A DNA stretch of 64,000 bases, taken from Vulcanimicrobiota bacterium (GTDB lineage: Bacteria; Vulcanimicrobiota; Vulcanimicrobiia; Vulcanimicrobiales; Vulcanimicrobiaceae). Under the pieces are notes generated by a model, which was given only the letters and a program-made list of their open reading frames with translations, did no database searches and was not told the origin of the DNA. Positions 1-64,000 of the stretch are shown here, piece by piece; within the stretch, counting starts at the first letter, position 1; each line of letters starts with the position of its first letter. Position numbers and translations under genes: made by a program. The DNA lies in contig DAIDHQ010000030.1 in NCBI GenBank assembly GCA_027459645.1, forward strand, positions 124,001 through 188,000, read 5' to 3'.

Positions 1-2
1 TG

Positions 3-1118
3 GAACTCGACGACGAGCTAGAAGCGTGCGTGACGTGGTTGCGTTCGCACGTCGACTTCGACGTCGACGGCAACGTGCAGATGTTCGAAGCGGTGATCCG
101 CATGGTCGCGGGATTGCTTTCGGGGTATTACGCGACGGGCGAGCGCTTCTTACTCGATGCGTCGCGCGATCTCGCCGACCGTTTGCTGCCGTGCTTTACC
201 AAATCGCCGAGCGGAGCGCCCTATCGCTTTGCGAACCTGCGCACCGGAGCCGTCTCCGATCCGAAGAGCAATCTTGCCGAGATCGGAAGCAACGTGCTCG
301 AATTCGGCGACCTCAGCCGCCTGACCGGCGATCCGAAATATCTTCAGGCCTCGATGCGCGCCTACGAAGCCGTCATGAAGAACGTCTCGCCGATCGGTTT
401 GCTCGGCACGAACTTCGATGTAGAGAAGGGCGCGTTTATCGGAACCGATGACGTTGCGCCGGACGAACCGGCCGATTCGTTCTACGAATATCTTTGGGGC
501 GGCTGGCAGATGCTCGAGCTCCAACGGTGCCGCGAGTGGTACCGCCGTTGCACCGATGCAATCTTGAAATACAAGGTCGTTCGCGTCGACGGGCGGCTGT
601 GGTTCCAAACCGTCGACTATACGACCGGCGCGCCGATGGGAAAGCCGGAATTGACCGAGCTTTCGTCATTTTATGCCGAGCTGGTCGCAAAGGGTGGAGA
701 GCCCGGCGTCGGCGCGGCCTTTTTCGATTCGTGGAGTGCGGTGCTGGATCGCTACGCGATCATCCCGACCGTGATCGACTACCGCAATCTCTCCATCGTC
801 GCACCGAGCAACGCGACGCGTCCAGAGTATGCGAATTCTGCATTCGATCTGTGGTTCTTGACGCGCGAGCAAAAATATCGCGCGCGCGCCTATCAATACT
901 TCGGCAATCTGCGCGCTAACGCGCGGGTGCCCAACGGCTACGCGGACATCGGTGACGTTCGCACGAGGCCGATGACGCTGCTCGATCACTTTCCCGCCTA
1001 CTCGTTCAGCGAGAACTTCAAGTACCTGTATTTGATGTTCGCCGACTCGCCGCGTTTTGATTCGTCCTCGTATTACTTGAATACCGAAGGGAAGATTCTG
1101 CGAGGGTTCAAGCGCTGA
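3..1118 (+). CDS. Glycoside hydrolase family 47 (class I alpha-1,2-mannosidase-like), 5' end cut by window
   Basis: The frame is open to the window edge, so the N-terminus is missing; an internal GTG at base 30 is unlikely to be the start because conserved sequence (LDDELEACV) precedes it. GH47 landmarks follow in order: FDVDGNVQMFEAVIR, the acidic block NVLEFGDLSRLTGDPKY, ADSFYEYLWGGWQML, RPEYANSAFDLW, SENFKYLYLMF with its conserved Glu, and near the C-terminus YLNTEG, whose Thr binds the catalytic calcium in the family. GH47 enzymes trim alpha-1,2-linked mannose and are mostly eukaryotic, so a bacterial member is unusual. The next gene overlaps the stop codon by one base. Substrate and cell location are unknown because any signal peptide lies outside the window. 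Confidence 0.85.
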   Translation, partial: ELDDELEACVTWLRSHVDFDVDGNVQMFEAVIRMVAGLLSGYYATGERFLLDASRDLADRLLPCFTKSPSGAPYRFANLRTGAVSDPKSNLAEIGSNVLEFGDLSRLTGDPKYLQASMRAYEAVMKNVSPIGLLGTNFDVEKGAFIGTDDVAPDEPADSFYEYLWGGWQMLELQRCREWYRRCTDAILKYKVVRVDGRLWFQTVDYTTGAPMGKPELTELSSFYAELVAKGGEPGVGAAFFDSWSAVLDRYAIIPTVIDYRNLSIVAPSNATRPEYANSAFDLWFLTREQKYRARAYQYFGNLRANARVPNGYADIGDVRTRPMTLLDHFPAYSFSENFKYLYLMFADSPRFDSSSYYLNTEGKILRGFKR

Positions 1119-1432
1119 TGTTCGTCGTGATCTATCGCTGGCGAATCGATCCGGTCTTCGAAGAACGATTTGCACGAAACTGGGCGGTTCTCACGGAACG
1201 GATCTACGCCGCGTGCGGCAGCCTGGGTTCGGCCCTGTTGCGCGATCGCGACGGCACCTACGTAGGGATCGCACGCTGGCCGGACCGGGAGTCGTGGATG
1301 CGTTGCCGGCTGGAGGCACCGGAGCTTGCGCGAGAACAGCAGGAGGCGATCGTCGAGCGGTTCGAGCCGCTCGAGCTCGAAATGCTCGACGATCGCTGGC
1401 GCGCAGGCGTGAGGAGCCTCGACGCCGGTTAG
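1118..1432 (+). CDS. Small antibiotic-biosynthesis-monooxygenase (ABM)-like protein
   Basis: A 104-residue protein whose ATG overlaps the stop of the GH47 gene by one base (TGATG), so the two are probably translationally coupled. It opens with FVVIYRWRIDP and continues with ERFARNWAVLTERIYA and VGIARWPDRESW. This is the pattern of dimeric ferredoxin-like ABM or putative quinol-monooxygenase proteins. There is no signal peptide, so it is likely cytosolic. The fold assignment rests on pattern only; the substrate is unknown and the protein could equally be a non-enzymatic stress protein of the same fold. It converges on the next gene with a 4-base overlap. Confidence 0.55.
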   Translation: MFVVIYRWRIDPVFEERFARNWAVLTERIYAACGSLGSALLRDRDGTYVGIARWPDRESWMRCRLEAPELAREQQEAIVERFEPLELEMLDDRWRAGVRSLDAG

Positions 1433-2460
1433 CCTGCTTTGGTGAAGTCCGAGGGAATCTGGAAGAGCGGCGGGATGTCCGGGTTGTAGAGCCACGTTAC
1501 GTGGCCGCGCTCCAGGACCGTCGTTGCGCCTTGGCCGCCGCCCGCTTCGAAGCGTACGCGACGGTACATCGCGAGCTTGTGGGGCGGAGGAGCGACGCTG
1601 CCCTTGCGCGTCACCTTCATCGTGGGCCGGCAGCCGCCGGTCACGCCATAACCCGAAGCACCTCGTGCCCCCGGTGCGGCGCTCGCAGGACAGTAGTTGC
1701 CTTGCTTGTTGATGTTGGAGACGTACTCGAGCGTATCGCTCTTGAACGAGCCGCTGCGGCACGATCCCGTGGCATTGGTCGTGGTAAGCGCGTTGCTCGA
1801 AGCGTAGCCGTGCGTCGCGATCGCTTCCACCGTTTTCGGACCGAGCGCCTTAGCCGTCGTCGTGACGTGCATCAGCGCCGTCCCGGGCTCCATCGCGCGC
1901 TGCATGTACGGATTCGACCGGGCCGCGCTCGAGGGCATGAACGAAGCGGGACGCGGCGTGGCATCCGTGTTTTCGATGCGATAGGTCTTATGCGCGAGAT
2001 CCAGATAGATCGTTTGATGTTCGCGGCATTTATAGATCGTCGCCGTGCGCGCGACGGGATCGTCGATGCGAATCCATCCTTTGACCCAATAGAACGTATA
2101 CCGTTTCAGCGTGCCGTTCTGCATGGCCGCCATCGGATTCATCATGGCGCCCGGATTTTGGGGAACGTGCATGGCCTTTTCCATCATTCCCGCAAGCCCG
2201 CCCGGCCGTTTCGGCGCGGGCGCCGAAGGGGCCGATTGAACGCTCGCCATGATGCGTGCATAGTCGTCGGGGAACGCCCCGACCGGGGGCGGCGTCATTG
2301 CACCGAACGCCATGCGATTGATTTCGTCGTAGGCGATGGCGACGGGAGTGGGCGTGGGCGTGGGCGCTGCTGCAATAACGGGCGATCCGCTATGGTTTCC
2401 GCCGAACGCATATGCGGCGCCGAGGAGTGCGATAACCCAAAGGAACGCGGTGCGTCTCAT
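1429..2460 (-). CDS. Secreted protein of unknown function with Pro-Thr linker
   Basis: A 343-residue protein with an N-terminal signal peptide (MRRTAFLWVIALLGAAYA), then a low-complexity PTPTPTP linker typical of exported proteins. The rest is Ala/Met/Pro-rich, with a beta-rich centre (KRYTFYWVKGWIRIDD, TATIYKCREHQTIYLDL) that resembles secreted domains measuring or binding small ligands, but no catalytic motif is recognisable. Four cysteines (YKCR, GSCR, NYCP, GGCR) could form disulfides. The start is well supported by a strong Shine-Dalgarno sequence (AGGAGGTG) about 6 bases upstream of the ATG. It is transcribed away from the hut genes, sharing a 107-base intergenic region. No function can be assigned. 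Confidence 0.75.
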   Translation of the reverse strand: MRRTAFLWVIALLGAAYAFGGNHSGSPVIAAAPTPTPTPVAIAYDEINRMAFGAMTPPPVGAFPDDYARIMASVQSAPSAPAPKRPGGLAGMMEKAMHVPQNPGAMMNPMAAMQNGTLKRYTFYWVKGWIRIDDPVARTATIYKCREHQTIYLDLAHKTYRIENTDATPRPASFMPSSAARSNPYMQRAMEPGTALMHVTTTAKALGPKTVEAIATHGYASSNALTTTNATGSCRSGSFKSDTLEYVSNINKQGNYCPASAAPGARGASGYGVTGGCRPTMKVTRKGSVAPPPHKLAMYRRVRFEAGGGQGATTVLERGHVTWLYNPDIPPLFQIPSDFTKAG

Positions 2461-2567
2461 GTGGACACCTCCTGCAAAGGGTAACCCTGGTGGCTTCCCT
2501 CGTGTACGCCCCGCTCCTCCGCCCGGCCGTGGGAAGTTCGGCTCACGCCGGATAAATCTGCGGCGTT

Positions 2568-4229
2568 ATGACCACGACGATGACCGGCGCGCGCACCGTA
2601 CGCGCTCCCCGAGGTACCGAACGCTCTTGTCAGGGGTGGCCGCAAGAAGCGGCGCTTCGCATGCTGTGCAACAACCTGGATCCCGAGGTGGCGGAACGTC
2701 CGGATGATTTGGTCGTCTACGGCGGAAACGGCCGTGCGGCGCGTTCGTGGGAAGCCTTCGATGCGCTCGTGCGAACGCTGCGCCGTTTGAAGAACGATGA
2801 GACCATGATCGTGCAGAGCGGCAAGCCGGTCGCCGTGTGGAAGACGCACGAGCGCGCGCCGCGCGTGCTCATTGCGAATTCGAATCTGGTTCCGAAGTGG
2901 GCCGATTGGAAAGTCTTCCGCGAATTGGAAGCGCAAGGCCTGACGATGTACGGCCAGATGACCGCGGGATCGTGGATCTACATCGGAACGCAAGGCATCG
3001 TTCAGGGCACCTACGAGACCTTTGCCGAACTCGCGCGCCAGCATTTCGGCGGTTCGATGAAGGGTCGCGTGTGTCTGACCGCCGGAATCGGCGGAATGGG
3101 CGGTGCGCAGCCTCTCGCGATCACGATGAACGAAGGCATCGCGCTCGTGGTCGACGTCGACCGTTCGCGTTTAGAACGCCGACGGGACCTTCGGTATCTC
3201 GATAAAGTCGTCGATTCGCGTGAGGAGGCGTTGCGCGAAGTCGAACGCGCAAAGACCGACGGAACGGCCGTTTCGATCGGCTACGCAGGTAACGCCGCGA
3301 CCGAGTTCTGGGAACTCTACGATCTGGGGTTCCGTCCGGATGCGGTGACGGATCAAACCTCGGCGCACGATCTGATCAACGGGTACGTGCCCGAAGGTCT
3401 GACGTTAGAAGAAGCGGCCGCGTTGCGTCAACGCTCGCCCGAAGAATACGAACGTCGTGCGCTCGAGAGTTGCGGCAAGCACGTCGAAGCGATGGTGCGG
3501 TTCCAAGATGCCGGCGCGATCGTCTTCGATTACGGCAACAACCTTCGCGCGCAGGCGCAACGCGCGGGCTACGGCCGTGCCTTCGACTTCCCCGGATTCG
3601 TGCCCGCATTTATTCGCCCGCTCTTTTGCAAAGGGTCGGGACCGTTCCGTTTTGCCGCACTTTCCGGCGATCCCAAAGATATCGAACGATTGGACCGGGA
3701 ACTGCTCGCACTCTTTCCCGACGATGCCGGGCTGCAGCGCTGGATCAAACTTGCGCGCGAACGCGTTTCGTACCAAGGACTGCCCGCGCGCATCTGCTGG
3801 CTTGGGTACGGCGATCGCGCGAAAGCGGGCCTGCGCTTCAACGAACTCGTGCGCAGCGGTGAAGTCTCGGCACCGATCGTGATCGGTCGCGATCACCTCG
3901 ACACCGGCAGCGTCGCGTCCCCGTACCGTGAAACGGAAGCGATGAAGGACGGCTCCGATGCGATCGCCGACTGGCCGATTCTCAACGCACTGCTGAACAC
4001 GGCTGCGGGGGCGCATTGGGTCAGCTTCCACCATGGAGGCGGCGTCGGCATCGGCTATAGCCTGCATGCGGGGATGGTCGTCGTCGCCGACGGAAGCGAC
4101 GACGCGCAAGAACGTCTTGCGACGGTGCTGACCACGGATTGCGGCATGGGCGTCGTACGTCACGCCGACGCCGGCTACGAGATCGCGATGGAAACCGCCG
4201 ACGCGAAAGGGATCGATTGGCGACTGTAG
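2568..4229 (+). CDS. hutU: Urocanate hydratase
   Basis: Converts urocanate to 4-imidazolone-5-propanoate, the second step of histidine degradation, in the cytosol with a tightly bound NAD. At 553 residues it has the normal family length. Family signatures are seen throughout: [24 protein letters not shown] near the N-terminus (read in parts), [14 protein letters not shown], the NAD-binding stretch [30 protein letters not shown], and [15 protein letters not shown] near the C-terminus. It leads a hutU-hutI-hutF-like cluster with overlapping ends. The histidine ammonia-lyase gene hutH is not in the window, and no HutC-type repressor gene lies beside it. Confidence 0.97.
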
Positions 4230-5446
4230 AGCCGCTGCTCGTCCGCGCCAAAACCGTGATACCCTGCGACCGTGACGCCGCTCAAAACGGCGTCACGTTC
4301 GCTGATTTGGGACGAATCGACGACGGTGCGGTCATTATCGAAGGCGAGCGGATTGCCGCGGTGGGACGGCGCCCGGAGATGGAGCGTGCGCTGCGCGGAC
4401 GCGTCGTTCGTGAGTTGGATCTGCGCGATTGCGTCGTGGTGCCGGGATTCGTCGACGCGCACGCGCACCCGCTCTTCGCGGGCGACCGGGAACCCGATTT
4501 CGCGGCGCGGCAACGCGGCGAGAAAGCGCCGCTCGGCATGCTGCACACGGTCGAGCGAACGCGCGATGCGTTGCTGGAACCGCGGCGTTTCTACGATCGC
4601 GTCGTGCGGCCGCGATTGCACCTGCTGCTTCAACACGGGACGACGACGCTGGAGACTAAAACCGGATACGCGTTGCACGAGCCCGGCGAGATGGCGTTGC
4701 TCGATCTCATCGACGCACACCGCTTCGATTTCGACGTGCCGATGCTCGTTGCGACCTTCTTGGGCGCCCATGCTCTGCCGCCCGAGTTTCGCGATGAGGC
4801 GGCGTTCGTCGATTATTTGATCGACCAGGTCGTTCCACGGGCGGTGGCGCACGGCGCCGTCTACGCCGATGCGTTTTGCGAGCCGGGATTTTTCTCACCA
4901 GCGCAGACGCGCCGGTATCTCGAAGCGTGTCGCGCTGCGGGCATGCGTTTGCGCGTGCACTGCGACGAAATGCAATTCGGACACGCGGCCGAAATGGCGA
5001 TCGCGCTCGGCGTCGACGCCGTCGACCACTGCAACTGCATCCGCGAGGCGGACGTCGCGGCAATCGCCGCCGCTGGCACGGTTACCGTCGCCTGCCCCGC
5101 GACCATTGCCTACCTCGATCTACCGCAGCATGCACCGGTGCGCGCGTTGCTCGAACGCGGGGCCGACGTCGCGCTGGCAAGCGATTATAATCCCGGTACG
5201 TCGCCGTGCTTCAACCTGCAGACGGTTGCGTATTTCGGGCGCAAACTCTTCGGCTTGAGTGCCGCCGAGGCGCTCTACGGCGTGACGCGCGCTGCGGCTC
5301 GCTCGCTGCGCGTGGATGCAGGTTCGATCGCTGCCGGCGGCGCGGCCGATCTGGTCGCTCTGCGGATCGATTCTCCCGAGGAATTCGGATGGCAGCACGG
5401 CGGAAATCTTGCCGCCGCCGTCATACACCGCGGCGCGGTCGCATGA
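4217..5446 (+). CDS. hutI: Imidazolonepropionase
   Basis: Hydrolyses 4-imidazolone-5-propanoate to N-formimino-L-glutamate, the third step of histidine degradation. It is a metal-dependent amidohydrolase: [16 protein letters not shown] holds the first metal histidines, [28 protein letters not shown] and VDHCNCI follow, and [15 protein letters not shown] carries the metal aspartate. I chose a TTG start at 4217 that overlaps the end of hutU by 13 bases. It is preceded by AAAGGGA at good spacing, and the open frame farther upstream is Arg-rich shadow sequence. The stop overlaps the next start in an ATGA. Confidence 0.95.
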
Positions 5447-6744
5447 ATCAACCGCACGAATTGATCCGATGCGCGCGTGCCCTCGTTCGGGGTCAGACGC
5501 GCCTCGACTACGGCTTCGTCGTTCGCAACGGCCGCATCGAGGACGCCGGGGATTACCGGGACGTCGCGACGCGGACCGGCCCTCGCCTGGGTACGCGCTC
5601 GTTTCCCGCCGATCGGCTGGTGGTTCCCGGCTTCGTCAACGGGCATAGCCACGCATACCAAATCTTGCTTCGCGGCTGGGCGGACGATTTGCCGTTCGCG
5701 CAATGGCGCAGCGACGCGCTCTACAAGGTGGTGCCGCAACTCACGCCCGACGACGTCTATTGGACGTTCACCGCGGCATTTTCCGAGATGCTCTCCGCCG
5801 GCATTACGACGGTTGCCGAGTTTTTCTACCTCAACGGCGCCGGCAACGAACATGCCGAAGCGGCGATTCGTGCCGCGGACGATACGGGCATCCGGTTGGT
5901 GTTTGCGCGCACGTGGATGGACGCTGACTACGTGCCGGCGCAATTTCGCGAGACGCTCGACCAGGCGCGCGCGCGCACGATGCACTTGATGCAACGCTAT
6001 CCGCAAGCGAACGTCTGCGTCGCGCCGCATTCGCTGCACGCGGCTTCGCACGAGATGATTCGCGCCGCCGCGGAATTCGCGCAACTCTACGATTGCATGA
6101 TGCACGTGCACGTGGCCGAGGCTCCCTACGAGGGAAATCAAACGCTGGAAGCCCACGGCGCGTCGCCGATCGCACTGCTCGATCGGCTGGGCGCGCTCAA
6201 CGAACGAACCGTCGCGATTCACGCCATCCACATCTCGGAGGATGAAAAGCGGCTCATCGCGCAGCGGGGTGCGCGCGTCGTGCACAATCCGATGACGAAC
6301 CAGTATCTCGGCGACGGCATCTGTGACGTGATAGGCTTGCGCTCGCTCGGGGTCACCGTCGGCCTCGGGACCGATGCGGACGTAAAGCCCTCGGGAATCG
6401 ACGAAATGCGGGCCGCCACGCTGCTGCAGAAACTTCGGCAGCTCGACGGAAGCGCGCTCGGCGCACGTGCGGCATTCTTGATGGGTACGTCCGACGGTGC
6501 GCGCGCGCTGCGCATCGAGACGGGCGACTTGACCACCGGGAATTTCGCAGACTATGTGGTGCTCGACGCCTCCCGGATCGATGCGTACAGTCCGGAGGTA
6601 CAGGCGCTCGTGTATCGCGGGCAAGATAGCTGGGTGCAGGCCGCCTTTGTCGGCGGAGCTCGCGTCTATACGGGCGAAGCTTCAGCCCTTGCGCGTCAGG
6701 CGCACCTGAGAGTAAAGGAGATCGCAGAACGTGTCATTCCGTAA
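5443..6744 (+). CDS. hutF: Amidohydrolase, probable formimidoylglutamate deiminase
   Basis: A 433-residue amidohydrolase starting in an ATGA overlap with hutI. Metal-binding motifs are [35 protein letters not shown] and [12 protein letters not shown]. HutF deiminates formiminoglutamate to formylglutamate, and the position directly after hutU and hutI fits that step. The sequence belongs to a chlorohydrolase/deaminase-like subgroup, however, so another deaminase of nucleobases or imidazole compounds cannot be excluded. A formiminotransferase gene (ftcD) for the alternative fate of the same intermediate lies at 29449-30291, which makes the exact substrate worth testing. The downstream lipoprotein gene starts inside its 3' end. 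Confidence 0.7.
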
Positions 6745-7120
6745 CGCGGTTCTCGCACTAGCGGTAGGGTTCGCCCTGGCCGCCTGCGGCGGATCGAAAC
6801 ACTCGACCTCGACCTCTTCCAACGGCATCATGACCTCGCAGAATGCCAATCCCTCGCCCAGTACCGCGGCGCAGGGGCCGATGGGCGGCATGACCCGCAA
6901 CGGCGAGCCGATGGCGCCCGGAACCATTGCAACGGTTCCGCCCGGATTGAATTGCGGCGCGGTGCGCGCGGTGTGGGTTAATACCAAGACGCGCGTCTAT
7001 CACGAACCGAACGACCCGTACTACGGACGCACGAAGCACGGCCAGTACATGTGTCCGTCGGATGCAAAAGCCAAGGGTTATCACAAGGCCGGCGCGCACG
7101 CCAAGCATCATCACAAGTAA
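6731..7120 (+). CDS. Small lipoprotein of unknown function
   Basis: A 129-residue protein with a lipoprotein signal peptide: hydrophobic stretch [14 protein letters not shown] with a lipobox cysteine at about residue 19. A Ser/Thr-rich linker follows, then a short conserved-looking C-terminal module ([18 protein letters not shown], then [17 protein letters not shown]) and a His/Lys-rich tail. Such YH...YYG...KYM...GYH modules occur in small exported bacterial proteins of unknown role. The GTG start lies 14 bases inside the end of the preceding gene and is preceded by AAAGGAG. It converges on the next gene with a 10-base overlap. The His-rich tail might bind metal, but that is speculation. Confidence 0.75.
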
Positions 7121-7902
7121 CGCCGAAGATCGCGCATAAACGGCGCAAATCGTTGATTGTTGCGCTCGTTGCTTTCGAGACCGGTATACACGACGACGAC
7201 GTACGTGCGGCCCTCCGCCGTCGTCAGGAGCCCGCCGTCGTGGCTGACGGCGCTCGTGTCGCCGGTCTTATGCGCGAAACGGTCGCCTTCGTTTAGACCC
7301 TCCGAGAGCTTGTCGTTCCAGTATTGATCTTCGAGCGCGTCGCGCAGGAGCGGCGCGTGCGGTATGCGCTCGCTCGCAATTGCCGCAAAGAGCCGCCCCG
7401 CGTCGGCTGCCGGATGGGCGTTGAGGTGCACGCCGTCCCATTGCGGATCGTCGATGAGCGGATCGGCGCCGGAAAGCTTGCGATAGAACGCGGTGCCCGC
7501 GAGGCCGAAGCGGGTGCGCGCGACCTCGGTTGCGCGTTCGCGTCCGATCAGATCGAAGAGCACGTTCGTCGCCACGTTGTCGGAACGCGAGACGGCTAGG
7601 CGGCACAACTCCTCGAGCGTTGCCCGGTACCCGGGTTCCAGCGGCGACGGCGCGTCGTTCACCGTCATATTGGCGGCGCCGACCTCGACCCGATACGCCA
7701 GGGAGAAGCGGCCGTCCGCGACCTCGGCCAGCGCTACGGCCACCAGCGGCACCTTGATCATGCTCGCCGGGTATATGGAGGCGTCGTCCCGGAAGCTCGC
7801 GTGCCCGCCACGGCCGTCGAGTGGCCGGACGACGACGGCCGCCTCGGCAAGCCCGTGCCGGTCCGCGAGGCGGGCAAGAAGATCCGCCGTCAGCGCATCC
7901 AT
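7111..7902 (-). CDS. Class A beta-lactamase-like serine hydrolase
   Basis: A 263-residue protein with the three penicillin-recognising motifs: S47-M-I-K50 (active-site serine and lysine), S107-D-N109 and K212-T-G214. The spacing matches class A beta-lactamases and related acyl-serine hydrolases. There is no clear signal peptide at the chosen ATG, so either it acts in the cytosol or the true start lies upstream. It could hydrolyse beta-lactams, but cytosolic paralogues often act on other amides or esters, so resistance should not be assumed. It is transcribed away from the efflux operon, and its 5' end borders the operator region described at 7936-8001. Confidence 0.75.
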
Positions 7903-7935
7903 CCGGTCCCTCGCCCGGTCCTGGGAACCGCTATC

Positions 7936-8001
7936 TGCAAGTGGGTACTTGCACGCGTGCCGGCTCTATGGTACGGTTGTGCGTGCAAGTACACACTTGC
8001 G
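7936..8001 (+). promoter_or_regulatory. Two palindromic TetR-type operators and promoter region
   Basis: TGCAAGTGGGTACTTGCA (7936-7953) is a perfect 7-base inverted repeat with a 4-base spacer. A second copy, TGCAAGTACACACTTGCG (7984-8001), has the same core arms GCAAGT/ACTTGC. Centres are 48 bases apart. A possible promoter, TTGCAC (7949-7954) and TACGGT (7972-7977) with a 17-base spacer, overlaps the first operator; TAAAAT at 8003-8008 is an alternative -10. The TetR gene two reading frames downstream is the obvious ligand, which would make the operon autoregulated. Binding is inferred, not shown. Confidence 0.75.
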
Positions 8002-8012
8002 TTAAAATACCG

Positions 8013-8702
8013 ATGAAAATTTCTCAACTGTTTGTCGCCGTCCTCGCCTATTTGCTGCTGACTGCCGGGTTGGCCGCCTTGGCGCAAGCCGTCGGATCCG
8101 CCGCGCCCGCGCATGCCTCGCCGGCGCCCGCGCCGGAGGTCATCGCCCGCATGCTCCACCGCAACGGGGCGATGAAGTCCTACACCGCGCGCGTCCACGT
8201 CAACCTCCACATGCTCAACTTCCCGTTTCTCGCGCCCGTGCTCGACGGCACGTCGTACTATAAGCAGCCCGATAAGTATGCGGTCGTCTTCGATCGCGTT
8301 CCGGGTTATGCCAAGGGGTTTCAGAAGCTCTTCAACGACGTCGCGGACCCCGCTTCCTGGCAAGCCGAATGGAACGTGAGCGATCGCGGCCTCGTGAAGA
8401 TTGGGGATTATCCCTCGCCGCTAATCGAGCTCTTTATGACGAAAAAAATCTACAGCACGATCACTTCGGATGCGGAAGCCTACGTCGACCCGCACAGCTA
8501 CGAACTGCTCGAGATGGTATGGAATTACCGCAGCGGCGGAAAGATCGTCATGCGGCAATGGTATCGTCAGCAAGGCCCCTATAGCTTGGTTTCGCAGCAA
8601 CACGTCGAGATCAACATTCCGCACGTGCACGCGGTCGGCGATTCGCAGTTCGGAACCTACCAAACCAACGTCGCCGTCAGCGACGCGGTGTTCAAGAAGT
8701 GA
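8013..8702 (+). CDS. Exported LolA-like/outer-membrane-lipoprotein-sorting-like protein
   Basis: A 229-residue protein, first gene of the efflux operon. It has a signal peptide (KISQLFVAVLAYLLLTAG) with a cut near APAHA, then a region of alternating short beta strands (MKSYTARVHVNLHMLNF, GTSYYKQPDKYAVVF, QWYRQQGPYSLVSQQHVEI) typical of LolA/LppX-like folds that hold lipids in a half-barrel. No cysteine follows the signal, so it is periplasmic rather than lipidated. The ATG lies just after the second operator and lacks a Shine-Dalgarno sequence. Its stop overlaps the TetR start. It could deliver a lipid-like substrate to the pump; that is inference from context. Confidence 0.6.
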   Translation: MKISQLFVAVLAYLLLTAGLAALAQAVGSAAPAHASPAPAPEVIARMLHRNGAMKSYTARVHVNLHMLNFPFLAPVLDGTSYYKQPDKYAVVFDRVPGYAKGFQKLFNDVADPASWQAEWNVSDRGLVKIGDYPSPLIELFMTKKIYSTITSDAEAYVDPHSYELLEMVWNYRSGGKIVMRQWYRQQGPYSLVSQQHVEINIPHVHAVGDSQFGTYQTNVAVSDAVFKK

Positions 8703-9292
8703 TCGAAGTGGACCGTCCCATCGATACGCGTGAGAAGATCGTTCTCGCCGCGCGGGAAGTCATCAAACGCAAAGGTAAGCGCGGCGCGACCACGCGTGAG
8801 ATCGCCGATTACGCCGGCGTCAACGAAGCGACGCTCTTCCGGCACTTCGGAAACAAGGAAGCCCTGATCGTCGCCGTCGTTAAGCATTCGTGCCCGGATA
8901 TGAAGCTGCGCGACGTCATCGCGACGTTTCACGGCCCCCTCGAAGACGATCTGATTGCGTTGGGTATGGCGATGACCGAGCACATGGAATCGATGATCGA
9001 CATGATTCGCTGGTCGCTCGTCGAGTCCGACTACGAGGAAAGCCTCTTCGCAAAAGAAGCTTGGCGGCCTCAGACGGCGGTGCGCGCCGTCGTCGTCGAG
9101 TTTCTACGCAAACACGTCGAGTCGGGCGAGCTCTCCGGCGAACCCGAGGAGCTTGCATCGGTGTTCATGGGGTTGATCTTTGCTCGCGCGGTCACGCGCG
9201 ACAAGTTTCCTGATTCCCGTCTGCACACCGACCGCGAGTACGCGATTCGCCACTTCGTCAACATCTTTCTCAACGGTACAAGGAGCAAGTAA
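8699..9292 (+). CDS. TetR-family transcriptional regulator
   Basis: A 197-residue protein with the TetR N-terminal DNA-binding domain: TREKIVLAAREVIKRKG, then the helix-turn-helix TTREIADYAGVNEATLFRHF. The remainder is an alpha-helical ligand-binding domain rich in Met and acidic residues (MAMTEHMESMIDMIRW). It sits between the first operon gene (4-base overlap) and the pump genes (1-base overlap), and two matching palindromes lie upstream of the operon. I infer that it represses the operon and is released by a pump substrate. The start is GTG at 8699; a second GTG at 8708 is possible. Confidence 0.93.
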   Translation: MIEVDRPIDTREKIVLAAREVIKRKGKRGATTREIADYAGVNEATLFRHFGNKEALIVAVVKHSCPDMKLRDVIATFHGPLEDDLIALGMAMTEHMESMIDMIRWSLVESDYEESLFAKEAWRPQTAVRAVVVEFLRKHVESGELSGEPEELASVFMGLIFARAVTRDKFPDSRLHTDREYAIRHFVNIFLNGTRSK

Positions 9293-10563
9293 TGGACACG
9301 CGTGAGGCTGCGGAGCAGCAAACGAACCCGGCCGGGGCGCCGAACGGCCGCGGGCAGACGCCTCCACCGGAGGTCGAAGACGACGCGCGTACCGGCCCGC
9401 GCAAGCGGGTTATCTTCGGCGTCATCGGCACCATCGTCGCGATCATCCTCATCGTGTTCGGCGTGAAGTGGTTCCTGTACGCGCGCGTCCACGAGGGAAC
9501 CGACGACGCTCGCGTCGACGCCGACGTGGTTGCGGTGACGAGTAAGATCAACGAGCGGATCGATAAGATCTACGTCGAGACGAACCAGCGCGTCACCAAG
9601 GGACAACTGCTCGTGCAACTCGACACGGCGGTGGAACGAGATCAAGTGCGCCAGGCGCAAGCGCAGTACGACCTCGCGGTTGCGAATCAGCGGACGACCA
9701 CCGCGCAAGGCAGCGGCGGCGTCGCGCAGGCGCAAGCCGACGTCAGCAACGCATCGGCAGAAGTTCCGGTTGCCCAGTCAGGCGTGGCGCAAGCGCAGGC
9801 GCAACTTCATGCCGCCGAAGCGGCGGTTCCGGCGGCGCAGGCTGCGTACGATCGCGCACTCGCGGATTATAACCGTACGGCGTCGCTCGTGAGCACCGGT
9901 GACGTGGCTCGCGCGCAGCTCGATGCGGCACGCGCAAACGAAGCCAATGCGGCCTCTCAGCTTCGCGCGGCGGAAGATCAAGTCAGCGTCGCGCGCGCCA
10001 ACGTCGCTGCTTCGGCAAATCGCGTCGGCGCCGCGCAGGCGGCGGTGGCCGCGGCCCAGGGCGGCGTGACGAGCGCCCAGGGGAAGCTCGCCCAAGCGGC
10101 CGATCCGAGTCAAATCGAGGCGGCGAAGGCGCAGCTCTCGATCGCGAAGCAAAACCTGGCGTACACGAAGATCGTCTCGCCGATCGACGGATACGTCGGT
10201 GAAAAGAGCGCCGAGGTCGGCCAGACGGTGCAAGCCGGCATGACGTTGATGACGTTGATTCCGAGCGCGCCCGGACAGATCTTCATCACTGCGAACTATA
10301 AAGAAACCCAGCTGACGAACATGCGCGTCGGACAGCCGGTCGACATCCACGTGGACGCCTATAACACGACGGTTCACGGGCACGTCGTGTCGATCAATCC
10401 GGCGTCGCAGAACACCTATGCGCTGGTTCCCGCGCAAAACGCGACGGGCAACTTCGTCAAGGTCACGCAGCGCATTCCCGTCCGCATCTCCATCGACGAT
10501 CAAAATCCGAATCAGCCGCTTCGGCCCGGGATGAGCGTCGAGACGTACGTCAAGGTCCATTAG
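9292..10563 (+). CDS. Membrane-fusion (HlyD/EmrA-type) efflux adaptor
   Basis: A 423-residue inner-membrane-anchored adaptor that links the MFS pump to the outer-membrane channel. It has a cytosolic N-terminus, one transmembrane helix at about residues 40-63, a biotinyl-lipoyl-like segment (DDARVDADVVAVTSKINER), and a very long Ala/Gln-rich coiled coil from about residue 110 to 290. The second half of the lipoyl domain (YTKIVSPIDGYVGEKS) and a beta-barrel domain (TANYKETQLTNMRVGQPV) follow. ATG is preceded by AAGGAG. Together with the next two genes it forms a complete EmrA-EmrB-TolC-like tripartite system. Confidence 0.93.
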   Translation: MDTREAAEQQTNPAGAPNGRGQTPPPEVEDDARTGPRKRVIFGVIGTIVAIILIVFGVKWFLYARVHEGTDDARVDADVVAVTSKINERIDKIYVETNQRVTKGQLLVQLDTAVERDQVRQAQAQYDLAVANQRTTTAQGSGGVAQAQADVSNASAEVPVAQSGVAQAQAQLHAAEAAVPAAQAAYDRALADYNRTASLVSTGDVARAQLDAARANEANAASQLRAAEDQVSVARANVAASANRVGAAQAAVAAAQGGVTSAQGKLAQAADPSQIEAAKAQLSIAKQNLAYTKIVSPIDGYVGEKSAEVGQTVQAGMTLMTLIPSAPGQIFITANYKETQLTNMRVGQPVDIHVDAYNTTVHGHVVSINPASQNTYALVPAQNATGNFVKVTQRIPVRISIDDQNPNQPLRPGMSVETYVKVH

Positions 10564-10575
10564 GGAGCGCGTACG

Positions 10576-12114
10576 ATGCCGGCCGAGCCGCGGAACGTAG
10601 TCGAATTCGGACTGCGTAGGGTCATCGTGAGCGTCGCCGTGATTGCCGCGACGCTCCTGGAGATCATCGATACGACGATCGTCAACGTTGCGTTGCCGAA
10701 CATCCAAGGCAACTTCGGCGTACCGGTGGATCAGGGCGCGTGGATCGTCACGGGCTATATCATCGCGAACGTCGTGGTCATTCCGATCACGCCGTGGCTG
10801 GCGGCTCGCTTCGGCCGGCGCCAGTACTTCTTCGCGTCGATCGTCATCTTCACGATCGCCTCGTTGATGTGCGGAATGTCGGGAAGCTTCGGCGAGCTCG
10901 TCTTTTGGAGAATCGTCCAGGGCATCGGCGGCGGCGGTCTGATCTCCACGTCGCAAGCGATCCTGCGCGACACCTATCCGCTCGGTCAGCAAGGTCAAGC
11001 GCAAGGCATTTTTGCGATGGGCGTCATCGTGGGTCCGGCCCTGGGGCCGGTGCTCGGCGGGTGGATCACCGACAACCTCACCTGGCGCTGGGCGTTTTTC
11101 ATCAATCTTCCCGTCGGCATTATTGCGGCCGCGCTCATCCTGATGTACTTGCGCAACCCGCTCAAACCTCAGAAGAAGCAGCTCGATTGGATCGGGCTCG
11201 CATTGCTCGCAATCGGTCTGGGATCGATGCAGTACGTGCTCGATCAAGGGCAGCAGTATGACTGGCTCGACGACCCCAATATCCGCCTCTTCGCGATGAC
11301 CTCGATCGTGGGTCTGGCCGGTTTTATCTGGTGGACGCTGCGTTCGACGATTCCCGTCGTCGATCTGCACGTGCTGCGCCTGCGACAGGTGGCCGCCGGA
11401 AGCGTGCTCGGAGCGGTCTTGGGCGTGAGCCTCTACGGTTCGATCCTGGTGCTTCCGCAGTATCTGCAGAATTCGCTCGGCTTTACCGCGACGCTCTCAG
11501 GCTTGACGATTCTCGTCCGCGCGCTCGCCGTCATGATTTTTACGCCGATCACGGCGATCATGGTGCAGCGTGGTATCGGGGACGTGCGGGTGAACGTCGC
11601 GATCGGCTTCATCTTGCTCGGCATTTCGAACTGGATGCTGGCCTCGGTCACGACCCCGGATAGCCAGTTCTCGACCTTCTATGGCTCGCTCATCTTGAGC
11701 GGGATCGCGCTCTCGCAAATCTTCGTGCCGCTCTCCGTCGCCGTGATCGGCGGCGTTCCGGATCGTGAAGTGCCGGCGACGTCGGCGTTCTTCAATCTCT
11801 CGCGTCAGGTCGGCGGCAGCATCGCGACCGCGGTGCTCGTCACGTTACTCGTGCGCGGGGTCACGGCGCATCAAACGCAGCTTGCCGCGACGCAGAACCT
11901 CCACCGCGCGCCGGTGGCGGCGTACCTGCAACACAACGGCGGCGAGCATTCGGTTCCGGCGCTCGTGCAACTCGAAGGCATTGTCGAAAGCCAGGCCGCG
12001 GTGCTGTCGTATGCCGACACGTCGCGCGCAACCGCCATAATCACCATCATTCTTGCACCCCTCGTGCTCTTGCTGCGAAAACCCCGCGTGGGCGTACCCG
12101 TCGCGGCCGAATAG
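10576..12114 (+). CDS. DHA2-family (EmrB/QacA-type) MFS drug transporter
   Basis: A 512-residue, 14-helix major-facilitator antiporter expected to export drugs or toxic hydrophobic compounds using the proton gradient. Seen motifs are IDTTIVNVALPNI in helix 1 (motif D1), LAARFGRRQYFF (motif A), RIVQGIGGGGLI (motif B), and GPALGPVLGGWITDNLTWRW (motif C). It is 12 bases downstream of the adaptor gene and 8 bases upstream of the TolC-like gene. Substrates cannot be read from the sequence. Confidence 0.95.
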   Translation: MPAEPRNVVEFGLRRVIVSVAVIAATLLEIIDTTIVNVALPNIQGNFGVPVDQGAWIVTGYIIANVVVIPITPWLAARFGRRQYFFASIVIFTIASLMCGMSGSFGELVFWRIVQGIGGGGLISTSQAILRDTYPLGQQGQAQGIFAMGVIVGPALGPVLGGWITDNLTWRWAFFINLPVGIIAAALILMYLRNPLKPQKKQLDWIGLALLAIGLGSMQYVLDQGQQYDWLDDPNIRLFAMTSIVGLAGFIWWTLRSTIPVVDLHVLRLRQVAAGSVLGAVLGVSLYGSILVLPQYLQNSLGFTATLSGLTILVRALAVMIFTPITAIMVQRGIGDVRVNVAIGFILLGISNWMLASVTTPDSQFSTFYGSLILSGIALSQIFVPLSVAVIGGVPDREVPATSAFFNLSRQVGGSIATAVLVTLLVRGVTAHQTQLAATQNLHRAPVAAYLQHNGGEHSVPALVQLEGIVESQAAVLSYADTSRATAIITIILAPLVLLLRKPRVGVPVAAE

Positions 12115-12122
12115 GAGTTGTC

Positions 12123-13850
12123 GTGAAGTATCGCAATTTGACCGTTTACGCGCTGATCTCGGCGATGGCTGCCGTTCCGCTCGCGAGCCCCGCGGCCAAC
12201 GGCGTCGCGCCCTTGCCGTCTCGCGCGACCGTCCCCACGCCCGAACCCTCGCCCGTCGTACCCACGGCGCCGACGGTTGCACCCGGCTATGCCGCGCCGA
12301 ACCTCCGGCCCACGAGTGCGCCGATCGTCGGCGTCACGCAACAGCCGTTCGTCGGCATCACGCTGCAGAATGCAATCGGCATGGCGCTCAGTCGAAATCA
12401 GAACCTCGCGATCGCGGCAGGCAACACGCGCATCGCGGGCTATCAGATCGAAGCGGCGAAAGGTACGTACGACGTTCGCTTCTCCGTCGAACCCAGCGTA
12501 TCGCACTCGACGACCGCGCCGCAGAACGCCTTCTTTTCCGGTCCGAACTTCGGGCCGATCGTTCAAAACGCGCAGAGCCTCACGGCAGGCGTCAGCGGCC
12601 AGCTTCCGAGCGGCACGCAGTACAACGTGGGTGTCACGCAATCGCGGATCGATAACAATACCACGATCGACTCGTTCAACCCGTATTACACCGCTGCGCT
12701 GAACGCGAGCATCACCCAACCGCTGCTCAAGAACGCCGGACCGGGAGATGCGATCCGGCACCAAATCGAACTCGCCTCGCTCAATCGCCGTGCGACGCGC
12801 GCGCAAACGCTTGCGTCGGCGTCGACGACGATCGCCACGGTCGAGAACGTCTATTGGGATTTGGTCGCGGCATGGCGCAACGTGGCGATTCAAGAGGATG
12901 CCCTGCATCAAGCCATCCTTCAGCAGCAAAGCAACGTGCGGTCCGCGCGCAAAGGGGCGGCGGCACCGATCGATGCCGTCGAATCCTCCACGCAGGTGGC
13001 CGTCTACCAAAGCAACGTCTTCTCGGCGCTGCAGAACGTCGCATCGCTGCAGAATGAGCTGAAATCGTTGATCGTCGACAATCCCGGCGATCCGATCTGG
13101 CAGGCAAATCTCGTTCCGACGACGTCGGTTCAGCAGACGCCCTCGGTTCCGTCGCTTTCGGTGCTGCTCGCGAGCGCGATGAAGCATCGTCCGGAGCTGG
13201 TTCAGGCCGAAGCGATGGAGCGCGAAGCCTCCGCAAATCTTGCCTATGCCAAAAACCAACTGCTACCGGAAGTAAATCTGCAGGCGACGTATGCCGGAAA
13301 CGGTTTCGCGGGCAATGCGCTTCCGCCGCTCGGCGGTCCGTTCGGCTCGGCTACGCCGCCACCGTATCTCGGCGGCACGTACGGCCAAGCGTACGGAAAC
13401 ATCGGCCGGTTCCCGGCATATTCGGCCGGCGTCGTCGTCGCGCTCCCGATCGGCAATCATACGGCGAAAGCAAATTACGCCGCGGCCGCGGAACAGGCGC
13501 GAATCGCGAAGATCTCGACCGAAAACGTCGATACCCGCATCGAGATCGACGTTAGAAATGCATTACAAAACTACCAGAGCGCGCTCGCGCGTTTGTATTC
13601 GGCACGACAGGCACGGCAGGCTGCAGCGGCCGTCTTTGCAAGCGAACTGCGCAAGTTCCGCAACGGTGAATCCACGACGTTCTTGGTCACGCAACGCCAG
13701 GTCGAACTCGTGCAGAACGAAGGGCTCGAACTGCAAGCTCAGACGGATCTCAACAAAGCGATCGTAGAATTACAGCGTGTCGATGGAACGATTTTGAGCA
13801 GCAATAACGTTAACGTGAAGACACTCGGTGAAGGAGCACTACGACAATGA
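12123..13850 (+). CDS. TolC-family outer-membrane efflux channel
   Basis: A 575-residue outer-membrane protein with a signal peptide (about residues 1-25) and a Pro/Thr-rich linker. Two repeats of long alpha-helical barrel segments follow, for example NAIGMALSRNQNLAIAAGN and HRPELVQAEAMEREASANLA, with beta-strand segments such as SITQPLLKNAG that form the membrane barrel. It is the exit duct for the pump encoded just upstream and is direct evidence that the cell has an outer membrane. GTG start with AGGAG about 6 bases upstream. Its stop overlaps a further short reading frame. Confidence 0.93.
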   Translation: MKYRNLTVYALISAMAAVPLASPAANGVAPLPSRATVPTPEPSPVVPTAPTVAPGYAAPNLRPTSAPIVGVTQQPFVGITLQNAIGMALSRNQNLAIAAGNTRIAGYQIEAAKGTYDVRFSVEPSVSHSTTAPQNAFFSGPNFGPIVQNAQSLTAGVSGQLPSGTQYNVGVTQSRIDNNTTIDSFNPYYTAALNASITQPLLKNAGPGDAIRHQIELASLNRRATRAQTLASASTTIATVENVYWDLVAAWRNVAIQEDALHQAILQQQSNVRSARKGAAAPIDAVESSTQVAVYQSNVFSALQNVASLQNELKSLIVDNPGDPIWQANLVPTTSVQQTPSVPSLSVLLASAMKHRPELVQAEAMEREASANLAYAKNQLLPEVNLQATYAGNGFAGNALPPLGGPFGSATPPPYLGGTYGQAYGNIGRFPAYSAGVVVALPIGNHTAKANYAAAAEQARIAKISTENVDTRIEIDVRNALQNYQSALARLYSARQARQAAAAVFASELRKFRNGESTTFLVTQRQVELVQNEGLELQAQTDLNKAIVELQRVDGTILSSNNVNVKTLGEGALRQ

Positions 13851-13969
13851 CGATCGTGAAGATCACTCGAAGAACGCGCCTAAGCCTCGCGACGCACCGC
13901 AAGCTGCAGGAACGCAGCGCCGTCCTCTACGGACGCGAGCTCAATCGCTGGAACGCGCGTTTTCGCTAA
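13847..13969 (+). CDS. 40-residue basic ORF at the end of the efflux operon
   Basis: An ATGA overlap with the stop of the TolC-like gene and an AAGGAG 10 bases upstream suggest that this short frame is translated as the last operon gene. The product starts MTIVKITRRTRLSLATH and is strongly basic, with many Arg residues and no hydrophobic segment. It ends in a 4-base convergent overlap with pgl. Nothing about its function can be said, and it could also be a chance frame. The translation signals are the only support. Confidence 0.4.
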   Translation: MTIVKITRRTRLSLATHRKLQERSAVLYGRELNRWNARFR

Positions 13970-14703
13970 GCCGATACCGAGCCGGTAGCGGCTCTATCCA
14001 CGAGCCACAATAACTCGCCCTCGCGCGGCGCGATGATTTGCGACGGAAACGTTGACGGCTCGTAGGGTCCGTGGCGCACGCGTTCGAGCATGGCGGCCTT
14101 TCCCGCGCCTTCTACGGCAAACGCAATCGTGCGCGCGGCGTTGAGCAGGCTCGGCGTCAGCGTCACGCGCCACTGCTGCTGCGAGGTCGAATAGACGGCT
14201 CGCACCAGCGCCTCGTCGTCGGCCGTGGGATCGTTTCCGGGAAAGAGCGAGGCCGTGTGCCCGTCGGGGCCCATGCCGAGCAGCACCAGATCCAAACGCG
14301 GGTGGTCGCCCAGCGCCGCGACGATCTCGTCGCGATATGCGTTCGCGGCGTCGGCGGGATCGATTTCTCCCTTGATGCGATGGACGTTGTCGGGCGGGAT
14401 CGCGACCGCGTCTATAAACGCTTCGCGGGCCATCCGGTAATTCGATTGCGCATCGTCGGGCGGCACGCAGCGTTCGTCTCCAAAAAAGATCTCGGTCTTC
14501 GTCCAATCGAGCGCGATCTTACGCGGCTGCGTACCGAGGAGCGCGTAGGCCGCCTTGGGTGTCGTCCCGCCCGCGAGCGAGACGGTGAAGCGGCCGCGCG
14601 CAGCGAGCGCTTCGTTCCCTTTCGCGATAAAGAGATCGGCGAGCGCGCTCGCGACGTCGGCCGGCGAATCGTATACGCGCAGCGAGCCTTCGTCACGCGC
14701 CAT
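13966..14703 (-). CDS. pgl: 6-phosphogluconolactonase
   Basis: Hydrolyses 6-phosphogluconolactone to 6-phosphogluconate, the second step of the oxidative pentose phosphate pathway. A 245-residue SugarP_isomerase-type protein with FTVSLAGGTTPKAAYALL, EIFFGDERCVPPDDAQSNYRM (split here as GDERCVPP and SNYRMA), and LGMGPDGHTASLFPG, which are the DevB/Pgl signatures. It is the last gene of the minus-strand operon and overlaps the end of opcA by 11 bases. No gnd gene for the following step is present in the window. Confidence 0.95.
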   Translation of the reverse strand: MARDEGSLRVYDSPADVASALADLFIAKGNEALAARGRFTVSLAGGTTPKAAYALLGTQPRKIALDWTKTEIFFGDERCVPPDDAQSNYRMAREAFIDAVAIPPDNVHRIKGEIDPADAANAYRDEIVAALGDHPRLDLVLLGMGPDGHTASLFPGNDPTADDEALVRAVYSTSQQQWRVTLTPSLLNAARTIAFAVEGAGKAAMLERVRHGPYEPSTFPSQIIAPREGELLWLVDRAATGSVSA

Positions 14704-15676
14704 GGCGTCGCTCCAGCAGATCTTTGGCGACCGCCAACGTTTCGACGTACACGTCGTCGCGCGTCGTGTGCAGGATCGCCCGTTCGATCAGCGATGCGAT
14801 GTCCATCGTGTGCAGCGGCGCGCAGCGCCGTTCGCGGCGCTTGGCGCCCGTGACCTCGAGGCAGACGGCGCCTTCGTCGTCCGGATGGACGCTCGCGCTA
14901 AAGGTCACGTCGTGCGATTTCAACACGATGCTGGAAAGCCGTCGGGGCGGACCCTCGTGCACGAGCCGGAAGGCGATGGTCTCGCCCGCGCTATTACACA
15001 AGGCGTTTTCCGCGCACGGCGCCCACGCCAGACGGCTCGCGAGCCAACCCAGCAGATAGTACATCTCGGGATCCGAGCCCGCGGTCACCTCGACTTCGCG
15101 CAAGCGATGTAATTCATCGCAAAATCCCGGCTCGTCGAAGAACTCGGCCACCATTTCTTGCCACGCGGCCAAGCGCAGATACGCGATGTCTTGGACGACG
15201 ACCTCGGGGTGAGCCTCCACGAATTGCGTCAAGTCGTGCAGCGAAGTGGCATCGGTGGCGACGAGCGAACTGCTGACGACGACGGTATGCGCCATACGGG
15301 CGAGTGTGAGAAAACGGTCGTCGCTTGCGAGGTTGCCGGCGAGCCACGCGAGCACCACGGGCGCTTCCGGAAGTTCGAGCATCGCAAGCGCCGCCCGCAA
15401 TTCATAAGCGTTGCTGCCCTTACAGCCGATCTCGACCCATTCGCCGCGCGTCTCGGACGGTTCGGCATGCTGATTGCCTTCGGCGCGGCATCCGTCGAAG
15501 AGCAGCACGCGCGAGGGATGCTTTTCCGCCACGCGACGCGTGCGTTCGCAGACCCACGGCGCGATGCCGGCTTCTTCGAAAAACACCGTAAAGGTCATCG
15601 TTGCGGTGTTCATGCCGCCGCTCGCGCGACGCGATTGCTGCAGTTCGTCCAGCAACGGATGAACGTCGAGGTTCAC
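14693..15676 (-). CDS. opcA: Glucose-6-phosphate dehydrogenase assembly protein OpcA
   Basis: A 327-residue OpcA-family protein. In Cyanobacteria and Actinobacteria OpcA promotes assembly and activity of G6PDH and links it to redox control. Seen features are NTATMTFTVFFEE, KHPSRVLLFDG, SNAYELRAALAMLELPEAPV in the substrate-like domain, and VSSSLVATDATSLHDL. The start is GTG at 15676, which forms a GTGA overlap with the zwf stop; the longer open frame upstream is antisense to nothing useful and overlaps zwf in another frame. The pairing zwf-opcA is conserved in many phyla. Confidence 0.92.
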   Translation of the reverse strand: MNLDVHPLLDELQQSRRASGGMNTATMTFTVFFEEAGIAPWVCERTRRVAEKHPSRVLLFDGCRAEGNQHAEPSETRGEWVEIGCKGSNAYELRAALAMLELPEAPVVLAWLAGNLASDDRFLTLARMAHTVVVSSSLVATDATSLHDLTQFVEAHPEVVVQDIAYLRLAAWQEMVAEFFDEPGFCDELHRLREVEVTAGSDPEMYYLLGWLASRLAWAPCAENALCNSAGETIAFRLVHEGPPRRLSSIVLKSHDVTFSASVHPDDEGAVCLEVTGAKRRERRCAPLHTMDIASLIERAILHTTRDDVYVETLAVAKDLLERRHGA

Positions 15677-17217
15677 AGCGGCCGCCACCCGGGAAAGAGC
15701 TTGAACGATACGTCGGGTCCTTCCGATCCCGATGCATAATTGGGGAACGTGAAGTCTTTCGTATTCTCCCACACCTCGAGAACCGGCATCACGATCTCCC
15801 ACGCGCGTTCGACGGCGTCCCAGCGCGTGAAGAGCGTTTGGTCGCCGCGCATCGCGTCGCCGATCAGCCGTTCGTAGGCGGGCGGCGATTGCACCCCAAA
15901 GCCGGTTCCGTAATTGAAGTCCATAAAGACGCTGCGAATGTGGCTCTTCGGGCCCGGCACCTTCGCGGAGAAACGCATCGCCACGCCTTCTTCGGGTTGG
16001 ATCTTCATCACGAGGACGTTGGGTTCGATCGTGTCGGTCGTCTCGCCGTAGATGCGGTGCGGAATCGGTTTGAACGTTACGGCGATCTCCGAGGTCTTTT
16101 TCGCCAAACGCTTGCCGCTGCGCAAATAAAACGGGACCCCGGCCCAACGCCAGTTCTCAATCGTGAGTTTTACGGCGGCAAAGGTTTCCGTATTCGAGTT
16201 GGGGTTGACGTCGGGTTCTTGCCGGTATGCCTGCACGGCTTTCCCGTTGATCGCGCCCGCGCCGTACTGGCCGCGCGCCGACATCGCGGGCACGTCGGCG
16301 ACGGCCGGCGGCTCGATCGCGGAGAGAACCTTCGCTTTTTCTGCGCGGATCGCATCGGCGTCGCGACCGGCCGGCGGCTCCATCGCCACGAGCGCGAGCA
16401 GGTTCATGACGTGATTCTGAATCATGTCGCGCAAAGCGCCGGCGTTGTCGTAATAGCCACCGCGTAGCTCGACGCCCAACTGTTCCGCCGCCGTGATTTG
16501 CACCGAGTCGACGTAGTTGCGGTTCCAAACCGGTTCGAAGATCGTGTTCGCAAAGCGAAGCGCCATGATGTCTTGCACCGGCTCTTTGCCGAGATAGTGA
16601 TCGATGCGGTAGACGGCGCTTTCTGGGAAGACGCGATCGACGGTTTGCTGAAGTTCGCGCGCCGAATCGAGGTCGGTTCCGAAGGGTTTCTCGACGATGA
16701 TGCGTGCCCAGCCCTCTTGCCCTTGGTGCGGGTTGAGATCGGCCTCTTTGAGCTGATCGATGATCTTCGGAAAGAGCGACGGCGGGGTGGAGAGATAGAA
16801 GAGGCGATTGCCCTTCGTGCCGAGATTCGCGTCGTTGTCGTTCAAGCGCTTTGCGAGCGCGCCGTAGGCATTGTGATCGTCGAATTCGGCACTGATGTAA
16901 CTTAGGCGCTTGGCGAAATCGTCCCAGATCGCGCCCTGCGGCTTGGCATCGGGCGTACTGAATTGATCGAGCTGCTCCTTGCAGTACTGCCGGAACTGGT
17001 CATCGGAGTACTTGCTTCGGGAAAAGCCGACGATTGAGAAATCGTTCGGCAGTATCCCCCGTACGCGCAGCGAGTACATGGCGGGCAGCAGCATTCGCTT
17101 GAACAGATCGCCGCTGGCACCGAAGAACACGACGCTGCACGGATCGCTTATACGATCCGTTTGCAGCCCCGCGCGCAGCGGGTTCGTCGCGGCCTTTCCG
17201 TCTACCGTGGCGGTCAT
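15673..17217 (-). CDS. zwf: Glucose-6-phosphate 1-dehydrogenase
   Basis: Oxidises glucose 6-phosphate to 6-phosphogluconolactone while making NADPH. At 514 residues it has normal length. The nucleotide-binding fingerprint VFFGASGDLFKRMLLPA lies near the N-terminus. The active-site signature RIDHYLGKEPVQ, which contains the catalytic-site His-Tyr-Leu-Gly-Lys, is at the expected position, followed by RGGYYDNAGALRDMIQNH. The start overlaps the tal-pgi stop in an ATGA, and the stop overlaps opcA, so the enzyme and its assembly factor are probably co-translated. Confidence 0.97.
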   Translation of the reverse strand: MTATVDGKAATNPLRAGLQTDRISDPCSVVFFGASGDLFKRMLLPAMYSLRVRGILPNDFSIVGFSRSKYSDDQFRQYCKEQLDQFSTPDAKPQGAIWDDFAKRLSYISAEFDDHNAYGALAKRLNDNDANLGTKGNRLFYLSTPPSLFPKIIDQLKEADLNPHQGQEGWARIIVEKPFGTDLDSARELQQTVDRVFPESAVYRIDHYLGKEPVQDIMALRFANTIFEPVWNRNYVDSVQITAAEQLGVELRGGYYDNAGALRDMIQNHVMNLLALVAMEPPAGRDADAIRAEKAKVLSAIEPPAVADVPAMSARGQYGAGAINGKAVQAYRQEPDVNPNSNTETFAAVKLTIENWRWAGVPFYLRSGKRLAKKTSEIAVTFKPIPHRIYGETTDTIEPNVLVMKIQPEEGVAMRFSAKVPGPKSHIRSVFMDFNYGTGFGVQSPPAYERLIGDAMRGDQTLFTRWDAVERAWEIVMPVLEVWENTKDFTFPNYASGSEGPDVSFKLFPGWRPL

Positions 17218-20057
17218 GCGTGTGCTGCGAGGGCGTCGTCCACGACCCCGATCAACGCGCGCAACGCCGCTTCGGTGTCACCCTTCAAGTGAATGCGCGC
17301 GCCGCGGCGATTGCGCTTTTCGAGCGACTGCCAATCGCCTAGTGCCTGTGCGGCCAGCAACGTGCGGAAGCCGACGTTCATTCCCGGTACCGGCGGATCG
17401 TTCGGCTCGTCGTCGGTGAGTTGCAGCATCACCGCCGTGTTCGGACCGCCCTTGTGAAGCTGACCCGTCGAGTGCAAGAAGCGTGGGCCGAAACCAACGG
17501 TCGTTGCCACGTCTTGCGCGTTGCGAATCTTCAAACGCAGTTCGTCGAGCAGTTCCAGGTGCTTGGGATTCCGGCTCACGTACGCGCAGATCGCGACGTA
17601 ATCACCGGGAACCACTTGACCGAGCACGCCCGCAAGCGCGGAACGCGGATCGTTTCCACCTTTGACGTTCTTGCTTCCCGAAAGCAACGTTACGTCGAAG
17701 CGCGCGTCCTCGCAGTCAGGCTTCGGCTCGGGGATCGAGCCGTTCTTGTGGAACTGGTCGAGCAGAGCCTTGGTGTTATCTTTGGACTCTTGCACGTTGG
17801 GTTGATCGAACGCGTTGATGCCGAGGATCGAACCGGCCGCCGCCGTTGCGATCTCCCACGTGTAAAACTGTTCGCCCAGATCGTACGCGTCGTTCATCGC
17901 AAGCCGGATGACCGGATGCCCCGCAGCTTCGAGTGCGGCCAGCTTTTCGGCGACGCCGCTTTCCGGATCGGGCAGATTGGCACCGACATAGACGAAGACG
18001 CGGTCGTTGCCGTAATCGGCCGGAACGCCGAGTTCCTCGCCCTCGACCGGCACGATGCCTTTGCCCATCTTTCCGGTCGACTCGGCGATCAGTTGTTCCG
18101 CCCATGCGCCGAAGGCTGCGACGTCGGGATGAGTGACGATTGTGAGCTTGTCGCGTCCGTGCGTCGCCAAAGCGCCGATTGCCGCGCCGAAGCGCACGCC
18201 CGGCGCGGCAATCGGATCGACGGTCTTATCGTTTGCGTGCATCGCGCCCAGGCCGCGATCGAGGAGCAGTTTAACGTCGTAACCGGCGAGCGCCGCCGGA
18301 ACCATGCCGAAGAAGGAGAGCGCGGAATAACGCCCGCCGATGTTCGGATCGTTCTCGAAGATGCGGCGGAACTTATGCTCGCGCGCAACGTCGACCATCT
18401 TCGTGCCGGGATCGGTGACGGCGATGAATTGATTGCCGGCGTGATCTTGGCCGACGCGCTTGGCCACCTTGTCGTAGTAATAGGCGAAGAAGGCGTTCGG
18501 CTCGGTCGTCGTACCGCTCTTGCTCGCGACGATGAAGAGGGTCTGAGCGATATCGAGGCGCTCGTCCAATTCTTCGATCTGCGTCGGGCAGGTCGAATCG
18601 AGCACGTGCAACTGCGGCCAGCCGTCATAGCGCCCGAAGGTTTCCGACAAGACGTCGGGGGCGAGCGAACTGCCGCCCATGCCGAGCACGACGACGTGAT
18701 CGAAGTCGCGGCGGATTTCGCCTGCGAACTGCAGCAGATCGCTCACGTCTTCCATCAAGTGCTGCGGTATGTCGAGCCACCCGAGCGCATGTTTGACGAT
18801 CGCCGCGGCGTCCGCATCGTTCGTCCAGGGCGAAGGGTCTTTCGCCCAGAGTTTCTTCAGGAAGTTCTCGTTTGCGAGCGAGTCGAGGGCGCTCTGATAC
18901 TGGTCCTGCATGGTTCCGACATGCAGCGAGACCCGTTCCGCGCCGTCTTGCAACTGCTTCTGCTTATAGACGATCGCGCCGAGCAGCGCCGCAAAGGAAT
19001 CCGAGAACGACGAAACGCCTTCCACTTGCAGTTGATGGGTCACCTCGAAAAGCGAGATGTTTGCATCTTGCAGTTGCTTCATGACGGCGCGTGCTTCGTC
19101 GAGCCCGCTCTCTACCGTGTCGGGCCTGACCTTCCCGTGATCGAGCAGCGCATCGAGGGTGTTCGGCGGCATCGTATTGACGGTGTGCTTGCCCACGACC
19201 GTTTCGACGTACATCAAATCGGGATACGCCGGGTTCTTCGTCGAGGTGCTGGCCCACAGAGGACGCTGCGGTGAGGCACCCGCGTTACGGCACTTGTTGA
19301 ATTCGCCGCCTTCAAAGATCTCTTTGAAACGCTGATAGGTGAGCTTGAGATTGGCCACGCCCGCCTTGCCGAGCAGGGACGCGTACTTCGTCTCGCCCTT
19401 GTCGATCTTGGCTTGCAGCAGTTTATCGACCGCGGTGTCGATGCGGCTGACAAAAACCGAATTAACGGAGCGAATGCGATCGACGGGTTTGCCTTCCGCC
19501 AGGCGCCGCTCCAACCCCTTGATGTACGCGCGGGCGGTCTTTTCGTACATTTCGATCGCGAAGATCAACGTGACGTTGATGTTCAGACCCGCGTAGATGC
19601 ACTCTTCGATGGCGGCGACGCCTTCGTTCGTGCCGGGAATCTTCACCATCAGGTTCGGGCGGTCGACGCGGGCCCACAGTTTTTGGGCATCGGCGATCGT
19701 GCCTTGCGTGTCGCGCGCGAGCAGCGGGGAGACTTCGAGGGAGACGAAGCCGTCGTTACCGCCCGACGCGTCATAGACGCCGCGAAAGGCATCGCACGCG
19801 TCGCGAATATCTTGTACGGCCAGATCCCAGAAGAGATTGTCCGCGTTCGTTTCTTCTTTGATGAGCGAACGCAACTGGTCGTCGTAGTCGTTCCCCGTGC
19901 CGATCGCCTTCTCGAAGATCGTCGGATTGCTCGTCATTCCGCGCAGGCCTTGATCGATGAGGCGCTTCAGCTCGCCCGATGCAAACATGCCTCGCCGGAG
20001 ATTGTCGAGCCAGACGCTTTGACCGGCTTCGAGCAGTTGCTGCAATTGATTGCTCAC
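17214..20057 (-). CDS. Bifunctional transaldolase / glucose-6-phosphate isomerase fusion
   Basis: One 947-residue chain with two enzymes. Residues 1 to about 370 are transaldolase: SVWLDNLRRGM, GMTSNPTIFEKAI, LMVKIPGTNEGV, RPLWASTSTKNPAYPD with the Schiff-base lysine in STKNP, and VETVVGKHTVNTMPP. Residues from about 390 onward are phosphoglucose isomerase-like: VVLGMGGSSLAPDVL, VASKSGTTTEPN, and FFGMVPAALAGYD. The fusion couples the sedoheptulose/erythrose branch with regeneration of glucose 6-phosphate for zwf, which lies directly downstream. Such fusions are known in several phyla. It begins 9 bases after tkt ends. Confidence 0.95.
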   Translation of the reverse strand: MSNQLQQLLEAGQSVWLDNLRRGMFASGELKRLIDQGLRGMTSNPTIFEKAIGTGNDYDDQLRSLIKEETNADNLFWDLAVQDIRDACDAFRGVYDASGGNDGFVSLEVSPLLARDTQGTIADAQKLWARVDRPNLMVKIPGTNEGVAAIEECIYAGLNINVTLIFAIEMYEKTARAYIKGLERRLAEGKPVDRIRSVNSVFVSRIDTAVDKLLQAKIDKGETKYASLLGKAGVANLKLTYQRFKEIFEGGEFNKCRNAGASPQRPLWASTSTKNPAYPDLMYVETVVGKHTVNTMPPNTLDALLDHGKVRPDTVESGLDEARAVMKQLQDANISLFEVTHQLQVEGVSSFSDSFAALLGAIVYKQKQLQDGAERVSLHVGTMQDQYQSALDSLANENFLKKLWAKDPSPWTNDADAAAIVKHALGWLDIPQHLMEDVSDLLQFAGEIRRDFDHVVVLGMGGSSLAPDVLSETFGRYDGWPQLHVLDSTCPTQIEELDERLDIAQTLFIVASKSGTTTEPNAFFAYYYDKVAKRVGQDHAGNQFIAVTDPGTKMVDVAREHKFRRIFENDPNIGGRYSALSFFGMVPAALAGYDVKLLLDRGLGAMHANDKTVDPIAAPGVRFGAAIGALATHGRDKLTIVTHPDVAAFGAWAEQLIAESTGKMGKGIVPVEGEELGVPADYGNDRVFVYVGANLPDPESGVAEKLAALEAAGHPVIRLAMNDAYDLGEQFYTWEIATAAAGSILGINAFDQPNVQESKDNTKALLDQFHKNGSIPEPKPDCEDARFDVTLLSGSKNVKGGNDPRSALAGVLGQVVPGDYVAICAYVSRNPKHLELLDELRLKIRNAQDVATTVGFGPRFLHSTGQLHKGGPNTAVMLQLTDDEPNDPPVPGMNVGFRTLLAAQALGDWQSLEKRNRRGARIHLKGDTEAALRALIGVVDDALAAHA

Positions 20058-20066
20058 GTTCTCTCC

Positions 20067-22070
20067 CTATTTAGATGCTAATGCAAAGCGGTCGAGGGCG
20101 ACCTTAGCGATGTTTTCCGCCGTAAATCCGAAGGCTTTCGCTATTTCCGCGGCGGGTGCGGAGCGGCCGAAATGATCGATGCCGAAGGCATAGCCACGAT
20201 CGCCGACCCATTGCGACCATCCAAAGGTTGCGCCGGCTTCGATCGACATGCGGGCGGTGACGCTCGGTGGAAGGACCTCGTCGCGATAGCTCTGCGGCTG
20301 ATCGGCGAAGAGTTCCCAACACGGCATCGAGACTACACGCGTCCGAACGCCTTTTTCGTCGATCAGCTTCTTCGCATCGAGTGCAAGTGAGACTTCGGAG
20401 CCCGTCGCGATCAGAATGAGATCGGGCGTTCCGCCGGCCTCCGCGATCACATATGCGCCGCGAGCGACGTCCGCATCGCGCGCCCCGAGGAACGGTACCT
20501 TCTGACGCGTCAAGACGAGCGTCCACGGGCAGCCGCTCTTTGGATCGATGGCGAGCTTCCATGCGGCTTCGGTTTCCAGCGCGTCGGCCGGACGAACGAC
20601 GCGCAAGTTCGGCATCGCGCGCAGCATGGCGAGTTGCTCGATCGGTTGGTGCGTCGGGCCGTCCTCGCCGAGAAAGACCGAATCGTGGGTGAAGACGAAG
20701 ATCGCGTGCACGTCGCTGAGCGCGGCCAGTCGCAGCGCCGGCTTGAGATAATCCACGAAGTTGAAGAAGGTCGCGCAGAACGGCAGCAGTCCGCCGTGCA
20801 GCGCGATGCCGTTGGTCGCCGCCGCCATCACGTGTTCGCGCACGCCGTAGTGCACGTTGCGCCCTGCGTACGTGCCGGGTTCGAGGTCGCCGGCGCCCTT
20901 CAAATAGGTCTTGGTCGAAGGATCGAGGTCCGCCGATCCGCCGACGAGTTCCGGCAGTGCTGCGGCGATGGCGTTCATGACCGTGCCGCCGGCATCGCGC
21001 GTCGCCACGCTGCCGTTCTCGTTCGTAAATGAAGGCCACGGCAGCGATGACGGCAGTTTGCCGGCGAGTATGCGTTCCAGCTGCGCGCCGAGCTCTGCGT
21101 TCGCGGATTTCCATCCGTCGAAACGCTGCTGCCATTGCGCCTGCGTTTTCGCGCCGCGCTCGCCGACCGAGCGGAAGAACTGCAGCACGTCGTCGGGTAC
21201 GTAGAAATCCGGTTCCAGCGGCCACCCGAGGGCCTCTTTGGTTTTTTTCACGTTCTCGGGCCCGAGCGGTTCGCCGTGCGCTTTGAACGTGTCTTCCAGC
21301 GGCGAGCCGTAGCCGATGTGCGTGCGAACTGCGATCATCGAGGGCCGGTCCGTCACGTTTTTTGCAACCGAAATGGCGCGGTCGAGCGCGTCGACGTCGT
21401 TGCAGTGCGTGACGTCGACCAACTGCGTGTGCCAACCGCTCGCGTCAAATCGCGCGCAGGCATCGTCGGTAAAGGTGATATCCGTCGGTCCGGCGAGCGA
21501 GACGCGGTTGTCGTCGTAGAGCACGATCAACTTGCCGAGCTGTAAGTGGCCCGCAAGCGAGATCGCTTCCTGGCTGATGCCTTCCATCAAATCGCCGTCG
21601 CCGACGATCGCATACGTGTAGTGGTCGACGATCGGCGCGTCGCCGCGGTTGTACGTTGCGCCCAGGTGCGCCTCAGCGATCGCCATGCCGACCGCGTTGC
21701 CGATTCCCTGGCCGAGCGGCCCCGTCGTGGCTTCCACGCCCGGCGTGTGGCCGGCTTCCGGATGCCCGGGTGTCTTGCTTCCGAACTGACGGAACGCTTT
21801 GAGGTCGTCGAGCGAGACGCCGTAGCCCGTGAGATAGAGCAATGCGTATAGCAGCATCGAGCCGTGCCCCGCCGAGAGGACGAAGCGATCCCGATCGAAC
21901 CAGTGCGGATCTTTGGGATTGAATTTCAAGTGCCGCGTCCAGAGCGCGTACGCCATGGCGGCGGCGCCGAGCGGCATCCCCGGATGCCCTGAGTTCGCTT
22001 TCTGCACCGCATCGACGGCGAGAAAGCGGATGGCGTTGATGCGTTGCTCGTCGGCAGCCGAGTTGGGCAC
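20067..22070 (-). CDS. tkt: Transketolase
   Basis: Thiamine-diphosphate enzyme moving two-carbon units between pentose and hexose phosphates. At 667 residues it has standard length. Landmarks are [52 protein letters not shown], the ThDP-binding motif [13 protein letters not shown], and [17 protein letters not shown] in the pyrimidine-binding domain. The start is GTG preceded by GGAGGAG. It leads the operon tkt - tal/pgi - zwf - opcA - pgl. Its 5' leader contains a GGGGAG...CTCCCC hairpin (22094-22117 region) of unknown meaning. Confidence 0.97.
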
Positions 22071-22195
22071 GAATGACTCCTCCGCAAGCGATAAAGGGGA
22101 GTGGATGATTCGCCTCCCCGTTTGACTCTTACCCCCAATACGCGGGCGATGCGACGGCGGATTCTCGAAGCGCCGGGGCTAAACGAAGGCCCGGC

Positions 22196-23017
22196 ATGGA
22201 TTACGAAAAATTACGCGCGGCGATCGAGGCGCTGGCGGCCGGAAGTTCCGACGTGCGAGGGCACAGCGGTGAGGCGATCGACGAGGTGATCGAGGCGCTC
22301 GACGAAGGACGGCTGCGGGTTGCCGAGCCTGACGGCGAGACGTGGTGCGTGAACGCGTGGATCAAACAGGCGATACTGCTCTATTTCCAGCGCCGCAAGG
22401 TCGGACCGATGGGAGACCGGGACGGGCTGTTCTTCTACGACAAACTGCCGCTGAAACGCAATTATAAGAAGCTCGGCGTTCGAGCCGTGCCGCCCGGCGT
22501 CGCGCGCTACGGATCGTTCCTTGGGCGCGGGGTCATCCTCATGCCCGGGTACGTCAATATCGGCGCGTACGTGGATGAGGGATCGATGATCGACACGTGG
22601 GCGACGGTCGGGTCGTGCGCGCAGATCGGCAAGGGCGTGCACCTTTCCGGCGGCGTCGGCATCGGCGGGGTTCTCGAGCCGCCGCAAGCCGCGCCGGTCA
22701 TCATCGAAGACGGCGCATTCGTCGGTTCGCGCTGCATCGTCGTGGAGGGCGTCCACGTCGAACGCGAGGCGGTCTTGGGCGCGGGCGTGGTGCTGACCGC
22801 GAGCACGCCGGTCGTCGACGTCCGCGGCAGCGAGCCGGTGACCACGAAAGGCCGTATTCCCGCGCGCGCGGTCGTGATTCCGGGGACGATTCCGAAGCGG
22901 TTTCCCGCGGGTGAATACGGCGTGCCCTGCGCGCTCGTGATCGGTACGCGAACCGAGGCGACCGATCGCAAGACCTCGCTCAACGCCGCGCTGCGCGATT
23001 ACGAGGTGGCGGTATGA
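22196..23017 (+). CDS. dapD: 2,3,4,5-tetrahydropyridine-2,6-dicarboxylate N-succinyltransferase
   Basis: Succinylates tetrahydrodipicolinate with succinyl-CoA in the succinylase branch of diaminopimelate and lysine synthesis. At 273 residues it matches the E. coli-type enzyme. It has an alpha-helical N-terminal domain and then a left-handed beta helix built from hexapeptide repeats (ILMPGYVNIGAYVDEGSM in parts, TVGSCAQIGKGVHLSGG, GVGIGGVLEPPQAAPVIIED). RYGSFLGRGV and EPVTTKGRIPARAVVIPG are family hallmarks. It overlaps the downstream aminotransferase in an ATGA. Confidence 0.96.
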   Translation: MDYEKLRAAIEALAAGSSDVRGHSGEAIDEVIEALDEGRLRVAEPDGETWCVNAWIKQAILLYFQRRKVGPMGDRDGLFFYDKLPLKRNYKKLGVRAVPPGVARYGSFLGRGVILMPGYVNIGAYVDEGSMIDTWATVGSCAQIGKGVHLSGGVGIGGVLEPPQAAPVIIEDGAFVGSRCIVVEGVHVEREAVLGAGVVLTASTPVVDVRGSEPVTTKGRIPARAVVIPGTIPKRFPAGEYGVPCALVIGTRTEATDRKTSLNAALRDYEVAV

Positions 23018-24147
23018 ATCCGCGCGTTTTAGAGATTCCCGGATCGTTGATTCGCGAAGTCGCCGCGAAGAAAAAGCCGTCTTCGATCGATCTGGGACTC
23101 GGCGAGCCGTCGCTGATGCCCAATCCCGCCCATCTCGATGCCGCGATGGCGTACGTGCGAGAGCACGGCATCAAGTATACGCCCAATGCGGGAACGCACG
23201 AGTTGCGCGAAGCGATCGCGCGCCATTACGCGTATCCCGATCGTCATCGCGCCGACAACGTCTGCGTGACGACGGGGTCGCAAGAGGCGATGTACGTGGC
23301 GCTAAAAACGCTGCTGGACCCGGCCCGCGACGAATTGCTCGTCGTCGATCCTGCGTTTCCGTCGTACGTCAAGATGGCCAAGCTCGAAGGCGTCGCGGTT
23401 CGCACCGTCGCTATGTCGGCCGGCGACGGCTTTGCTTTCGACGCCGCGCGTATCGCCGATGCGATCGGCGAGCGTACCCGCGCGATCGTCATCTGCTCGC
23501 CGAACAACCCCACGGGGCGCACGATCGATCGCGCGCAAGCCCAAGCGCTCGTGAACGTCTTAGAAGCGCGCGCGGGCGACCCGGTATGGATCGTGCACGA
23601 CGAGATCTACCGCGAGCAAACGTTCATCGACGACGCCGGGTATTTCGCGCAGATCTATCCCTATACGATCGTTACCAACTCCGTGAGCAAGAGCAATGCG
23701 CTCACCGGGCTGCGGCTGGGCTGGATTCTCGCGCCGCACGACTTCGTGACGAACGCGATCAAAGCGCATGCGTGGCTGACGTCGTGCACGGACACCTTCG
23801 CGCAACATGTCGGGCTGCATATCTTCGAAACGCCCGGCGGCATTGCCGAGCACGCGAACTGGTATCGCGAACAGTGGCACGGCGTCGTGCATGCGCTCGA
23901 AGCGAGCGGCCTGCACTTCATTAAGCCTGAAGGTAGCTTTTATGCTTGCGTGCAGCTGCCGCCCGGGATGGGCTCGCTCGATGGCGCGCTGCGCTTGCTC
24001 GAGGAACGCGACGTGCTTGCGATACCCGGTGCGGCGTTCGGCGCAGCGTTCGAAGGCTGGCTGCGTTTGAGTTGGGTCGCACCGATCGCTCGCGTACGCG
24101 AGGGCGTCCAGCGCATTGCCGCGTTCGTGGGAGCCACAAGCAGCTAG
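23014..24147 (+). CDS. dapC: PLP-dependent aminotransferase, probable N-succinyldiaminopimelate aminotransferase
   Basis: A 377-residue fold-type-I class I/II aminotransferase. Seen motifs are DLGLGEPSLMPNP and YTPNAGTHELREAIARHY, then ICSPNNPTGRTI with the PLP-contacting Asn, WIVHDEIYREQTF, and TNSVSKSNALTGLRLGW with the PLP lysine. The 4-base overlap with dapD strongly suggests the DapC role, transferring an amino group from glutamate to N-succinyl-2-amino-6-oxopimelate. The family alone would only support a general aspartate-type aminotransferase, so the specific call rests on context. Confidence 0.85.
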   Translation: MNPRVLEIPGSLIREVAAKKKPSSIDLGLGEPSLMPNPAHLDAAMAYVREHGIKYTPNAGTHELREAIARHYAYPDRHRADNVCVTTGSQEAMYVALKTLLDPARDELLVVDPAFPSYVKMAKLEGVAVRTVAMSAGDGFAFDAARIADAIGERTRAIVICSPNNPTGRTIDRAQAQALVNVLEARAGDPVWIVHDEIYREQTFIDDAGYFAQIYPYTIVTNSVSKSNALTGLRLGWILAPHDFVTNAIKAHAWLTSCTDTFAQHVGLHIFETPGGIAEHANWYREQWHGVVHALEASGLHFIKPEGSFYACVQLPPGMGSLDGALRLLEERDVLAIPGAAFGAAFEGWLRLSWVAPIARVREGVQRIAAFVGATSS

Positions 24148-24160
24148 GCGCTCGCATTCA

Positions 24161-24177
24161 AGGGCCTGCAGGGCCCT
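24161..24177 (+). terminator. Stem-loop after dapC
   Basis: AGGGCC-tgcag-GGCCCT forms a 6-base-pair G+C-rich stem 13 bases after the dapC stop. No run of T follows it, so it would be a weak intrinsic terminator or an mRNA-end stabiliser at best. Confidence 0.35.
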
Positions 24178-24197
24178 CTCAGAATCGTTGACGGTAG

Positions 24198-25371
24198 TTG
24201 CTTCCGGAGGTGTGGATATGCGCCGTCTCGCCGGGTGGAACGACACCGGGGCAGGTCGGAACGACCGTCACGTTCACGTTCACTGGCAATGCGCCGGTTG
24301 CAGCGGCGCTCGCCGCAGGGACGGGCTCCTTCGCGACGACGACGGTGGCATCGGGTAAAGCTTCGTTCCTCGTGCCCGCCGGTGAATCTCATAGGGACGG
24401 TCACCTTTCAATACGTCTACGAACTCAATCTGAGCGACGGAAGTTCGTTCAACGTTTCGCCCTGCTCTCTACCGCCCTCGACGCAAGGCGCAGCAACCGG
24501 CGCGTTCGACGTCAGCGCCGTAGCCGGCGCAACCAAGGCGGAGATCCTCGGAAACCTTGGAGACGGCGGTACGGTGAACGCGACGACCGGATCGTTCTCG
24601 GAAAGCATGCCGAACGGCACGAACGATATCGCGGTGGTGGCGGAAAACGCGTCAAACCAGCCGCTTGCGGTCAAGATCCTGCGCAACCAAACGGTACCGG
24701 GAAGTATCAACGGCGGCCAAACGATCGTCGTCGGGGCCGCGGATGCAACGGTCGCGACGCCGGTGACGATCAACGCGCCTTCGGGTTTTAACTCGCCGGT
24801 CCTCAACGTCGTGTTCACGACGCAGAACGGCACCTCGATCATGTTGAACAACACCTCGACGACGATGTTTCCCGCCATCGCCGGCACCGATGCGCAAGCC
24901 GGCGATACGTACTCGATCAACTCGAACACCTCGCAACCTCCGGCCTTCAATCAAAGCCTCGGAACGACGCTCTACACCAACGTACCGTCGTCGGTGACGC
25001 TCAATTATCCGGCGCCGTGGTCCTACTCGGGACCTGCGGCAGCCGCCTACCCGACCTTCTCCTATACGTACTCGGGCTTCACGGGTGCATCCGCCGTCTC
25101 ATACTATGCGGGCCTCGGCTGGCAAACCGGTGCCACGACCATCGATCAATACATCGTGTACGCGAGTGCGGCGTACCTCGGAACGAATACGACGATCGCG
25201 ATGCCGAATCTGAGCGGTGTAAGCGGGTTTTTCGGCGCACCGCCAAGCGGTACGACCGTGTACTGGACGGCGCAGATCAGCGGCGGAACCTTCCCGGCCT
25301 TTGCATACGTCCAGCCTTCGAGGGGCAGCAGTTCGTACGTGCAAATCACCGGCACGTACGTCGAACCGTAA
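24198..25371 (+). pseudogene. Secreted beta-rich protein with a disrupted reading frame
   Basis: Two reading frames carry parts of one Thr/Ser/Gly-rich, probably secreted beta-sandwich protein. From about 24222 one frame encodes SPGGTTPGQVGTTVTFTFTG and GTGSFATTTVASGKASFLVPAG. At about 24378-24385 the sense passes to the next frame, which continues NLIGTVTFQYVYELNLSDGS to the stop at 25371. A ribosome-binding GGAGG followed by ATG CGC CGT at 24218 looks like the original start, but its frame is lost at once, so the signal peptide region also seems damaged. Either two small deletions inactivated the gene or the assembly has indels here. Function unknown. Confidence 0.6.
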
Positions 25372-25373
25372 CG

Positions 25374-26759
25374 CTACGTAGAAGAGCCCACGCAGACCGT
25401 CTGAATGTTGGTGAATTCGTGGATGCCGAAGTGCGAAAGCTCGCGTCCGTGTCCGCTGCGCTTGACGCCGCCGAACGGCAAGCGCGGATCGCTCGCCACG
25501 ATCGCATTGACGAAAACGGATCCCGCCTCGATGTCGCGCGCCATCGACTGCGCGCGTTCGGTATCGCGGGTGTGAATCGAGCAGCCTAGACCGAAGCTCG
25601 AACGGTTCGCGAGTTCGACGGCATCGCGCTCGTCGCGCGCGCGCACCACGGCGGCGGCCGGTCCGAAGACTTCCTCGTCGAACATGCGCATGCCGGGCTC
25701 AACGCTCGCGACGATGGTAGGCTCGTAATAGTAACCGGCGCGCTCGAGCGGCTTGCCGCCCAGACAGAGGCGCGCTCCGGCGGCAACCGTGTCGCGAACC
25801 TGCGCGTGCATGGTCTCGCGCAGATCCGCGCGTGCCATCGGACCGATTGCCGTTGCTTCCTCGAGCGGATCGCCTATGCGCTGCGCGCGGGCCTTTTCGA
25901 TAAAGCGTTCCAGAAACGCATCGTGAACGGCGTCGACGGCGATAAACCGTTTGGCCGCGATGCAGCTTTGACCGTTGTTTTGAAAGCGCCCCTTGACGGC
26001 AAGTTCGGCCGCCGCATCGAGATCCGCGTCGGCAAGAACGACGAACGCATCGCTGCCGCCTAGCTCCAGAACGACCTTTTTTACGTGCGATCCCGCGGCG
26101 CTCGCGATTGCAACCCCGGCTCGATCGCTTCCGGTGAGCGTTGCGGCGACGATCCGTTCGTCGTTCATCAGCGCGTCCGCACGTTCGTGATCGATCACGA
26201 GCGTGCGGAAAAGACCCTCCGGTGCGCCCGCTTCGCGAAAGACGCGTTCGATCTCGAGACCGCAACGCGTCGTGTTTTCGGCGTGTTTGAGGAGCATCGT
26301 GTTCCCCGCCATAAGCGCGGGAACGGCCGCGCGAAAGACCTGCCAGTATGGAAAGTTCCACGGCATGATCGCAAGGATCGTTCCGAGCGGACGAAAAGCC
26401 GCATAGCTCGCAGCCGCTTTCGTTGCAATGGTTTCGTCCGCTAACATCGCCGCGCCATGTTCGGCGAAGTGTTCGCAGCACCACGCGGATTTCTCGATCT
26501 CCGAGCGCGCCTGCGCGATCGGTTTACCCATCTCGCGTACGGCAATCTTTGCAAGCTCTTCACTGCGCGCACGCAAGCGAGCGGCGGTGGCGCGCAAGAG
26601 CGCGGCTCGCGACGCAAGCGGCGTTTGGCGCCACCGCGCGAAGCGCTCGCGCGCCGCGCGCAATGCTGCGTCAACCTCGGCCGGCGCCGTCCGCTCGATG
26701 CGCTCGAACTGCGCTCCGGTCGAAGGGTCGATCGTGGTAACGGCCTCGAGAGTATTCAT
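25374..26759 (-). CDS. NAD(P)-dependent aldehyde dehydrogenase (succinate-semialdehyde dehydrogenase-like)
   Basis: A 461-residue ALDH-superfamily enzyme oxidising an aldehyde to its acid. Catalytic residues are visible: Glu232 in VLELGGSDAFVV and Cys266 in NNGQSCIAAKRF. IMPWNFPYWQVFRAAVPAL and TLTGSDRAG form the cofactor-binding part. Length and these motifs are closest to GabD/Sad-type succinate-semialdehyde dehydrogenases, but the substrate cannot be fixed from sequence. I use the ATG at 26759, which forms a TAATG with the stop of the M16 peptidase gene; an upstream start at 26780 would add seven residues inside that gene. Confidence 0.88.
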   Translation of the reverse strand: MNTLEAVTTIDPSTGAQFERIERTAPAEVDAALRAARERFARWRQTPLASRAALLRATAARLRARSEELAKIAVREMGKPIAQARSEIEKSAWCCEHFAEHGAAMLADETIATKAAASYAAFRPLGTILAIMPWNFPYWQVFRAAVPALMAGNTMLLKHAENTTRCGLEIERVFREAGAPEGLFRTLVIDHERADALMNDERIVAATLTGSDRAGVAIASAAGSHVKKVVLELGGSDAFVVLADADLDAAAELAVKGRFQNNGQSCIAAKRFIAVDAVHDAFLERFIEKARAQRIGDPLEEATAIGPMARADLRETMHAQVRDTVAAGARLCLGGKPLERAGYYYEPTIVASVEPGMRMFDEEVFGPAAAVVRARDERDAVELANRSSFGLGCSIHTRDTERAQSMARDIEAGSVFVNAIVASDPRLPFGGVKRSGHGRELSHFGIHEFTNIQTVCVGSST

Positions 26760-29452
26760 TACAGATTCTGTTGTGCCCAAACTCCCGGCGGTCCAGCAAA
26801 AACCTCGACCAGCCGGTCGGGTTTGAAGTAGCGCTGGGCGACGCGCTCGACGTCGGCTGCGCTCACGTTACCGAAGCGTTCGTTGAGGGTGCGGTAATAG
26901 TCCAGCGGCAGCGAGTTCATGCCGATGTCCATGAGTTGGGTCGCCTGGCCGCTGATGCCGGCCTCTTCCAAGAGCGCGTTGCCGACCAGCCGGAGCTTCG
27001 CTTCCTGGAGTTCCGTCGACGTTACCGGTTGCGTCTGTAGGAGCCGCAATTCGTGCCGCACGATGGACACCGCTTCCGCCACGCGGTTGGGGTTCGCGTT
27101 GAGCTCGATGCGCAGATCGCCGCGATCCGCGCCGGCGTCGAGGCTGCTGCCGACGCTATAGACGAGACCTCGCTTTTGCCGCAGTTCTTGCCATAGCCGC
27201 GATTCGAAATTGCCGCTTGCGCCGAGGATTTGGTTGAGGACCAGGAGTGCCGGATAATCTGCGCTGTCGCGCGGAACGGCCGGTTGCCCGAGACGCACGT
27301 AGACCTGTCGCGCCTGCGTACCGATATAGTCGTGACCGCTGCGGGCTGGAGGATACGGATCTTCGTGCGCGTTGGGCGTCGGACCGGACGCGCTCCAACT
27401 GCCGAACGCAGATTCGAGCACGCTGCGTACCTGCGCCGGGGTGACGTCGCCGACGACCGCGATCGTGGTGAGGTCGGGGCGCCAATAGTTCTTCGCGTAT
27501 GCGAGCAGATCGGCCCGCGTGATCGAATCCACGGTCGTCGCGGTCGGAACGCGCAGCGAGGGATCGTTGGGAGCCGCGAGCAGCCGCGCATACGCGCGGT
27601 TGATCATGACGCCGGAAATCGAATTTTCCGACTGCAGGCTGTTTGCGAGCTGTTCCTTTTCGATGCCGAACCACGGATCGGCGAACGTCGGATGTTCTTC
27701 GCCGTCGGCGACGATGTCGACGATCTTCGTGAAGTCACGTACGAGACCACGCGCTCCGAACGACGATCCGGTATTTACGACGGCGCCCATCATGTCGATC
27801 TCGCGACGCCGCTCCACGAACGGATAGCGTTCGCTGCCGTAATCGGCGACCGCCGAAGCCAGACGCCCGATCCCTTCTTTGCCGTTGCCGCTGAACGACG
27901 GCGACGATGCGATCTCGCCGCTCAGTTCGAACGTTGGACGGTCGGTCTTTTCTTGCACCAGAACCTTTAGGCCGTTGGGTAGCGTGAATTCGACGGGATC
28001 CAGTTTGCTTCGCGCGGTCGTCGGCGTGCGCACCAGCGTGCGAATGAAGGGCGGCTCGATGATCGGTCCGTTGGGGACGCGTTTGGAAAAGTTGTCGGAG
28101 ACCGTAGCGTTGCTCTTTTGCGAACCGCTCGGCGGGGGACCCGACTGCGTGTTCAAGCGGCCGATCACGGTCGGCCGGCTCATGTACTTGCGCATGATTT
28201 CGAGGATCGATTGCGGCGTCAACGCCGCCAGCCGCGCGTCTTCGTCGTTGATCTTCTCGCCGACGATGCCGTAGGTATAGCCCGCGAGATCCCCCATCGA
28301 CGTGATGGAATCGCCCGAATACATGCGTTCGGCGATCGTGAGGCGCTTGGAGGCCGTGATCAGGTCGGGACTAAAGCCGTTCTTGAGCACGTCGCTCATC
28401 GTATTCTCGAAGATCTTCTCGGCCTCGGCGCTCGTGTGACCCGGATTGAGCACCACGAAGACGTTGAAGAGACCGCCCTTGAGTTGCGTGTCCTGCTGCG
28501 CTTCTACGGCGAGCGCTACGTTCGTTTGTACCAGCGCTTGATAGAACGGCGAGAGCTGATTGCCGATGGCCTGCACGAGCGTGCTGACTGCCGGCTCACC
28601 GTATTCCGTATCGCCGGGAACGGCGTACGCGAAATCCACGACTTCGAAGGGGAAGGGCAGAGTCGATTCGACCCTGACCGTGTGATTGACGGGAACGGGG
28701 TCGCCTGCCTGGCGCGCCGGAAGTTTCCTGGCCGCAATCGGATCGAAGTAGCGATGCGCCTTCGCAAAGATCGTTTGATGCTGCACGTCACCGGAAACGA
28801 CGAGCGTGGCATTGTTCGGCGCGTACCACTCTTCGTAGTACTTCCGGATATCCGCGGCCGTCGCGTGCTCGATATCTTGCTTATAGCCGATCGGGACGCG
28901 CCCTTGCGGTTGCCCCGGATAAGCGGCGGCGCGCACGCGGGCGAGCAGATTGAAGAACGGCGATCCTTCGTCGCCGTCGAGTTCGTTCAAGACGGCGCGG
29001 CGTTCGATGTTCCAGTCCGATTGCCGCAGCAGCAGATTGCGCATGCGGTCCGCAGCAATATAGAGACCGACGTCGACTTTGTCCGCCGGCATCACGAAAT
29101 AGAAGTTCGTGTCGTCGTAGCTGGTCGCGCCGTTCATCTGCGCGCCGAGCCGGGCGACGATATCGTCGAGGCCACCCGCACTGATGTGCGTCGTGCCGCG
29201 GAACATCATGTGCTCCAGCGCATGCGCGAGGCCCGTCTTCTCCGGCGTTTCGTCGAGCGAACCGAAGTGGTACCACATCGCGGTCTCTACCACCGGCGCC
29301 GCATGATCCTCGACGACGACGACTTTTAAGCCGTTGTGCAGCGTGGTGGTATAAATGCCGCCGTCGCCCGGACCGCCGGTGACGCGGTCCTGCGCGGCAG
29401 CCGGAAGCACGGCGAGAGCGACGAGGGTGAGGAGCAGAAGGGCGCGTTTCAC
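26759..29452 (-). CDS. Exported M16-family zinc metallopeptidase with two M16 repeats
   Basis: An 897-residue protein from GTG 29452, which overlaps the ftcD stop as GTGA and gives a clean signal peptide (KRALLLLTLVALAVLPAAAQ). The first M16 module has the inverted zinc motif H77-A-L-E80-H81 and the distal ligand Glu157 in RRAVLNELDGDE. The second module, from about residue 470, has the M16 fold pattern (YAKNYWRPDLTTIAVVGDV, LWQELRQKRGLVYSVGSS) but lacks HxxEH. It is therefore probably the inactive half of a clam-shell, as in PqqL/pitrilysin-like enzymes. Likely role is degradation of peptides in the envelope. Confidence 0.92.
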   Translation of the reverse strand: MKRALLLLTLVALAVLPAAAQDRVTGGPGDGGIYTTTLHNGLKVVVVEDHAAPVVETAMWYHFGSLDETPEKTGLAHALEHMMFRGTTHISAGGLDDIVARLGAQMNGATSYDDTNFYFVMPADKVDVGLYIAADRMRNLLLRQSDWNIERRAVLNELDGDEGSPFFNLLARVRAAAYPGQPQGRVPIGYKQDIEHATAADIRKYYEEWYAPNNATLVVSGDVQHQTIFAKAHRYFDPIAARKLPARQAGDPVPVNHTVRVESTLPFPFEVVDFAYAVPGDTEYGEPAVSTLVQAIGNQLSPFYQALVQTNVALAVEAQQDTQLKGGLFNVFVVLNPGHTSAEAEKIFENTMSDVLKNGFSPDLITASKRLTIAERMYSGDSITSMGDLAGYTYGIVGEKINDEDARLAALTPQSILEIMRKYMSRPTVIGRLNTQSGPPPSGSQKSNATVSDNFSKRVPNGPIIEPPFIRTLVRTPTTARSKLDPVEFTLPNGLKVLVQEKTDRPTFELSGEIASSPSFSGNGKEGIGRLASAVADYGSERYPFVERRREIDMMGAVVNTGSSFGARGLVRDFTKIVDIVADGEEHPTFADPWFGIEKEQLANSLQSENSISGVMINRAYARLLAAPNDPSLRVPTATTVDSITRADLLAYAKNYWRPDLTTIAVVGDVTPAQVRSVLESAFGSWSASGPTPNAHEDPYPPARSGHDYIGTQARQVYVRLGQPAVPRDSADYPALLVLNQILGASGNFESRLWQELRQKRGLVYSVGSSLDAGADRGDLRIELNANPNRVAEAVSIVRHELRLLQTQPVTSTELQEAKLRLVGNALLEEAGISGQATQLMDIGMNSLPLDYYRTLNERFGNVSAADVERVAQRYFKPDRLVEVFAGPPGVWAQQNL

Positions 29453-30291
29453 GAGTCGGGCAGAACTCCAAGATAGTATCGAGCGGCGGATTCGACCGCC
29501 GCACGAGGAAGGCAACCGATGAGCTCGCTGCGTCGCACGGTAACGCCGGCCCGGGCAGCGAGTTGCCGGACCAGCTCTACGATTCGATAGAGCGGAGTTG
29601 ATTCATACTCCGTGACATTAAAAGAAAGCTGAACGGCGCTCGCGTCCAGCCGCAATCCGAGCGCTCGAAGCGTTAGTAGACCGCCATGCCGTTCGCGCAA
29701 CGTTCGCGCGATGCGTTTAGCCAGTTCGAGATCGCCGCCGGCGAGTTCCACGTTGAAGGCGATCAGCAGCGGCCGCGCGCCGATCGCAATCGCGCCTGCG
29801 CGTTCGTGCCTCGCGATGGTACCCGCGTCGGGCGGCATCGTCGCAAAGCGCGCCTCGAGCCCCTCAAATTCGCCGGCTCGTACGTTTGCGAGCAAAGCCC
29901 GTTCGGGGCTGCGGGCAGCCGCGCCGTAATAGAAGGAAGGAATGGAATAACGCGCCCAGATGCGTTCGCCTGCAAGGTGCGCGAGCTCGACCGCGCGCGC
30001 CATGGTGCCTCCTTTGAGCGGAACGAACGGCAGCACGTCGAGCGCACCGATGCGCGGATGAACCCCGCGATGCGCGCGCAGATCGATGCGTTGCAACGCC
30101 ACGCCCGCAAGTTCGATCGCCGCGTCGAGCACTTGCACGTCGTTGCCGGCGATCGTCAGAACGCTGCGGTTGTGGACGGCATCGCTCGTACGGTGTAAGA
30201 CCCGAGCGCCGGTGCGTGCGACCGCTTCAACGGCGGCATCGATCGTGGATTCGTCGCGCCCTTCCGAAAGATTGGGAACGATTTCGTACAT
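29449..30291 (-). CDS. ftcD: Glutamate formimidoyltransferase
   Basis: A 280-residue homologue of the formiminotransferase domain of FTCD, without the cyclodeaminase domain. It moves the formimino group of formiminoglutamate to tetrahydrofolate. Typical segments are MYEIVPNLSEGRD, DLRAHRGVHPRIGALDVLPF (in two parts: HRGVHPRIG, ALDVLPF), FYYGAAARSPERALLANVR, and FNVELAGGDLELAKRIA. It is tightly packed between radA (1-base overlap) and the M16 peptidase (4-base overlap). With hutU, hutI and a hutF-like gene at 2.6-6.7 kb, the genome appears to encode two possible exits from formiminoglutamate. Confidence 0.9.
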   Translation of the reverse strand: MYEIVPNLSEGRDESTIDAAVEAVARTGARVLHRTSDAVHNRSVLTIAGNDVQVLDAAIELAGVALQRIDLRAHRGVHPRIGALDVLPFVPLKGGTMARAVELAHLAGERIWARYSIPSFYYGAAARSPERALLANVRAGEFEGLEARFATMPPDAGTIARHERAGAIAIGARPLLIAFNVELAGGDLELAKRIARTLRERHGGLLTLRALGLRLDASAVQLSFNVTEYESTPLYRIVELVRQLAARAGVTVRRSELIGCLPRAAVESAARYYLGVLPDS

Positions 30292-31634
30292 CAGCCGAGC
30301 GCGGCGCGGATCGCGCTTGCGATGTCGCGATGCTCCGTGGGCGTGAAGAGCGTCGCGTATCCGAGCTTGCGAGCCTCGCCTTCACGCCGCGCGGCTTGCG
30401 TTACGACGCGCACCTCCCCCGAAAGACCGAGTTCGCCGAAGGCGGCGGCGTCGGGCGGGAGCGGCACGTTCCGAAACGAGGAGGCGATGGCGAGCGCTAT
30501 GCCCAGATCTGCCGCCGGCTCGTTTACGCGCAACCCTCCTGCGACCGATGCATAGACGTCGTGCGTGCCGAGTTGTAGTCCGACGCGGCGCTCCAGCACG
30601 GCGAGAATCATCGCGAGCCGCGCTTGATCGAGGTTGTTCGCAAGGCGGCGCGGCGTTCCATAACTCGTCTCCCCGACGAGGGCTTGCACTTCGATCAGCA
30701 CCGGGCGCGAGCCGACGATCGATGCGACGACGCACGAACCGCTCGGACGGGCGTCGCGGCCGGCGAGAAAGAGTTCCGAAGGATTCGCGACTTCTTCCAG
30801 CCCGGTGTCGTGCATGCTGAAGACGCAGATCTCGTCGATGGAACCGAAGCGATTCTTATACGCACGCAGGATCCGATACTCGCCGCTCGTTTCACCTTCG
30901 AAATACAGAACGGTGTCCACGAGATGTTCCAAGAGTCGCGGGCCGGCGATGGCGCCGTCTTTGGTGACGTGACCGACGATGAAGGTCGCGCAACCGGTAC
31001 GTTTCGCGAATTCCATCAACGCTTGCGTGCAATCGCGGACTTGGGTTACCGACCCGGCGTATGCATCGGCTTCGGGTAACCAAACCGTTTGAATCGAATC
31101 GACGATCACCGCGATCGGTGACGTCCGTTCGAGTTCGTCGAGAACGGTCCGAAGATTGGTCTCTGCGTGCACGAGGATCGGCGCGTCGACGCCCAGGCGC
31201 TGCGCGCGCAGCTTCACCTGAGCCGCCGATTCCTCGCCGCACACGTACACCGTGGGACCCAGTACGGCGAGGCGCGCCGCAATCTGCAGCAGCAACGTGG
31301 ATTTGCCTGCGCCCGGAGGTCCGCCGATGAGCGTCAGACTCCCCGGTACGATGCCCCCGCCGAGCACCGCGTCGAATTCGCGCATGCCGGTGCGGACGCG
31401 CGCGACGCGCGAACCGTCGATGTCGGAGAGCGTGACCGGCGTAGAAGATCCGGGCCGCGCGGGCGCCGCCTTGGCCTTCCCGGTGACGCTAAACGGGCGT
31501 TCGTCGAATGAATTCCAGGCGGCGCATTGGGGACAGCGTCCGAGCCAGCGCGCGGATTCATATCCGCACGCATTGCAAAAATACACCGAGCGCGCCTTTG
31601 CCACCACACGGCGATTATGGGAACGTAGCTTCAT
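30291..31634 (-). CDS. radA: DNA repair protein RadA (Sms)
   Basis: A RecA-like ATPase that drives branch migration in recombinational repair. The N-terminal zinc finger is C20-x2-C23-x10-C34-x2-C37. Walker A is GGPPGAGKST with Lys111, the RadA signature KNRFG is in AYKNRFGSIDE, and the C-terminal Lon-protease-like domain includes GGLRVNEPAADLGIALAI. I used ATG 31634; a GTG at 31604 would start at AKARSVYFC, which matches the usual MAKxxxxFxC beginning, so the true start may be there. It leads a minus-strand operon with ftcD, the M16 peptidase and the aldehyde dehydrogenase. Confidence 0.96.
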   Translation of the reverse strand: MKLRSHNRRVVAKARSVYFCNACGYESARWLGRCPQCAAWNSFDERPFSVTGKAKAAPARPGSSTPVTLSDIDGSRVARVRTGMREFDAVLGGGIVPGSLTLIGGPPGAGKSTLLLQIAARLAVLGPTVYVCGEESAAQVKLRAQRLGVDAPILVHAETNLRTVLDELERTSPIAVIVDSIQTVWLPEADAYAGSVTQVRDCTQALMEFAKRTGCATFIVGHVTKDGAIAGPRLLEHLVDTVLYFEGETSGEYRILRAYKNRFGSIDEICVFSMHDTGLEEVANPSELFLAGRDARPSGSCVVASIVGSRPVLIEVQALVGETSYGTPRRLANNLDQARLAMILAVLERRVGLQLGTHDVYASVAGGLRVNEPAADLGIALAIASSFRNVPLPPDAAAFGELGLSGEVRVVTQAARREGEARKLGYATLFTPTEHRDIASAIRAALG

Positions 31635-31748
31635 CCCTTCGCGTCGTAACGCCGAAGCGCTTGGCGGCATAGGGCAAAGATGCGGGTACGCTCGCACGGA
31701 GGAGGTCTTATCGGATGAGGCTGCGCCTGCGCGCGGGAGGTTACCATC

Positions 31749-32777
31749 GTGTGGCTTTGGCTCGTCGCTAACGCGGTCGCCTTGGCCGTGCTCGCGATCG
31801 AGCTCTGGAACCTTCGCGAGTTTACGACCTTGGTATCTGCCGATAGCGGCGAGCCGGTCGACGTCTATATTGCGATGCGCGACGAGGAGGAACACTGCGA
31901 GGCGGCGATTCGAGCGCTGCTGCGCACGCACGGCGTCGCGCGCGTCATCGTCGCCGACGACGCCTCGGCCGACGCAACGGCGGCGATCGCCGCAGCGATC
32001 GGCGACGAACGCGTCGTGGTCTTTAAAACTGCCGGTGGTAAAGCCGCCGCATTGAGTAATGCGGTCGCCTATCATCCGCCGGCAGCGCCATGGGTGCTCT
32101 TCGTCGATGCGGACGTGCGGTTGGCGTCGGGCGCGGCCTATAGCATGCAACGCCACGCCCGCGCGCGGCGCACGCACGCCGTTACGGCGTGGCCTCGCGT
32201 ACGGCCGCCGTCGGTGTGGTCGATGTTGCTGGCACCGAGCTTCACGCTCTCCTTGCTGCAGTTGATGCCGATGCGCTTCGCGCGTGGAACGGACCCGCGA
32301 TTCTGCGCCGGCAACGGGCAGTGTTTTTTGATCCGAAGCGATGCGTACCTGAACGCGGGCGGTCACGAACCGTCGGAGATCGTTGAAGACGTGGCGCTGG
32401 TGAAACGCTTAAAACGCGCGGGCTATCGCGTGGCGCTTGCATCGGCGGCGGAGGTCGCGGTCGTAGAAGACTATCGCTCCTACCAACAAAACGCGCGCAG
32501 CATCGGACGGTCGCTGTTTTGCGGGGCCGGAGTGGGGGGCTGCATCGGCACGGCGCTGTGGCTGCTTTGCCTCTTCCTCTCGCCGGTCGCGCTCTACGGC
32601 GCGCGCGCCGTCACGGCATGGAAGATGCGCGAATCGCTCGTGAGCGTCGTACTGGCCCCCGTCGGCGTCCTGCTGACGCTTGCGGCGGTGCTGCTGGCGC
32701 TCTTCGAAGGACTGAACGGAAGGATCGTCTGGCGGGGCAGACGCTTGGTTCCCGCGAACCGCCGCGTTGACGTATGA
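31749..32777 (+). CDS. Membrane glycosyltransferase family 2
   Basis: A 342-residue GT2 enzyme with an N-terminal transmembrane helix (LVANAVALAVLAIELW). Its GT-A domain carries VYIAMRDEEEHCEAAI, VIVADDASADATAA, and WVLFVDADVRL, where the DAD metal site sits. Acceptor-site segments CAGNGQCFLIRSDAYL and EIVEDVALVKRLKRAGYRV follow, and about two to three transmembrane helices close the C-terminus. The layout resembles carotenoid- or hopanoid-type glycosyltransferases, but sugar and acceptor are unknown. GTG start with GGGAGG upstream. The stop overlaps cmk in an ATGA. Confidence 0.85.
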   Translation: MWLWLVANAVALAVLAIELWNLREFTTLVSADSGEPVDVYIAMRDEEEHCEAAIRALLRTHGVARVIVADDASADATAAIAAAIGDERVVVFKTAGGKAAALSNAVAYHPPAAPWVLFVDADVRLASGAAYSMQRHARARRTHAVTAWPRVRPPSVWSMLLAPSFTLSLLQLMPMRFARGTDPRFCAGNGQCFLIRSDAYLNAGGHEPSEIVEDVALVKRLKRAGYRVALASAAEVAVVEDYRSYQQNARSIGRSLFCGAGVGGCIGTALWLLCLFLSPVALYGARAVTAWKMRESLVSVVLAPVGVLLTLAAVLLALFEGLNGRIVWRGRRLVPANRRVDV

Positions 32778-33463
32778 CTCCCGCTCATCTCCAGATCGCG
32801 ATCGACGGTCCGGCTGCATCCGGTAAAACGACCGTCGCGCACGGTCTTGCCCGCAACCTGCACATCTTATATCTCGACACGGGGGCGATGTATCGCACGC
32901 TCGCGTTTCTCGCGTTGCAGACGCGCACCGAGGCCGACAACGAAATCGCGCTCGTGCATCTGTGGGACGCCGCCGGCGTGAAGATCTCGCTCGACGCGGA
33001 GGCTCCGCTCGGATTTCGCATCGTCGCCGCCGGGCGCGAGATCGACGAGGCGATCCTGCAATCGAACCAGGTCACCGCGGTCGTCTCTACGATCGCCGCG
33101 CATCCGCGCGTACGGGATGCGATGGTGCGCAGCCAGCGCGAGATCGCGCTGCAGGGTCCGGTCGTTATGGCGGGACGCGACATCGGCACGGTGGTGCTGC
33201 CTTCTGCGCAGGTGAAGATTTTCTTGACCGCATCGGTGGAAGCACGCGTTGCGCGCCGTCGCGCGCAATTACAGGAAGCCGGCGTCGACGTGAGCGTGCA
33301 TCAGCTTTCGCAAGAGATCGAAGAACGCGATCGCCTGGATCGCGAACGGGCCGCCTCGCCGCTCGTTCCCGCACCCGACGCGCACGTGATCGATTCGAGC
33401 GCGATGACCGCGGATGAGGTCATTGCGGAAATCGAGCGCGTCGTGGCGCTGGCCCGCGCATGA
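32774..33463 (+). CDS. cmk: Cytidylate kinase
   Basis: Phosphorylates CMP and dCMP with ATP. A 229-residue P-loop kinase: AIDGPAASGKTTVAHGLA is the Walker A region, LYLDTGAMYRTLAFLAL the nucleotide-binding part, and VVMAGRDIGTVVLPSAQVKI and FLTASVEARVARRRAQL the CMP and lid segments. The order cmk-plsC-ispH is widely conserved in bacteria. Both ends overlap neighbours by four bases. Confidence 0.95.
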   Translation: MTPAHLQIAIDGPAASGKTTVAHGLARNLHILYLDTGAMYRTLAFLALQTRTEADNEIALVHLWDAAGVKISLDAEAPLGFRIVAAGREIDEAILQSNQVTAVVSTIAAHPRVRDAMVRSQREIALQGPVVMAGRDIGTVVLPSAQVKIFLTASVEARVARRRAQLQEAGVDVSVHQLSQEIEERDRLDRERAASPLVPAPDAHVIDSSAMTADEVIAEIERVVALARA

Positions 33464-34056
33464 TTCTCTACGACATCGCCTGGGTGCTGATCCACGGAAC
33501 CGGCCGCCTTTTATGGGCGGCGGAGGCGACAGGTTGGGAGAACGTGCCGCGTACCGGCCCGCTCATCATCGCCTGCAATCACGTCTCGAACATCGATCCG
33601 CCGATGCTCGGCGCCTTCGCCCCGCGACGAATCGCCTATATGGCGAAAAAGGAGCTCTTCGAAATTCCCGTGCTCGGGCCAGCGATTCGAGCGGTCGGAG
33701 CCTACCCGGTCGATCGTCAGGGAAATGCTTCGTCGGCGATCAAGCGCTCGGTCGAGATTTTGCGCGCCGGGGGATGCGTCGGAATCTTTCCCGAGGGCGG
33801 CCGGAACGTTCACGGCGACAAACAACCGCAAACCGGCGTTGCGCTGCTGGCCTCGCTCGGCAAGGCGCCGGTGGTTCCGGCGGCGATCGTCGGCACGGAG
33901 CGGCTCACGCCCGGCCATAAGATGAAAGTCGCATTCGGAACCCCGCTCGCGCTTTCGACCGAACGAAAAGCAACTCGCGAGGAATTGTCGAAGTTTACCG
34001 ATGACGTGATGGGCGCAATTGAGTCGCTCAAGAGGACCATCGGTGGAAATTCGTAA
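33460..34056 (+). CDS. plsC: 1-acyl-sn-glycerol-3-phosphate acyltransferase
   Basis: Makes phosphatidic acid from lysophosphatidic acid at the inner membrane. A 198-residue PlsC: the catalytic HX4D is in ACNHVSNIDPPML, the glycerol-phosphate site is FPEGGRN, and VPAAIVGTERLTPG forms the third motif. It starts in an ATGA with cmk. PlsX, which supplies acyl-phosphate for the first acylation, lies at 45965-46981. No PlsY gene is in the window. Confidence 0.95.
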   Translation: MILYDIAWVLIHGTGRLLWAAEATGWENVPRTGPLIIACNHVSNIDPPMLGAFAPRRIAYMAKKELFEIPVLGPAIRAVGAYPVDRQGNASSAIKRSVEILRAGGCVGIFPEGGRNVHGDKQPQTGVALLASLGKAPVVPAAIVGTERLTPGHKMKVAFGTPLALSTERKATREELSKFTDDVMGAIESLKRTIGGNS

Positions 34057-34885
34057 GGCAAAAACGCAAGGCTTTTGTTTCGGCGTGGCAATCACGGTGA
34101 AGAAGGCCGAAGAAGCGATCGGCGAGCGCAACGACGTGACCACGCTGGGGCACGTCGTGCACAATCCGCAGATCGTCGAATCGCTTTCGTCGCGCGGTTT
34201 GCGCAATGCGAGCTCGGTCGACGAGGTCGACAGCGGCGCGCTTTTCGTTCGCGCGCACGGGCTCCCGGTCAGCGTCTTCCAAAAAGCCGAAGAAAAAGGC
34301 CTCGAAGTAATCGACGCCACCTGTCCGATGGTCACCAAGATTCACGTTCAGGCCGAGCGTCTCAAGGACGAAGGCTACAAGATCATCGTGGTCGGCGATC
34401 CGAATCATCCCGAAGTTCGCGGAACGCTCAGCCACGTGCCCGGCGCGTGGTGCATCGAAACGGTCGAAGACGTCGCGAAGTTGCCGCGCGGAAGCCGCGT
34501 CGGCGTCGTCGTGCAATCGACCTATTCGCGCGACCGCTTCACCGACATCGTTAAAGCGCTGACCGAAAAATACTACGAAGTTCGCGCGGTCAACACGATC
34601 TGCACCGATACGAACAACCGCCAGAACGAAGCGCTGCGGCTGGCAAAAGAAGTGGAAGTGATGGTCGTCGTCGGCGGCAAGACGTCGGCGAACACCAAAC
34701 ATCTCGTGGAACTTGCCGAAACGCACGGCGCACGTTCGTATCACATCGAGGGCCCCGATGAATTGCGGGCCGAGTGGTTCGACGGCGTGTCGATTGCCGG
34801 TCTCATGTCGGGCGCTTCGACCCCCGGATGGCTCGTCGATCAAGTCACCGCGCGCATGGAGGAACTCGGCCGTCGGTACGCCTGA
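34043..34885 (+). CDS. ispH: 4-hydroxy-3-methylbut-2-enyl diphosphate reductase
   Basis: Last enzyme of the MEP isoprenoid pathway, producing IPP and DMAPP with a [4Fe-4S] cluster. The three cluster cysteines are Cys12 (GFCFGV), Cys94 (DATCPMVTK) and Cys187 (NTICTDTNNRQ). HVVHNPQIV, RAHGLP and TSANTKHLVELA are further active-site segments. I chose GTG 34043, with AGAGGA upstream and a 14-base overlap with plsC. The open frame upstream of that is non-conserved. ispD and ispF of the same pathway are at 50.9-52.1 kb. Confidence 0.96.
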   Translation: MEIRKAKTQGFCFGVAITVKKAEEAIGERNDVTTLGHVVHNPQIVESLSSRGLRNASSVDEVDSGALFVRAHGLPVSVFQKAEEKGLEVIDATCPMVTKIHVQAERLKDEGYKIIVVGDPNHPEVRGTLSHVPGAWCIETVEDVAKLPRGSRVGVVVQSTYSRDRFTDIVKALTEKYYEVRAVNTICTDTNNRQNEALRLAKEVEVMVVVGGKTSANTKHLVELAETHGARSYHIEGPDELRAEWFDGVSIAGLMSGASTPGWLVDQVTARMEELGRRYA

Positions 34886-34937
34886 GCGCTTCGAAGCGCA
34901 TCTGTACGAGCGAGTATCGCAGTATCGGGGATCGTCA

Positions 34938-35843
34938 ATGATCTCCGATATGCTTTTCTACCACTTCGGTTATGGCGATTACGGGCCGGCCCGGGCCGGA
35001 AAGCGGCTGCGGCCGCAACTCGTGATGCGCGTTGCGACGAGCGAGGGCGCGTCCTTGGAATCGGCGCTCGATGCTGCGGTAGCGGTGGAACTGCTGCACA
35101 ATTATTCGCTCGTGCACGACGATATCGAAGATCGCGACGAACTGCGCCGCGGCCGCCGCACGCTGTGGAGCGTCTACGGCATCGCCCAAGCGATCAACGC
35201 CGGCGACGCGATGTGCGCGGTGACGTTTCTCGCGCTGCTGCACGCCCGAAAGTACCATCCGTCCGAACGCGTCGTCGCGATGGTCGAGCGTCTGCACGAA
35301 GCGCAGCGCGTGATGTGCGACGGCCAGTCGCTGGATCTCGAATTCGAATCCGCGCGATTCGTCGATCTCGAACGCTACGACCGCATGATCGCCGCCAAAA
35401 CGGCGGCGCTCTTCGAAGCGTCGTGCGTACTGGGCGCCCACTGCGCGCAGCTCGGCGACGAGGCGATTCGCACCTATGGTGCGGTGGGTCGCGCCTACGG
35501 AATGGCGTTCCAAATTCGCGACGATGTGCTGGGTATTTGGGGCAGCGCGGATGCTACGGGCAAAGTGCGCGGCAACGATTTGGTGCGCCGTAAGTGGAGC
35601 TTCCCGGTCGCGTGGGCGCTCTCGCAGCCGCCTTCGGCCGCACGCGAGGTCGTCGAGCAAACCTACGCGCTCGGGCGGCCGCTGGAGCACGCGGAAGTGT
35701 CGCGCGTCATGGATGCCCTGGAAACCTTGGGGGCGCGAGAGGCCGCGGTGCGTGCTGCCGCAGAACCTATGGCGGCCGTGGAGCGCCATGCAAACGGTGA
35801 GCTCCGCGCGTTTTTGCTCGAGACCCTGCGCGAAGCCGTCTAA
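34938..35843 (+). CDS. Polyprenyl diphosphate synthase
   Basis: A trans-isoprenyl diphosphate synthase that elongates allylic diphosphates with IPP. Motifs are AGKRLRPQLVM, the first Asp-rich motif in LVHDDIEDRDELRRGRR, and FQIRDDVLGIWGSADATGK, the second motif with Gly at its fifth position as in several actinobacterial-type enzymes. The start is uncertain. ATG 34938 gives 301 residues and has a GGGGA upstream, but the frame continues upstream with plausible protein sequence (PERFEAHLYERVSQYRG) and no standard start codon until deep inside ispH. Chain length is not predictable. Confidence 0.88.
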   Translation: MISDMLFYHFGYGDYGPARAGKRLRPQLVMRVATSEGASLESALDAAVAVELLHNYSLVHDDIEDRDELRRGRRTLWSVYGIAQAINAGDAMCAVTFLALLHARKYHPSERVVAMVERLHEAQRVMCDGQSLDLEFESARFVDLERYDRMIAAKTAALFEASCVLGAHCAQLGDEAIRTYGAVGRAYGMAFQIRDDVLGIWGSADATGKVRGNDLVRRKWSFPVAWALSQPPSAAREVVEQTYALGRPLEHAEVSRVMDALETLGAREAAVRAAAEPMAAVERHANGELRAFLLETLREAV

Positions 35844-35861
35844 CCGAAAGGATCGCCGCCT

Positions 35862-38800
35862 GTGAAGGTCATGACGAATGGCCAGAACTCCGCTTGGGAC
35901 CGCGCGACGTGGGCGCTCCCGACACTGCTCGTCGCGGGTTTTTTGGTGCGCCTGCTCTTCATTCGTTCGTCGGGATTCAGCACCGACGTTTCGACCTTCG
36001 AAGCATGGACGATGTCGATGCTGGCAAACGGCGCCGCGCATTTTTATGCGAAGACCAGTTTTGCCGATTACCCGCCGGGCTATTTCTATATCCTGTGGCT
36101 CGTCGGCATTATCTGGCAGCCGATTCGCGCGCACGATCCGGGATTCGTGTGGCTCTCCGAACTGGTGAAGCTGCCGGCGATTCTTGCGGATATCGGCGTA
36201 GCGGCACTGCTGTATGCGATCGCGCGCCGCTTTGCATCCCCCGCGATTGCGCTCGGCACCGCCGCACTCTATCTGTTCAATCCCGCGACGATCTTTATCT
36301 CGGCCGATTGGGGGCAAGTCGACTCGATCGCCGGCGGCTTGGCGCTGCTCGGCGCATACTTCCTTTTGAAGAGCGACGACGTTGCGCCCGAACGCATTTC
36401 GTGGCAAATTCCGGCGGCATGGATCGCCCTTGCCTATTCGCTGCTGATCAAACCGCAAGCGGCGGTCGTCATTCCGGTCTTTATCGCGTTCGCGTTTCTC
36501 AATCGCGAACGGATGCGCGCGCGCTTGATCGGCACGGCGGTCGGCATCCTCTGCGCGTTTGCGTTCACGATCGTGCTGGTCGAACCGTTTTATTTCGCCA
36601 ACCCGGTCGCCGCGTTGATCTGGCTGATCGGACAGTTCGCGCACGGCTCGTCCGTCTATCCGTTTAACAGCGTCAATGCGTTTAATCTTTGGGTGATCCA
36701 CGCGCCGTTCTGGCAGTCGGACAGCACGCCGATTCTCGGGGTGGCGCAATCCTGGTGGGGCATCGCGCTCGTCGTTGCGGCGGTCGCGCTCATCACGTGG
36801 CGTTACGTTCAGGAAAAGACGGAAGGCGGATTGCTCGAAGCCTGCGCCCTCGCGCTGCTGGGATTCTTCATGCTCGCGACGCGCATGCACGAACGATATT
36901 CGTTCGACGGCGTGCTCTTTTGCATCGCCTGCGTTCCGCTCGCCCGGCGCTATCTGTGGGGATCGATCGCGCTCTCGGTCGTGCTCTTCGCCAACCTGAT
37001 CTATTCGCTGCAGTATCTGGCCGCGGTGACCGGACAAACCCCCGGCGTCGACGCGCAGAATCTGTGGGGATTGGGCACCTCGTTCTTCGCCCTGCTGGCG
37101 GTAGCAACGTTCTTCACGCTGGGCTATGCGTTTTTAGGCGGCGCGGTCTCCGAAGAGGCGCCGGTCGAACCGGTTCGGCGCGCCGTCGCCACGGCACCCG
37201 AGGTTGCGGGAGGCGGCGGCATTTCTTGGTGGCTGCGCGCGCAAAACTTCTTCGATCCGCGCGAAGGGCTCGCATCGCTGCGCGCGCCGCTCGATTATGC
37301 GATCATGGGCGTGCTCGGTGCGGCCAGTTTCGTCTTGTCGTTCGTCCGCTATTGGTATCCGCCCGAGAAGGTTTTCGACGAGATCTATTTCGCGCGCGCC
37401 GCGGAAGAGTACCTCAAAAACATGCGCATCTACGAGAACACGCATCCGCCGCTCTCGAAGCTGCTCGTGACGCTCTCGGTCCTGCTCTTCGGCGGATTGC
37501 AGCACGGCGACAATTCGTATGGTTGGCGCTCTTTGGACGTGGTCTTCGGGGCGCTCGTCGTGATGCTGCTCTTCGCGTTCGCCAAGCGTATCACGCGCTC
37601 CACGCTCTTTGCGGCCATGGCCGCCGGCTTCTTGATCTTCGACGGCATGCATTTCGTGCAGTCGCGCATTGCGACGCCGGAAGGATTCGTCGTACTCTTT
37701 TCGGTGGCGGCGGTCTATGCATTCTATCGCTTCTGGATCGCCTCGCAAGTCGAAGAGCGCCCGCACGTCACGGTCCCGCCGGTCGCATATTACGTCGCTG
37801 CCGGTGCGTCGCTGGTCGTCGGTTTGATCGTGGTGGCGCTGTGGGATTTGATCTGGCACGTCATCCCGAATCCGGGGCACCTCGACGTCGCCTCGAGCGT
37901 GATCGTCACGCTCTATGTTGCGCTCGGCGTCTATCTGCTCGTTCGTTATCGCCTCTTTGCGGCAATGTACGCCGACGGAGCGATCGAGCAAACCTACCCC
38001 GATGGATCGTACGCGCTCGTGGAGCCCGGATTGACCGCGGTCTTTGCGCCCGACGGCGGCGCGATCGAAAACGCGGCCGGCAAAGTAAAGATCCAGACCG
38101 GCGACCTTTCGCGCTCGCGTAGCGGCGCGCTGGAGTACCGCGACGGCGATCTCACGATCTCGTATGCGCCCGAACCGGCGGTCAACTACGCGACGCCCGA
38201 CGGTTCTGCGACCTATGCGAACAACGAGATTCGCAGCGGCGATGCGCGCGAAAAGGGCGGCTCGGCGACGCTCTGGCTCGTGCTCTTTACGATCGCGCTC
38301 GGCGCGCTCGTGTCCAGCAAGTGGTACGGCGTCATGGGCTTCGGCGTCAGCTTTGCGGTGCTGATCTTCGTGTGGTGCCAGCGCTTTTTCTTGGCGAAGC
38401 GCCCCGCGCTTTGGGGCAATCCCCGCGGCTTCCGCTTGGACGGCGCGCTCGCGACGATTCTTTTCATTTCGGCCACCGTCTACGCGCTTGCGTGGGCGCC
38501 CGATCTCATCCGGCAATCACCCGACCCGAACGAGATCCACAACTTCAACGACGTCGTGCTTCGGCAGCAGTCGATGTTCTTGTATCACGACGAGCTCAAA
38601 GCAACGCACCCGTACTCCTCCAAGTGGTGGGAGTGGCCGCTCGACTACGTGCCGATCGCCTACTACTATCAGGATCACCGGGCGAACAAAAACGATCCCA
38701 ACGGGTGCTGCGTCGAGGAGATCACCTCGATGCCCAACCCGTTCATCCTGTGGTTCGGCTTGCTTTCGGTTCCCATCGTGGGCGTGCTTGCGTGGCGAGA

Positions 38801-39134
38801 GCGAAACAAGGGCTACGCGCTGATCGTCCTCGACTACTTGCTGCAATGGCTGCCGTGGATGGAATCGCCGCGCATCACCTTCGCCTATCACTTTTACGTC
38901 GACATCCCCCTCATCTGTTTGAGCAATGCGATCGTCTTACAACGCCTGTGGCAGTGGGCGAAGAGCCGGGATATTCAGATGCAATGGATGGCGGGCGGCG
39001 CGATCGCGGCGGTCTGCGCGATAACGGTCGGCGGCTTCGCGTTCTTCTATCCGATCCTTTCGGCCCAAGACATTACCTGGAATGCTTGGCACGCCCGCAT
39101 GTGGATCGATAAGTGGATCGTCGGTCCCGGGTAG
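35862..39134 (+). CDS. Double GT-C glycosyltransferase: GT87/ArnT-like half fused to a protein O-mannosyltransferase-like half
   Basis: A 1090-residue membrane protein. Residues 1 to about 430 form a GT-C unit with FSTDVSTFEAWTMSML and ADYPPGYFYILWLVG between many transmembrane helices. Residues from about 480 form a PMT (GT39) unit: EKVFDEIYFARAAEEYLKN with the acidic catalytic pair, HPPLSKLLVTLSVLLFGG, RIATPEGFVVLFSVAA, and a C-terminal four-helix part (WMESPRITFAYHFYVDIPL). Between PMT helices, around residues 700-795, lies a soluble beta-repeat insert (EQTYPDGSYALVEPG, VFAPDGGAI, LTISYAPEP, VNYATPDGSATYANNE). PMT enzymes O-mannosylate exported proteins from polyprenyl-phosphate mannose. 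Confidence 0.85.
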   Translation: MKVMTNGQNSAWDRATWALPTLLVAGFLVRLLFIRSSGFSTDVSTFEAWTMSMLANGAAHFYAKTSFADYPPGYFYILWLVGIIWQPIRAHDPGFVWLSELVKLPAILADIGVAALLYAIARRFASPAIALGTAALYLFNPATIFISADWGQVDSIAGGLALLGAYFLLKSDDVAPERISWQIPAAWIALAYSLLIKPQAAVVIPVFIAFAFLNRERMRARLIGTAVGILCAFAFTIVLVEPFYFANPVAALIWLIGQFAHGSSVYPFNSVNAFNLWVIHAPFWQSDSTPILGVAQSWWGIALVVAAVALITWRYVQEKTEGGLLEACALALLGFFMLATRMHERYSFDGVLFCIACVPLARRYLWGSIALSVVLFANLIYSLQYLAAVTGQTPGVDAQNLWGLGTSFFALLAVATFFTLGYAFLGGAVSEEAPVEPVRRAVATAPEVAGGGGISWWLRAQNFFDPREGLASLRAPLDYAIMGVLGAASFVLSFVRYWYPPEKVFDEIYFARAAEEYLKNMRIYENTHPPLSKLLVTLSVLLFGGLQHGDNSYGWRSLDVVFGALVVMLLFAFAKRITRSTLFAAMAAGFLIFDGMHFVQSRIATPEGFVVLFSVAAVYAFYRFWIASQVEERPHVTVPPVAYYVAAGASLVVGLIVVALWDLIWHVIPNPGHLDVASSVIVTLYVALGVYLLVRYRLFAAMYADGAIEQTYPDGSYALVEPGLTAVFAPDGGAIENAAGKVKIQTGDLSRSRSGALEYRDGDLTISYAPEPAVNYATPDGSATYANNEIRSGDAREKGGSATLWLVLFTIALGALVSSKWYGVMGFGVSFAVLIFVWCQRFFLAKRPALWGNPRGFRLDGALATILFISATVYALAWAPDLIRQSPDPNEIHNFNDVVLRQQSMFLYHDELKATHPYSSKWWEWPLDYVPIAYYYQDHRANKNDPNGCCVEEITSMPNPFILWFGLLSVPIVGVLAWRERNKGYALIVLDYLLQWLPWMESPRITFAYHFYVDIPLICLSNAIVLQRLWQWAKSRDIQMQWMAGGAIAAVCAITVGGFAFFYPILSAQDITWNAWHARMWIDKWIVGPG

Positions 39135-39187
39135 GCTTCACGCACGGGGAAGAAGCGGGGAAGGGACAGAATCGGAACGAGAGAGTC

Positions 39188-39928
39188 ATGGGTAGAAAAT
39201 GGCAGAACATCAAGCTCGATAAGGGCAAGTCGGACCAGCAGCGGGGCGCACTCTTTACCAAGCTGAGCAAAGAGATCACGCTCGCGGTCAAGGGCGGCTC
39301 GCCCGATCCGGAATCCAACCACCGGTTGAAGATCGCCATCGAGAAAGCGCGCGAGAATAACATGCCGCAAGATAACATCAAGCGAGCGATTACGCGCGGT
39401 TCCGGAGCGAGCGGCGAAAAAGAGATCGAGGAGCTGCGCTACGAGGGATACGGTCCGCACGGCGTGGCGGTCGTGCTCGACGCCGCGACCGATAATCGCA
39501 ATCGTACCGCGGGCGAACTGCGCTTTCTCTTTAGCAAACACGGCGGCACGCTCGGCGAGACGGGGTCGGTCGGATGGATGTTCGACGCCGTCGGCATCGT
39601 CGAAGTCGATCCGCAGCGAAAAACGGAAGACGCGCTGACCGAGGCGGCGCTCGTCGACGGCGTGATCGACGTGGAGTACTCGGAAGAAGAAGCGACGATT
39701 TACACCGAGCCGGCGCTTTTGGCCAGCGCGCGTGAAGGACTAGCCGCCAACGGTTTGCGCGTGACCGGTGCGTATCTGGGCGTGCGGGCGAAGCAAACGG
39801 TCGCACCCGAAGACGGTGCGCTGCGCGAAGTGCTGGGGTTTCTCGATGCGCTCGAGTCGCACGAAGACGCGCAGCACGTCTTTAGCAATCTGCACGTCTC
39901 CGACGCTGCGATGGAGGCACTCGCCTGA
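39188..39928 (+). CDS. YebC/PmpR-family (TACO1-like) protein
   Basis: A 246-residue YebC-family protein, a group acting as transcription regulators or as translation factors relieving ribosome stalling at proline runs. It begins MGRKWQNIKLDKGKSDQQRG, a variant of the common GHSKWxNI start. Then come FTKLSKEITLAVKGGSPDP, ARENNMPQDNIKRAI, YEGYGPHGVAVVLDAATDN and GSVGWMFD. I chose ATG 39188 because it begins exactly at the conserved N-terminus. Its stop is embedded in CTGA, see the following gene. Confidence 0.93.
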   Translation: MGRKWQNIKLDKGKSDQQRGALFTKLSKEITLAVKGGSPDPESNHRLKIAIEKARENNMPQDNIKRAITRGSGASGEKEIEELRYEGYGPHGVAVVLDAATDNRNRTAGELRFLFSKHGGTLGETGSVGWMFDAVGIVEVDPQRKTEDALTEAALVDGVIDVEYSEEEATIYTEPALLASAREGLAANGLRVTGAYLGVRAKQTVAPEDGALREVLGFLDALESHEDAQHVFSNLHVSDAAMEALA

Positions 39929-41019
39929 ACCACGACGCGACCACCGGTGAAAACCGCGGGTGGCGGCAAACGCTACACGCATACATCCCGCGCGATTGGG
40001 TCTTTCCGCTCGTGCTGGCGGCCTTTGTCGCGCTCGTCACCTGGTTCGGACATCAAATCTTCGACTTCTTTCAGCCGCCGGCCGACATCATCACCCTGCC
40101 GTCCTTTGTGGGGCAGACGGTCTCGGATGCCGACGCGCAAAGTCATCGCATGCACCTCACGGCAACCGTAATCGATCACGCGACGAGCGACCGCTACCCG
40201 AAAGGCGTCGTCATGGCGCAGCGTCCCGACGCGGGAACGAAGGTGCGGCAGGGCCGGCAGATCGGCTTCGTCGTCAGCGACGGGCTCGTAACGCGATTGA
40301 TGCCCGATTTGCGGTACCAGTCGATGCGCGAGGTCGGGCTGGACCTCGAACGCTCGCACTTACAGCTAGGCAACGTGCGATACGAAAAGAGCGACATCGT
40401 TCCCGCCGGCCACGTAATCTCGCAGGACCCGCAGCCGATTTCGAACGTGCTCGAAGGCGATAAAGTCGACGTCGTCGTCAGCAAGGGCGGCCAGCAGACG
40501 ATCCGCGTGCCGAACTTCGTTGGGATGCCGATCGACGCGGCGCGCGCGGAAGCCTCAAAACTCGGCATCACGCTCGGGCAGCTGGTGTGGACGCCGCTCG
40601 GACGCAACGGGCCGGCTCACGGCATCGTCGCCCGTCAGAACGTCGCCGCGGGAGCGAAGATCAACGCGTACGATCCGGTTTCGCTGCAGGTGAGTGCCGG
40701 CCCGAACGAATCGGGCTACTTGCTGCGGCAAGTGCACATCCTTGCTTCCGTGCCCGTGCCGGAGACGAGCACGCCGGGACAGGCGGTGAAGGTCACGTTG
40801 CGCGTCACCGACGCGACGGGCGCATACGATGCCTATAAGGCGTACGCTCAGCCGGGACAAAAAATGGATTTCGTGATTTCGGCCTTGGGAACGTCGGTCG
40901 TCGACATGTACGTGAACGACGTGCTCGTCGGCGAAACGCGTTTGGGCGACGAGCCGAAGAACGTCTATCGCATCGCTCCGAAAAAGGGCGCCGCGCAGGC
41001 GCCGTCGAGGCACCCGTGA
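39925..41019 (+). CDS. Membrane-anchored PASTA-domain protein, probable CTG start
   Basis: About 364 residues: a short cytosolic tail, one transmembrane helix (WVFPLVLAAFVALVTWF), three PASTA repeats (ITLPSFVGQTVSDADAQ; LVTRLMPDLRYQSMREVGL; TIRVPNFVGMPIDAARAEA), and a beta-rich C-terminal domain. PASTA modules bind cell-wall fragments in Ser/Thr kinases and penicillin-binding proteins, but no kinase or transpeptidase domain is present. A GTG at 40012 would start inside the membrane helix. The frame is open upstream, and CTG 39925 overlaps the yebC stop as CTGA and has GGAGG 7 bases before it. I therefore propose CTG initiation. The stop overlaps rpe as GTGA. Confidence 0.8.
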   Translation: MNHDATTGENRGWRQTLHAYIPRDWVFPLVLAAFVALVTWFGHQIFDFFQPPADIITLPSFVGQTVSDADAQSHRMHLTATVIDHATSDRYPKGVVMAQRPDAGTKVRQGRQIGFVVSDGLVTRLMPDLRYQSMREVGLDLERSHLQLGNVRYEKSDIVPAGHVISQDPQPISNVLEGDKVDVVVSKGGQQTIRVPNFVGMPIDAARAEASKLGITLGQLVWTPLGRNGPAHGIVARQNVAAGAKINAYDPVSLQVSAGPNESGYLLRQVHILASVPVPETSTPGQAVKVTLRVTDATGAYDAYKAYAQPGQKMDFVISALGTSVVDMYVNDVLVGETRLGDEPKNVYRIAPKKGAAQAPSRHP

Positions 41020-41681
41020 CGCAGGTTGCGATCGCGCCGTCGCTGCTCTCCGCCGATTTCTCGCGCATCGCCGAGCAGATCGCCGAAGTCGATGAAGCGG
41101 GTGCGGAATATTTGCATCTCGACGTGATGGACGGACGTTTCGTGCCGAATATCACCTGGGGCCCGAAAATCATCGGCGACCTGCGGCACCTCAGCGCAAA
41201 AACCTTCGACTGCCATCTGATGATCGTGGAACCGGAGCGGTACGTCGGTGATTTTCGCAAAGCCGGCGCGGACATCATCACGTTTCACTACGAAGCGACG
41301 CCGCACGCGCAGCGGCTCCTGACGCACATTCGGTCGCTCGGCGCAAAGGCGGGGATTTCGCTCTGCCCCCAGACGCCGGTCGCGATGCTTCAAGACATCA
41401 TCGATGACTGCGATCTGGTGTTGATCATGAGCGTCAATCCGGGATTCGGCGGTCAGAAGTTCATCCCGCGCTCGCTCGAGAAGCTGCGCGAGGCGCGTGC
41501 GCTGATCGACGCGCGCAATCCGTCGTGCATTCTCGAAGTCGACGGCGGCGTCGGCGAAGAGAACCTTCGCGACGTTGTCGAAGCCGGAGCGCGTGCGATC
41601 GTCATGGGATCGAGCATCTTCGGCAGCGGCAGCCCCGGCGAAACGACGCGTCGCATGCGGTCTTTGGCGGCCGGCGTGTGA
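41016..41681 (+). CDS. rpe: Ribulose-phosphate 3-epimerase
   Basis: Interconverts ribulose 5-phosphate and xylulose 5-phosphate in the pentose phosphate pathway. A 221-residue TIM barrel with APSLLSADFSRIAEQI, YLHLDVMDGRFVPNITWGP, FDCHLMIVEPERYV, MSVNPGFGGQKFI, and LEVDGGVGEENL with metal and catalytic residues. It belongs functionally with the tkt-tal/pgi-zwf operon but is located in this plus-strand run, coupled to the PASTA gene and thiL by GTGA overlaps. Confidence 0.96.
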   Translation: MTQVAIAPSLLSADFSRIAEQIAEVDEAGAEYLHLDVMDGRFVPNITWGPKIIGDLRHLSAKTFDCHLMIVEPERYVGDFRKAGADIITFHYEATPHAQRLLTHIRSLGAKAGISLCPQTPVAMLQDIIDDCDLVLIMSVNPGFGGQKFIPRSLEKLREARALIDARNPSCILEVDGGVGEENLRDVVEAGARAIVMGSSIFGSGSPGETTRRMRSLAAGV

Positions 41682-42664
41682 ATGAAGAAGGCCTCGTCGA
41701 CGCGATCGCGGCGCTGACGCGACGCGCCGCTTCACGCGTGCTCGTCGGCATCGGCGACGACGCGGCGGTATGGCAGCCGTCGCGCTCCAACCGGAGCGTC
41801 GTAACGACCGATGCGCTGGTCGAGGGCGTGCATTTTTCGCTCGAATGGATGAGCGCGCAGGACGCCGGCTGGCGCGCGATGGCCGCGAATGCGAGTGATC
41901 TCGCAGCCAAAGGCGCGCGTCCGAGTTTGGCCACGATTGCCTTCGGCATTCCCGAAGGCGCTACGGAAAGCACGGTGCTCGATTGGTACCGCGGGATGGA
42001 AGCTTGTGCGCGGTTTGCCGACATCGAAATTGCCGGCGGAGATCTGACGCGAGCGCCGGTGTGGGTCGTCTCGATTACCGCGATCGGAGAAGTGCGTCCG
42101 TCAAATCTCAAGCTGCGTTCGGCCGCGCGTCCGGGTGATGCGATCGTCGTGACGGGTGAGCTTGGCGCGAGCCGCGCGGGTCTGCTGCATCTTGCGGGCC
42201 GCATTGGCCTCGAGGATCCCGAGCACGCCGTCGCGGCGCATCGCCGGCCGCAGCCGCGGGTCGCGGAAGGGCGCTGGCTTGCGGCGAGCGCTCACGTGCA
42301 CGCGATGATGGACTGCTCCGACGGCCTCTCGACCGATCTCCACCGGTTGGTTCGGGCATCGGGCGCCGGAGCGCGCATCGAGTCGGTGCCCGTCGCGCGG
42401 GACGCGGCTGCTGCGGCCGCTCTCACCGGCGAAGATCCGGCGGCCTTTGCGCTCGAGGGCGGTGAGGATTTCGAGCTCATCGCGACCGTCGATGCGCGCG
42501 CCTACCGCCACCTGGCGCAGCGCTTCCACGCGCGCTTCGGTCGCCCGCTCTTTCGCGTTGGCACCATACAAGCGGACGCGCGCGTATGCTTGGTGAAGGA
42601 TGGAATCGAAGTACCGGTTTCGCCTTCGGGATGGGACCATTTCGCAGTGAGTACGCCGCAGTGA
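41678..42664 (+). CDS. thiL: Thiamine-monophosphate kinase
   Basis: Phosphorylates thiamine monophosphate to thiamine diphosphate, the cofactor used by transketolase. A 328-residue PurM-like kinase: LVGIGDDAAVW, TTDALVEGVHFSLEWM, ASDLAAKGARPSL, EIAGGDLTRAPVWVV, VVTGELGASRAGLLHL, MMDCSDGLSTDLHRL and LEGGEDFELIA follow the family order. I chose the GTG 41678 that overlaps the rpe stop as GTGA. Its stop overlaps the next gene in the same manner. Confidence 0.95.
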   Translation: MNEEGLVDAIAALTRRAASRVLVGIGDDAAVWQPSRSNRSVVTTDALVEGVHFSLEWMSAQDAGWRAMAANASDLAAKGARPSLATIAFGIPEGATESTVLDWYRGMEACARFADIEIAGGDLTRAPVWVVSITAIGEVRPSNLKLRSAARPGDAIVVTGELGASRAGLLHLAGRIGLEDPEHAVAAHRRPQPRVAEGRWLAASAHVHAMMDCSDGLSTDLHRLVRASGAGARIESVPVARDAAAAAALTGEDPAAFALEGGEDFELIATVDARAYRHLAQRFHARFGRPLFRVGTIQADARVCLVKDGIEVPVSPSGWDHFAVSTPQ

Positions 42665-43614
42665 TAGACGACGAAGCTCCTTCTTACCCCCTCATCGGCA
42701 GCATCCAGAACAGCGTCGGCATGGGGTTCATCGGCAACCAAGCATCGTTTGCGATCGTGAACGCGCTCGGCGGCCGGCTGATTCACGCGTGGACGCAGTT
42801 CGCGAACGCGCATCCCGGCATCGCCGGACGCACCACCGTGACGATCGACGTCGCGCAATTCCGTCGCGACGTGCAGTTCCTCGTGCAGCAGCAGCCGCGG
42901 GTCATTCACGTCGGCTATCTGCCCAAGCCCGCGCACGTCGATGCGGTCGCCGTTGCGCTCAAGGACCACCGCGGCATCGTGCTCGTCGATCCGGTGATCG
43001 GCGACTATAAAAAGGGACTCTTCGTCTCGGAAGAAACCGCGCGCGCGATCAAAGAGTGGCTGATTCCGATGGCGCAGATCATCACGCCCAACCGCTTTGA
43101 AGCCGAAGTGCTGCTGGGGACCGGCGATCGATCGATTTCCGAGTACGGGTATCTCAACGGTCTCTTCGATCTCGGGCCGAACACGGTGATCATCACGTCG
43201 TTCGAACGCGACGAGGAGAAGCATCGGACGACCTCGCTCTTTACCAACGGATACAGCTACAACCGCGTCCACGGGCCGTACTTTCCGCGCTTCAACGCCT
43301 ACGGCGTCGGCGATACTTTTGCAGCGGCGGTCGCGACGTTCGTGGCGCTGGGCGGTTCGCCGTTTGCCGGCGCGGTGCTCGGAACCGCGCTCACGTCGCG
43401 GGCGGTCGCGAATACGACGACCTACGGTGGCATGACCGTCGATCCGATCGGCGCCCTCGCGAAATGGAATCCCGTCGGGTATCAAATCGAAGACGAGCGC
43501 GCCCTTCGCTTCAGCGAGCGTTCGGGTGTGTCGATCGACGTGCTCCGTCCGACGAAGGATGACGCCGCGAGGCTCAAGTTCGCGCCGCCGAAGAACCAGA
43601 TCATTTTCGGGTAG
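42661..43614 (+). CDS. PfkB/ribokinase-fold pyridoxal kinase-like protein
   Basis: A 317-residue kinase of the pyridoxal-kinase group. Seen are SIQNSVGMGFIGNQASF at the vitamin-binding end, LVDPVIGDYKKGLF, QIITPNRFEAEVLLG, and the anion-hole segment AYGVGDTFAAAVATF with the catalytic Asp. It probably phosphorylates pyridoxal, which would feed PLP enzymes such as DapC. A hydroxymethylpyrimidine kinase role is possible given thiL next door, since the two kinase types are close. It starts at GTG 42661 in a GTGA overlap with thiL. Confidence 0.78.
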   Translation: MIDDEAPSYPLIGSIQNSVGMGFIGNQASFAIVNALGGRLIHAWTQFANAHPGIAGRTTVTIDVAQFRRDVQFLVQQQPRVIHVGYLPKPAHVDAVAVALKDHRGIVLVDPVIGDYKKGLFVSEETARAIKEWLIPMAQIITPNRFEAEVLLGTGDRSISEYGYLNGLFDLGPNTVIITSFERDEEKHRTTSLFTNGYSYNRVHGPYFPRFNAYGVGDTFAAAVATFVALGGSPFAGAVLGTALTSRAVANTTTYGGMTVDPIGALAKWNPVGYQIEDERALRFSERSGVSIDVLRPTKDDAARLKFAPPKNQIIFG

Positions 43615-43633
43615 GTACCTTCGAGATCAACCG

Positions 43634-44062
43634 ATGCTCGCGCAAAGTCTGACGCTCGGCGACGGTGACGGCAAGCCGCACGTTCGCCTCGAAATCACCG
43701 GATACGAACATCCCGACACGGTCGAACCGCACGGGATGGACTTGCTCAGTTGCGTCGTCCACGCCGACGCCGCGCCCGTGCGGGCAGCCTTCGGCGTCTC
43801 GATTCGGGTCGAGGAGCTGGCGTCGCTGCGCGACTACCTGCTGCAGATCAACTCGGGTAACGGACCCGCCGAAAGCTTTTCGTTCGCGGGCGGCCTCTTC
43901 GAGTTGTCGTTCGCACCGAGCCGCCGCGGCCCGGTTCTGTGCGGCGTCCGCTTGAAGAGCATCGAAAGCTCGCACGCTCGTTTAGAGTATCTAGTAACAC
44001 TAGAGCCCGAGAATATCTCTCGGGCTCTAGGAGAACTTTCGGCGCTCGACGCGCTGACGTGA
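43634..44062 (+). CDS. Conserved-looking protein of unknown function
   Basis: A 142-residue protein with no signal peptide or membrane helix. HVRLEITGYEHPDTVEPHG, DLLSCVVHADAAPVRAAF, EELASLRDYLLQINSG and AGGLFELSFAPSRRGPV suggest a small beta-sandwich with helix. The pattern is loosely like WapI-type immunity proteins (LEI-GYE...), but I would not assign a function. The last 25 codons use rare TTA and CTA codons and include a 13-base-pair perfect hairpin at 44000-44030. It follows the kinase gene by 19 bases and converges on rpmB with only one base between them. Confidence 0.65.
   Translation: MLAQSLTLGDGDGKPHVRLEITGYEHPDTVEPHGMDLLSCVVHADAAPVRAAFGVSIRVEELASLRDYLLQINSGNGPAESFSFAGGLFELSFAPSRRGPVLCGVRLKSIESSHARLEYLVTLEPENISRALGELSALDALT
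44000..44030. terminator. Perfect 13-bp hairpin within a 3' coding end
   Basis: CTAGAGCCCGAGA-ATATC-TCTCGGGCTCTAG is a perfect 13-base-pair inverted repeat with a 5-base loop. It ends 32 bases before the stop of the plus-strand gene and lies just beyond the rpmB stop on the other strand. It could act as a bidirectional terminator between converging genes, though no T-run follows on either side. Confidence 0.5.
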
Positions 44063-44063
44063 T

Positions 44064-44255
44064 TTAGACCGCGCGCGTTACCCGCTTGGAACGCATGCAC
44101 TGCGTGCAGACCTTCGCCGTCCGGTGCGTGCCGTGCACGTCGACCTTCACCGACTGCAGGTTGGGCAGCCAGCGGCGCTTCGTCTTGTTCATCGCGTGGC
44201 TGACGTTGTTGCCGGCTTTCGGCCCCTTGCCACAGATCTCACAGCGCTTCGCCAT
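44064..44255 (-). CDS. rpmB: 50S ribosomal protein L28
   Basis: A 63-residue ribosomal protein starting [19 protein letters not shown], followed by [18 protein letters not shown] and a second cysteine pair [10 protein letters not shown]. The CxxC...CxxC arrangement is the zinc-binding (C+) form of L28. A Shine-Dalgarno-like AGAGGGAA lies before ATG 44255. It is divergent from fakA across a 124-base region holding overlapping promoters. Confidence 0.97.
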
Positions 44256-44313
44256 CGGAATTCCCTCTAAAAAAGACAACGGAAATGGGCCCGGACTCTC
44301 GGGCAACCCGCAG

Positions 44314-44364
44314 ATAGTACCACGGCCTCCGGGCCGTTGACAAGGATTCCGTTCGTCCTACAGC
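44314..44364. promoter_or_regulatory. Divergent promoters for rpmB and fakA with a shared palindrome
   Basis: Plus strand: TTGACA at 44337-44342 and TACAGC at 44359-44364 with 16 bases between, pointing to fakA. Minus strand: TTGTCA (plus 44338-44343) and TACTAT (plus 44314-44319) with 18 bases between, pointing to rpmB. The two -35 boxes overlap. A palindrome ACGGCC-TCCG-GGCCGT (44322-44337) lies in the rpmB spacer and touches the fakA -35, so one regulator or RNA polymerase competition could link the two. Confidence 0.5.
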
Positions 44365-44379
44365 AGACTAACGCGCCCC

Positions 44380-45972
44380 GTGGACGTCACCACGTTCGAT
44401 GGGCGAGCCTATGCCAAGTTCCTGGCAGCCGGGACCTATTTCTTGCGGAAGTACCGCCAGGTCCTCAACGACCTCAACGTCTTTCCGGTTCCCGACGGGG
44501 ATACGGGTACGAACATGTACCTTACCGTCCGTTCGGCGATGCTGGAGGCGGGCAAGGTCCGCTCGTCCCGGCTGGCAGACGTGGCGGCCGCTGCGGCCCA
44601 AGGAAGCCTTATGGGCGCCCGCGGCAACTCCGGGGTCATCATCTCGCAGATGCTGCGCGGATTCGCCCACCACGTGCGTCACCGCTCCGAGATCGACACC
44701 TTCGTGCTGGCGACGGCGATGCGCGAGGCGGTCGTAGAAGCGCGCCACGCCCTGCTGCGCCCGGTCGAAGGCACCATCATCTCGGTCGCCGAGGCCGCGG
44801 CGGAGAGCGCGTACCACCTGGCCCTTCACGAACGCGACTTCTACCGGCTTGGGGCGGCGGTCGTGCGGACGGCCAACGAGGCCTTGGATCGTACCCCCGA
44901 ACAGCTTCCCGTGCTCAAAGAAGCGGGGGTCGTCGATTCGGGCGGGGCGGGCTTCGTGTACTTCGTCGAGGGGATCTTGCACTTTCTGCCCGACAGCAAG
45001 GCGCGCTCCACCGCGTTTCCGCGCCGGCCGGTCCGTAAGAGCGTCTTCACCCCCGCGCAGTTCGTCGGCGAGAACAAATACTGCACGGAGTTCGTGCTCG
45101 AGGATGCGACCTGCAGCGCGCGCGAACTGCGCGAGCTGCTTGCGGCGCGCGGCGAATCGCTGCTCGTGATCGGGGATCCGCCGACGATCAAAGTGCATAT
45201 CCATACCGACAGCCCCGAAGGCGTGCAAGAGCTTGCCGCTCGCCATGGCACGCTTACGAGAACCAAGGTCGACGATATGGAGCGCCAGCACACGATCCTG
45301 GTCGTCGGAACGCCGCAGGTAACGAGATCGATCGTTTCGGTGGTCCCGGGACCGGGCTTCGATCGCATCGTGCGCGAGTTGGGCACGGAAGTAACCGTCA
45401 ACGGCGAGCGGAACCCGAGCGTGCGCGATCTGCTGCTCGCCGTCAATAAAGCGATCGCTCCCGACGTCTACCTTTTCGTCAACGACAAGAACGTCGCGCT
45501 TGCCGCACGCGAACTGCAGGGTCTGACGGAGAAGCGCTTGCATGTCGTTCCCACCGCGGACGTCATCGGCGGCATCGCCGGACTCTTCGCGCTGCGCGCG
45601 GGAGGAGGCGAGTCGATGCCCGCGCCCGACGAGGTGCTCGCGGAATCGAAACGCGTGCGCTCGGCACAGATCTTTTTTGCCGGCAAAGACGCGACCATCG
45701 GCGGAGTTGCCGTGGCGGCCGGAAAACCGGCTGCAACGGTCGACGGAGCGCTGTACGGTGAGGCGACGCTGGCTGCGACGGCGATTGCAGCCGTTCGGGC
45801 ATTGGGTGGTGAGGGCGGCGGTCTCGTGACCCTCTACTACGGCGGCGCGCAGAAGGAACGCGACGCACAGAACCTCGCCGACGAGATTCGCGCGGTATTT
45901 CCCGATATCGACGTCGAATACTATTACGGCGGCATGAAAAACGTGGAATACTGGATGTCATTTGATGAATAA
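44380..45972 (+). CDS. fakA: Fatty acid kinase catalytic subunit FakA (DAK2 domain, YloV-type)
   Basis: Phosphorylates fatty acids held by FakB proteins, giving acyl-phosphate for phospholipid synthesis. A 530-residue protein: NDLNVFPVPDGDTGTNMYL is the metal/ATP site, GSLMGARGNSGVIISQML the second nucleotide motif, and GVVDSGGAGFVYFVEGIL the third, together the DAK2 kinase domain. The rest is the FakA middle and C-terminal domain. PlsX and two DegV/FakB proteins follow directly, so the full set for using exogenous fatty acids is together. GTG start without a strong ribosome-binding site. Confidence 0.93.
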   Translation: MDVTTFDGRAYAKFLAAGTYFLRKYRQVLNDLNVFPVPDGDTGTNMYLTVRSAMLEAGKVRSSRLADVAAAAAQGSLMGARGNSGVIISQMLRGFAHHVRHRSEIDTFVLATAMREAVVEARHALLRPVEGTIISVAEAAAESAYHLALHERDFYRLGAAVVRTANEALDRTPEQLPVLKEAGVVDSGGAGFVYFVEGILHFLPDSKARSTAFPRRPVRKSVFTPAQFVGENKYCTEFVLEDATCSARELRELLAARGESLLVIGDPPTIKVHIHTDSPEGVQELAARHGTLTRTKVDDMERQHTILVVGTPQVTRSIVSVVPGPGFDRIVRELGTEVTVNGERNPSVRDLLLAVNKAIAPDVYLFVNDKNVALAARELQGLTEKRLHVVPTADVIGGIAGLFALRAGGGESMPAPDEVLAESKRVRSAQIFFAGKDATIGGVAVAAGKPAATVDGALYGEATLAATAIAAVRALGGEGGGLVTLYYGGAQKERDAQNLADEIRAVFPDIDVEYYYGGMKNVEYWMSFDE

Positions 45973-46981
45973 GTCACGCATCGCGGTCGACGCGATGGGC
46001 GGCGATCACGCACCGGAAGAAATCGTCGAAGGAACGCTGCTTGCGGCGGACGAGTACGATGCCGAGCTGATCCTCGTCGGGGACGAGGCGCGGATTCGTC
46101 CGATGCTGCACGGTCCGCATGCGTCGAGCATCCGCATCGTGCACGCTCCCGAAGCCGTACCGATGGATCAACATGCGTCCCAGGCGCTGCGTTCGTCGGA
46201 ACGGACGTCGCTCGGTGTCGCCGTGTCGATGGTGAAGAAGGGCGAAGCCGACGCGGTTGTCTCCGCCGGAAACAGCGGCGCGTTTCTGGCCATCGCACTC
46301 ATTCGTTTGCGAACGATCGAAGGCATCGCGCGACCGGCAATTGCGACCGTGTGGCCCGGATTGGACGGTCCCCTCGTGCTGCTCGATTCAGGTGCCAACG
46401 TGGATTGCCGTCCCGAATGGCTCGAGCAGTTCGGCATCATGGGCTCGGCGTATGCCAAGGCCGTGCTGGGCATCGCCTCGCCGCGCGTTGCCGTGCTTTC
46501 GCTCGGCGAAGAACGCACGAAGGGCAATCAGCTGACGCTGGAAGCGGCGGACCTGCTCGAAAAAGCGCCGGTCAATTTCATCGGTAACATCGAAGGCAAA
46601 GACATTTTCTTCAACCACGCCGACGTCATTGTCGCCGACGGGTTCGTCGGCAACGTCGTTCTTAAGACCGGCGAAGGGATGGCCGCGGCGATGGGACGCG
46701 TCGTGAAGGATATGCTTTTGGGCGGTTCGATCGTGACCAAGATGGGCACGGCGATGCTCGCTCCGGCGCTGCGCGGTTTAAGGCGTCGCTTCGATTACGA
46801 AACGTACGGCGGCGCGCCGCTGCTCGGCTTGCGCGGCAATTGCATCGTCACGCACGGCCGCGCCTCGCGTCGCGGCATCAAACATGCAATCGGCACGGCC
46901 ATCGCGGAATACGAACACGACGTACTCGGAAAGATCGCCGAACTCGTACGGCCGCATCTTGCAAAAGAAGCCGAGGTCTGA
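45965..46981 (+). CDS. plsX: Phosphate acyltransferase PlsX
   Basis: Interconverts acyl-ACP and acyl-phosphate, supplying acyl-phosphate to PlsY and exchanging with the product of FakA/FakB. About 338 residues: RIAVDAMGGDHAPEEIVEG at the N-terminus, AVVSAGNSGAFLAIAL, ALIRLRTIEGIARPAIAT, LDSGANVDCRPEWLEQF, and IVADGFVGNVVLKTGEGMA. It starts 8 bases inside the end of fakA, at ATG 45965 (TTG 45962 is possible). Confidence 0.96.
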   Translation: MNKSRIAVDAMGGDHAPEEIVEGTLLAADEYDAELILVGDEARIRPMLHGPHASSIRIVHAPEAVPMDQHASQALRSSERTSLGVAVSMVKKGEADAVVSAGNSGAFLAIALIRLRTIEGIARPAIATVWPGLDGPLVLLDSGANVDCRPEWLEQFGIMGSAYAKAVLGIASPRVAVLSLGEERTKGNQLTLEAADLLEKAPVNFIGNIEGKDIFFNHADVIVADGFVGNVVLKTGEGMAAAMGRVVKDMLLGGSIVTKMGTAMLAPALRGLRRRFDYETYGGAPLLGLRGNCIVTHGRASRRGIKHAIGTAIAEYEHDVLGKIAELVRPHLAKEAEV

Positions 46982-46986
46982 GCCGC

Positions 46987-47835
46987 GTGGTCTCGATCGT
47001 TACCGATAGCACCTCCGACATCTCACCGGAACGCGCGCGCACTCTCGGTATAACGATCGTTCCGCTCTTCGTGCTCTTCGGCAATCGCAGCTATCGCGAT
47101 TATATCGATCTTACGCGGCCGCAATTCTTCGAGATGCTCGCGCGCGAACCGATGCTGCCGACCACGTCGCAGCCGACCCCGGAGATGTTCTCGGCTGCAT
47201 TTGCGCCGCTCGTCGAGCGAGGCGACGAGGTGCTCTGCCTCACCATCTCGTCGTTTCTTTCGGGCACGATCAACGCCGCGCGAGCGGGAGCCGAAATGAG
47301 CGGGGGAAGCGTCGAAATTTACGACTCGCAGAGCGCGGCGGGCGGCCTCGGCATGATGGTCTTACGCGCCCACGAGATGGCGCAGGCGGGCGCGTCAAAG
47401 GCGGAGATTTTGCGCGCGCTCGATCGCGAGCGCCAGACGCAGCGTCTCTACGCGTGCATTCCGGATCTCTCGCACATCCAACGCACCGGCCGGATCGGCA
47501 AGGCGCAGCAAGTCCTCGGGACGCTCATGCGTATCGTCCCCGTACTCTCGCTCAAAGAAGGTCAAGTCGCCGCCGAAGCGCAGGTGCGAACCTTTGCGCG
47601 CGCGCAGGAAACGATGCTGGATCTTTCGATGAAGGCCGTGACCGACATCTCAAAAGCGCGCTTTCTCGTTATGCATACGAATGCGCCGCAACTTGCAGAG
47701 GCGGCGATGCTCAAGTTACGTGACCGGCTCGGCGGCGAAGAGCCGTTGATGCTCGAAATTCTCGAGGCCGGACCGGTCATCGCGACGCATGCGGGTGCGG
47801 GCGCCGTTGGAATCTTCGCCGCGGAGGATGAGTAA
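46987..47835 (+). CDS. DegV-family fatty-acid-binding protein (FakB-like), first copy
   Basis: A 282-residue DegV protein. FakB proteins hold a fatty acid while FakA phosphorylates it. VSIVTDSTSDISPERA, TLGITIVPLFVLFGN, FFEMLAREPMLPTTSQPTP, CLTISSFLSGTINAARAGA with the family serine, SAAGGLGMMVLRAHEMAQ, and THAGAGAVGIFA are family segments. GTG start 5 bases after plsX. The neighbouring second copy differs enough to bind another fatty-acid type, as FakB1 and FakB2 do elsewhere; that is inference. Confidence 0.9.
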   Translation: MVSIVTDSTSDISPERARTLGITIVPLFVLFGNRSYRDYIDLTRPQFFEMLAREPMLPTTSQPTPEMFSAAFAPLVERGDEVLCLTISSFLSGTINAARAGAEMSGGSVEIYDSQSAAGGLGMMVLRAHEMAQAGASKAEILRALDRERQTQRLYACIPDLSHIQRTGRIGKAQQVLGTLMRIVPVLSLKEGQVAAEAQVRTFARAQETMLDLSMKAVTDISKARFLVMHTNAPQLAEAAMLKLRDRLGGEEPLMLEILEAGPVIATHAGAGAVGIFAAEDE

Positions 47836-48681
47836 TTGGCTGTCACCATCGTCACCGATAGCGGGACGGATCTCGACACGGCGGAATCGGCGCGCGCCGG
47901 CATCGTCGTCGTTCCGGTCTATATTAAGTTCGGCGCCGAGAAACTGCGCGACGGGTTCGACATCGACCGGTCGACCTTCAACCGCCGCGTGAAGAGCGGC
48001 GAGAACGTCGAAACCGAGCCTGGTTCGGCCGCCGATTACCGCGCGGCGCTTGCGAAAATCGTCGATACCGGCAACGATGTGGTGCTTATCACGCTCTCGT
48101 CGCAGATGTCGAAGAGTTACGAAGCGGCCGCCGAAGCGGCAAAGAGCTTCGGCTCCAAGGTCACGGTGGTCGATTCGCGCGCGGCTGGCGGCTTGCAAAC
48201 GTTGCTGGCGCTCTACGCCATCGAACGCGTAAAAGCGGGAGACAGCGCCGCGGAGATCGCCCGAAAAATCGATCCCCAGAATCTGCGCATCTCGGGTTTT
48301 TTCGCCGTGCCGAACATCAACGTGCTCGGCCGCAGCGGCCGCGTGCCGAAAGCCGTGGTCGCGCTCGGATCGATGCTCGGCGTGAGCTTGGTGTTGAAGA
48401 TGAACGAGCAGGGGGCGATCGCGCCCGCCGGCCAGAGCCGCTCGTTCGAGAAAACGACCGAGATCATGGTCGATGCAATGGTTCGTGCGATCGAGCATTC
48501 GCCCACGGCGTGGGTCGCGATCTCGCACGTGCAATCGCCGCAGCTTGCGGCGGACCTTTCGAAGATGCTCGCGACGAAACTGGGTCATCCGCCGGTCAAG
48601 GAATTCGTGCACGAAACGACGCCGACGGTCGCGGCGAATCTCGGGGAAGGCGCGGTCGGAATCTTCGCGATCGTTCCGTAG
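47836..48681 (+). CDS. DegV-family fatty-acid-binding protein (FakB-like), second copy
   Basis: A 281-residue DegV paralogue with TIVTDSGTDLDTAESA, VVPVYIKFGAEKLRDGF, VLITLSSQMSKSYEAAAEA, SRAAGGLQTLLALYAIE and NLGEGAVGIFAIV. It starts at TTG right after the stop of the first copy, with GGAGGA 7 bases before. Residues lining the fatty-acid tunnel differ from the first copy, which fits two lipid specificities served by one FakA. Confidence 0.9.
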   Translation: MAVTIVTDSGTDLDTAESARAGIVVVPVYIKFGAEKLRDGFDIDRSTFNRRVKSGENVETEPGSAADYRAALAKIVDTGNDVVLITLSSQMSKSYEAAAEAAKSFGSKVTVVDSRAAGGLQTLLALYAIERVKAGDSAAEIARKIDPQNLRISGFFAVPNINVLGRSGRVPKAVVALGSMLGVSLVLKMNEQGAIAPAGQSRSFEKTTEIMVDAMVRAIEHSPTAWVAISHVQSPQLAADLSKMLATKLGHPPVKEFVHETTPTVAANLGEGAVGIFAIVP

Positions 48682-48688
48682 ACCGGTC

Positions 48689-49834
48689 ATGAGCGAGCGG
48701 CTCTCGCTTCCCGGCGTCTATGTGCATCTGCCGTTTTGCCCGTATATCTGTCCCTATTGCGATTTCGCGAAATGGCCGCTGCGCCGCAGCTCGTCGGAAC
48801 GCTATACGCGCGCGCTCTACGCCGAAATCGAAACCCACGCACCGCTCGACGCGGGGACCATCTTTCTGGGCGGCGGAACGCCGAATACGTACGACGCGTC
48901 CGTCGTTGCCGAGTTACTCGCGCGCTTGCGCGAGCGCTTCGATCGAAACGCCACGGTAGACGAAGTCTCCATCGAGGTCAATCCGGAACTCGTCGCACCG
49001 AGCGACTTCGTTCGCTACAAGGACGCGGGGGTCACGCGCTTGTCGATCGGCGTGCAATCCTTCGACCCTGCAGAGATCCGGACGCTTGGACGCAGGCATA
49101 CGCCGGAGCAGGTTGCCTCGGTCGTCGCCGCCGCGCGCGCGGCCGGGATCGAGTCGGTATCGATCGATCTAATCTTTGCGGTGCCCGGGCAGACCATCGG
49201 CTCGTGGGAACGTAGTCTTGCGGCGGCAATCCAACTCGACGTCGACCACATCTCGACCTACGGATTGACGGTGGAAGAAGGCACGCCGTATGCCGGATGG
49301 CAAGCGCGCGAGCCGCGCGCGTTCTTCGACGATGCGGGCGAGGCGGAGCTCTACGACGCCGCGCTCGCGATGCTCGAAGCCGCCGGCTTCGAACATTACG
49401 AGATCAGCAACTTTGCAAAGCCCGGGCATCGCAGCCGGCACAACGTGAATTACTGGCGCAACGGCGAGTATCTTGGCTTGGGCGTGGGCGCCGCTTCGTA
49501 CCGAGGCGGAGAACGCAGCGTCCATACGCGCGACCTTACCGCCTATATGAACGCCATCGAAGGGAAGAGCGCCATACCGAGCGAGCGGGAGCGCCTGGAG
49601 CCGCTCAAGGCCGTGGGCGAAGCCATCATGCTGGCGCTGCGCACGGCACAAGGGGTCGACCTCACGTATTTCAAAGAGCGCTACGGTATTGATGTGTTGG
49701 AGCGTTACGCGCCTGTCGTACGCGAGTACTCTTCGGAGGGGTTGCTCGCCGTGGAAGCGGGAACGATGGTCCTGACGCGGCGCGGAAAATTTCTAGCCAA
49801 CGACGTGTGCGGAGCATTCGTAACATTCGAGTAG
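48689..49834 (+). CDS. hemW: HemW-type radical SAM protein
   Basis: A 381-residue radical SAM protein with the cluster motif CPYICPYC (CxxxCxxC) near residue 19, GTIFLGGGTPNTYDA, VEVNP-type segment SIEVNPELVAPSDF, RLSIGVQSFDPAEIRTLGR, and ISTYGLTVEEGTPYAG. HemW was long annotated as an oxygen-independent coproporphyrinogen oxidase but is now regarded as a haem-trafficking chaperone. True HemN-type activity is unlikely, as the sequence is the shorter HemW form. ATG 48689 lies 7 bases after the second degV gene. Confidence 0.9.
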   Translation: MSERLSLPGVYVHLPFCPYICPYCDFAKWPLRRSSSERYTRALYAEIETHAPLDAGTIFLGGGTPNTYDASVVAELLARLRERFDRNATVDEVSIEVNPELVAPSDFVRYKDAGVTRLSIGVQSFDPAEIRTLGRRHTPEQVASVVAAARAAGIESVSIDLIFAVPGQTIGSWERSLAAAIQLDVDHISTYGLTVEEGTPYAGWQAREPRAFFDDAGEAELYDAALAMLEAAGFEHYEISNFAKPGHRSRHNVNYWRNGEYLGLGVGAASYRGGERSVHTRDLTAYMNAIEGKSAIPSERERLEPLKAVGEAIMLALRTAQGVDLTYFKERYGIDVLERYAPVVREYSSEGLLAVEAGTMVLTRRGKFLANDVCGAFVTFE

Positions 49835-49845
49835 GAAGCAACAAT

Positions 49846-50913
49846 TTGCCCGGGGCGATACTGCGGACGATGTTCATCGTCGTATTCGCGGTGACCGGGT
49901 TTTTGCTCGGCCGCGAAGCCTATCTGAGCGTCTTCTCGCTGCACGTTGCCAACGAAGGCGTGCAGCTGGTGCTCTCCATGGGTTCTTCGGTCGCGGGCGC
50001 TTTGATCGGCGTGCTGTTGGCGCCCCTCGCGCAAGGATTCTTCGAAGACGAACTCTCGCTCGCGGAAGGCGCGGTCGAACGTCTCTCGGCATCGGAGATC
50101 TTGGGCGGCGCGAGCGGTTTGATCGTCGGACTCGGCATCTCGTTGCTCGTCAAGTCGATTGCGTTCGATTTTGTCGCCTTCGCTGGGCGGCCGGGACACT
50201 ATCTCTCGATCGTGCTCTACCTGATCCTCTCGATGTTCTTCGCGTACCTCGGCGCACGCATCGGAGCAAAGACCGGCATGATGCCGTTGCGCGAACGCGC
50301 TCGGGGTTCGGCCAAGGTGGTCGACACCTCCGTGATCGTGGACGGACGCATTTTGGAGATCGCCGAGAGCGGGTTTCTCGAAGGCCAGGTGATCGTGCCG
50401 CGTTTCGTGCTGCGCGAGCTGCAGACGATCGCCGATTCCGTCGATTCGCTCAAGCGCACGCGTGGGCGCCGGGGCCTGGAAGTGCTGAATCGACTGCAAG
50501 ATCTGCGGCCGATCGAGATCAGCGAACGCGACTATGCGGATCTCGCCGGCGGTAACGTCGACGCGAAGCTGGTGCGGCTTGCAAAAGATCTCGGCGCGAA
50601 ACTGCTGACGAACGATTACAATCTCAATCGCGTCGCGAGCGTCGAAGGCGTCGAGGTCATGAACATCAACGAACTCGCGAACGCCGTCAAGCCGGTGGTC
50701 TTACCAGGTGAGGAGTTGAACGTGCACGTGGTGCGAGAGGGTAAAGAAGCGCACCAAGGCGTCGCCTATTTGGACGACGGAACGATGATCGTTGTCGAGC
50801 AAGGACGCCGGTTGATCGGCGAACAATCCGACGTCGTCGTTACGAGCGTGCTGCAAACGGTCGCCGGTCGCATGATCTTCGCGCGGCCAAAAGCGGGATC
50901 ACCCGTTCGATGA
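49846..50913 (+). CDS. PIN/TRAM-domain membrane protein (YacL-type)
   Basis: About 355 residues: four transmembrane helices in the first 130 residues (MFIVVFAVTGFLLGREAY, SSVAGALIGVLLAPLAQG, LIVGLGISLLVKSIAF, SIVLYLILSMFFAYLGA). A PIN nuclease domain follows with acidic residues in KVVDTSVIVDGRILEIAE and LTNDYNLNRVAS, and then a TRAM RNA-binding domain (LNVHVVREGKEAHQGVAY). In Bacillus yacL sits just before ispD, as here. I prefer TTG 49846, which has AGGAAG 7 bases upstream; a GTG at 49807 overlaps hemW. Confidence 0.92.
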   Translation: MPGAILRTMFIVVFAVTGFLLGREAYLSVFSLHVANEGVQLVLSMGSSVAGALIGVLLAPLAQGFFEDELSLAEGAVERLSASEILGGASGLIVGLGISLLVKSIAFDFVAFAGRPGHYLSIVLYLILSMFFAYLGARIGAKTGMMPLRERARGSAKVVDTSVIVDGRILEIAESGFLEGQVIVPRFVLRELQTIADSVDSLKRTRGRRGLEVLNRLQDLRPIEISERDYADLAGGNVDAKLVRLAKDLGAKLLTNDYNLNRVASVEGVEVMNINELANAVKPVVLPGEELNVHVVREGKEAHQGVAYLDDGTMIVVEQGRRLIGEQSDVVVTSVLQTVAGRMIFARPKAGSPVR

Positions 50914-51611
50914 CGTGGGCGGCGATCGTCGTTGCCGCGGGGCGCGGCACGCGCTTCGGCGGCCCGAAGCAACTGGTGGAACTCGCCGGCGTCCCGATGG
51001 TTGCGTGGTCGGTGCGAGCGTTTGCGTCGATGCCGGAGATCGCGCAGATCGTCATAGTGACGGAAGAAGAATGGGTCGAACCGATGCGCGGCCTCGCTGA
51101 GAAGTTCGCTCCGAATCGAGGCACGATCGTCGTGCGCGGCGGAGCCAGCCGTCAGGCAAGCGTGCGTTGCGGTATCGATGCGTTGCCCGCCGCATGCGAC
51201 GCAGTTCTCGTGCACGACGGCGCGCGTCCGCTCGTGCGCCCGGACGACGTGCGCGCGGGGATGCGCGCGGTGCGAGTCGGACGCGGCGCCGTGCTGGCCG
51301 CGCCCGTCGTCGACACGATCAAGATCGTCGATCCGTCGACGATGCTGGTGAAATCGACGCTCGACCGCCGGGAATTATGGTCGGCCCAGACGCCGCAGTT
51401 CGCGATGCGCGGCGACCTCGAGCGCGCGCACGCGAACGCCGAACGATCGGAATTGGAGGCGACCGACGACGTGGCTTTGCTCGAAGCGATCGGCATCGAA
51501 GTGACGGTCGTGCCGGCTGCCGCGGAAAATTTCAAGGTGACGCACCCGCACGACGTCGCGCGCGCGCACGCGCTCTTGCGCGAACGGCTCGAATCACCGG
51601 TGTCGCGATGA
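50910..51611 (+). CDS. ispD: 2-C-methyl-D-erythritol 4-phosphate cytidylyltransferase
   Basis: Third step of the MEP isoprenoid pathway, joining CTP and methylerythritol phosphate. A 233-residue enzyme: VVAAGRGTRFGGPKQLVEL is the nucleotide-binding loop, VVRGGASRQASVRCGIDAL and VLVHDGARPLVRP are the substrate site, and WSAQTPQFAMRGDLERAH the C-terminal signature. Overlaps both neighbours by ATGA, and pairs with ispF as in many genomes. Confidence 0.96.
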   Translation: MTWAAIVVAAGRGTRFGGPKQLVELAGVPMVAWSVRAFASMPEIAQIVIVTEEEWVEPMRGLAEKFAPNRGTIVVRGGASRQASVRCGIDALPAACDAVLVHDGARPLVRPDDVRAGMRAVRVGRGAVLAAPVVDTIKIVDPSTMLVKSTLDRRELWSAQTPQFAMRGDLERAHANAERSELEATDDVALLEAIGIEVTVVPAAAENFKVTHPHDVARAHALLRERLESPVSR

Positions 51612-52081
51612 CGCGCGTCGGACACGGATTCGACGCGCACCGGCTCACGCCGGGGCGCCCGATGATTCTCGGCGGGATTCGTATTCCGCACGACCGCGGA
51701 CCGCTGGGACACTCCGACGCCGACGTGCTCGCGCACGCGATCTCCGATGCGCTCTTGGGCGCCGCCGCGATGGGGGATCTGGGAGGACACTTTCCCGATA
51801 GCGACCCGCAGTGGAAGGATGCCGATTCGATCGTGTTGCTCGAAGCGTGCGCGGCTCGCGTGCGTGAGGCCGGCTATGCGATCGGCAACATCGACGCCAC
51901 GATCGTCGTCGATCGGCCGAAGCTCGCGCCGTTCATCGGCGCGATGCGCGAGCATCTGGCGACGCGGCTGCAACTGCCGCTCGAATGCGTGAGCGTGAAA
52001 GCAAAAACGAGCGAAGGCATGGGATACACGGGCGACGGCACCGGTATCGCGGCCTACGCGGTGGCGGCGATCGAACGATGA
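51608..52081 (+). CDS. ispF: 2-C-methyl-D-erythritol 2,4-cyclodiphosphate synthase
   Basis: Cyclises CDP-methylerythritol 2-phosphate in the MEP pathway. A 157-residue zinc enzyme: VGHGFDAHRLTPGRPMILGG holds metal ligands, LGHSDADVLAHAISDALLG holds the third ligand, and AKTSEGMGYTGDGTGIAAYA is the C-terminal signature. Starts in the ATGA overlap with ispD and ends in an ATGA overlap with the next gene. Confidence 0.96.
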   Translation: MTRVGHGFDAHRLTPGRPMILGGIRIPHDRGPLGHSDADVLAHAISDALLGAAAMGDLGGHFPDSDPQWKDADSIVLLEACAARVREAGYAIGNIDATIVVDRPKLAPFIGAMREHLATRLQLPLECVSVKAKTSEGMGYTGDGTGIAAYAVAAIER

Positions 52082-52635
52082 GCGTAACGGTAGCGGAACT
52101 TGCAACCGCGATGCAGCGGTGGGGTTTTCTCGAATCGCCGCCGCCCGACGCGGCGATGCGTTGGATCGCGACGTTTTTGGAAGCGTACGGCGACTCGCTC
52201 GCATCGGCCGACGATGCGTTCTCGCGCGTCGCAGCGCTGCGAGCGGAGGCTTGCGTCATTCCGGCACTCGAACTCGAACGGCTGCGCACGCGCAACGTGC
52301 TCTTCTTTTTGGATGCGATCGGTCAGTATATCGACCATCAACCGGAGCTTCGCGGCTTGCCGCTCGATCACGATATTCCGGCCATCGCATCGGAGTTCGG
52401 CATAGGCGCCGAGGACGCGCGATACGCGGTGCGCATGGCGCTCACCGGCGCCCAGGAAGGACCGCCGCTGGAACTGCTCTTTCCGCTGCTCGGCCACGAC
52501 CGGATGCTCATTCGCATCGGCGCCGTAAATTCGCGATTGCTCCATGGCCGCGGCCTCGAACCCATCGCATTCGGCCCCGACGGCAAGCCCTTCGAGCCCA
52601 TCCCTTCGGAGAAGCCGCCGAACGAGGGGCATTAG
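52078..52635 (+). CDS. Stand-alone glutamyl-tRNA-synthetase anticodon-binding-like domain
   Basis: A 185-residue protein without any catalytic tRNA-synthetase domain (no HIGH or KMSKS motif). Its C-terminal part AVRMALTGAQEGPPLELLFP and LLGHDRMLIRIGAVNSRLL matches the end of the GltX anticodon-binding domain, where VRVALTG...GPPL and LLG+E+V are typical. The N-terminal part (DDAFSRVAALRAEACVI) fits the helical cage before it. It sits between ispF and cysE, exactly where gltX stands in Firmicutes. It is either a remnant of gltX or a repurposed tRNA-binding module. It is the last housekeeping gene before the mobile insertion. Confidence 0.7.
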   Translation: MSVTVAELATAMQRWGFLESPPPDAAMRWIATFLEAYGDSLASADDAFSRVAALRAEACVIPALELERLRTRNVLFFLDAIGQYIDHQPELRGLPLDHDIPAIASEFGIGAEDARYAVRMALTGAQEGPPLELLFPLLGHDRMLIRIGAVNSRLLHGRGLEPIAFGPDGKPFEPIPSEKPPNEGH

Positions 52636-52796
52636 CTTCGCATTCGTGCTGTAACGAGACTCGTTGAAGATTCCGCATGGAATGCGTTCCCTTCTCGCTT
52701 GCTCCATTCTAAAGTGGGCTGGCTCGGGTTTCATGGACACCTTCATAGGCCACAGCCACGGGCTGGGCAGAAAGGTTAAGCATAGCAGAGCAGCGG

Positions 52797-52916
52797 CGGA
52801 AGTATCCGCGTGAGTTCAAGATTGAGGCGGTTCCGAAGGGCGCGAAGCGGCGGCCGAGGTCGCGCGAGCGTTCGGAATCCAACCCAACATGTTGTACCGC
52901 TGGAAAAAAAGGTAGT
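52797..52916 (+). pseudogene. IS3 orfA remnant
   Basis: RRKYPREFKIEAV matches the start of an IS3-type OrfA. After an internal deletion and a frame change, the end EAAAEVARAFGIQPNMLYRW and a TAG stop follow. The helix-turn-helix is therefore incomplete and the product cannot be functional. Confidence 0.65.
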
Positions 52917-52921
52917 CTGGT

Positions 52922-53806
52922 TTGCGAAGCACACTCGATGAGGACGCGTTCATTCAGGAGCACATCGGCACGTGGAAGCTGCGTAACCTATTCTGCGCAC
53001 TCAGCGTATCGAAGTCCACCTTTTTCGCATGGCGCAAACCCCCGCCGAGCAAACGTAAGAAGCGGCATGGCACGTTGTGTCTGCATTTGGTCGCGTTTCA
53101 CGCCGGGAGTAAGGGCACATACGGAAGCCGTCGCCTGATGCGAGACTTGCGCGATATCGGCGATCCCTGTAGTCGCGCTCGCGTCGTGCGGCTCATGCGT
53201 GCAGCAGATATTCGAGGCAAGCAGCGAAAGCGCTTTCGCGTTACCACGCAGTCCGATCATAACCAGCCTATTGCCGACAATCTGCTCGATAGCCACTTTT
53301 GCCCCGGCGGAGATCGAAGCCTCGAACCAAGCGTGGGCCGGCGACATCACCTATATCTGGACGGTCGAGGGATGGCTGTATCTTGCGGTCGTATAGGATT
53401 GGTACTCGCGCCGTGTCATCGGCTGGTCGATGAGTCATAGGCTGGAAACGCGGCTCGTGCTCGACGCCCTTTACATGGCGGTCGATCGTCGCCCGATGCT
53501 TGACGCAGTGCTTTTTCACTCCGACCGCGGATCGCAATACGCCGCTACCGCGATGCAGCGCTTTCATGAACGGCATTTGATCGTTCCGGGCATGAGTCGC
53601 GAGGCCAACTGCTGGGACAACGCTGTCGTCCAGCGTTTCTTCAGCACGCTCAAGCTTTAAATAATCGAGGACGTCGCCTACGAGACGCGCGAAGTCGCAC
53701 GAGCAGCGATTTTCTCCTAGATCGAAATCTGTACAATCGCCGACGTCCGCACTCCACGCTCGGTTATGTCAGCCCCGAGCAGTTCGAGTTGAATCAGGCT
53801 GCATAA
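52922..53806 (+). pseudogene. IS3 orfB (DDE transposase) with frameshift and stops
   Basis: The first frame carries the HTH_21-like start (LRNLFCALSVSKSTFFAW, YGSRRLMRDLRDIG). At about 53280 the sense shifts to another frame with NQAWAGDITYIWTVEGWLYL, the first DDE aspartate. A TAG at about 53396 interrupts it. Then come HSDRGSQYAATAMQRFHER with the second Asp and MSREANCWDNAVVQRFFSTL with the surrounding Glu region, cut by a TAA at about 53658. Three lesions make this a clear pseudogene. Confidence 0.85.
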
Positions 53807-54049
53807 ACTACGTGTCCGCGAAACCTAGGCCACCCCAAAGACCGCGCGAGCCCTTCGTGGACGTCTTAAGAATTTAGACGGTTGGGGCATTCATACCGTG
53901 TTTGATGTCTGAAGAAGCTTATGGTGCGTGATAAATGCGCGATTCATCTATTGAAATACGATCAGATAGGCCCAGCTCCGATATAGTTTTCCGCACGGAA
54001 TGCAATGCATTCGCACAATCGTGGACCTCATCGTTATCAACGAAAACGA

Positions 54050-55418
54050 GATGACGCCCTTATAATGCTGTAAAAACGGCGGTCGAGGTGACCACCGATT
54101 CGATTCGGAAGATTGATTTTGCGAACACAATCTACGATCGAAAGGACGAACCGGTGGCCGATTACGATGTTACCCTATCTGAGGCGCTCGTGCCAGGGCT
54201 TCTCGAACAGCCGACGGCGCTTTCACAATTGCTGGAGAGCGCCCTGAACCAGGTCTTAGAGGCGCAGATGCGCGAGCATCTTGCTGCTGACCGATACGAG
54301 CGAAGCGACGATCGCGCAGGCTATCGCAACGGTACGCGGCTGCGTCAGCTCTTCGCGCGGGTCGGCCCGATTACCCTACAAGTTCCCCAAACCCGTGACG
54401 GCAGCTTTTCGACGGAGATCTTTGGGCGCTACCAGCGCAGCGAACAGGCCTTCGTGCTTGGGCTCATGGAAATGGTCGTGAACGGTGTGTCTACGCGCAA
54501 AGTCACGGAGATCACCGAAGCGCTCTGCGGCACCGCATTCTCGAAATCGACCGTAAGCCGCCTAACCGCGCTGCTCGATGAACGGGTGAATGCATTTCTT
54601 TCTCGTCGGCTTGATGCGGCATACCCTTTTGTTATCGTCGACGCCTTGTTCACAAAGACGCGTACGGATCAACGGGTCGTGAACAAAGCGGCGCTTATTG
54701 CATGTGGCGTACGAGCGGACGGATATCGCGACGTCCTTGGCGTCGCCATCGGTGATGCTGAGAGTTTTGCAACCTGGAATTCGCTCTTCGGCTCGCTTCG
54801 CAAACGCGGGCTGCACGGCGTCGACTTCGTTGTTTCCGACGATCATGCGGGCCTGATCGAAGCCGCTCGCAAGAACTTCGCCGGCGCAACATGGCAACGC
54901 TGCCAGGTCCATCTCATGCGCAATATTCTGGGCCAGTGTTCCAGCCGCATTCGCGGCGACGTTGCCGCCGCGCTCAAATCGATTTTTGCTACGACCACGC
55001 GAGCGGAAGCGATACAGCGCCGCGATGAAACGCTTGAACGCTTCGGGAAAAGCGCTCAGAAAGCGATGGCGTGTCTTGAAGCGGGCTTCGACGACGCGAT
55101 CGCCGTCATGGATTTGCCCGAGAAATATCGCAAACGATTACGGACGAACAATATGCTTGAGCGATTGAATCAAGAGATCCGCCGGCGTGAACGCGTCATT
55201 CGCATCTTCCCCAACGACGCATCGGCGTTGCGGATGATCGGCGCCCTTCTCGCCGAGACGGCCGAGGGTTGGCAAGAGCGGCTGTATCTTTCGATGGACG
55301 AATATAACGAATGGCGGCAGCAGCGAACTCCAAGCATCGCGGCATCTCAAACTGCGGAGGCGTTTTCCTAAACGACTACACTGCCCGAATCGAATTTACA
55401 GCAAAAATGGGACTTGAC
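54050..55418 (+). mobile_element. IS256-family insertion sequence
   Basis: An intact transposase gene is flanked by short related ends: GCTGTAAA at 54067-54074 on the left and its complement TTTACAGC at 55395-55402 on the right, within roughly 25-base imperfect inverted repeats. Boundaries are approximate. The right end contains an outward-facing TTGACT (55414-55419) next to the small-peptide gene. Confidence 0.75.
54088..55371 (+). CDS. IS256-family (mutator-type) transposase
   Basis: A 427-residue transposase, apparently intact. AALNQVLEAQMREHLAADRY-like start, then DRAGYRNGTRLRQLFARVG and ITLQVPQTRDGSF. The first catalytic Asp is in PFVIVDALFTKTR, the second in DFVVSDDHAGLIEAAR, and WQRCQVHLMRNIL is the mutator signature CxxHxxRN. 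The Glu-bearing end is LRTNNMLERLNQEIRRRER. It probably moves the element by copy-out transposition. The start used is GTG 54088; ATG-type alternatives further in would shorten the N-terminus. Confidence 0.95.
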   Translation: MTTDSIRKIDFANTIYDRKDEPVADYDVTLSEALVPGLLEQPTALSQLLESALNQVLEAQMREHLAADRYERSDDRAGYRNGTRLRQLFARVGPITLQVPQTRDGSFSTEIFGRYQRSEQAFVLGLMEMVVNGVSTRKVTEITEALCGTAFSKSTVSRLTALLDERVNAFLSRRLDAAYPFVIVDALFTKTRTDQRVVNKAALIACGVRADGYRDVLGVAIGDAESFATWNSLFGSLRKRGLHGVDFVVSDDHAGLIEAARKNFAGATWQRCQVHLMRNILGQCSSRIRGDVAAALKSIFATTTRAEAIQRRDETLERFGKSAQKAMACLEAGFDDAIAVMDLPEKYRKRLRTNNMLERLNQEIRRRERVIRIFPNDASALRMIGALLAETAEGWQERLYLSMDEYNEWRQQRTPSIAASQTAEAFS

Positions 55419-55470
55419 TCTGCGCAAGCGCGACATAACTCAACTACAAAACTGCAAAAAGGATTGAAAT

Positions 55471-55587
55471 ATGAATAACGTAGCGAACAATGTTGTTGAC
55501 CTTGAGGAACGTATCGAACCGAGCACGTACGGCGATGCGCCCTTGCCTGGAGTCATTGCCGGCCTAATCATTATGGCGCTCATGTAA
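55471..55587 (+). CDS. 38-residue peptide, candidate precursor or membrane-active peptide
   Basis: ATG 55471 is preceded by AAAGGA with a 7-base gap, and TAA is followed at once by a strong intrinsic terminator, so this looks like a true short gene. The N-terminal half is polar and acidic (NNVVDLEERIEP), then YGDAPLPG, and the end GVIAGLIIMALM is entirely hydrophobic. There is no Cys, and few Ser/Thr, which argues against lanthipeptides and thiopeptides. It precedes two HEAT-repeat proteins and a membrane protein on the same strand. A peptide product with modification, transport or immunity partners is possible; a simple small membrane protein is the plain alternative. Confidence 0.6.
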   Translation: MNNVANNVVDLEERIEPSTYGDAPLPGVIAGLIIMALM

Positions 55588-55610
55588 AAAAACAGCGCTT
55601 CGCTGTTTTT
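55588..55610. terminator. Intrinsic terminator after the 38-residue peptide gene
   Basis: AAAAACAGCG-CTT-CGCTGTTTTT forms a 10-base-pair stem with a 3-base loop ending in five T. It works in either direction. Its place between the peptide gene and the larger genes would give more peptide mRNA than downstream mRNA, as in many precursor-peptide operons. Confidence 0.85.
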
Positions 55611-55791
55611 CGGCGGGCGACTGAACTTCTAGCCCCATTATTCCACCTTCGAGGCGGCAGCCGCCCGCTTCGTTTGATCACAGCAGGTTACCAGACGATG
55701 CCAAGTACGTCGAACACACCAACTCCAAACATAGCGATTTCAAAAAATCGAGAGAGAGCGTCTTGCTGGAGTATCGGCTCTCGGCAAGCTC

Positions 55792-56592
55792 GTGGACGAG
55801 TGTGAAAAGCTGGTTAGGAATAGCAGCGAGAACTTCTGGCAGTGTGAGGCGCTCCTTTCGGAATTTATTAGCAGCGGGTGCGTTACCGAAGTCATTAACT
55901 ACGAACTGGAAAGAATACTACGGAGTCCTCATTACGGTCAGCCGCAGGTAGCGGATGGCGTGCTCAGTCTATATTCCTCCAATTTGCTGCGGCTAAATCT
56001 GCACGTGGCGAAGCCGTTGGGCATCACACCCGGCGCTCTTTATGGGATGACCCGAAATTGCCTAGTCGCCGTGATCGGTCCGGGGGAACTGGTCGCCGAT
56101 TGCTATAAGCACCCGATTTGCGATACCTCCGTGCTTGATCGGACCAAGTCATTAAACCGAATCGGAGAGATGCGGATCCGGCCAGGTGAAATTTTTCGGG
56201 CATCTTGCTTGAATGATGTATTCGAACTACGCGCGCCGACTGAATGTCTTTATCTTTCGCTTTCGTCGCCCGAAATTCGTAGCATTACTTGGGTCTTTAA
56301 CAGGGAAACGCTGCTTGCCACTAAGGCCCTGTCCGACAACCTTACGAATTCGCGACTAGAATACGCTCTGAAAGTTGTGGCTCACGTCGGTGATCAGGCG
56401 TCCATCGAGCCACTCATGAAGCTTTGCGCCCATCCAGTCCACTTTGTGCGATGGGAGGCCATCAAAAATGTCGCGCGTTTGGATGCGAAAATTGGTCTCG
56501 AGTTGTTGAACCGAGCGCGTAACGACGATCATCCACATATTCGTAACGCGGCAGAGAAAAGCTTGGCGTTGATCGCGGCGGCCTCGGCCTAA
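55792..56592 (+). CDS. HEAT-repeat protein of unknown function (cupin-like family without metal histidines)
   Basis: From GTG 55792 this gives 266 residues, but the frame stays open back to 55735 with plausible protein (KIERERLAGVSALGKLVDE). A better start, ATG 55698 (PSTSNTPTPNIAISK), lies in another frame separated only by an A6 tract at 55742-55747. Middle part: ITPGALYGMTRNCLVAVIGP, EMRIRPGEIFRASCLNDVFEL. The C-terminal 80 residues are HEAT-like (EYALKVVAHVGDQASIEPL, HFVRWEAIKNVARLD, HPHIRNAAEKSLALI). Layout parallels the next gene, so the two look like diverged paralogues. Low G+C compared with the surroundings. Confidence 0.6.
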   Translation: MDECEKLVRNSSENFWQCEALLSEFISSGCVTEVINYELERILRSPHYGQPQVADGVLSLYSSNLLRLNLHVAKPLGITPGALYGMTRNCLVAVIGPGELVADCYKHPICDTSVLDRTKSLNRIGEMRIRPGEIFRASCLNDVFELRAPTECLYLSLSSPEIRSITWVFNRETLLATKALSDNLTNSRLEYALKVVAHVGDQASIEPLMKLCAHPVHFVRWEAIKNVARLDAKIGLELLNRARNDDHPHIRNAAEKSLALIAAASA

Positions 56593-56626
56593 AAATGCGG
56601 TCCTTTAGCTCAACGAGGAGATAAAC

Positions 56627-57508
56627 TTGGCCTTGACCATAGATGCAACATCCGATTCGACAATAAGTATAAACGACTATCTTGATTACATGAATCGGGA
56701 AATCGCCGTCGATGATATCGATCAGATCGTTGACACGGCTCCAGTGTTTGCGTCATTGCTTCGAGACCCCACCATCGTTGCCGCTGCTATTAATAAAGAG
56801 CTTCTCAACTGGCGTGAGTTTCAACAGGAGAACAAGTACACCGCTCAGACGTTTCTGCTTGGAATTACCGACAAATTTGCCCTTCGGGCGAACGTCTGGA
56901 TGCCGCCAAGCGAGGACCCAAAGATCCGGGCTTGGGAGGAAAAGCTGTATTACTATAATGTGCCTCACGATCATAATTTCTCGTTCATGACTGGTGGCTA
57001 TTGTGGCTCCGGATACGAGACAATTATCTATGAGTATGATTATGAGTCAATTCTGGGGCTTGAGAACGAGACGGTGCCGCTTCGCTTTCTGGAGCGCACC
57101 ACGCTCCCAAAGGGCAAAATTATGTATTATCGTGCGTCGGTAGATATCCACTCCCAGATGCCCGCAAGAGAATTCTCAATTTCGCTGAATTTGTTGCCAG
57201 TTAACCCAGCCGACCGCCTCAAGACGCAATATATATTTGATCCTGCGAATCAGCGCATTAAAGAACCTGTCCGAAACTCGACATCTTCACAGTCGACGGT
57301 ATGCTGTGCCGCAGTCTATGTCGGAAATAATCGAACGAGCGAATTGCTAGACGACCTTTCAATCTCGCACCCGAACGCACGTTTTCGCAGAAACGCATTG
57401 AGGGCGCTCTCGCGGCGGGAGCCCAGCCGCGTGGAGGATTTCCTTCAGCGTGCTGCCCGAGATAATGATCCGCTGGTGCGTGGCTTATTGACGGAAGGCC
57501 AAATGTAA
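56627..57508 (+). CDS. Cupin-like plus HEAT-repeat protein of unknown function
   Basis: A 293-residue protein starting at TTG with GAGGAG 6 bases upstream. The centre has a possible metal site, YNVPHDHNFSFMTGGYCGSG followed by YETIIYEYD, then GKIMYYRASVDIHSQ with another His and EFSISLNLLPVN; the spacing resembles cysteine-dioxygenase-type cupins. The C-terminus is HEAT-like (HPNARFRRNALRALSRREPS, DNDPLVRGLL). It could be an iron enzyme acting on the neighbouring peptide or another substrate. I do not recognise the family and infer only the fold. Codon use is AT-rich relative to the chromosome. Confidence 0.65.
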   Translation: MALTIDATSDSTISINDYLDYMNREIAVDDIDQIVDTAPVFASLLRDPTIVAAAINKELLNWREFQQENKYTAQTFLLGITDKFALRANVWMPPSEDPKIRAWEEKLYYYNVPHDHNFSFMTGGYCGSGYETIIYEYDYESILGLENETVPLRFLERTTLPKGKIMYYRASVDIHSQMPAREFSISLNLLPVNPADRLKTQYIFDPANQRIKEPVRNSTSSQSTVCCAAVYVGNNRTSELLDDLSISHPNARFRRNALRALSRREPSRVEDFLQRAARDNDPLVRGLLTEGQM

Positions 57509-57530
57509 GTGCAGCCAGCGGGAGGTTGAT

Positions 57531-58430
57531 GTGAACGTCTTTAGCTTATACGTGCGCCCAATCATCGGCTTACTAGCAATATTTTCGCTTTTCCGTACTT
57601 TCATGGCTGTACGCCAGGGGCGCTTAGCGGTCAGCCGCTTGTTGGTCCCTGGAGCCGTCGCGCTATTGATGATTGGCAGCTATGTGAGCATCGTGTCTCG
57701 GTCCTTGGCGATTACAATTGCCGTGCTTTTTGACTTGGCTCTCTTGTTGCTGGCATTCCTTGCAGTGAGGCAGCCGGCTAATCCGGGCCCGACGACAGTG
57801 GAGTCTCGGATTTATCGAGCCTTATGTCGATTTTTCCCCGAGGGTTTCTCGAGGATCGTCTCGGTGGAGCTAGCGGTGATGGCTGCTGCTCCGAATGCAC
57901 TCAAACACTTCTTTTCCTACGAATCGCCTGCGTGGAATAGCTACACGGAAGCTGCCAAAATCAAAATGCTCGTGCTCTTTATTCCATTGGCGCTGGTCCC
58001 TGATCTCTTCTTAACCGAGCTCGTCCTTCGCTCTGAAGCGCTCTGGGTGCGATTGCTGCTAGTCGCTTTGTCCATATATGGGTGTTTCTGGATATGGGGT
58101 ATTTATGCGTCGATGGTTGAGCGTCGTCATGAGATTTACGGTGATCGCCTGATTGTTCACCGGGGCCTATTGGGTTCTGTGGAATTTGTAGTAGGCGAGG
58201 TCGCTTCGTGGAACGTGTTGCCTGATAAGACAACGATCAGGAATGCTCGTCGTTCCCCAGGAAAGCCCTTTGATCTTGCCGTTGGAGGTGTGCCGGCGGT
58301 GCTTTTGCAACTCCGGCATCCTGTCTCAGGTTCATCGTTATTCGGCCTACGGAGAACCGCTACTGAGTTTATCGTCCCGACAGATCGGCCGCACGAACTC
58401 GTGAGCAAGATCTCGATGCTGCAAACCTGA
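57531..58430 (+). CDS. Multi-pass membrane protein with C-terminal PH-like domain
   Basis: A 299-residue protein: GTG start with GGGAGG upstream. About five to six transmembrane helices fill residues 1-185 (IIGLLAIFSLFRTFMAV, VALLMIGSYVSIV, LAITIAVLFDLALLLLAFLA, LVLFIPLALVPDLFLTEL, WVRLLLVALSIYGCFWIWGI). Then comes a bacterial-PH/YdbS-like beta domain from about residue 195 (YGDRLIVHRGLLGSVEFVV, SPGKPFDLAVGGVPAVLL, LFGLRRTATEFIVPT). As the last cargo gene it could be an immunity, transport or sensor protein for the peptide; that is inference from position. Confidence 0.6.
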   Translation: MNVFSLYVRPIIGLLAIFSLFRTFMAVRQGRLAVSRLLVPGAVALLMIGSYVSIVSRSLAITIAVLFDLALLLLAFLAVRQPANPGPTTVESRIYRALCRFFPEGFSRIVSVELAVMAAAPNALKHFFSYESPAWNSYTEAAKIKMLVLFIPLALVPDLFLTELVLRSEALWVRLLLVALSIYGCFWIWGIYASMVERRHEIYGDRLIVHRGLLGSVEFVVGEVASWNVLPDKTTIRNARRSPGKPFDLAVGGVPAVLLQLRHPVSGSSLFGLRRTATEFIVPTDRPHELVSKISMLQT

Positions 58431-58519
58431 AGAGCGCCTTCGCAAGCAGACAGCAAACGAACAAGTCGAGTGGCCCTTGTTGGAATAATTGCGCGCAGAT
58501 AGACGCTTGTCCGTGCTTT

Positions 58520-58970
58520 CGGACCTGAATCGGGAGCCAAGGATTACTGTGGATTTCCGGCCTAAGCGGCTATGAAGGAGATCCACTATGCGAAAGAGCC
58601 GCTTCTCCGAGACGCAGATCGTGGCAATTCTGCGTGAGTTCGATGCCGGGGTGTCGACGGAGGAACTCGCGCGCAAGCACGGGGTTCACGCGAATACGAT
58701 CCGCCTGTGGCGGTCGAAATACGCCGGCATGAGTGCGAGCGATCTGGCCCGGCTCAAGCAACTCGAAGCCGAGAACGCGCAGATGCAGCGCATCATCGCG
58801 CGCCAAACCGTGAAGATCGATGTGATCGAAGAGCTGATGCGAAAAAACTCCTGGAGGCTTCCCGGCGAGCGGAAGCCGTGAAGGCCTTGCAATCGCTCGG
58901 CTTGAGTCAACGCGAGGCTTGCAAAAGCGTGAGAGCGCGCCGACGTCCGCCCCACGAACGTCCTAGTACC
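58520..58970 (+). mobile_element. Truncated IS3-family element (IS407-like orfA)
   Basis: An orfA gene with a leader similar to that of the complete copy at 59028-60220 (TGTGGATTTCCGGCC before the gene), followed by only the first part of orfB (LEASRRAEAVKALQSLGLS, QREACKSVRARR, 58848-58960). The DDE part is missing, so the copy is dead. Boundaries are approximate. Confidence 0.7.
58588..58881 (+). CDS. IS3-family OrfA protein (in truncated element)
   Basis: A 97-residue OrfA with the helix-turn-helix ELARKHGVHANTIRLWRSKY and a leucine-zipper-like segment DLARLKQLEAENAQMQRII. A run of six A at its 3' end (58850 region) is the usual frameshift signal that would fuse it to OrfB, but OrfB is broken off here. 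The ATG has GAAGGAG upstream. Without OrfB it has no transposition role, though it could still bind DNA. Confidence 0.85.
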   Translation: MRKSRFSETQIVAILREFDAGVSTEELARKHGVHANTIRLWRSKYAGMSASDLARLKQLEAENAQMQRIIARQTVKIDVIEELMRKNSWRLPGERKP

Positions 58971-59039
58971 AAAGCGCAATGCGATGCGTATTGGGCAGCG
59001 CGTTTGACGCAGATTGCGCAAGGGGCTTGAGCCCATTTC

Positions 59040-59885
59040 CTAATCCATCAGCAATTGTGGGGTGAGTTGTTTTTGCGTTTCGGCGAACTCTTTCGGTGTG
59101 AGGTAGTTTAGCGACGAGTGCGGGCGAACCTCGTTGTAGTCGATGAGCCATGCGCCGGCGCCGTCGCGCAGCTGGGGTAGAGTCCAAAAAGCTTGCGCAT
59201 TGAGAAACTCGTCCCGGACGCGAGCGTTGAACGATTCGATCCAAGCATTTTGAGCGGGCTTGCCGGGATCGATGAAATGCAGCAAGACGTTATGATCTAT
59301 CGACCATTGCAGCATTGCGCCGGCGACGTTCTCGGGCCCGTTGTCGACGCGAAGGCGAGTAGGATATCCCCGGATCTCTGCAATCTCGTCGAGCGTTCGA
59401 ATAACGCGTCGACTGGTGAGCGAGAAGTCCGGATCGAGCGCGAGCCCTTCGCGACTGAATCGGTCCTCGATCGTCAACAGGCGGACTTTCCGTCGCGTCA
59501 TTAGCAACTCGTGCATGAAGTCCAACCCCCATTCTTCGTTGAGCTTCGTCGGTGCGGGTGAGACATAACCACGGGCAAGTCGTACGCGTCGTTTCTTGCG
59601 CGGCCGGACTTGCAATCCCTCAGCGCAGTACAAACGGCGCAGGCGCTTGTGGTTCATCACGAGGCCTTCACGCTTGAGCAGAATTCTGAGCCGCCGCCAT
59701 CCGAATCTCGGTCGCTCTTGCGCGATACAACGCAACCGATCGCGGATGTGGTCGTCGCCGGGCCGTTTGCGTGGTTTATATCGCATCGTTGGCCGAGGAC
59801 AGGCGGCAAGCCGGCAGGCTTGCCGCTCGCTGAGCCCCTCGGCTTCGAGTGCCCTCACCGCTTCTTTTCGCGCTGAGGGCCCCAC
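59040..59885 (-). CDS. IS3-family OrfB transposase
   Basis: A 281-residue DDE transposase that looks intact: ACRLAACPRPTMRYKPRKR and GWRRLRILLKREGLVMNHKR form the HTH_21 part, NEEWGLDFMHELLMTRRK holds the first Asp, TRLRVDNGPENVAGAMLQW the second, and GKPAQNAWIESFNARVRDE the Glu. It is expressed with OrfA as a fusion by a -1 shift at the A6 run (plus-strand T6, 59889-59894). Confidence 0.92.
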   Translation of the reverse strand: MGPSARKEAVRALEAEGLSERQACRLAACPRPTMRYKPRKRPGDDHIRDRLRCIAQERPRFGWRRLRILLKREGLVMNHKRLRRLYCAEGLQVRPRKKRRVRLARGYVSPAPTKLNEEWGLDFMHELLMTRRKVRLLTIEDRFSREGLALDPDFSLTSRRVIRTLDEIAEIRGYPTRLRVDNGPENVAGAMLQWSIDHNVLLHFIDPGKPAQNAWIESFNARVRDEFLNAQAFWTLPQLRDGAGAWLIDYNEVRPHSSLNYLTPKEFAETQKQLTPQLLMD

Positions 59886-60148
59886 CCGTTTTTTCGAATT
59901 ACCTCGGACATCGCACGGATTTCGAGCGCCTGTCGCGCGATGATCCGCTCCATCTGCGTGTTCTCGGATTCGAGTTCTTTCAGGCGCGTAAGATCGCTGA
60001 CGTCGAGGCCGCCGTACTTGCTGCGCCAGAGGCGGATCGTATTTACGTGAACGCCATGCTTACGAGCGAGTTCGACGGCGGGTCGGCCTGCATCGAGCTC
60101 TTGAAGGATCGCGACGATTTGCGCCTCGGTGTAGCGTCGCTTGCGCAT
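59855..60148 (-). CDS. IS3-family OrfA
   Basis: A 97-residue helix-turn-helix protein, MRKRRYTEAQIVAILQEL at its start and ELARKHGVHVNTIRLWRSKY as the HTH. It overlaps OrfB by 31 bases. The ATG used matches the neighbouring truncated copy and has AAGGAG upstream; the open frame reaches 60196 but the extra residues lie in the untranslated leader of the element. Confidence 0.9.
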   Translation of the reverse strand: MRKRRYTEAQIVAILQELDAGRPAVELARKHGVHVNTIRLWRSKYGGLDVSDLTRLKELESENTQMERIIARQALEIRAMSEVIRKNGWGPQREKKR

Positions 60149-60325
60149 GCGGGTCTCCTTTGTTGGCCATCTTGGCCGGAAACCCACAATTCCCATTGGA
60201 CTAGATTCCGGGGCTCAAACCCATCTGGTATATTTGTTGCGCCATGCTTTACGCATTGGTGGCGAGAAGGAAACTTTGCGGAAGCGAGAATCCAGCGCGG
60301 TGTGGTGAGCCGATCTCTCCTTACG

Positions 60326-60517
60326 TTATGGGAGGAAGAAGATGGCTTCGACGGGCTCTTTGAAGAGCGCCGCGATCTTTAATGCGATGGGAAGGCTCGG
60401 ATAAAAACGCTCGCTTTCGATCGAAATTATGGCCTGACGCGACACGCCGAGCGCGCTGCCAAGCTCTTGTTGCGTCAGCCCTTGTTCCTGGCGCAAGGCA
60501 CGCACTCGGTTCTTCAT
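60326..60517 (-). CDS. Xre/Cro-type helix-turn-helix regulator
   Basis: A 63-residue single-domain HTH protein, MKNRVRALRQEQGLTQQELG at the start, then ALGVSRQAIISIESERFYPS and a hydrophobic end KIAALFKEPVEAIFFLP. This is the YozG-like group of tiny DNA-binding regulators. Its ATG overlaps the stop of an upstream 32-residue frame as ATGA. Two direct repeats at the promoter (60629-60661) are likely its binding sites, which would make it autoregulated. No kinase, toxin or phage gene is beside it, so its other targets are unknown; the adjacent mobile cargo is a candidate. Confidence 0.9.
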   Translation of the reverse strand: MKNRVRALRQEQGLTQQELGSALGVSRQAIISIESERFYPSLPIALKIAALFKEPVEAIFFLP

Positions 60518-60612
60518 CGATTCCTTAGGCGCACAAATGCGAGCAGGGCGATCCGCCAGAATGCCGACGTCGCACGCCAGCGCAGCACGATGTTTTCTTG
60601 GCGCGGGTCCAT
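60514..60612 (-). CDS. 32-residue leader ORF before the Xre gene
   Basis: ATG 60612 to TGA 60514, overlapping the Xre start as ATGA. The product begins MDPRQENIVLRWRATSAFWR and ends in a short hydrophobic stretch IALLAFVRLRNR. The promoter -10 box ends only six bases before this ATG, so the mRNA is predicted to be leaderless. In related operons a small membrane protein precedes such an Xre gene, and this may be a shortened version. Its function is unknown. Confidence 0.5.
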   Translation of the reverse strand: MDPRQENIVLRWRATSAFWRIALLAFVRLRNR

Positions 60613-60661
60613 AGGATGAGTGTAGAGTGAACCTTACATCGTGTCAAGCGAACCTTACATC
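60613..60661 (-). promoter_or_regulatory. Strong promoter with two direct-repeat operator sites for the Xre operon
   Basis: On the minus strand TTGACA (plus 60642-60647), a 17-base spacer and TACACT (plus 60619-60624) form a near-consensus sigma-70 promoter. GATGTAAGGTTC occurs twice (plus 60629-60640 and 60650-60661), exactly 21 bases apart, that is two helical turns. One copy fills the spacer and the other lies just upstream of the -35, an ideal layout for repression by the Xre protein. Confidence 0.75.
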
Positions 60662-60740
60662 AAGCGCGCCCGCATTTCTCCAAAGCGTAGGACGACCGGT
60701 CGTAACCCGCGCTTGCGCCGGGGCGTTAAGATAGACGAAC

Positions 60741-61424
60741 ATGCCGAACCCGGTCCAAACGTTTCTGAGCGATCTCCGTGCCCCACTCGACCGCGACCCC
60801 GCGGCGCGAAGCTGGGTAGACGTCGTGCTGTCCTATCCCGGGTTCCACGCGATCACGGGCTATCGCATCTTTCACGCGCTCCATCGCGCGCGGGTCCCTG
60901 TGCTGCCGCGTTGGCTCTCCCACGTCACGCGCTTTCTGACCGGCATCGAGATTCATCCGGGGGCGACGATCGGGCAGTCGGTGTTCATCGATCACGGCAT
61001 GGGTGTCGTCATCGGCGAGACGGCCGAAGTCGGCGACGGCTGCACGATCTATCAGGGCGTGACGCTGGGCGGCACGAGCCTGCAACGGACCAAGCGCCAT
61101 CCGACGCTCGGGAAGAACGTGACGGTGGGTGCGAACGCATCGGTCATCGGCGCGATCGTTCTCGGTGATAATTCCCGCGTCGGCAGCGGTTCCGTCGTCG
61201 TTCGCGACGTACCGGCCGATGCGACGGTTGTCGGAATTCCGGCGCACGTCGTCGCGCTGGACGGCAAACCCGTGCGGCTCGTGCCGGATCGGCCTCGCGT
61301 CGACATGCCCGATCCAAACGAAAGTGCGATCAACGAACTCTCTCGCCGCCTCGCCTCGCTCGAGAAACGCGTCGAGCAGGTTGAAGACAACGACGGCGAA
61401 GAGACGTGGTCGTGGGTAATCTAG
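60741..61424 (+). CDS. cysE: Serine O-acetyltransferase
   Basis: Makes O-acetylserine for cysteine synthesis. A 227-residue CysE: PGFHAITGYRIFHALHRARV in the N-terminal helical part, then a left-handed beta helix with GIEIHPGATIGQSVFIDHG, MGVVIGETAEVGDGCTIYQG, GVTLGGTSLQRTKRHPTLG, and a C-terminal coiled-coil-like tail (RRLASLEKRVEQVEDN). It resumes the conserved ispF-gltX-cysE-cysS order on the far side of the mobile insertion. A TTAAGAT 10 bases before its ATG could serve as a new -10 box. Overlaps cysS. Confidence 0.95.
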   Translation: MPNPVQTFLSDLRAPLDRDPAARSWVDVVLSYPGFHAITGYRIFHALHRARVPVLPRWLSHVTRFLTGIEIHPGATIGQSVFIDHGMGVVIGETAEVGDGCTIYQGVTLGGTSLQRTKRHPTLGKNVTVGANASVIGAIVLGDNSRVGSGSVVVRDVPADATVVGIPAHVVALDGKPVRLVPDRPRVDMPDPNESAINELSRRLASLEKRVEQVEDNDGEETWSWVI

Positions 61425-62863
61425 GCTCGCTCAAACTCTATAACACGCGAACCCGCACCGTCGAGCGCTTCGTGCCGCTTCGCGACGGCGAGGTGCGCAT
61501 GTACGTTTGCGGCCTCACGCCTTCCGCACAAGCGCACCTCGGTCACGCGCGGTCGTTCCTGTTCTTCGATCTGCTGCGCCGGTTGCTGATGTATCGCGGA
61601 TACAAGGTCACCTACGTGCAAAACGTCACCGACATCGACGACCGCAGTATCAATCGCGCCCGGGAAACGGGCGAGTATTGGTACGACATCGTTTCGGGCT
61701 ATTATGCGGAGTTCAAGACGTCGATGCGCGCGCTCGGCGTGATGGAGTTCGACGAAGAACCCTACGCGACGAAGTTCATTCCGCAAATTCAAGAGATGAT
61801 TCGCGAGTTGATCGACGGCGGGTACGCCTACGTGGTCGATGACGGCATCTATTATCGCGTGAGCGCCTTCCCAAGCTACGGCAAATTGAGCAATCGTAAC
61901 CTCGAGGAACTCGAGGCCGGCGCACGCATCGAAGTCGACGAGCACAAAGAAGATCCGCTCGATTTCGCGTTGTGGAAATTTGCAAAGCCCGGCGAACCCA
62001 AGTGGGAGTTCGAACCGTTCGGTGCTGGCCGGCCCGGTTGGCACATCGAATGCTCCGCCATGGCGCGCACGCTACTCGATCCGCAAGGCCAAGGGTTCGA
62101 TATCCATGGCGGCGGCGCCGATTTGATCTTCCCGCATCACGAGAACGAGATCGCGCAGAGCGAGCCGTTGATGCCGCATCCGCCGATGGCGAACGTGTGG
62201 CTGCACGGTGGCCTGTTGAATTTCGAAGGCCGCAAGATGTCCAAATCGCTGGGCAACTTCGAACCGCTGGTCGATTTGCTGGCGCGTCACGATCCGCAAG
62301 CGGTGCGCATGACGTTTTTGACGACGGGCTACAGCAAGGTGATGAACTTCACCGAAGAGTCGCTTTCCGCATCGTATGCGAATCTCGAAAAGCTCAAAGC
62401 GGCCTATCGCCGGATCCACGGTGACGGTCCGCTCGAACCGCGTCACGACGTGCACGCGTCGATCGCCGAGAGCGTCGCAGCCGCACTCGACGACGACGTG
62501 AATACCTCGGCGGCGCTGGCAGCGCTGCTGGCGTTTGCAAAGGATGCGACGCCGGCCGACGCGGGCGCATTCGAAACCGCGCTCTGGCTGCTCGGCGTCG
62601 TTCCAAATGCGTCGTGGCTCGAAGAGGCGCGCGCGCAGTTGCCCGCGGACGTGCTCGAGCGGCTGCATTCGGAATTCGGCGGAGAGATCGCGTTCGACGG
62701 CGCATCGGCGGAAGAAGCGATCGGCATGGTGATCGAACGCCGCTCGCAGGCGCGCGCCGCCAAAGATTGGGCGGCTTCGGATCGCTTACGCGACGCACTC
62801 GCGCGCTGCGGCATCGCTATCAAGGATTCGAAGGAGGGCACCACGTGGACCGCCGCCGGATAA
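61406..62863 (+). CDS. cysS: Cysteinyl-tRNA synthetase
   Basis: Charges tRNA-Cys. A 485-residue class I synthetase: MYVCGLTPSAQAHLGHARSF holds a zinc Cys and the HIGH-type HLGH, VTYVQNVTDIDDRSINRA the cysteine site, GWHIECSAMARTLL and DLIFPHHENEIAQSE the other zinc ligands, and GRKMSKSLGNF the KMSKS loop. CGLTPSAQAHLGH replaces the usual CGPTVYxxxHIGN, so it belongs to a divergent branch; MshC-like ligases are also divergent there, but full length and the C-terminal DALR-type domain support CysS. GTG start, overlapping cysE by 19 bases. Confidence 0.95.
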   Translation: MVVGNLGSLKLYNTRTRTVERFVPLRDGEVRMYVCGLTPSAQAHLGHARSFLFFDLLRRLLMYRGYKVTYVQNVTDIDDRSINRARETGEYWYDIVSGYYAEFKTSMRALGVMEFDEEPYATKFIPQIQEMIRELIDGGYAYVVDDGIYYRVSAFPSYGKLSNRNLEELEAGARIEVDEHKEDPLDFALWKFAKPGEPKWEFEPFGAGRPGWHIECSAMARTLLDPQGQGFDIHGGGADLIFPHHENEIAQSEPLMPHPPMANVWLHGGLLNFEGRKMSKSLGNFEPLVDLLARHDPQAVRMTFLTTGYSKVMNFTEESLSASYANLEKLKAAYRRIHGDGPLEPRHDVHASIAESVAAALDDDVNTSAALAALLAFAKDATPADAGAFETALWLLGVVPNASWLEEARAQLPADVLERLHSEFGGEIAFDGASAEEAIGMVIERRSQARAAKDWAASDRLRDALARCGIAIKDSKEGTTWTAAG

Positions 62864-63645
62864 ATCGCGGCCCCCGCACGCCGCAGCGGCGCCGGGAAGC
62901 GCGCCTGGATTTTGACGACGTGATGTACGGCATCCACGTCGTCGAGGAGGCGCTCAACGCAAACGAACCGCTGCGCGCAATCCACGTCTCCGACGATCGC
63001 AAGCGCGATCCGTTGCTGCGGAAAATCATCGCCGAGGCCAAGGAACGCAACATTACGGTGCGCTTCGAAGACCGCGGCTTTTTCGCGCAGCTTCCCTATA
63101 AAACGCATCAGGGCGTTATTGCCATCGCGCCGCCGTTCGAGTACGCGAGCCTGCACGACGTACTCGGGAAGCGCAAGACCGGCTTCGCGTTCTTCGTCTT
63201 GCTCGACCACCTGACCGATCCGCACAACGTGGGCGCGATCGTGCGCAGCGCCGAATGTTTTGGCGCCGATGCGGTGATCGTGCCCGAGCGGCGTTCGGCC
63301 GGAATTAACGCGACGGTGCGCAAAGCTGCGGCGGGCGCGGCCGAGCATCTGCCGATCGTGCGCGTTTCGAACATCAACGATGCGATCCGTCAATTGAAGA
63401 AGGCGGGCATCTGGGTGGCCGGCGCCGATGCGGGCGAGCGGTCCGTCGAGCTGTCGGAAGCCGATTTTCGGCGGGATATTGCGCTCGTGATCGGAGCGGA
63501 AGGCGAGGGGCTTGCCCAGCTGGTCCGCCGAGAGTGCGATTATCTGGTACGCATTCCGATGCGCGGCGTTACGGAGTCGCTCAACGCCTCGGTCGCCGGA
63601 GGCGTCCTCATGTACGAAGTCCTGCGGCAAAGGTCGCAGGCGTAG
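62845..63645 (+). CDS. rlmB: 23S rRNA (guanosine-2'-O-)-methyltransferase RlmB-like
   Basis: A 266-residue SPOUT methyltransferase (TrmH/RlmB group) that 2'-O-methylates rRNA. It has a basic start (DRRRINRGPRTPQRRREAR), a substrate-binding domain (MYGIHVVEEALNANEPLRAI), and a SPOUT domain with LLDHLTDPHNVGAIVRSAE, ALVIGAEGEGLAQLVRRE, and VTESLNASVAGGVLMYEVL at the knot. GTG start with AAGGAGG upstream, 19 bases inside cysS. The mrnC ribonuclease gene often found between cysS and rlmB is absent. Confidence 0.93.
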   Translation: MDRRRINRGPRTPQRRREARLDFDDVMYGIHVVEEALNANEPLRAIHVSDDRKRDPLLRKIIAEAKERNITVRFEDRGFFAQLPYKTHQGVIAIAPPFEYASLHDVLGKRKTGFAFFVLLDHLTDPHNVGAIVRSAECFGADAVIVPERRSAGINATVRKAAAGAAEHLPIVRVSNINDAIRQLKKAGIWVAGADAGERSVELSEADFRRDIALVIGAEGEGLAQLVRRECDYLVRIPMRGVTESLNASVAGGVLMYEVLRQRSQA

Positions 63646-63654
63646 GACGCCAAC

Positions 63655-63675
63655 AGGAACCGACGGTTCCTTTAT
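63655..63675 (+). terminator. Stem-loop after rlmB
   Basis: AGGAACC-GAC-GGTTCCT is a perfect 7-base-pair stem with a 3-base loop 10 bases after the rlmB stop, followed by TTAT. It may terminate the cysE-cysS-rlmB transcript before the sigma-factor promoter. Confidence 0.5.
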
Positions 63676-63677
63676 CC

Positions 63678-63706
63678 TTGACGGGGGCAGGACCCCCTCC
63701 TATAAT
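63678..63706 (+). promoter_or_regulatory. Near-consensus promoter for the sigma-factor gene
   Basis: TTGACG (63678-63683), a 17-base spacer and a perfect TATAAT (63701-63706). The spacer includes GGGGG-CAGGA-CCCCC (63683-63697), a palindrome that could be an operator. Transcription would start near 63713, giving a leader of about 69 bases before the predicted ATG. Confidence 0.8.
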
Positions 63707-63781
63707 CACGTGGATGCGTCGCGCTCGACGGGCTCCGGCCCGCGTTTTTTCGGCGCATCGGACCACGAGGCGAAAAAATTC

Positions 63782-64000
63782 ATGGCTATGACCCATCCCA
63801 TCTCGGATGGTTTGGAGTACAACGAGAGAGCGGACGAAGATCTCGTTGCCATCGCGAAGTCGGGCGACAATCTCGCGATGGAGTACCTGCTCAACAAGTA
63901 CAAGAATTTCGTCAGAATCAAGGCCAAGAGCTACTTCCTGATCGGCGCCGACCGTGAGGACATCATCCAAGAGGGTATGATCGGCCTCTATAAGGCTGTG
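63782..64000 (+). CDS. sigH: Sigma-70-family RNA polymerase sigma factor, SigH-like, 3' end cut by window
   Basis: The first 73 residues of a sigma factor: ADEDLVAIAKSGDNLAMEYL and LNKYKNFVRIKAKSYFLIG form region 2.1, and ADREDIIQEGMIGLYKAV is region 2.2, the core-binding part. The pattern matches the SigH (Spo0H) group, and the position after cysE-cysS-rlmB is that of sigH in Firmicutes. In a non-Firmicute it need not mean sporulation. ATG 63782 has GAGGCG upstream; ATG 63788 is an alternative. Confidence 0.85.
   Translation, partial: MAMTHPISDGLEYNERADEDLVAIAKSGDNLAMEYLLNKYKNFVRIKAKSYFLIGADREDIIQEGMIGLYKAV

Follow-up and report, generated by a model that had tools for sequence, protein, structure and literature searches.

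A short peptide gene beside two homologous HEAT-repeat proteins in a Vulcanimicrobiota insertion: a candidate RiPP-like system

The peptide cassette and its insertion

The window analysed here, a 64,000-nucleotide stretch of a Vulcanimicrobiota genome, carries a run of four forward-strand genes that opens with a putative 38-residue precursor peptide, MNNVANNVVDLEERIEPSTYGDAPLPGVIAGLIIMALM, followed by two HEAT-repeat proteins, which we call A and B, and a membrane protein. The features below are given in window coordinates.

52612-60750, no strand: IS-rich insertion with cargo, 8.1 kb, absent from sister genomes
54088-55371, +: Mutator/IS256-family transposase of the upstream flank (Pfam Transposase_mut, 401 bits)
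55460-55463, +: AGGA ribosome-binding site of the peptide gene, seven bases 5' of the ATG (from sequence)
55471-55587, +: putative precursor peptide, 38 aa, ATG at 55471 and stop codon at 55585-55587
55588-55610, +: intrinsic terminator of the peptide gene, a 10-bp stem with a T tail, beginning at the stop codon (direct folding)
55792-56592, +: protein A, a HEAT protein and homologue of B without the putative metal-ligand histidines; GTG start uncertain
56627-57508, +: protein B, a putative 3-His metalloenzyme; HEAT repeats at its C-terminus, TTG start preceded by GAGGAG
56966-56974 and 57149-57151, +: stretch containing the codons of B residues H114 and H116, and codon of H175
57531-58430, +: multi-helix membrane protein, with relatives elsewhere in the phylum and absent from the other seven A-B loci
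58588-60196: IS3-type genes, orfA 58588-58881 (+), orfB 59040-59885 (-) and orfA 59855-60196 (-), by ORF reading

In three sister genomes, one of the same genus as the window (G088) and two of the same family (G033 and G037), collinearity with the window runs to about 52.6 kb (in G037, to 52.1 kb) and resumes at about 60.75 kb, with only tens of bases at the site itself. The roughly 8.1-kb block of IS elements with its cargo is therefore read as an insertion in the window's genome. It adjoins a cysE-like and cysS-like gene pair, and its IS3-type region has 223-nt inverted arms. G+C content is 51-52% over 56-58 kb, compared to about 60-67% across most of the window. The original prediction, made from the sequence of this stretch, had placed four genes on one strand within low-G+C cargo between insertion sequences, and this layout holds, with the Mutator/IS256 element upstream and the IS3-type element downstream.

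The same prediction had credited the short gene with a good ribosome-binding site and a terminator, both of which are present. A simple terminator scanner missed the hairpin at 55588-55610 that direct folding reveals, perhaps due to the stem running into the T tail. In dinucleotide shuffles of the 420-bp gap between the transposase gene and A (55372-55791), a same-strand ORF of 30-70 residues with a ribosome-binding site arose in 6% of cases, while ORF, ribosome-binding site, and terminator together arose in none of 2000. The peptide gene is present in a single copy in its genome, and its product contains no Cys. No close homologue of the peptide was found, the exact L[DN][EA]L motif described below is absent from it, and neither an exporter nor a protease gene was found adjacent within the cassette.

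HEAT repeats form the C-terminal end of both A and B (Pfam HEAT_2, with E 4e-7 in A and, in B, E 4e-5, a match that falls short of the curated cut-off). The two proteins are homologous through the greater part of their sequence (hhalign 96.5%, E 9e-10, 231 columns), so that the parallel layout ascribed to them is correct. The window's A is slightly short at its N-terminus. Beyond the HEAT repeats, neither protein has a significant match in Pfam, NCBIfam, PADLOC, or PDB sequences, and no MNIO (DUF692), lanthipeptide, YcaO, or radical-SAM enzyme was recognised among A, B, and the membrane protein with Pfam and NCBIfam. A role in anti-phage defence is unsupported, as the PADLOC models gave nothing stronger than weak generic HEAT matches, and these to a single A relative. 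AlphaFold models built from two-row alignments (window and L002 sequences only) were unusable for B (pLDDT 37) and good only in the HEAT part for A.

Relatives of the membrane protein, 25-30% identical, are found in six other Eremiobacterota-type genomes and, so far as the ORFs there are readable, none has A, B, or RiPP genes nearby. Multi-helix membrane proteins that end in a PH-like stretch (window 57531-58430 and loci L028-L034) are scattered in the window's family and have no Pfam match; the PH-tailed membrane protein originally described stands as a multi-helix protein with a PH-like stretch, its PH domain being without a Pfam counterpart. We reject it as a member of the peptide system, since its relatives are unlinked to A, B, and RiPP genes and the other seven A-B loci lack it. 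It is probably a passenger, cargo of the same insertion, though a role in immunity or export is conceivable.

Occurrence of A-B pairs and their peptides

Our survey recovered eight A-B pairs: two in Eremiobacterota-type genomes, four in Flavobacteriaceae-type genomes, and two on gammaproteobacterial plasmids, one of Alteromonas and one of Vibrio. Scanning bacterial genomes with B identified a relative on a contig of an uncultured Bizionia (L002; 36% identity over residues 1-287), and the 397 genomes scanned from the family of that genome contributed three more B loci (G896, G730, and G770). Further sampling of the class and order of the Bizionia genome, and of the family of G770, gave no new true B. 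Among 149 genomes of the window's phylum, B occurs only in the window's genome and in G095, a family relative, and full-length A occurs in the same two. Plasmid searches returned Alteromonas stellipolaris CP013927.1 and, weakly, Vibrio sp. ED002 NZ_CP080241.1. No B relative was found in the viral contigs scanned, nor any relative of the Alteromonas B (L004) in the phage collection. Two other Bacteroidota-type genomes hold distant stand-alone B relatives of 323-330 residues (L017, 561-1553; L018, 5697-6668 on the minus strand) with IHHHNN...FFGSGYES and WEPH motifs, one of them inside a glycosyltransferase cluster; these are weak hits without A or an obvious peptide and were left out of the count of eight.

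When the eight B proteins are aligned, every one of them keeps H114, H116, and H175 (8/8); G124, G127, G129, Y130, Q177, P179, and S184 are likewise invariant. The triad histidines are not kept in A. The HDH motif and later histidine that had been noticed in one of the HEAT proteins are thus those of B, and A, homologous to B with the triad missing, is the expected paralogue without these histidines. Strict conservation of the HxH...H pattern in B alone points to catalysis, and B is a probable 3-His metal-dependent enzyme. The more specific proposal of a cupin-type iron enzyme has evidence at the level of motifs and is at most suggestive.

Peptide genes adjoin A-B at all eight loci, one or two at each, encoding 38-59 residues. 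The original prediction had suggested examining the neighbours of A and B homologues for such an ORF; neither a regular lack of a small ORF beside them nor loss of the frame at related loci was seen. The Flavobacterial loci are minimal, consisting of peptide, A, and B only, with the peptide gene directly upstream of A, while in Vibrio and G095 it follows B. The Flavobacterial peptides are MQNEHKFRLDELSAPVSPQVSAESSSMSVIDVTTLLLGLIL (L002 and L055), MQSKHKFRLDELSAPVSPQVSAESSSMSIVDLTTLLLGLVL (L056), and MKQKIRLNELETPVFSNSSEFSDTADPVVLGSLAIIAAVSVATWVID (L057). Between L002 and L055 the peptide frame shows 5 synonymous and 0 non-synonymous changes, and between L002 and L056 it shows 9 and 7 (over 27.7 and 95.3 sites, respectively). 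By these counts the frame appears to be translated and selected, and it is under purifying selection. The more divergent L057 reads RLNELETPV against RLDELSAPV; RL[DN]EL..PV is common to all four, while the C-terminus differs in L057.

Hairpins lie 3' of the peptides in L002, L055, L056, L057, L004a, and L004b, most with T tails as in the window. Cys is present in the peptides L003a, L003b, L004b, and L005 and absent from those of the window, L002, L055-L057, and L004a. Several peptides end in hydrophobic segments, but the C-termini in G095 and L005 are hydrophilic or Cys-containing. The motif L[DN][EA]L, chosen after inspection, occurs in the leaders of three divergent groups with a chance probability of 0.1-1% each by shuffling; the peptides of Alteromonas, Vibrio, and the window carry no more than looser acidic variants of it. 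Between lineages, the peptides are too divergent for convincing global alignment. On the Alteromonas plasmid, genes for a MacA-like adaptor, a MacB-like ATPase, and a permease (L004, 1485-4551) lie directly upstream of two peptides, and a second ABC transporter (6905-8929) lies behind B; these are candidate export or immunity genes.

In G095, the A-B pair lies inside a RiPP-type cluster (L019, 4331-14880) on a contig of 16.3 kb (C138). The genes are arranged as PqqD-like, HprK-related, A, B, two peptides, ABC ATPase, and permease; another PqqD-like and HprK-related pair comes next, and behind it lie two glycosyltransferase genes, the gene of a lasso-type B2 protease, and that of a nucleotidyltransferase. 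One of the two PqqD-like proteins matches TIGR04353 (40.4 bits, cut-off 35), the protease matches NF033537 (41.3, cut-off 33), and the nucleotidyltransferase is NTP_transf_5, while the HprK-related proteins are weak matches below cut-off. The two paralogous peptides keep TYEPPKVIVSLDALxMITDAD nearly unchanged and diverge in their C-terminal cores, which by sequence is the leader/core pattern of RiPP precursors. No lasso C protein (asparagine-synthetase-like) was recognised, by reading and partial Pfam scans, in the G095 contig, the window cassette, or the Flavobacterial ORFs. With none recognised in G095, A and B appear to be the core maturation enzymes there, and the locus is clearly a RiPP cluster without a recognised class-defining enzyme, fitting no named class. 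Genes for PqqD (B1) or the B2 protease were not seen in the window cassette or at the Flavobacterial loci.

A possible maturation route and its alternatives

We consider it likely that these loci encode a minimal RiPP-like system, in which B is the probable 3-His metalloenzyme and A a non-catalytic partner. General features of RiPP systems are apparent in the sequences: the precursor gene lies beside putative modification genes, and a conserved leader precedes a variable core, a comparison that rests on the G095 paralogues and on L002, L055, L056, and L057 rather than on the window peptide. The A-B-peptide arrangement fits no named RiPP class tested. The undescribed peptide system originally envisaged is therefore retained as regards its linkage to a peptide, selection, RiPP context, and lack of a named class; it is more tentative as regards the cupin iron enzyme, and unsupported as regards the membrane protein.

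The terminator after the peptide gene may leave peptide mRNA in excess, with read-through yielding less A and B. Protein A would probably form a heteromer with B and help to hold the N-terminal leader, in which L-[DN]-[EA]-L or its looser acidic variant is a candidate recognition element. Protein B would bind a metal, most likely Fe(II), via the HxH...H triad and oxidatively modify the C-terminal core. In most loci this core is aliphatic (V/I/L/A/G/M), and it is often without Cys, so B would be likelier to oxidise an aliphatic residue or the C-terminus than to carry out thiol chemistry. Cleavage and export might be carried out by cluster genes in G095 and Alteromonas, and elsewhere by unlinked host genes.

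HEAT repeats are typical binding scaffolds, and their presence in A and B would also suit proteins that bind, chaperone, or neutralise an unmodified membrane-active peptide, such as a leaderless bacteriocin or a toxin with its immunity protein or antitoxin, the histidines of B then being structural or metal-binding without catalysis. The hydrophobic ends of several peptides and the minimal loci without protease or exporter are in keeping with this explanation. Yet the hydrophilic or Cys-containing C-termini in G095 and L005 fit it poorly, PqqD leader-binding proteins and a leader protease would be superfluous in G095 for a peptide that is left unmodified, the triad confined to B speaks for catalysis, and PADLOC gave nothing beyond weak HEAT matches; we regard it as unlikely. 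The chemistry could instead be that of a cysteine-dioxygenase-like thiol oxidase acting on peptide Cys or Met. Although hhalign sets B on CDO_I along some 113 columns, pairing HDH with HDH and DIH...SLN with DIH...SLH, and Cys occurs in some of the peptides (L003a, L003b, L004b, and L005), the alignment is weak, as 4-6 of 100 column-shuffled controls score equally, and Pfam CDO_I does not match B. This likeness is only suggestive, a lead and not a result. Since the window, Flavobacterial, and one of the Alteromonas peptides lack Cys, thiol oxidation is unlikely as the common reaction, and we give a thiol oxidase very little weight.

A separate question is whether the window cassette still functions. 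It is a single copy flanked by IS elements, it has neither exporter nor protease, and its A protein is slightly short at the N-terminus, all of which would fit the decayed remains of a RiPP locus left behind between insertion sequences. Against such decay, every frame is intact, the start sites and the terminator are in place, and the Flavobacterial loci are equally minimal while their peptide is selected, so a non-functional remnant seems improbable to us.

Relation to known peptide systems

Returning to the RiPP-like reading, we propose more tentatively, as a possibility that we would not yet favour over its negation, that these loci define an undescribed RiPP class. Its defining enzyme would pair two HEAT-tailed 3-His non-haem metalloproteins, a catalytic one and its degenerate homologue, in a heteromer that performs a new oxidation of aliphatic residues within a hydrophobic core peptide, and the whole would work from a three-gene cassette spread across phyla. 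No description of such an A-B pair with a precursor peptide emerged from the literature searched, many subscription papers lying outside that search. If this is correct, genome mining by class-specific rules would be expected to overlook the class, which has no radical SAM, YcaO, LanB/M, or MNIO enzyme. Apart from its HEAT tail, the B family is covered by no model in Pfam or NCBIfam. The Flavobacterial three-gene loci are small enough for direct heterologous expression.

Resemblances to known systems are partial. In a weak profile alignment, CDO_I (PF05995) and B share an HDH and, after it, a second His motif, but that alignment is statistically insecure and without a Pfam match, and A-B peptides often lack Cys. 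The cupin/JmjC-like RiPP hydroxylases PbsQ and BpmG would be comparable, if B were a cupin, in the non-haem iron tailoring of a precursor peptide (PMC12257519). However, PbsQ acts beside MNIO, arginase, and B12-rSAM enzymes (PMC12257519), whereas B has no such partners and combines a 3-His pattern with HEAT repeats. Lasso clusters contain a PqqD-like B1, a B2 protease, a C cyclase, and sometimes a kinase and a nucleotidyltransferase (PMC9266682, PMC10368454). The G095 cluster resembles them in its PqqD, B2, HprK-like, and NTP_transf_5 genes and its Y..P leader element, but has A-B where no C cyclase is recognised on its contig, and the window and Flavobacterial loci are without lasso genes. 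In MbnBC and TglHI, an iron-type enzyme and a dedicated partner act on a short ribosomal peptide (PMC8888699, PMC9016710). While A and B differ from these in being mutually homologous, HEAT-bearing, and without a match to the MNIO family, they would by analogy share the same two-protein logic of an enzyme and its partner.
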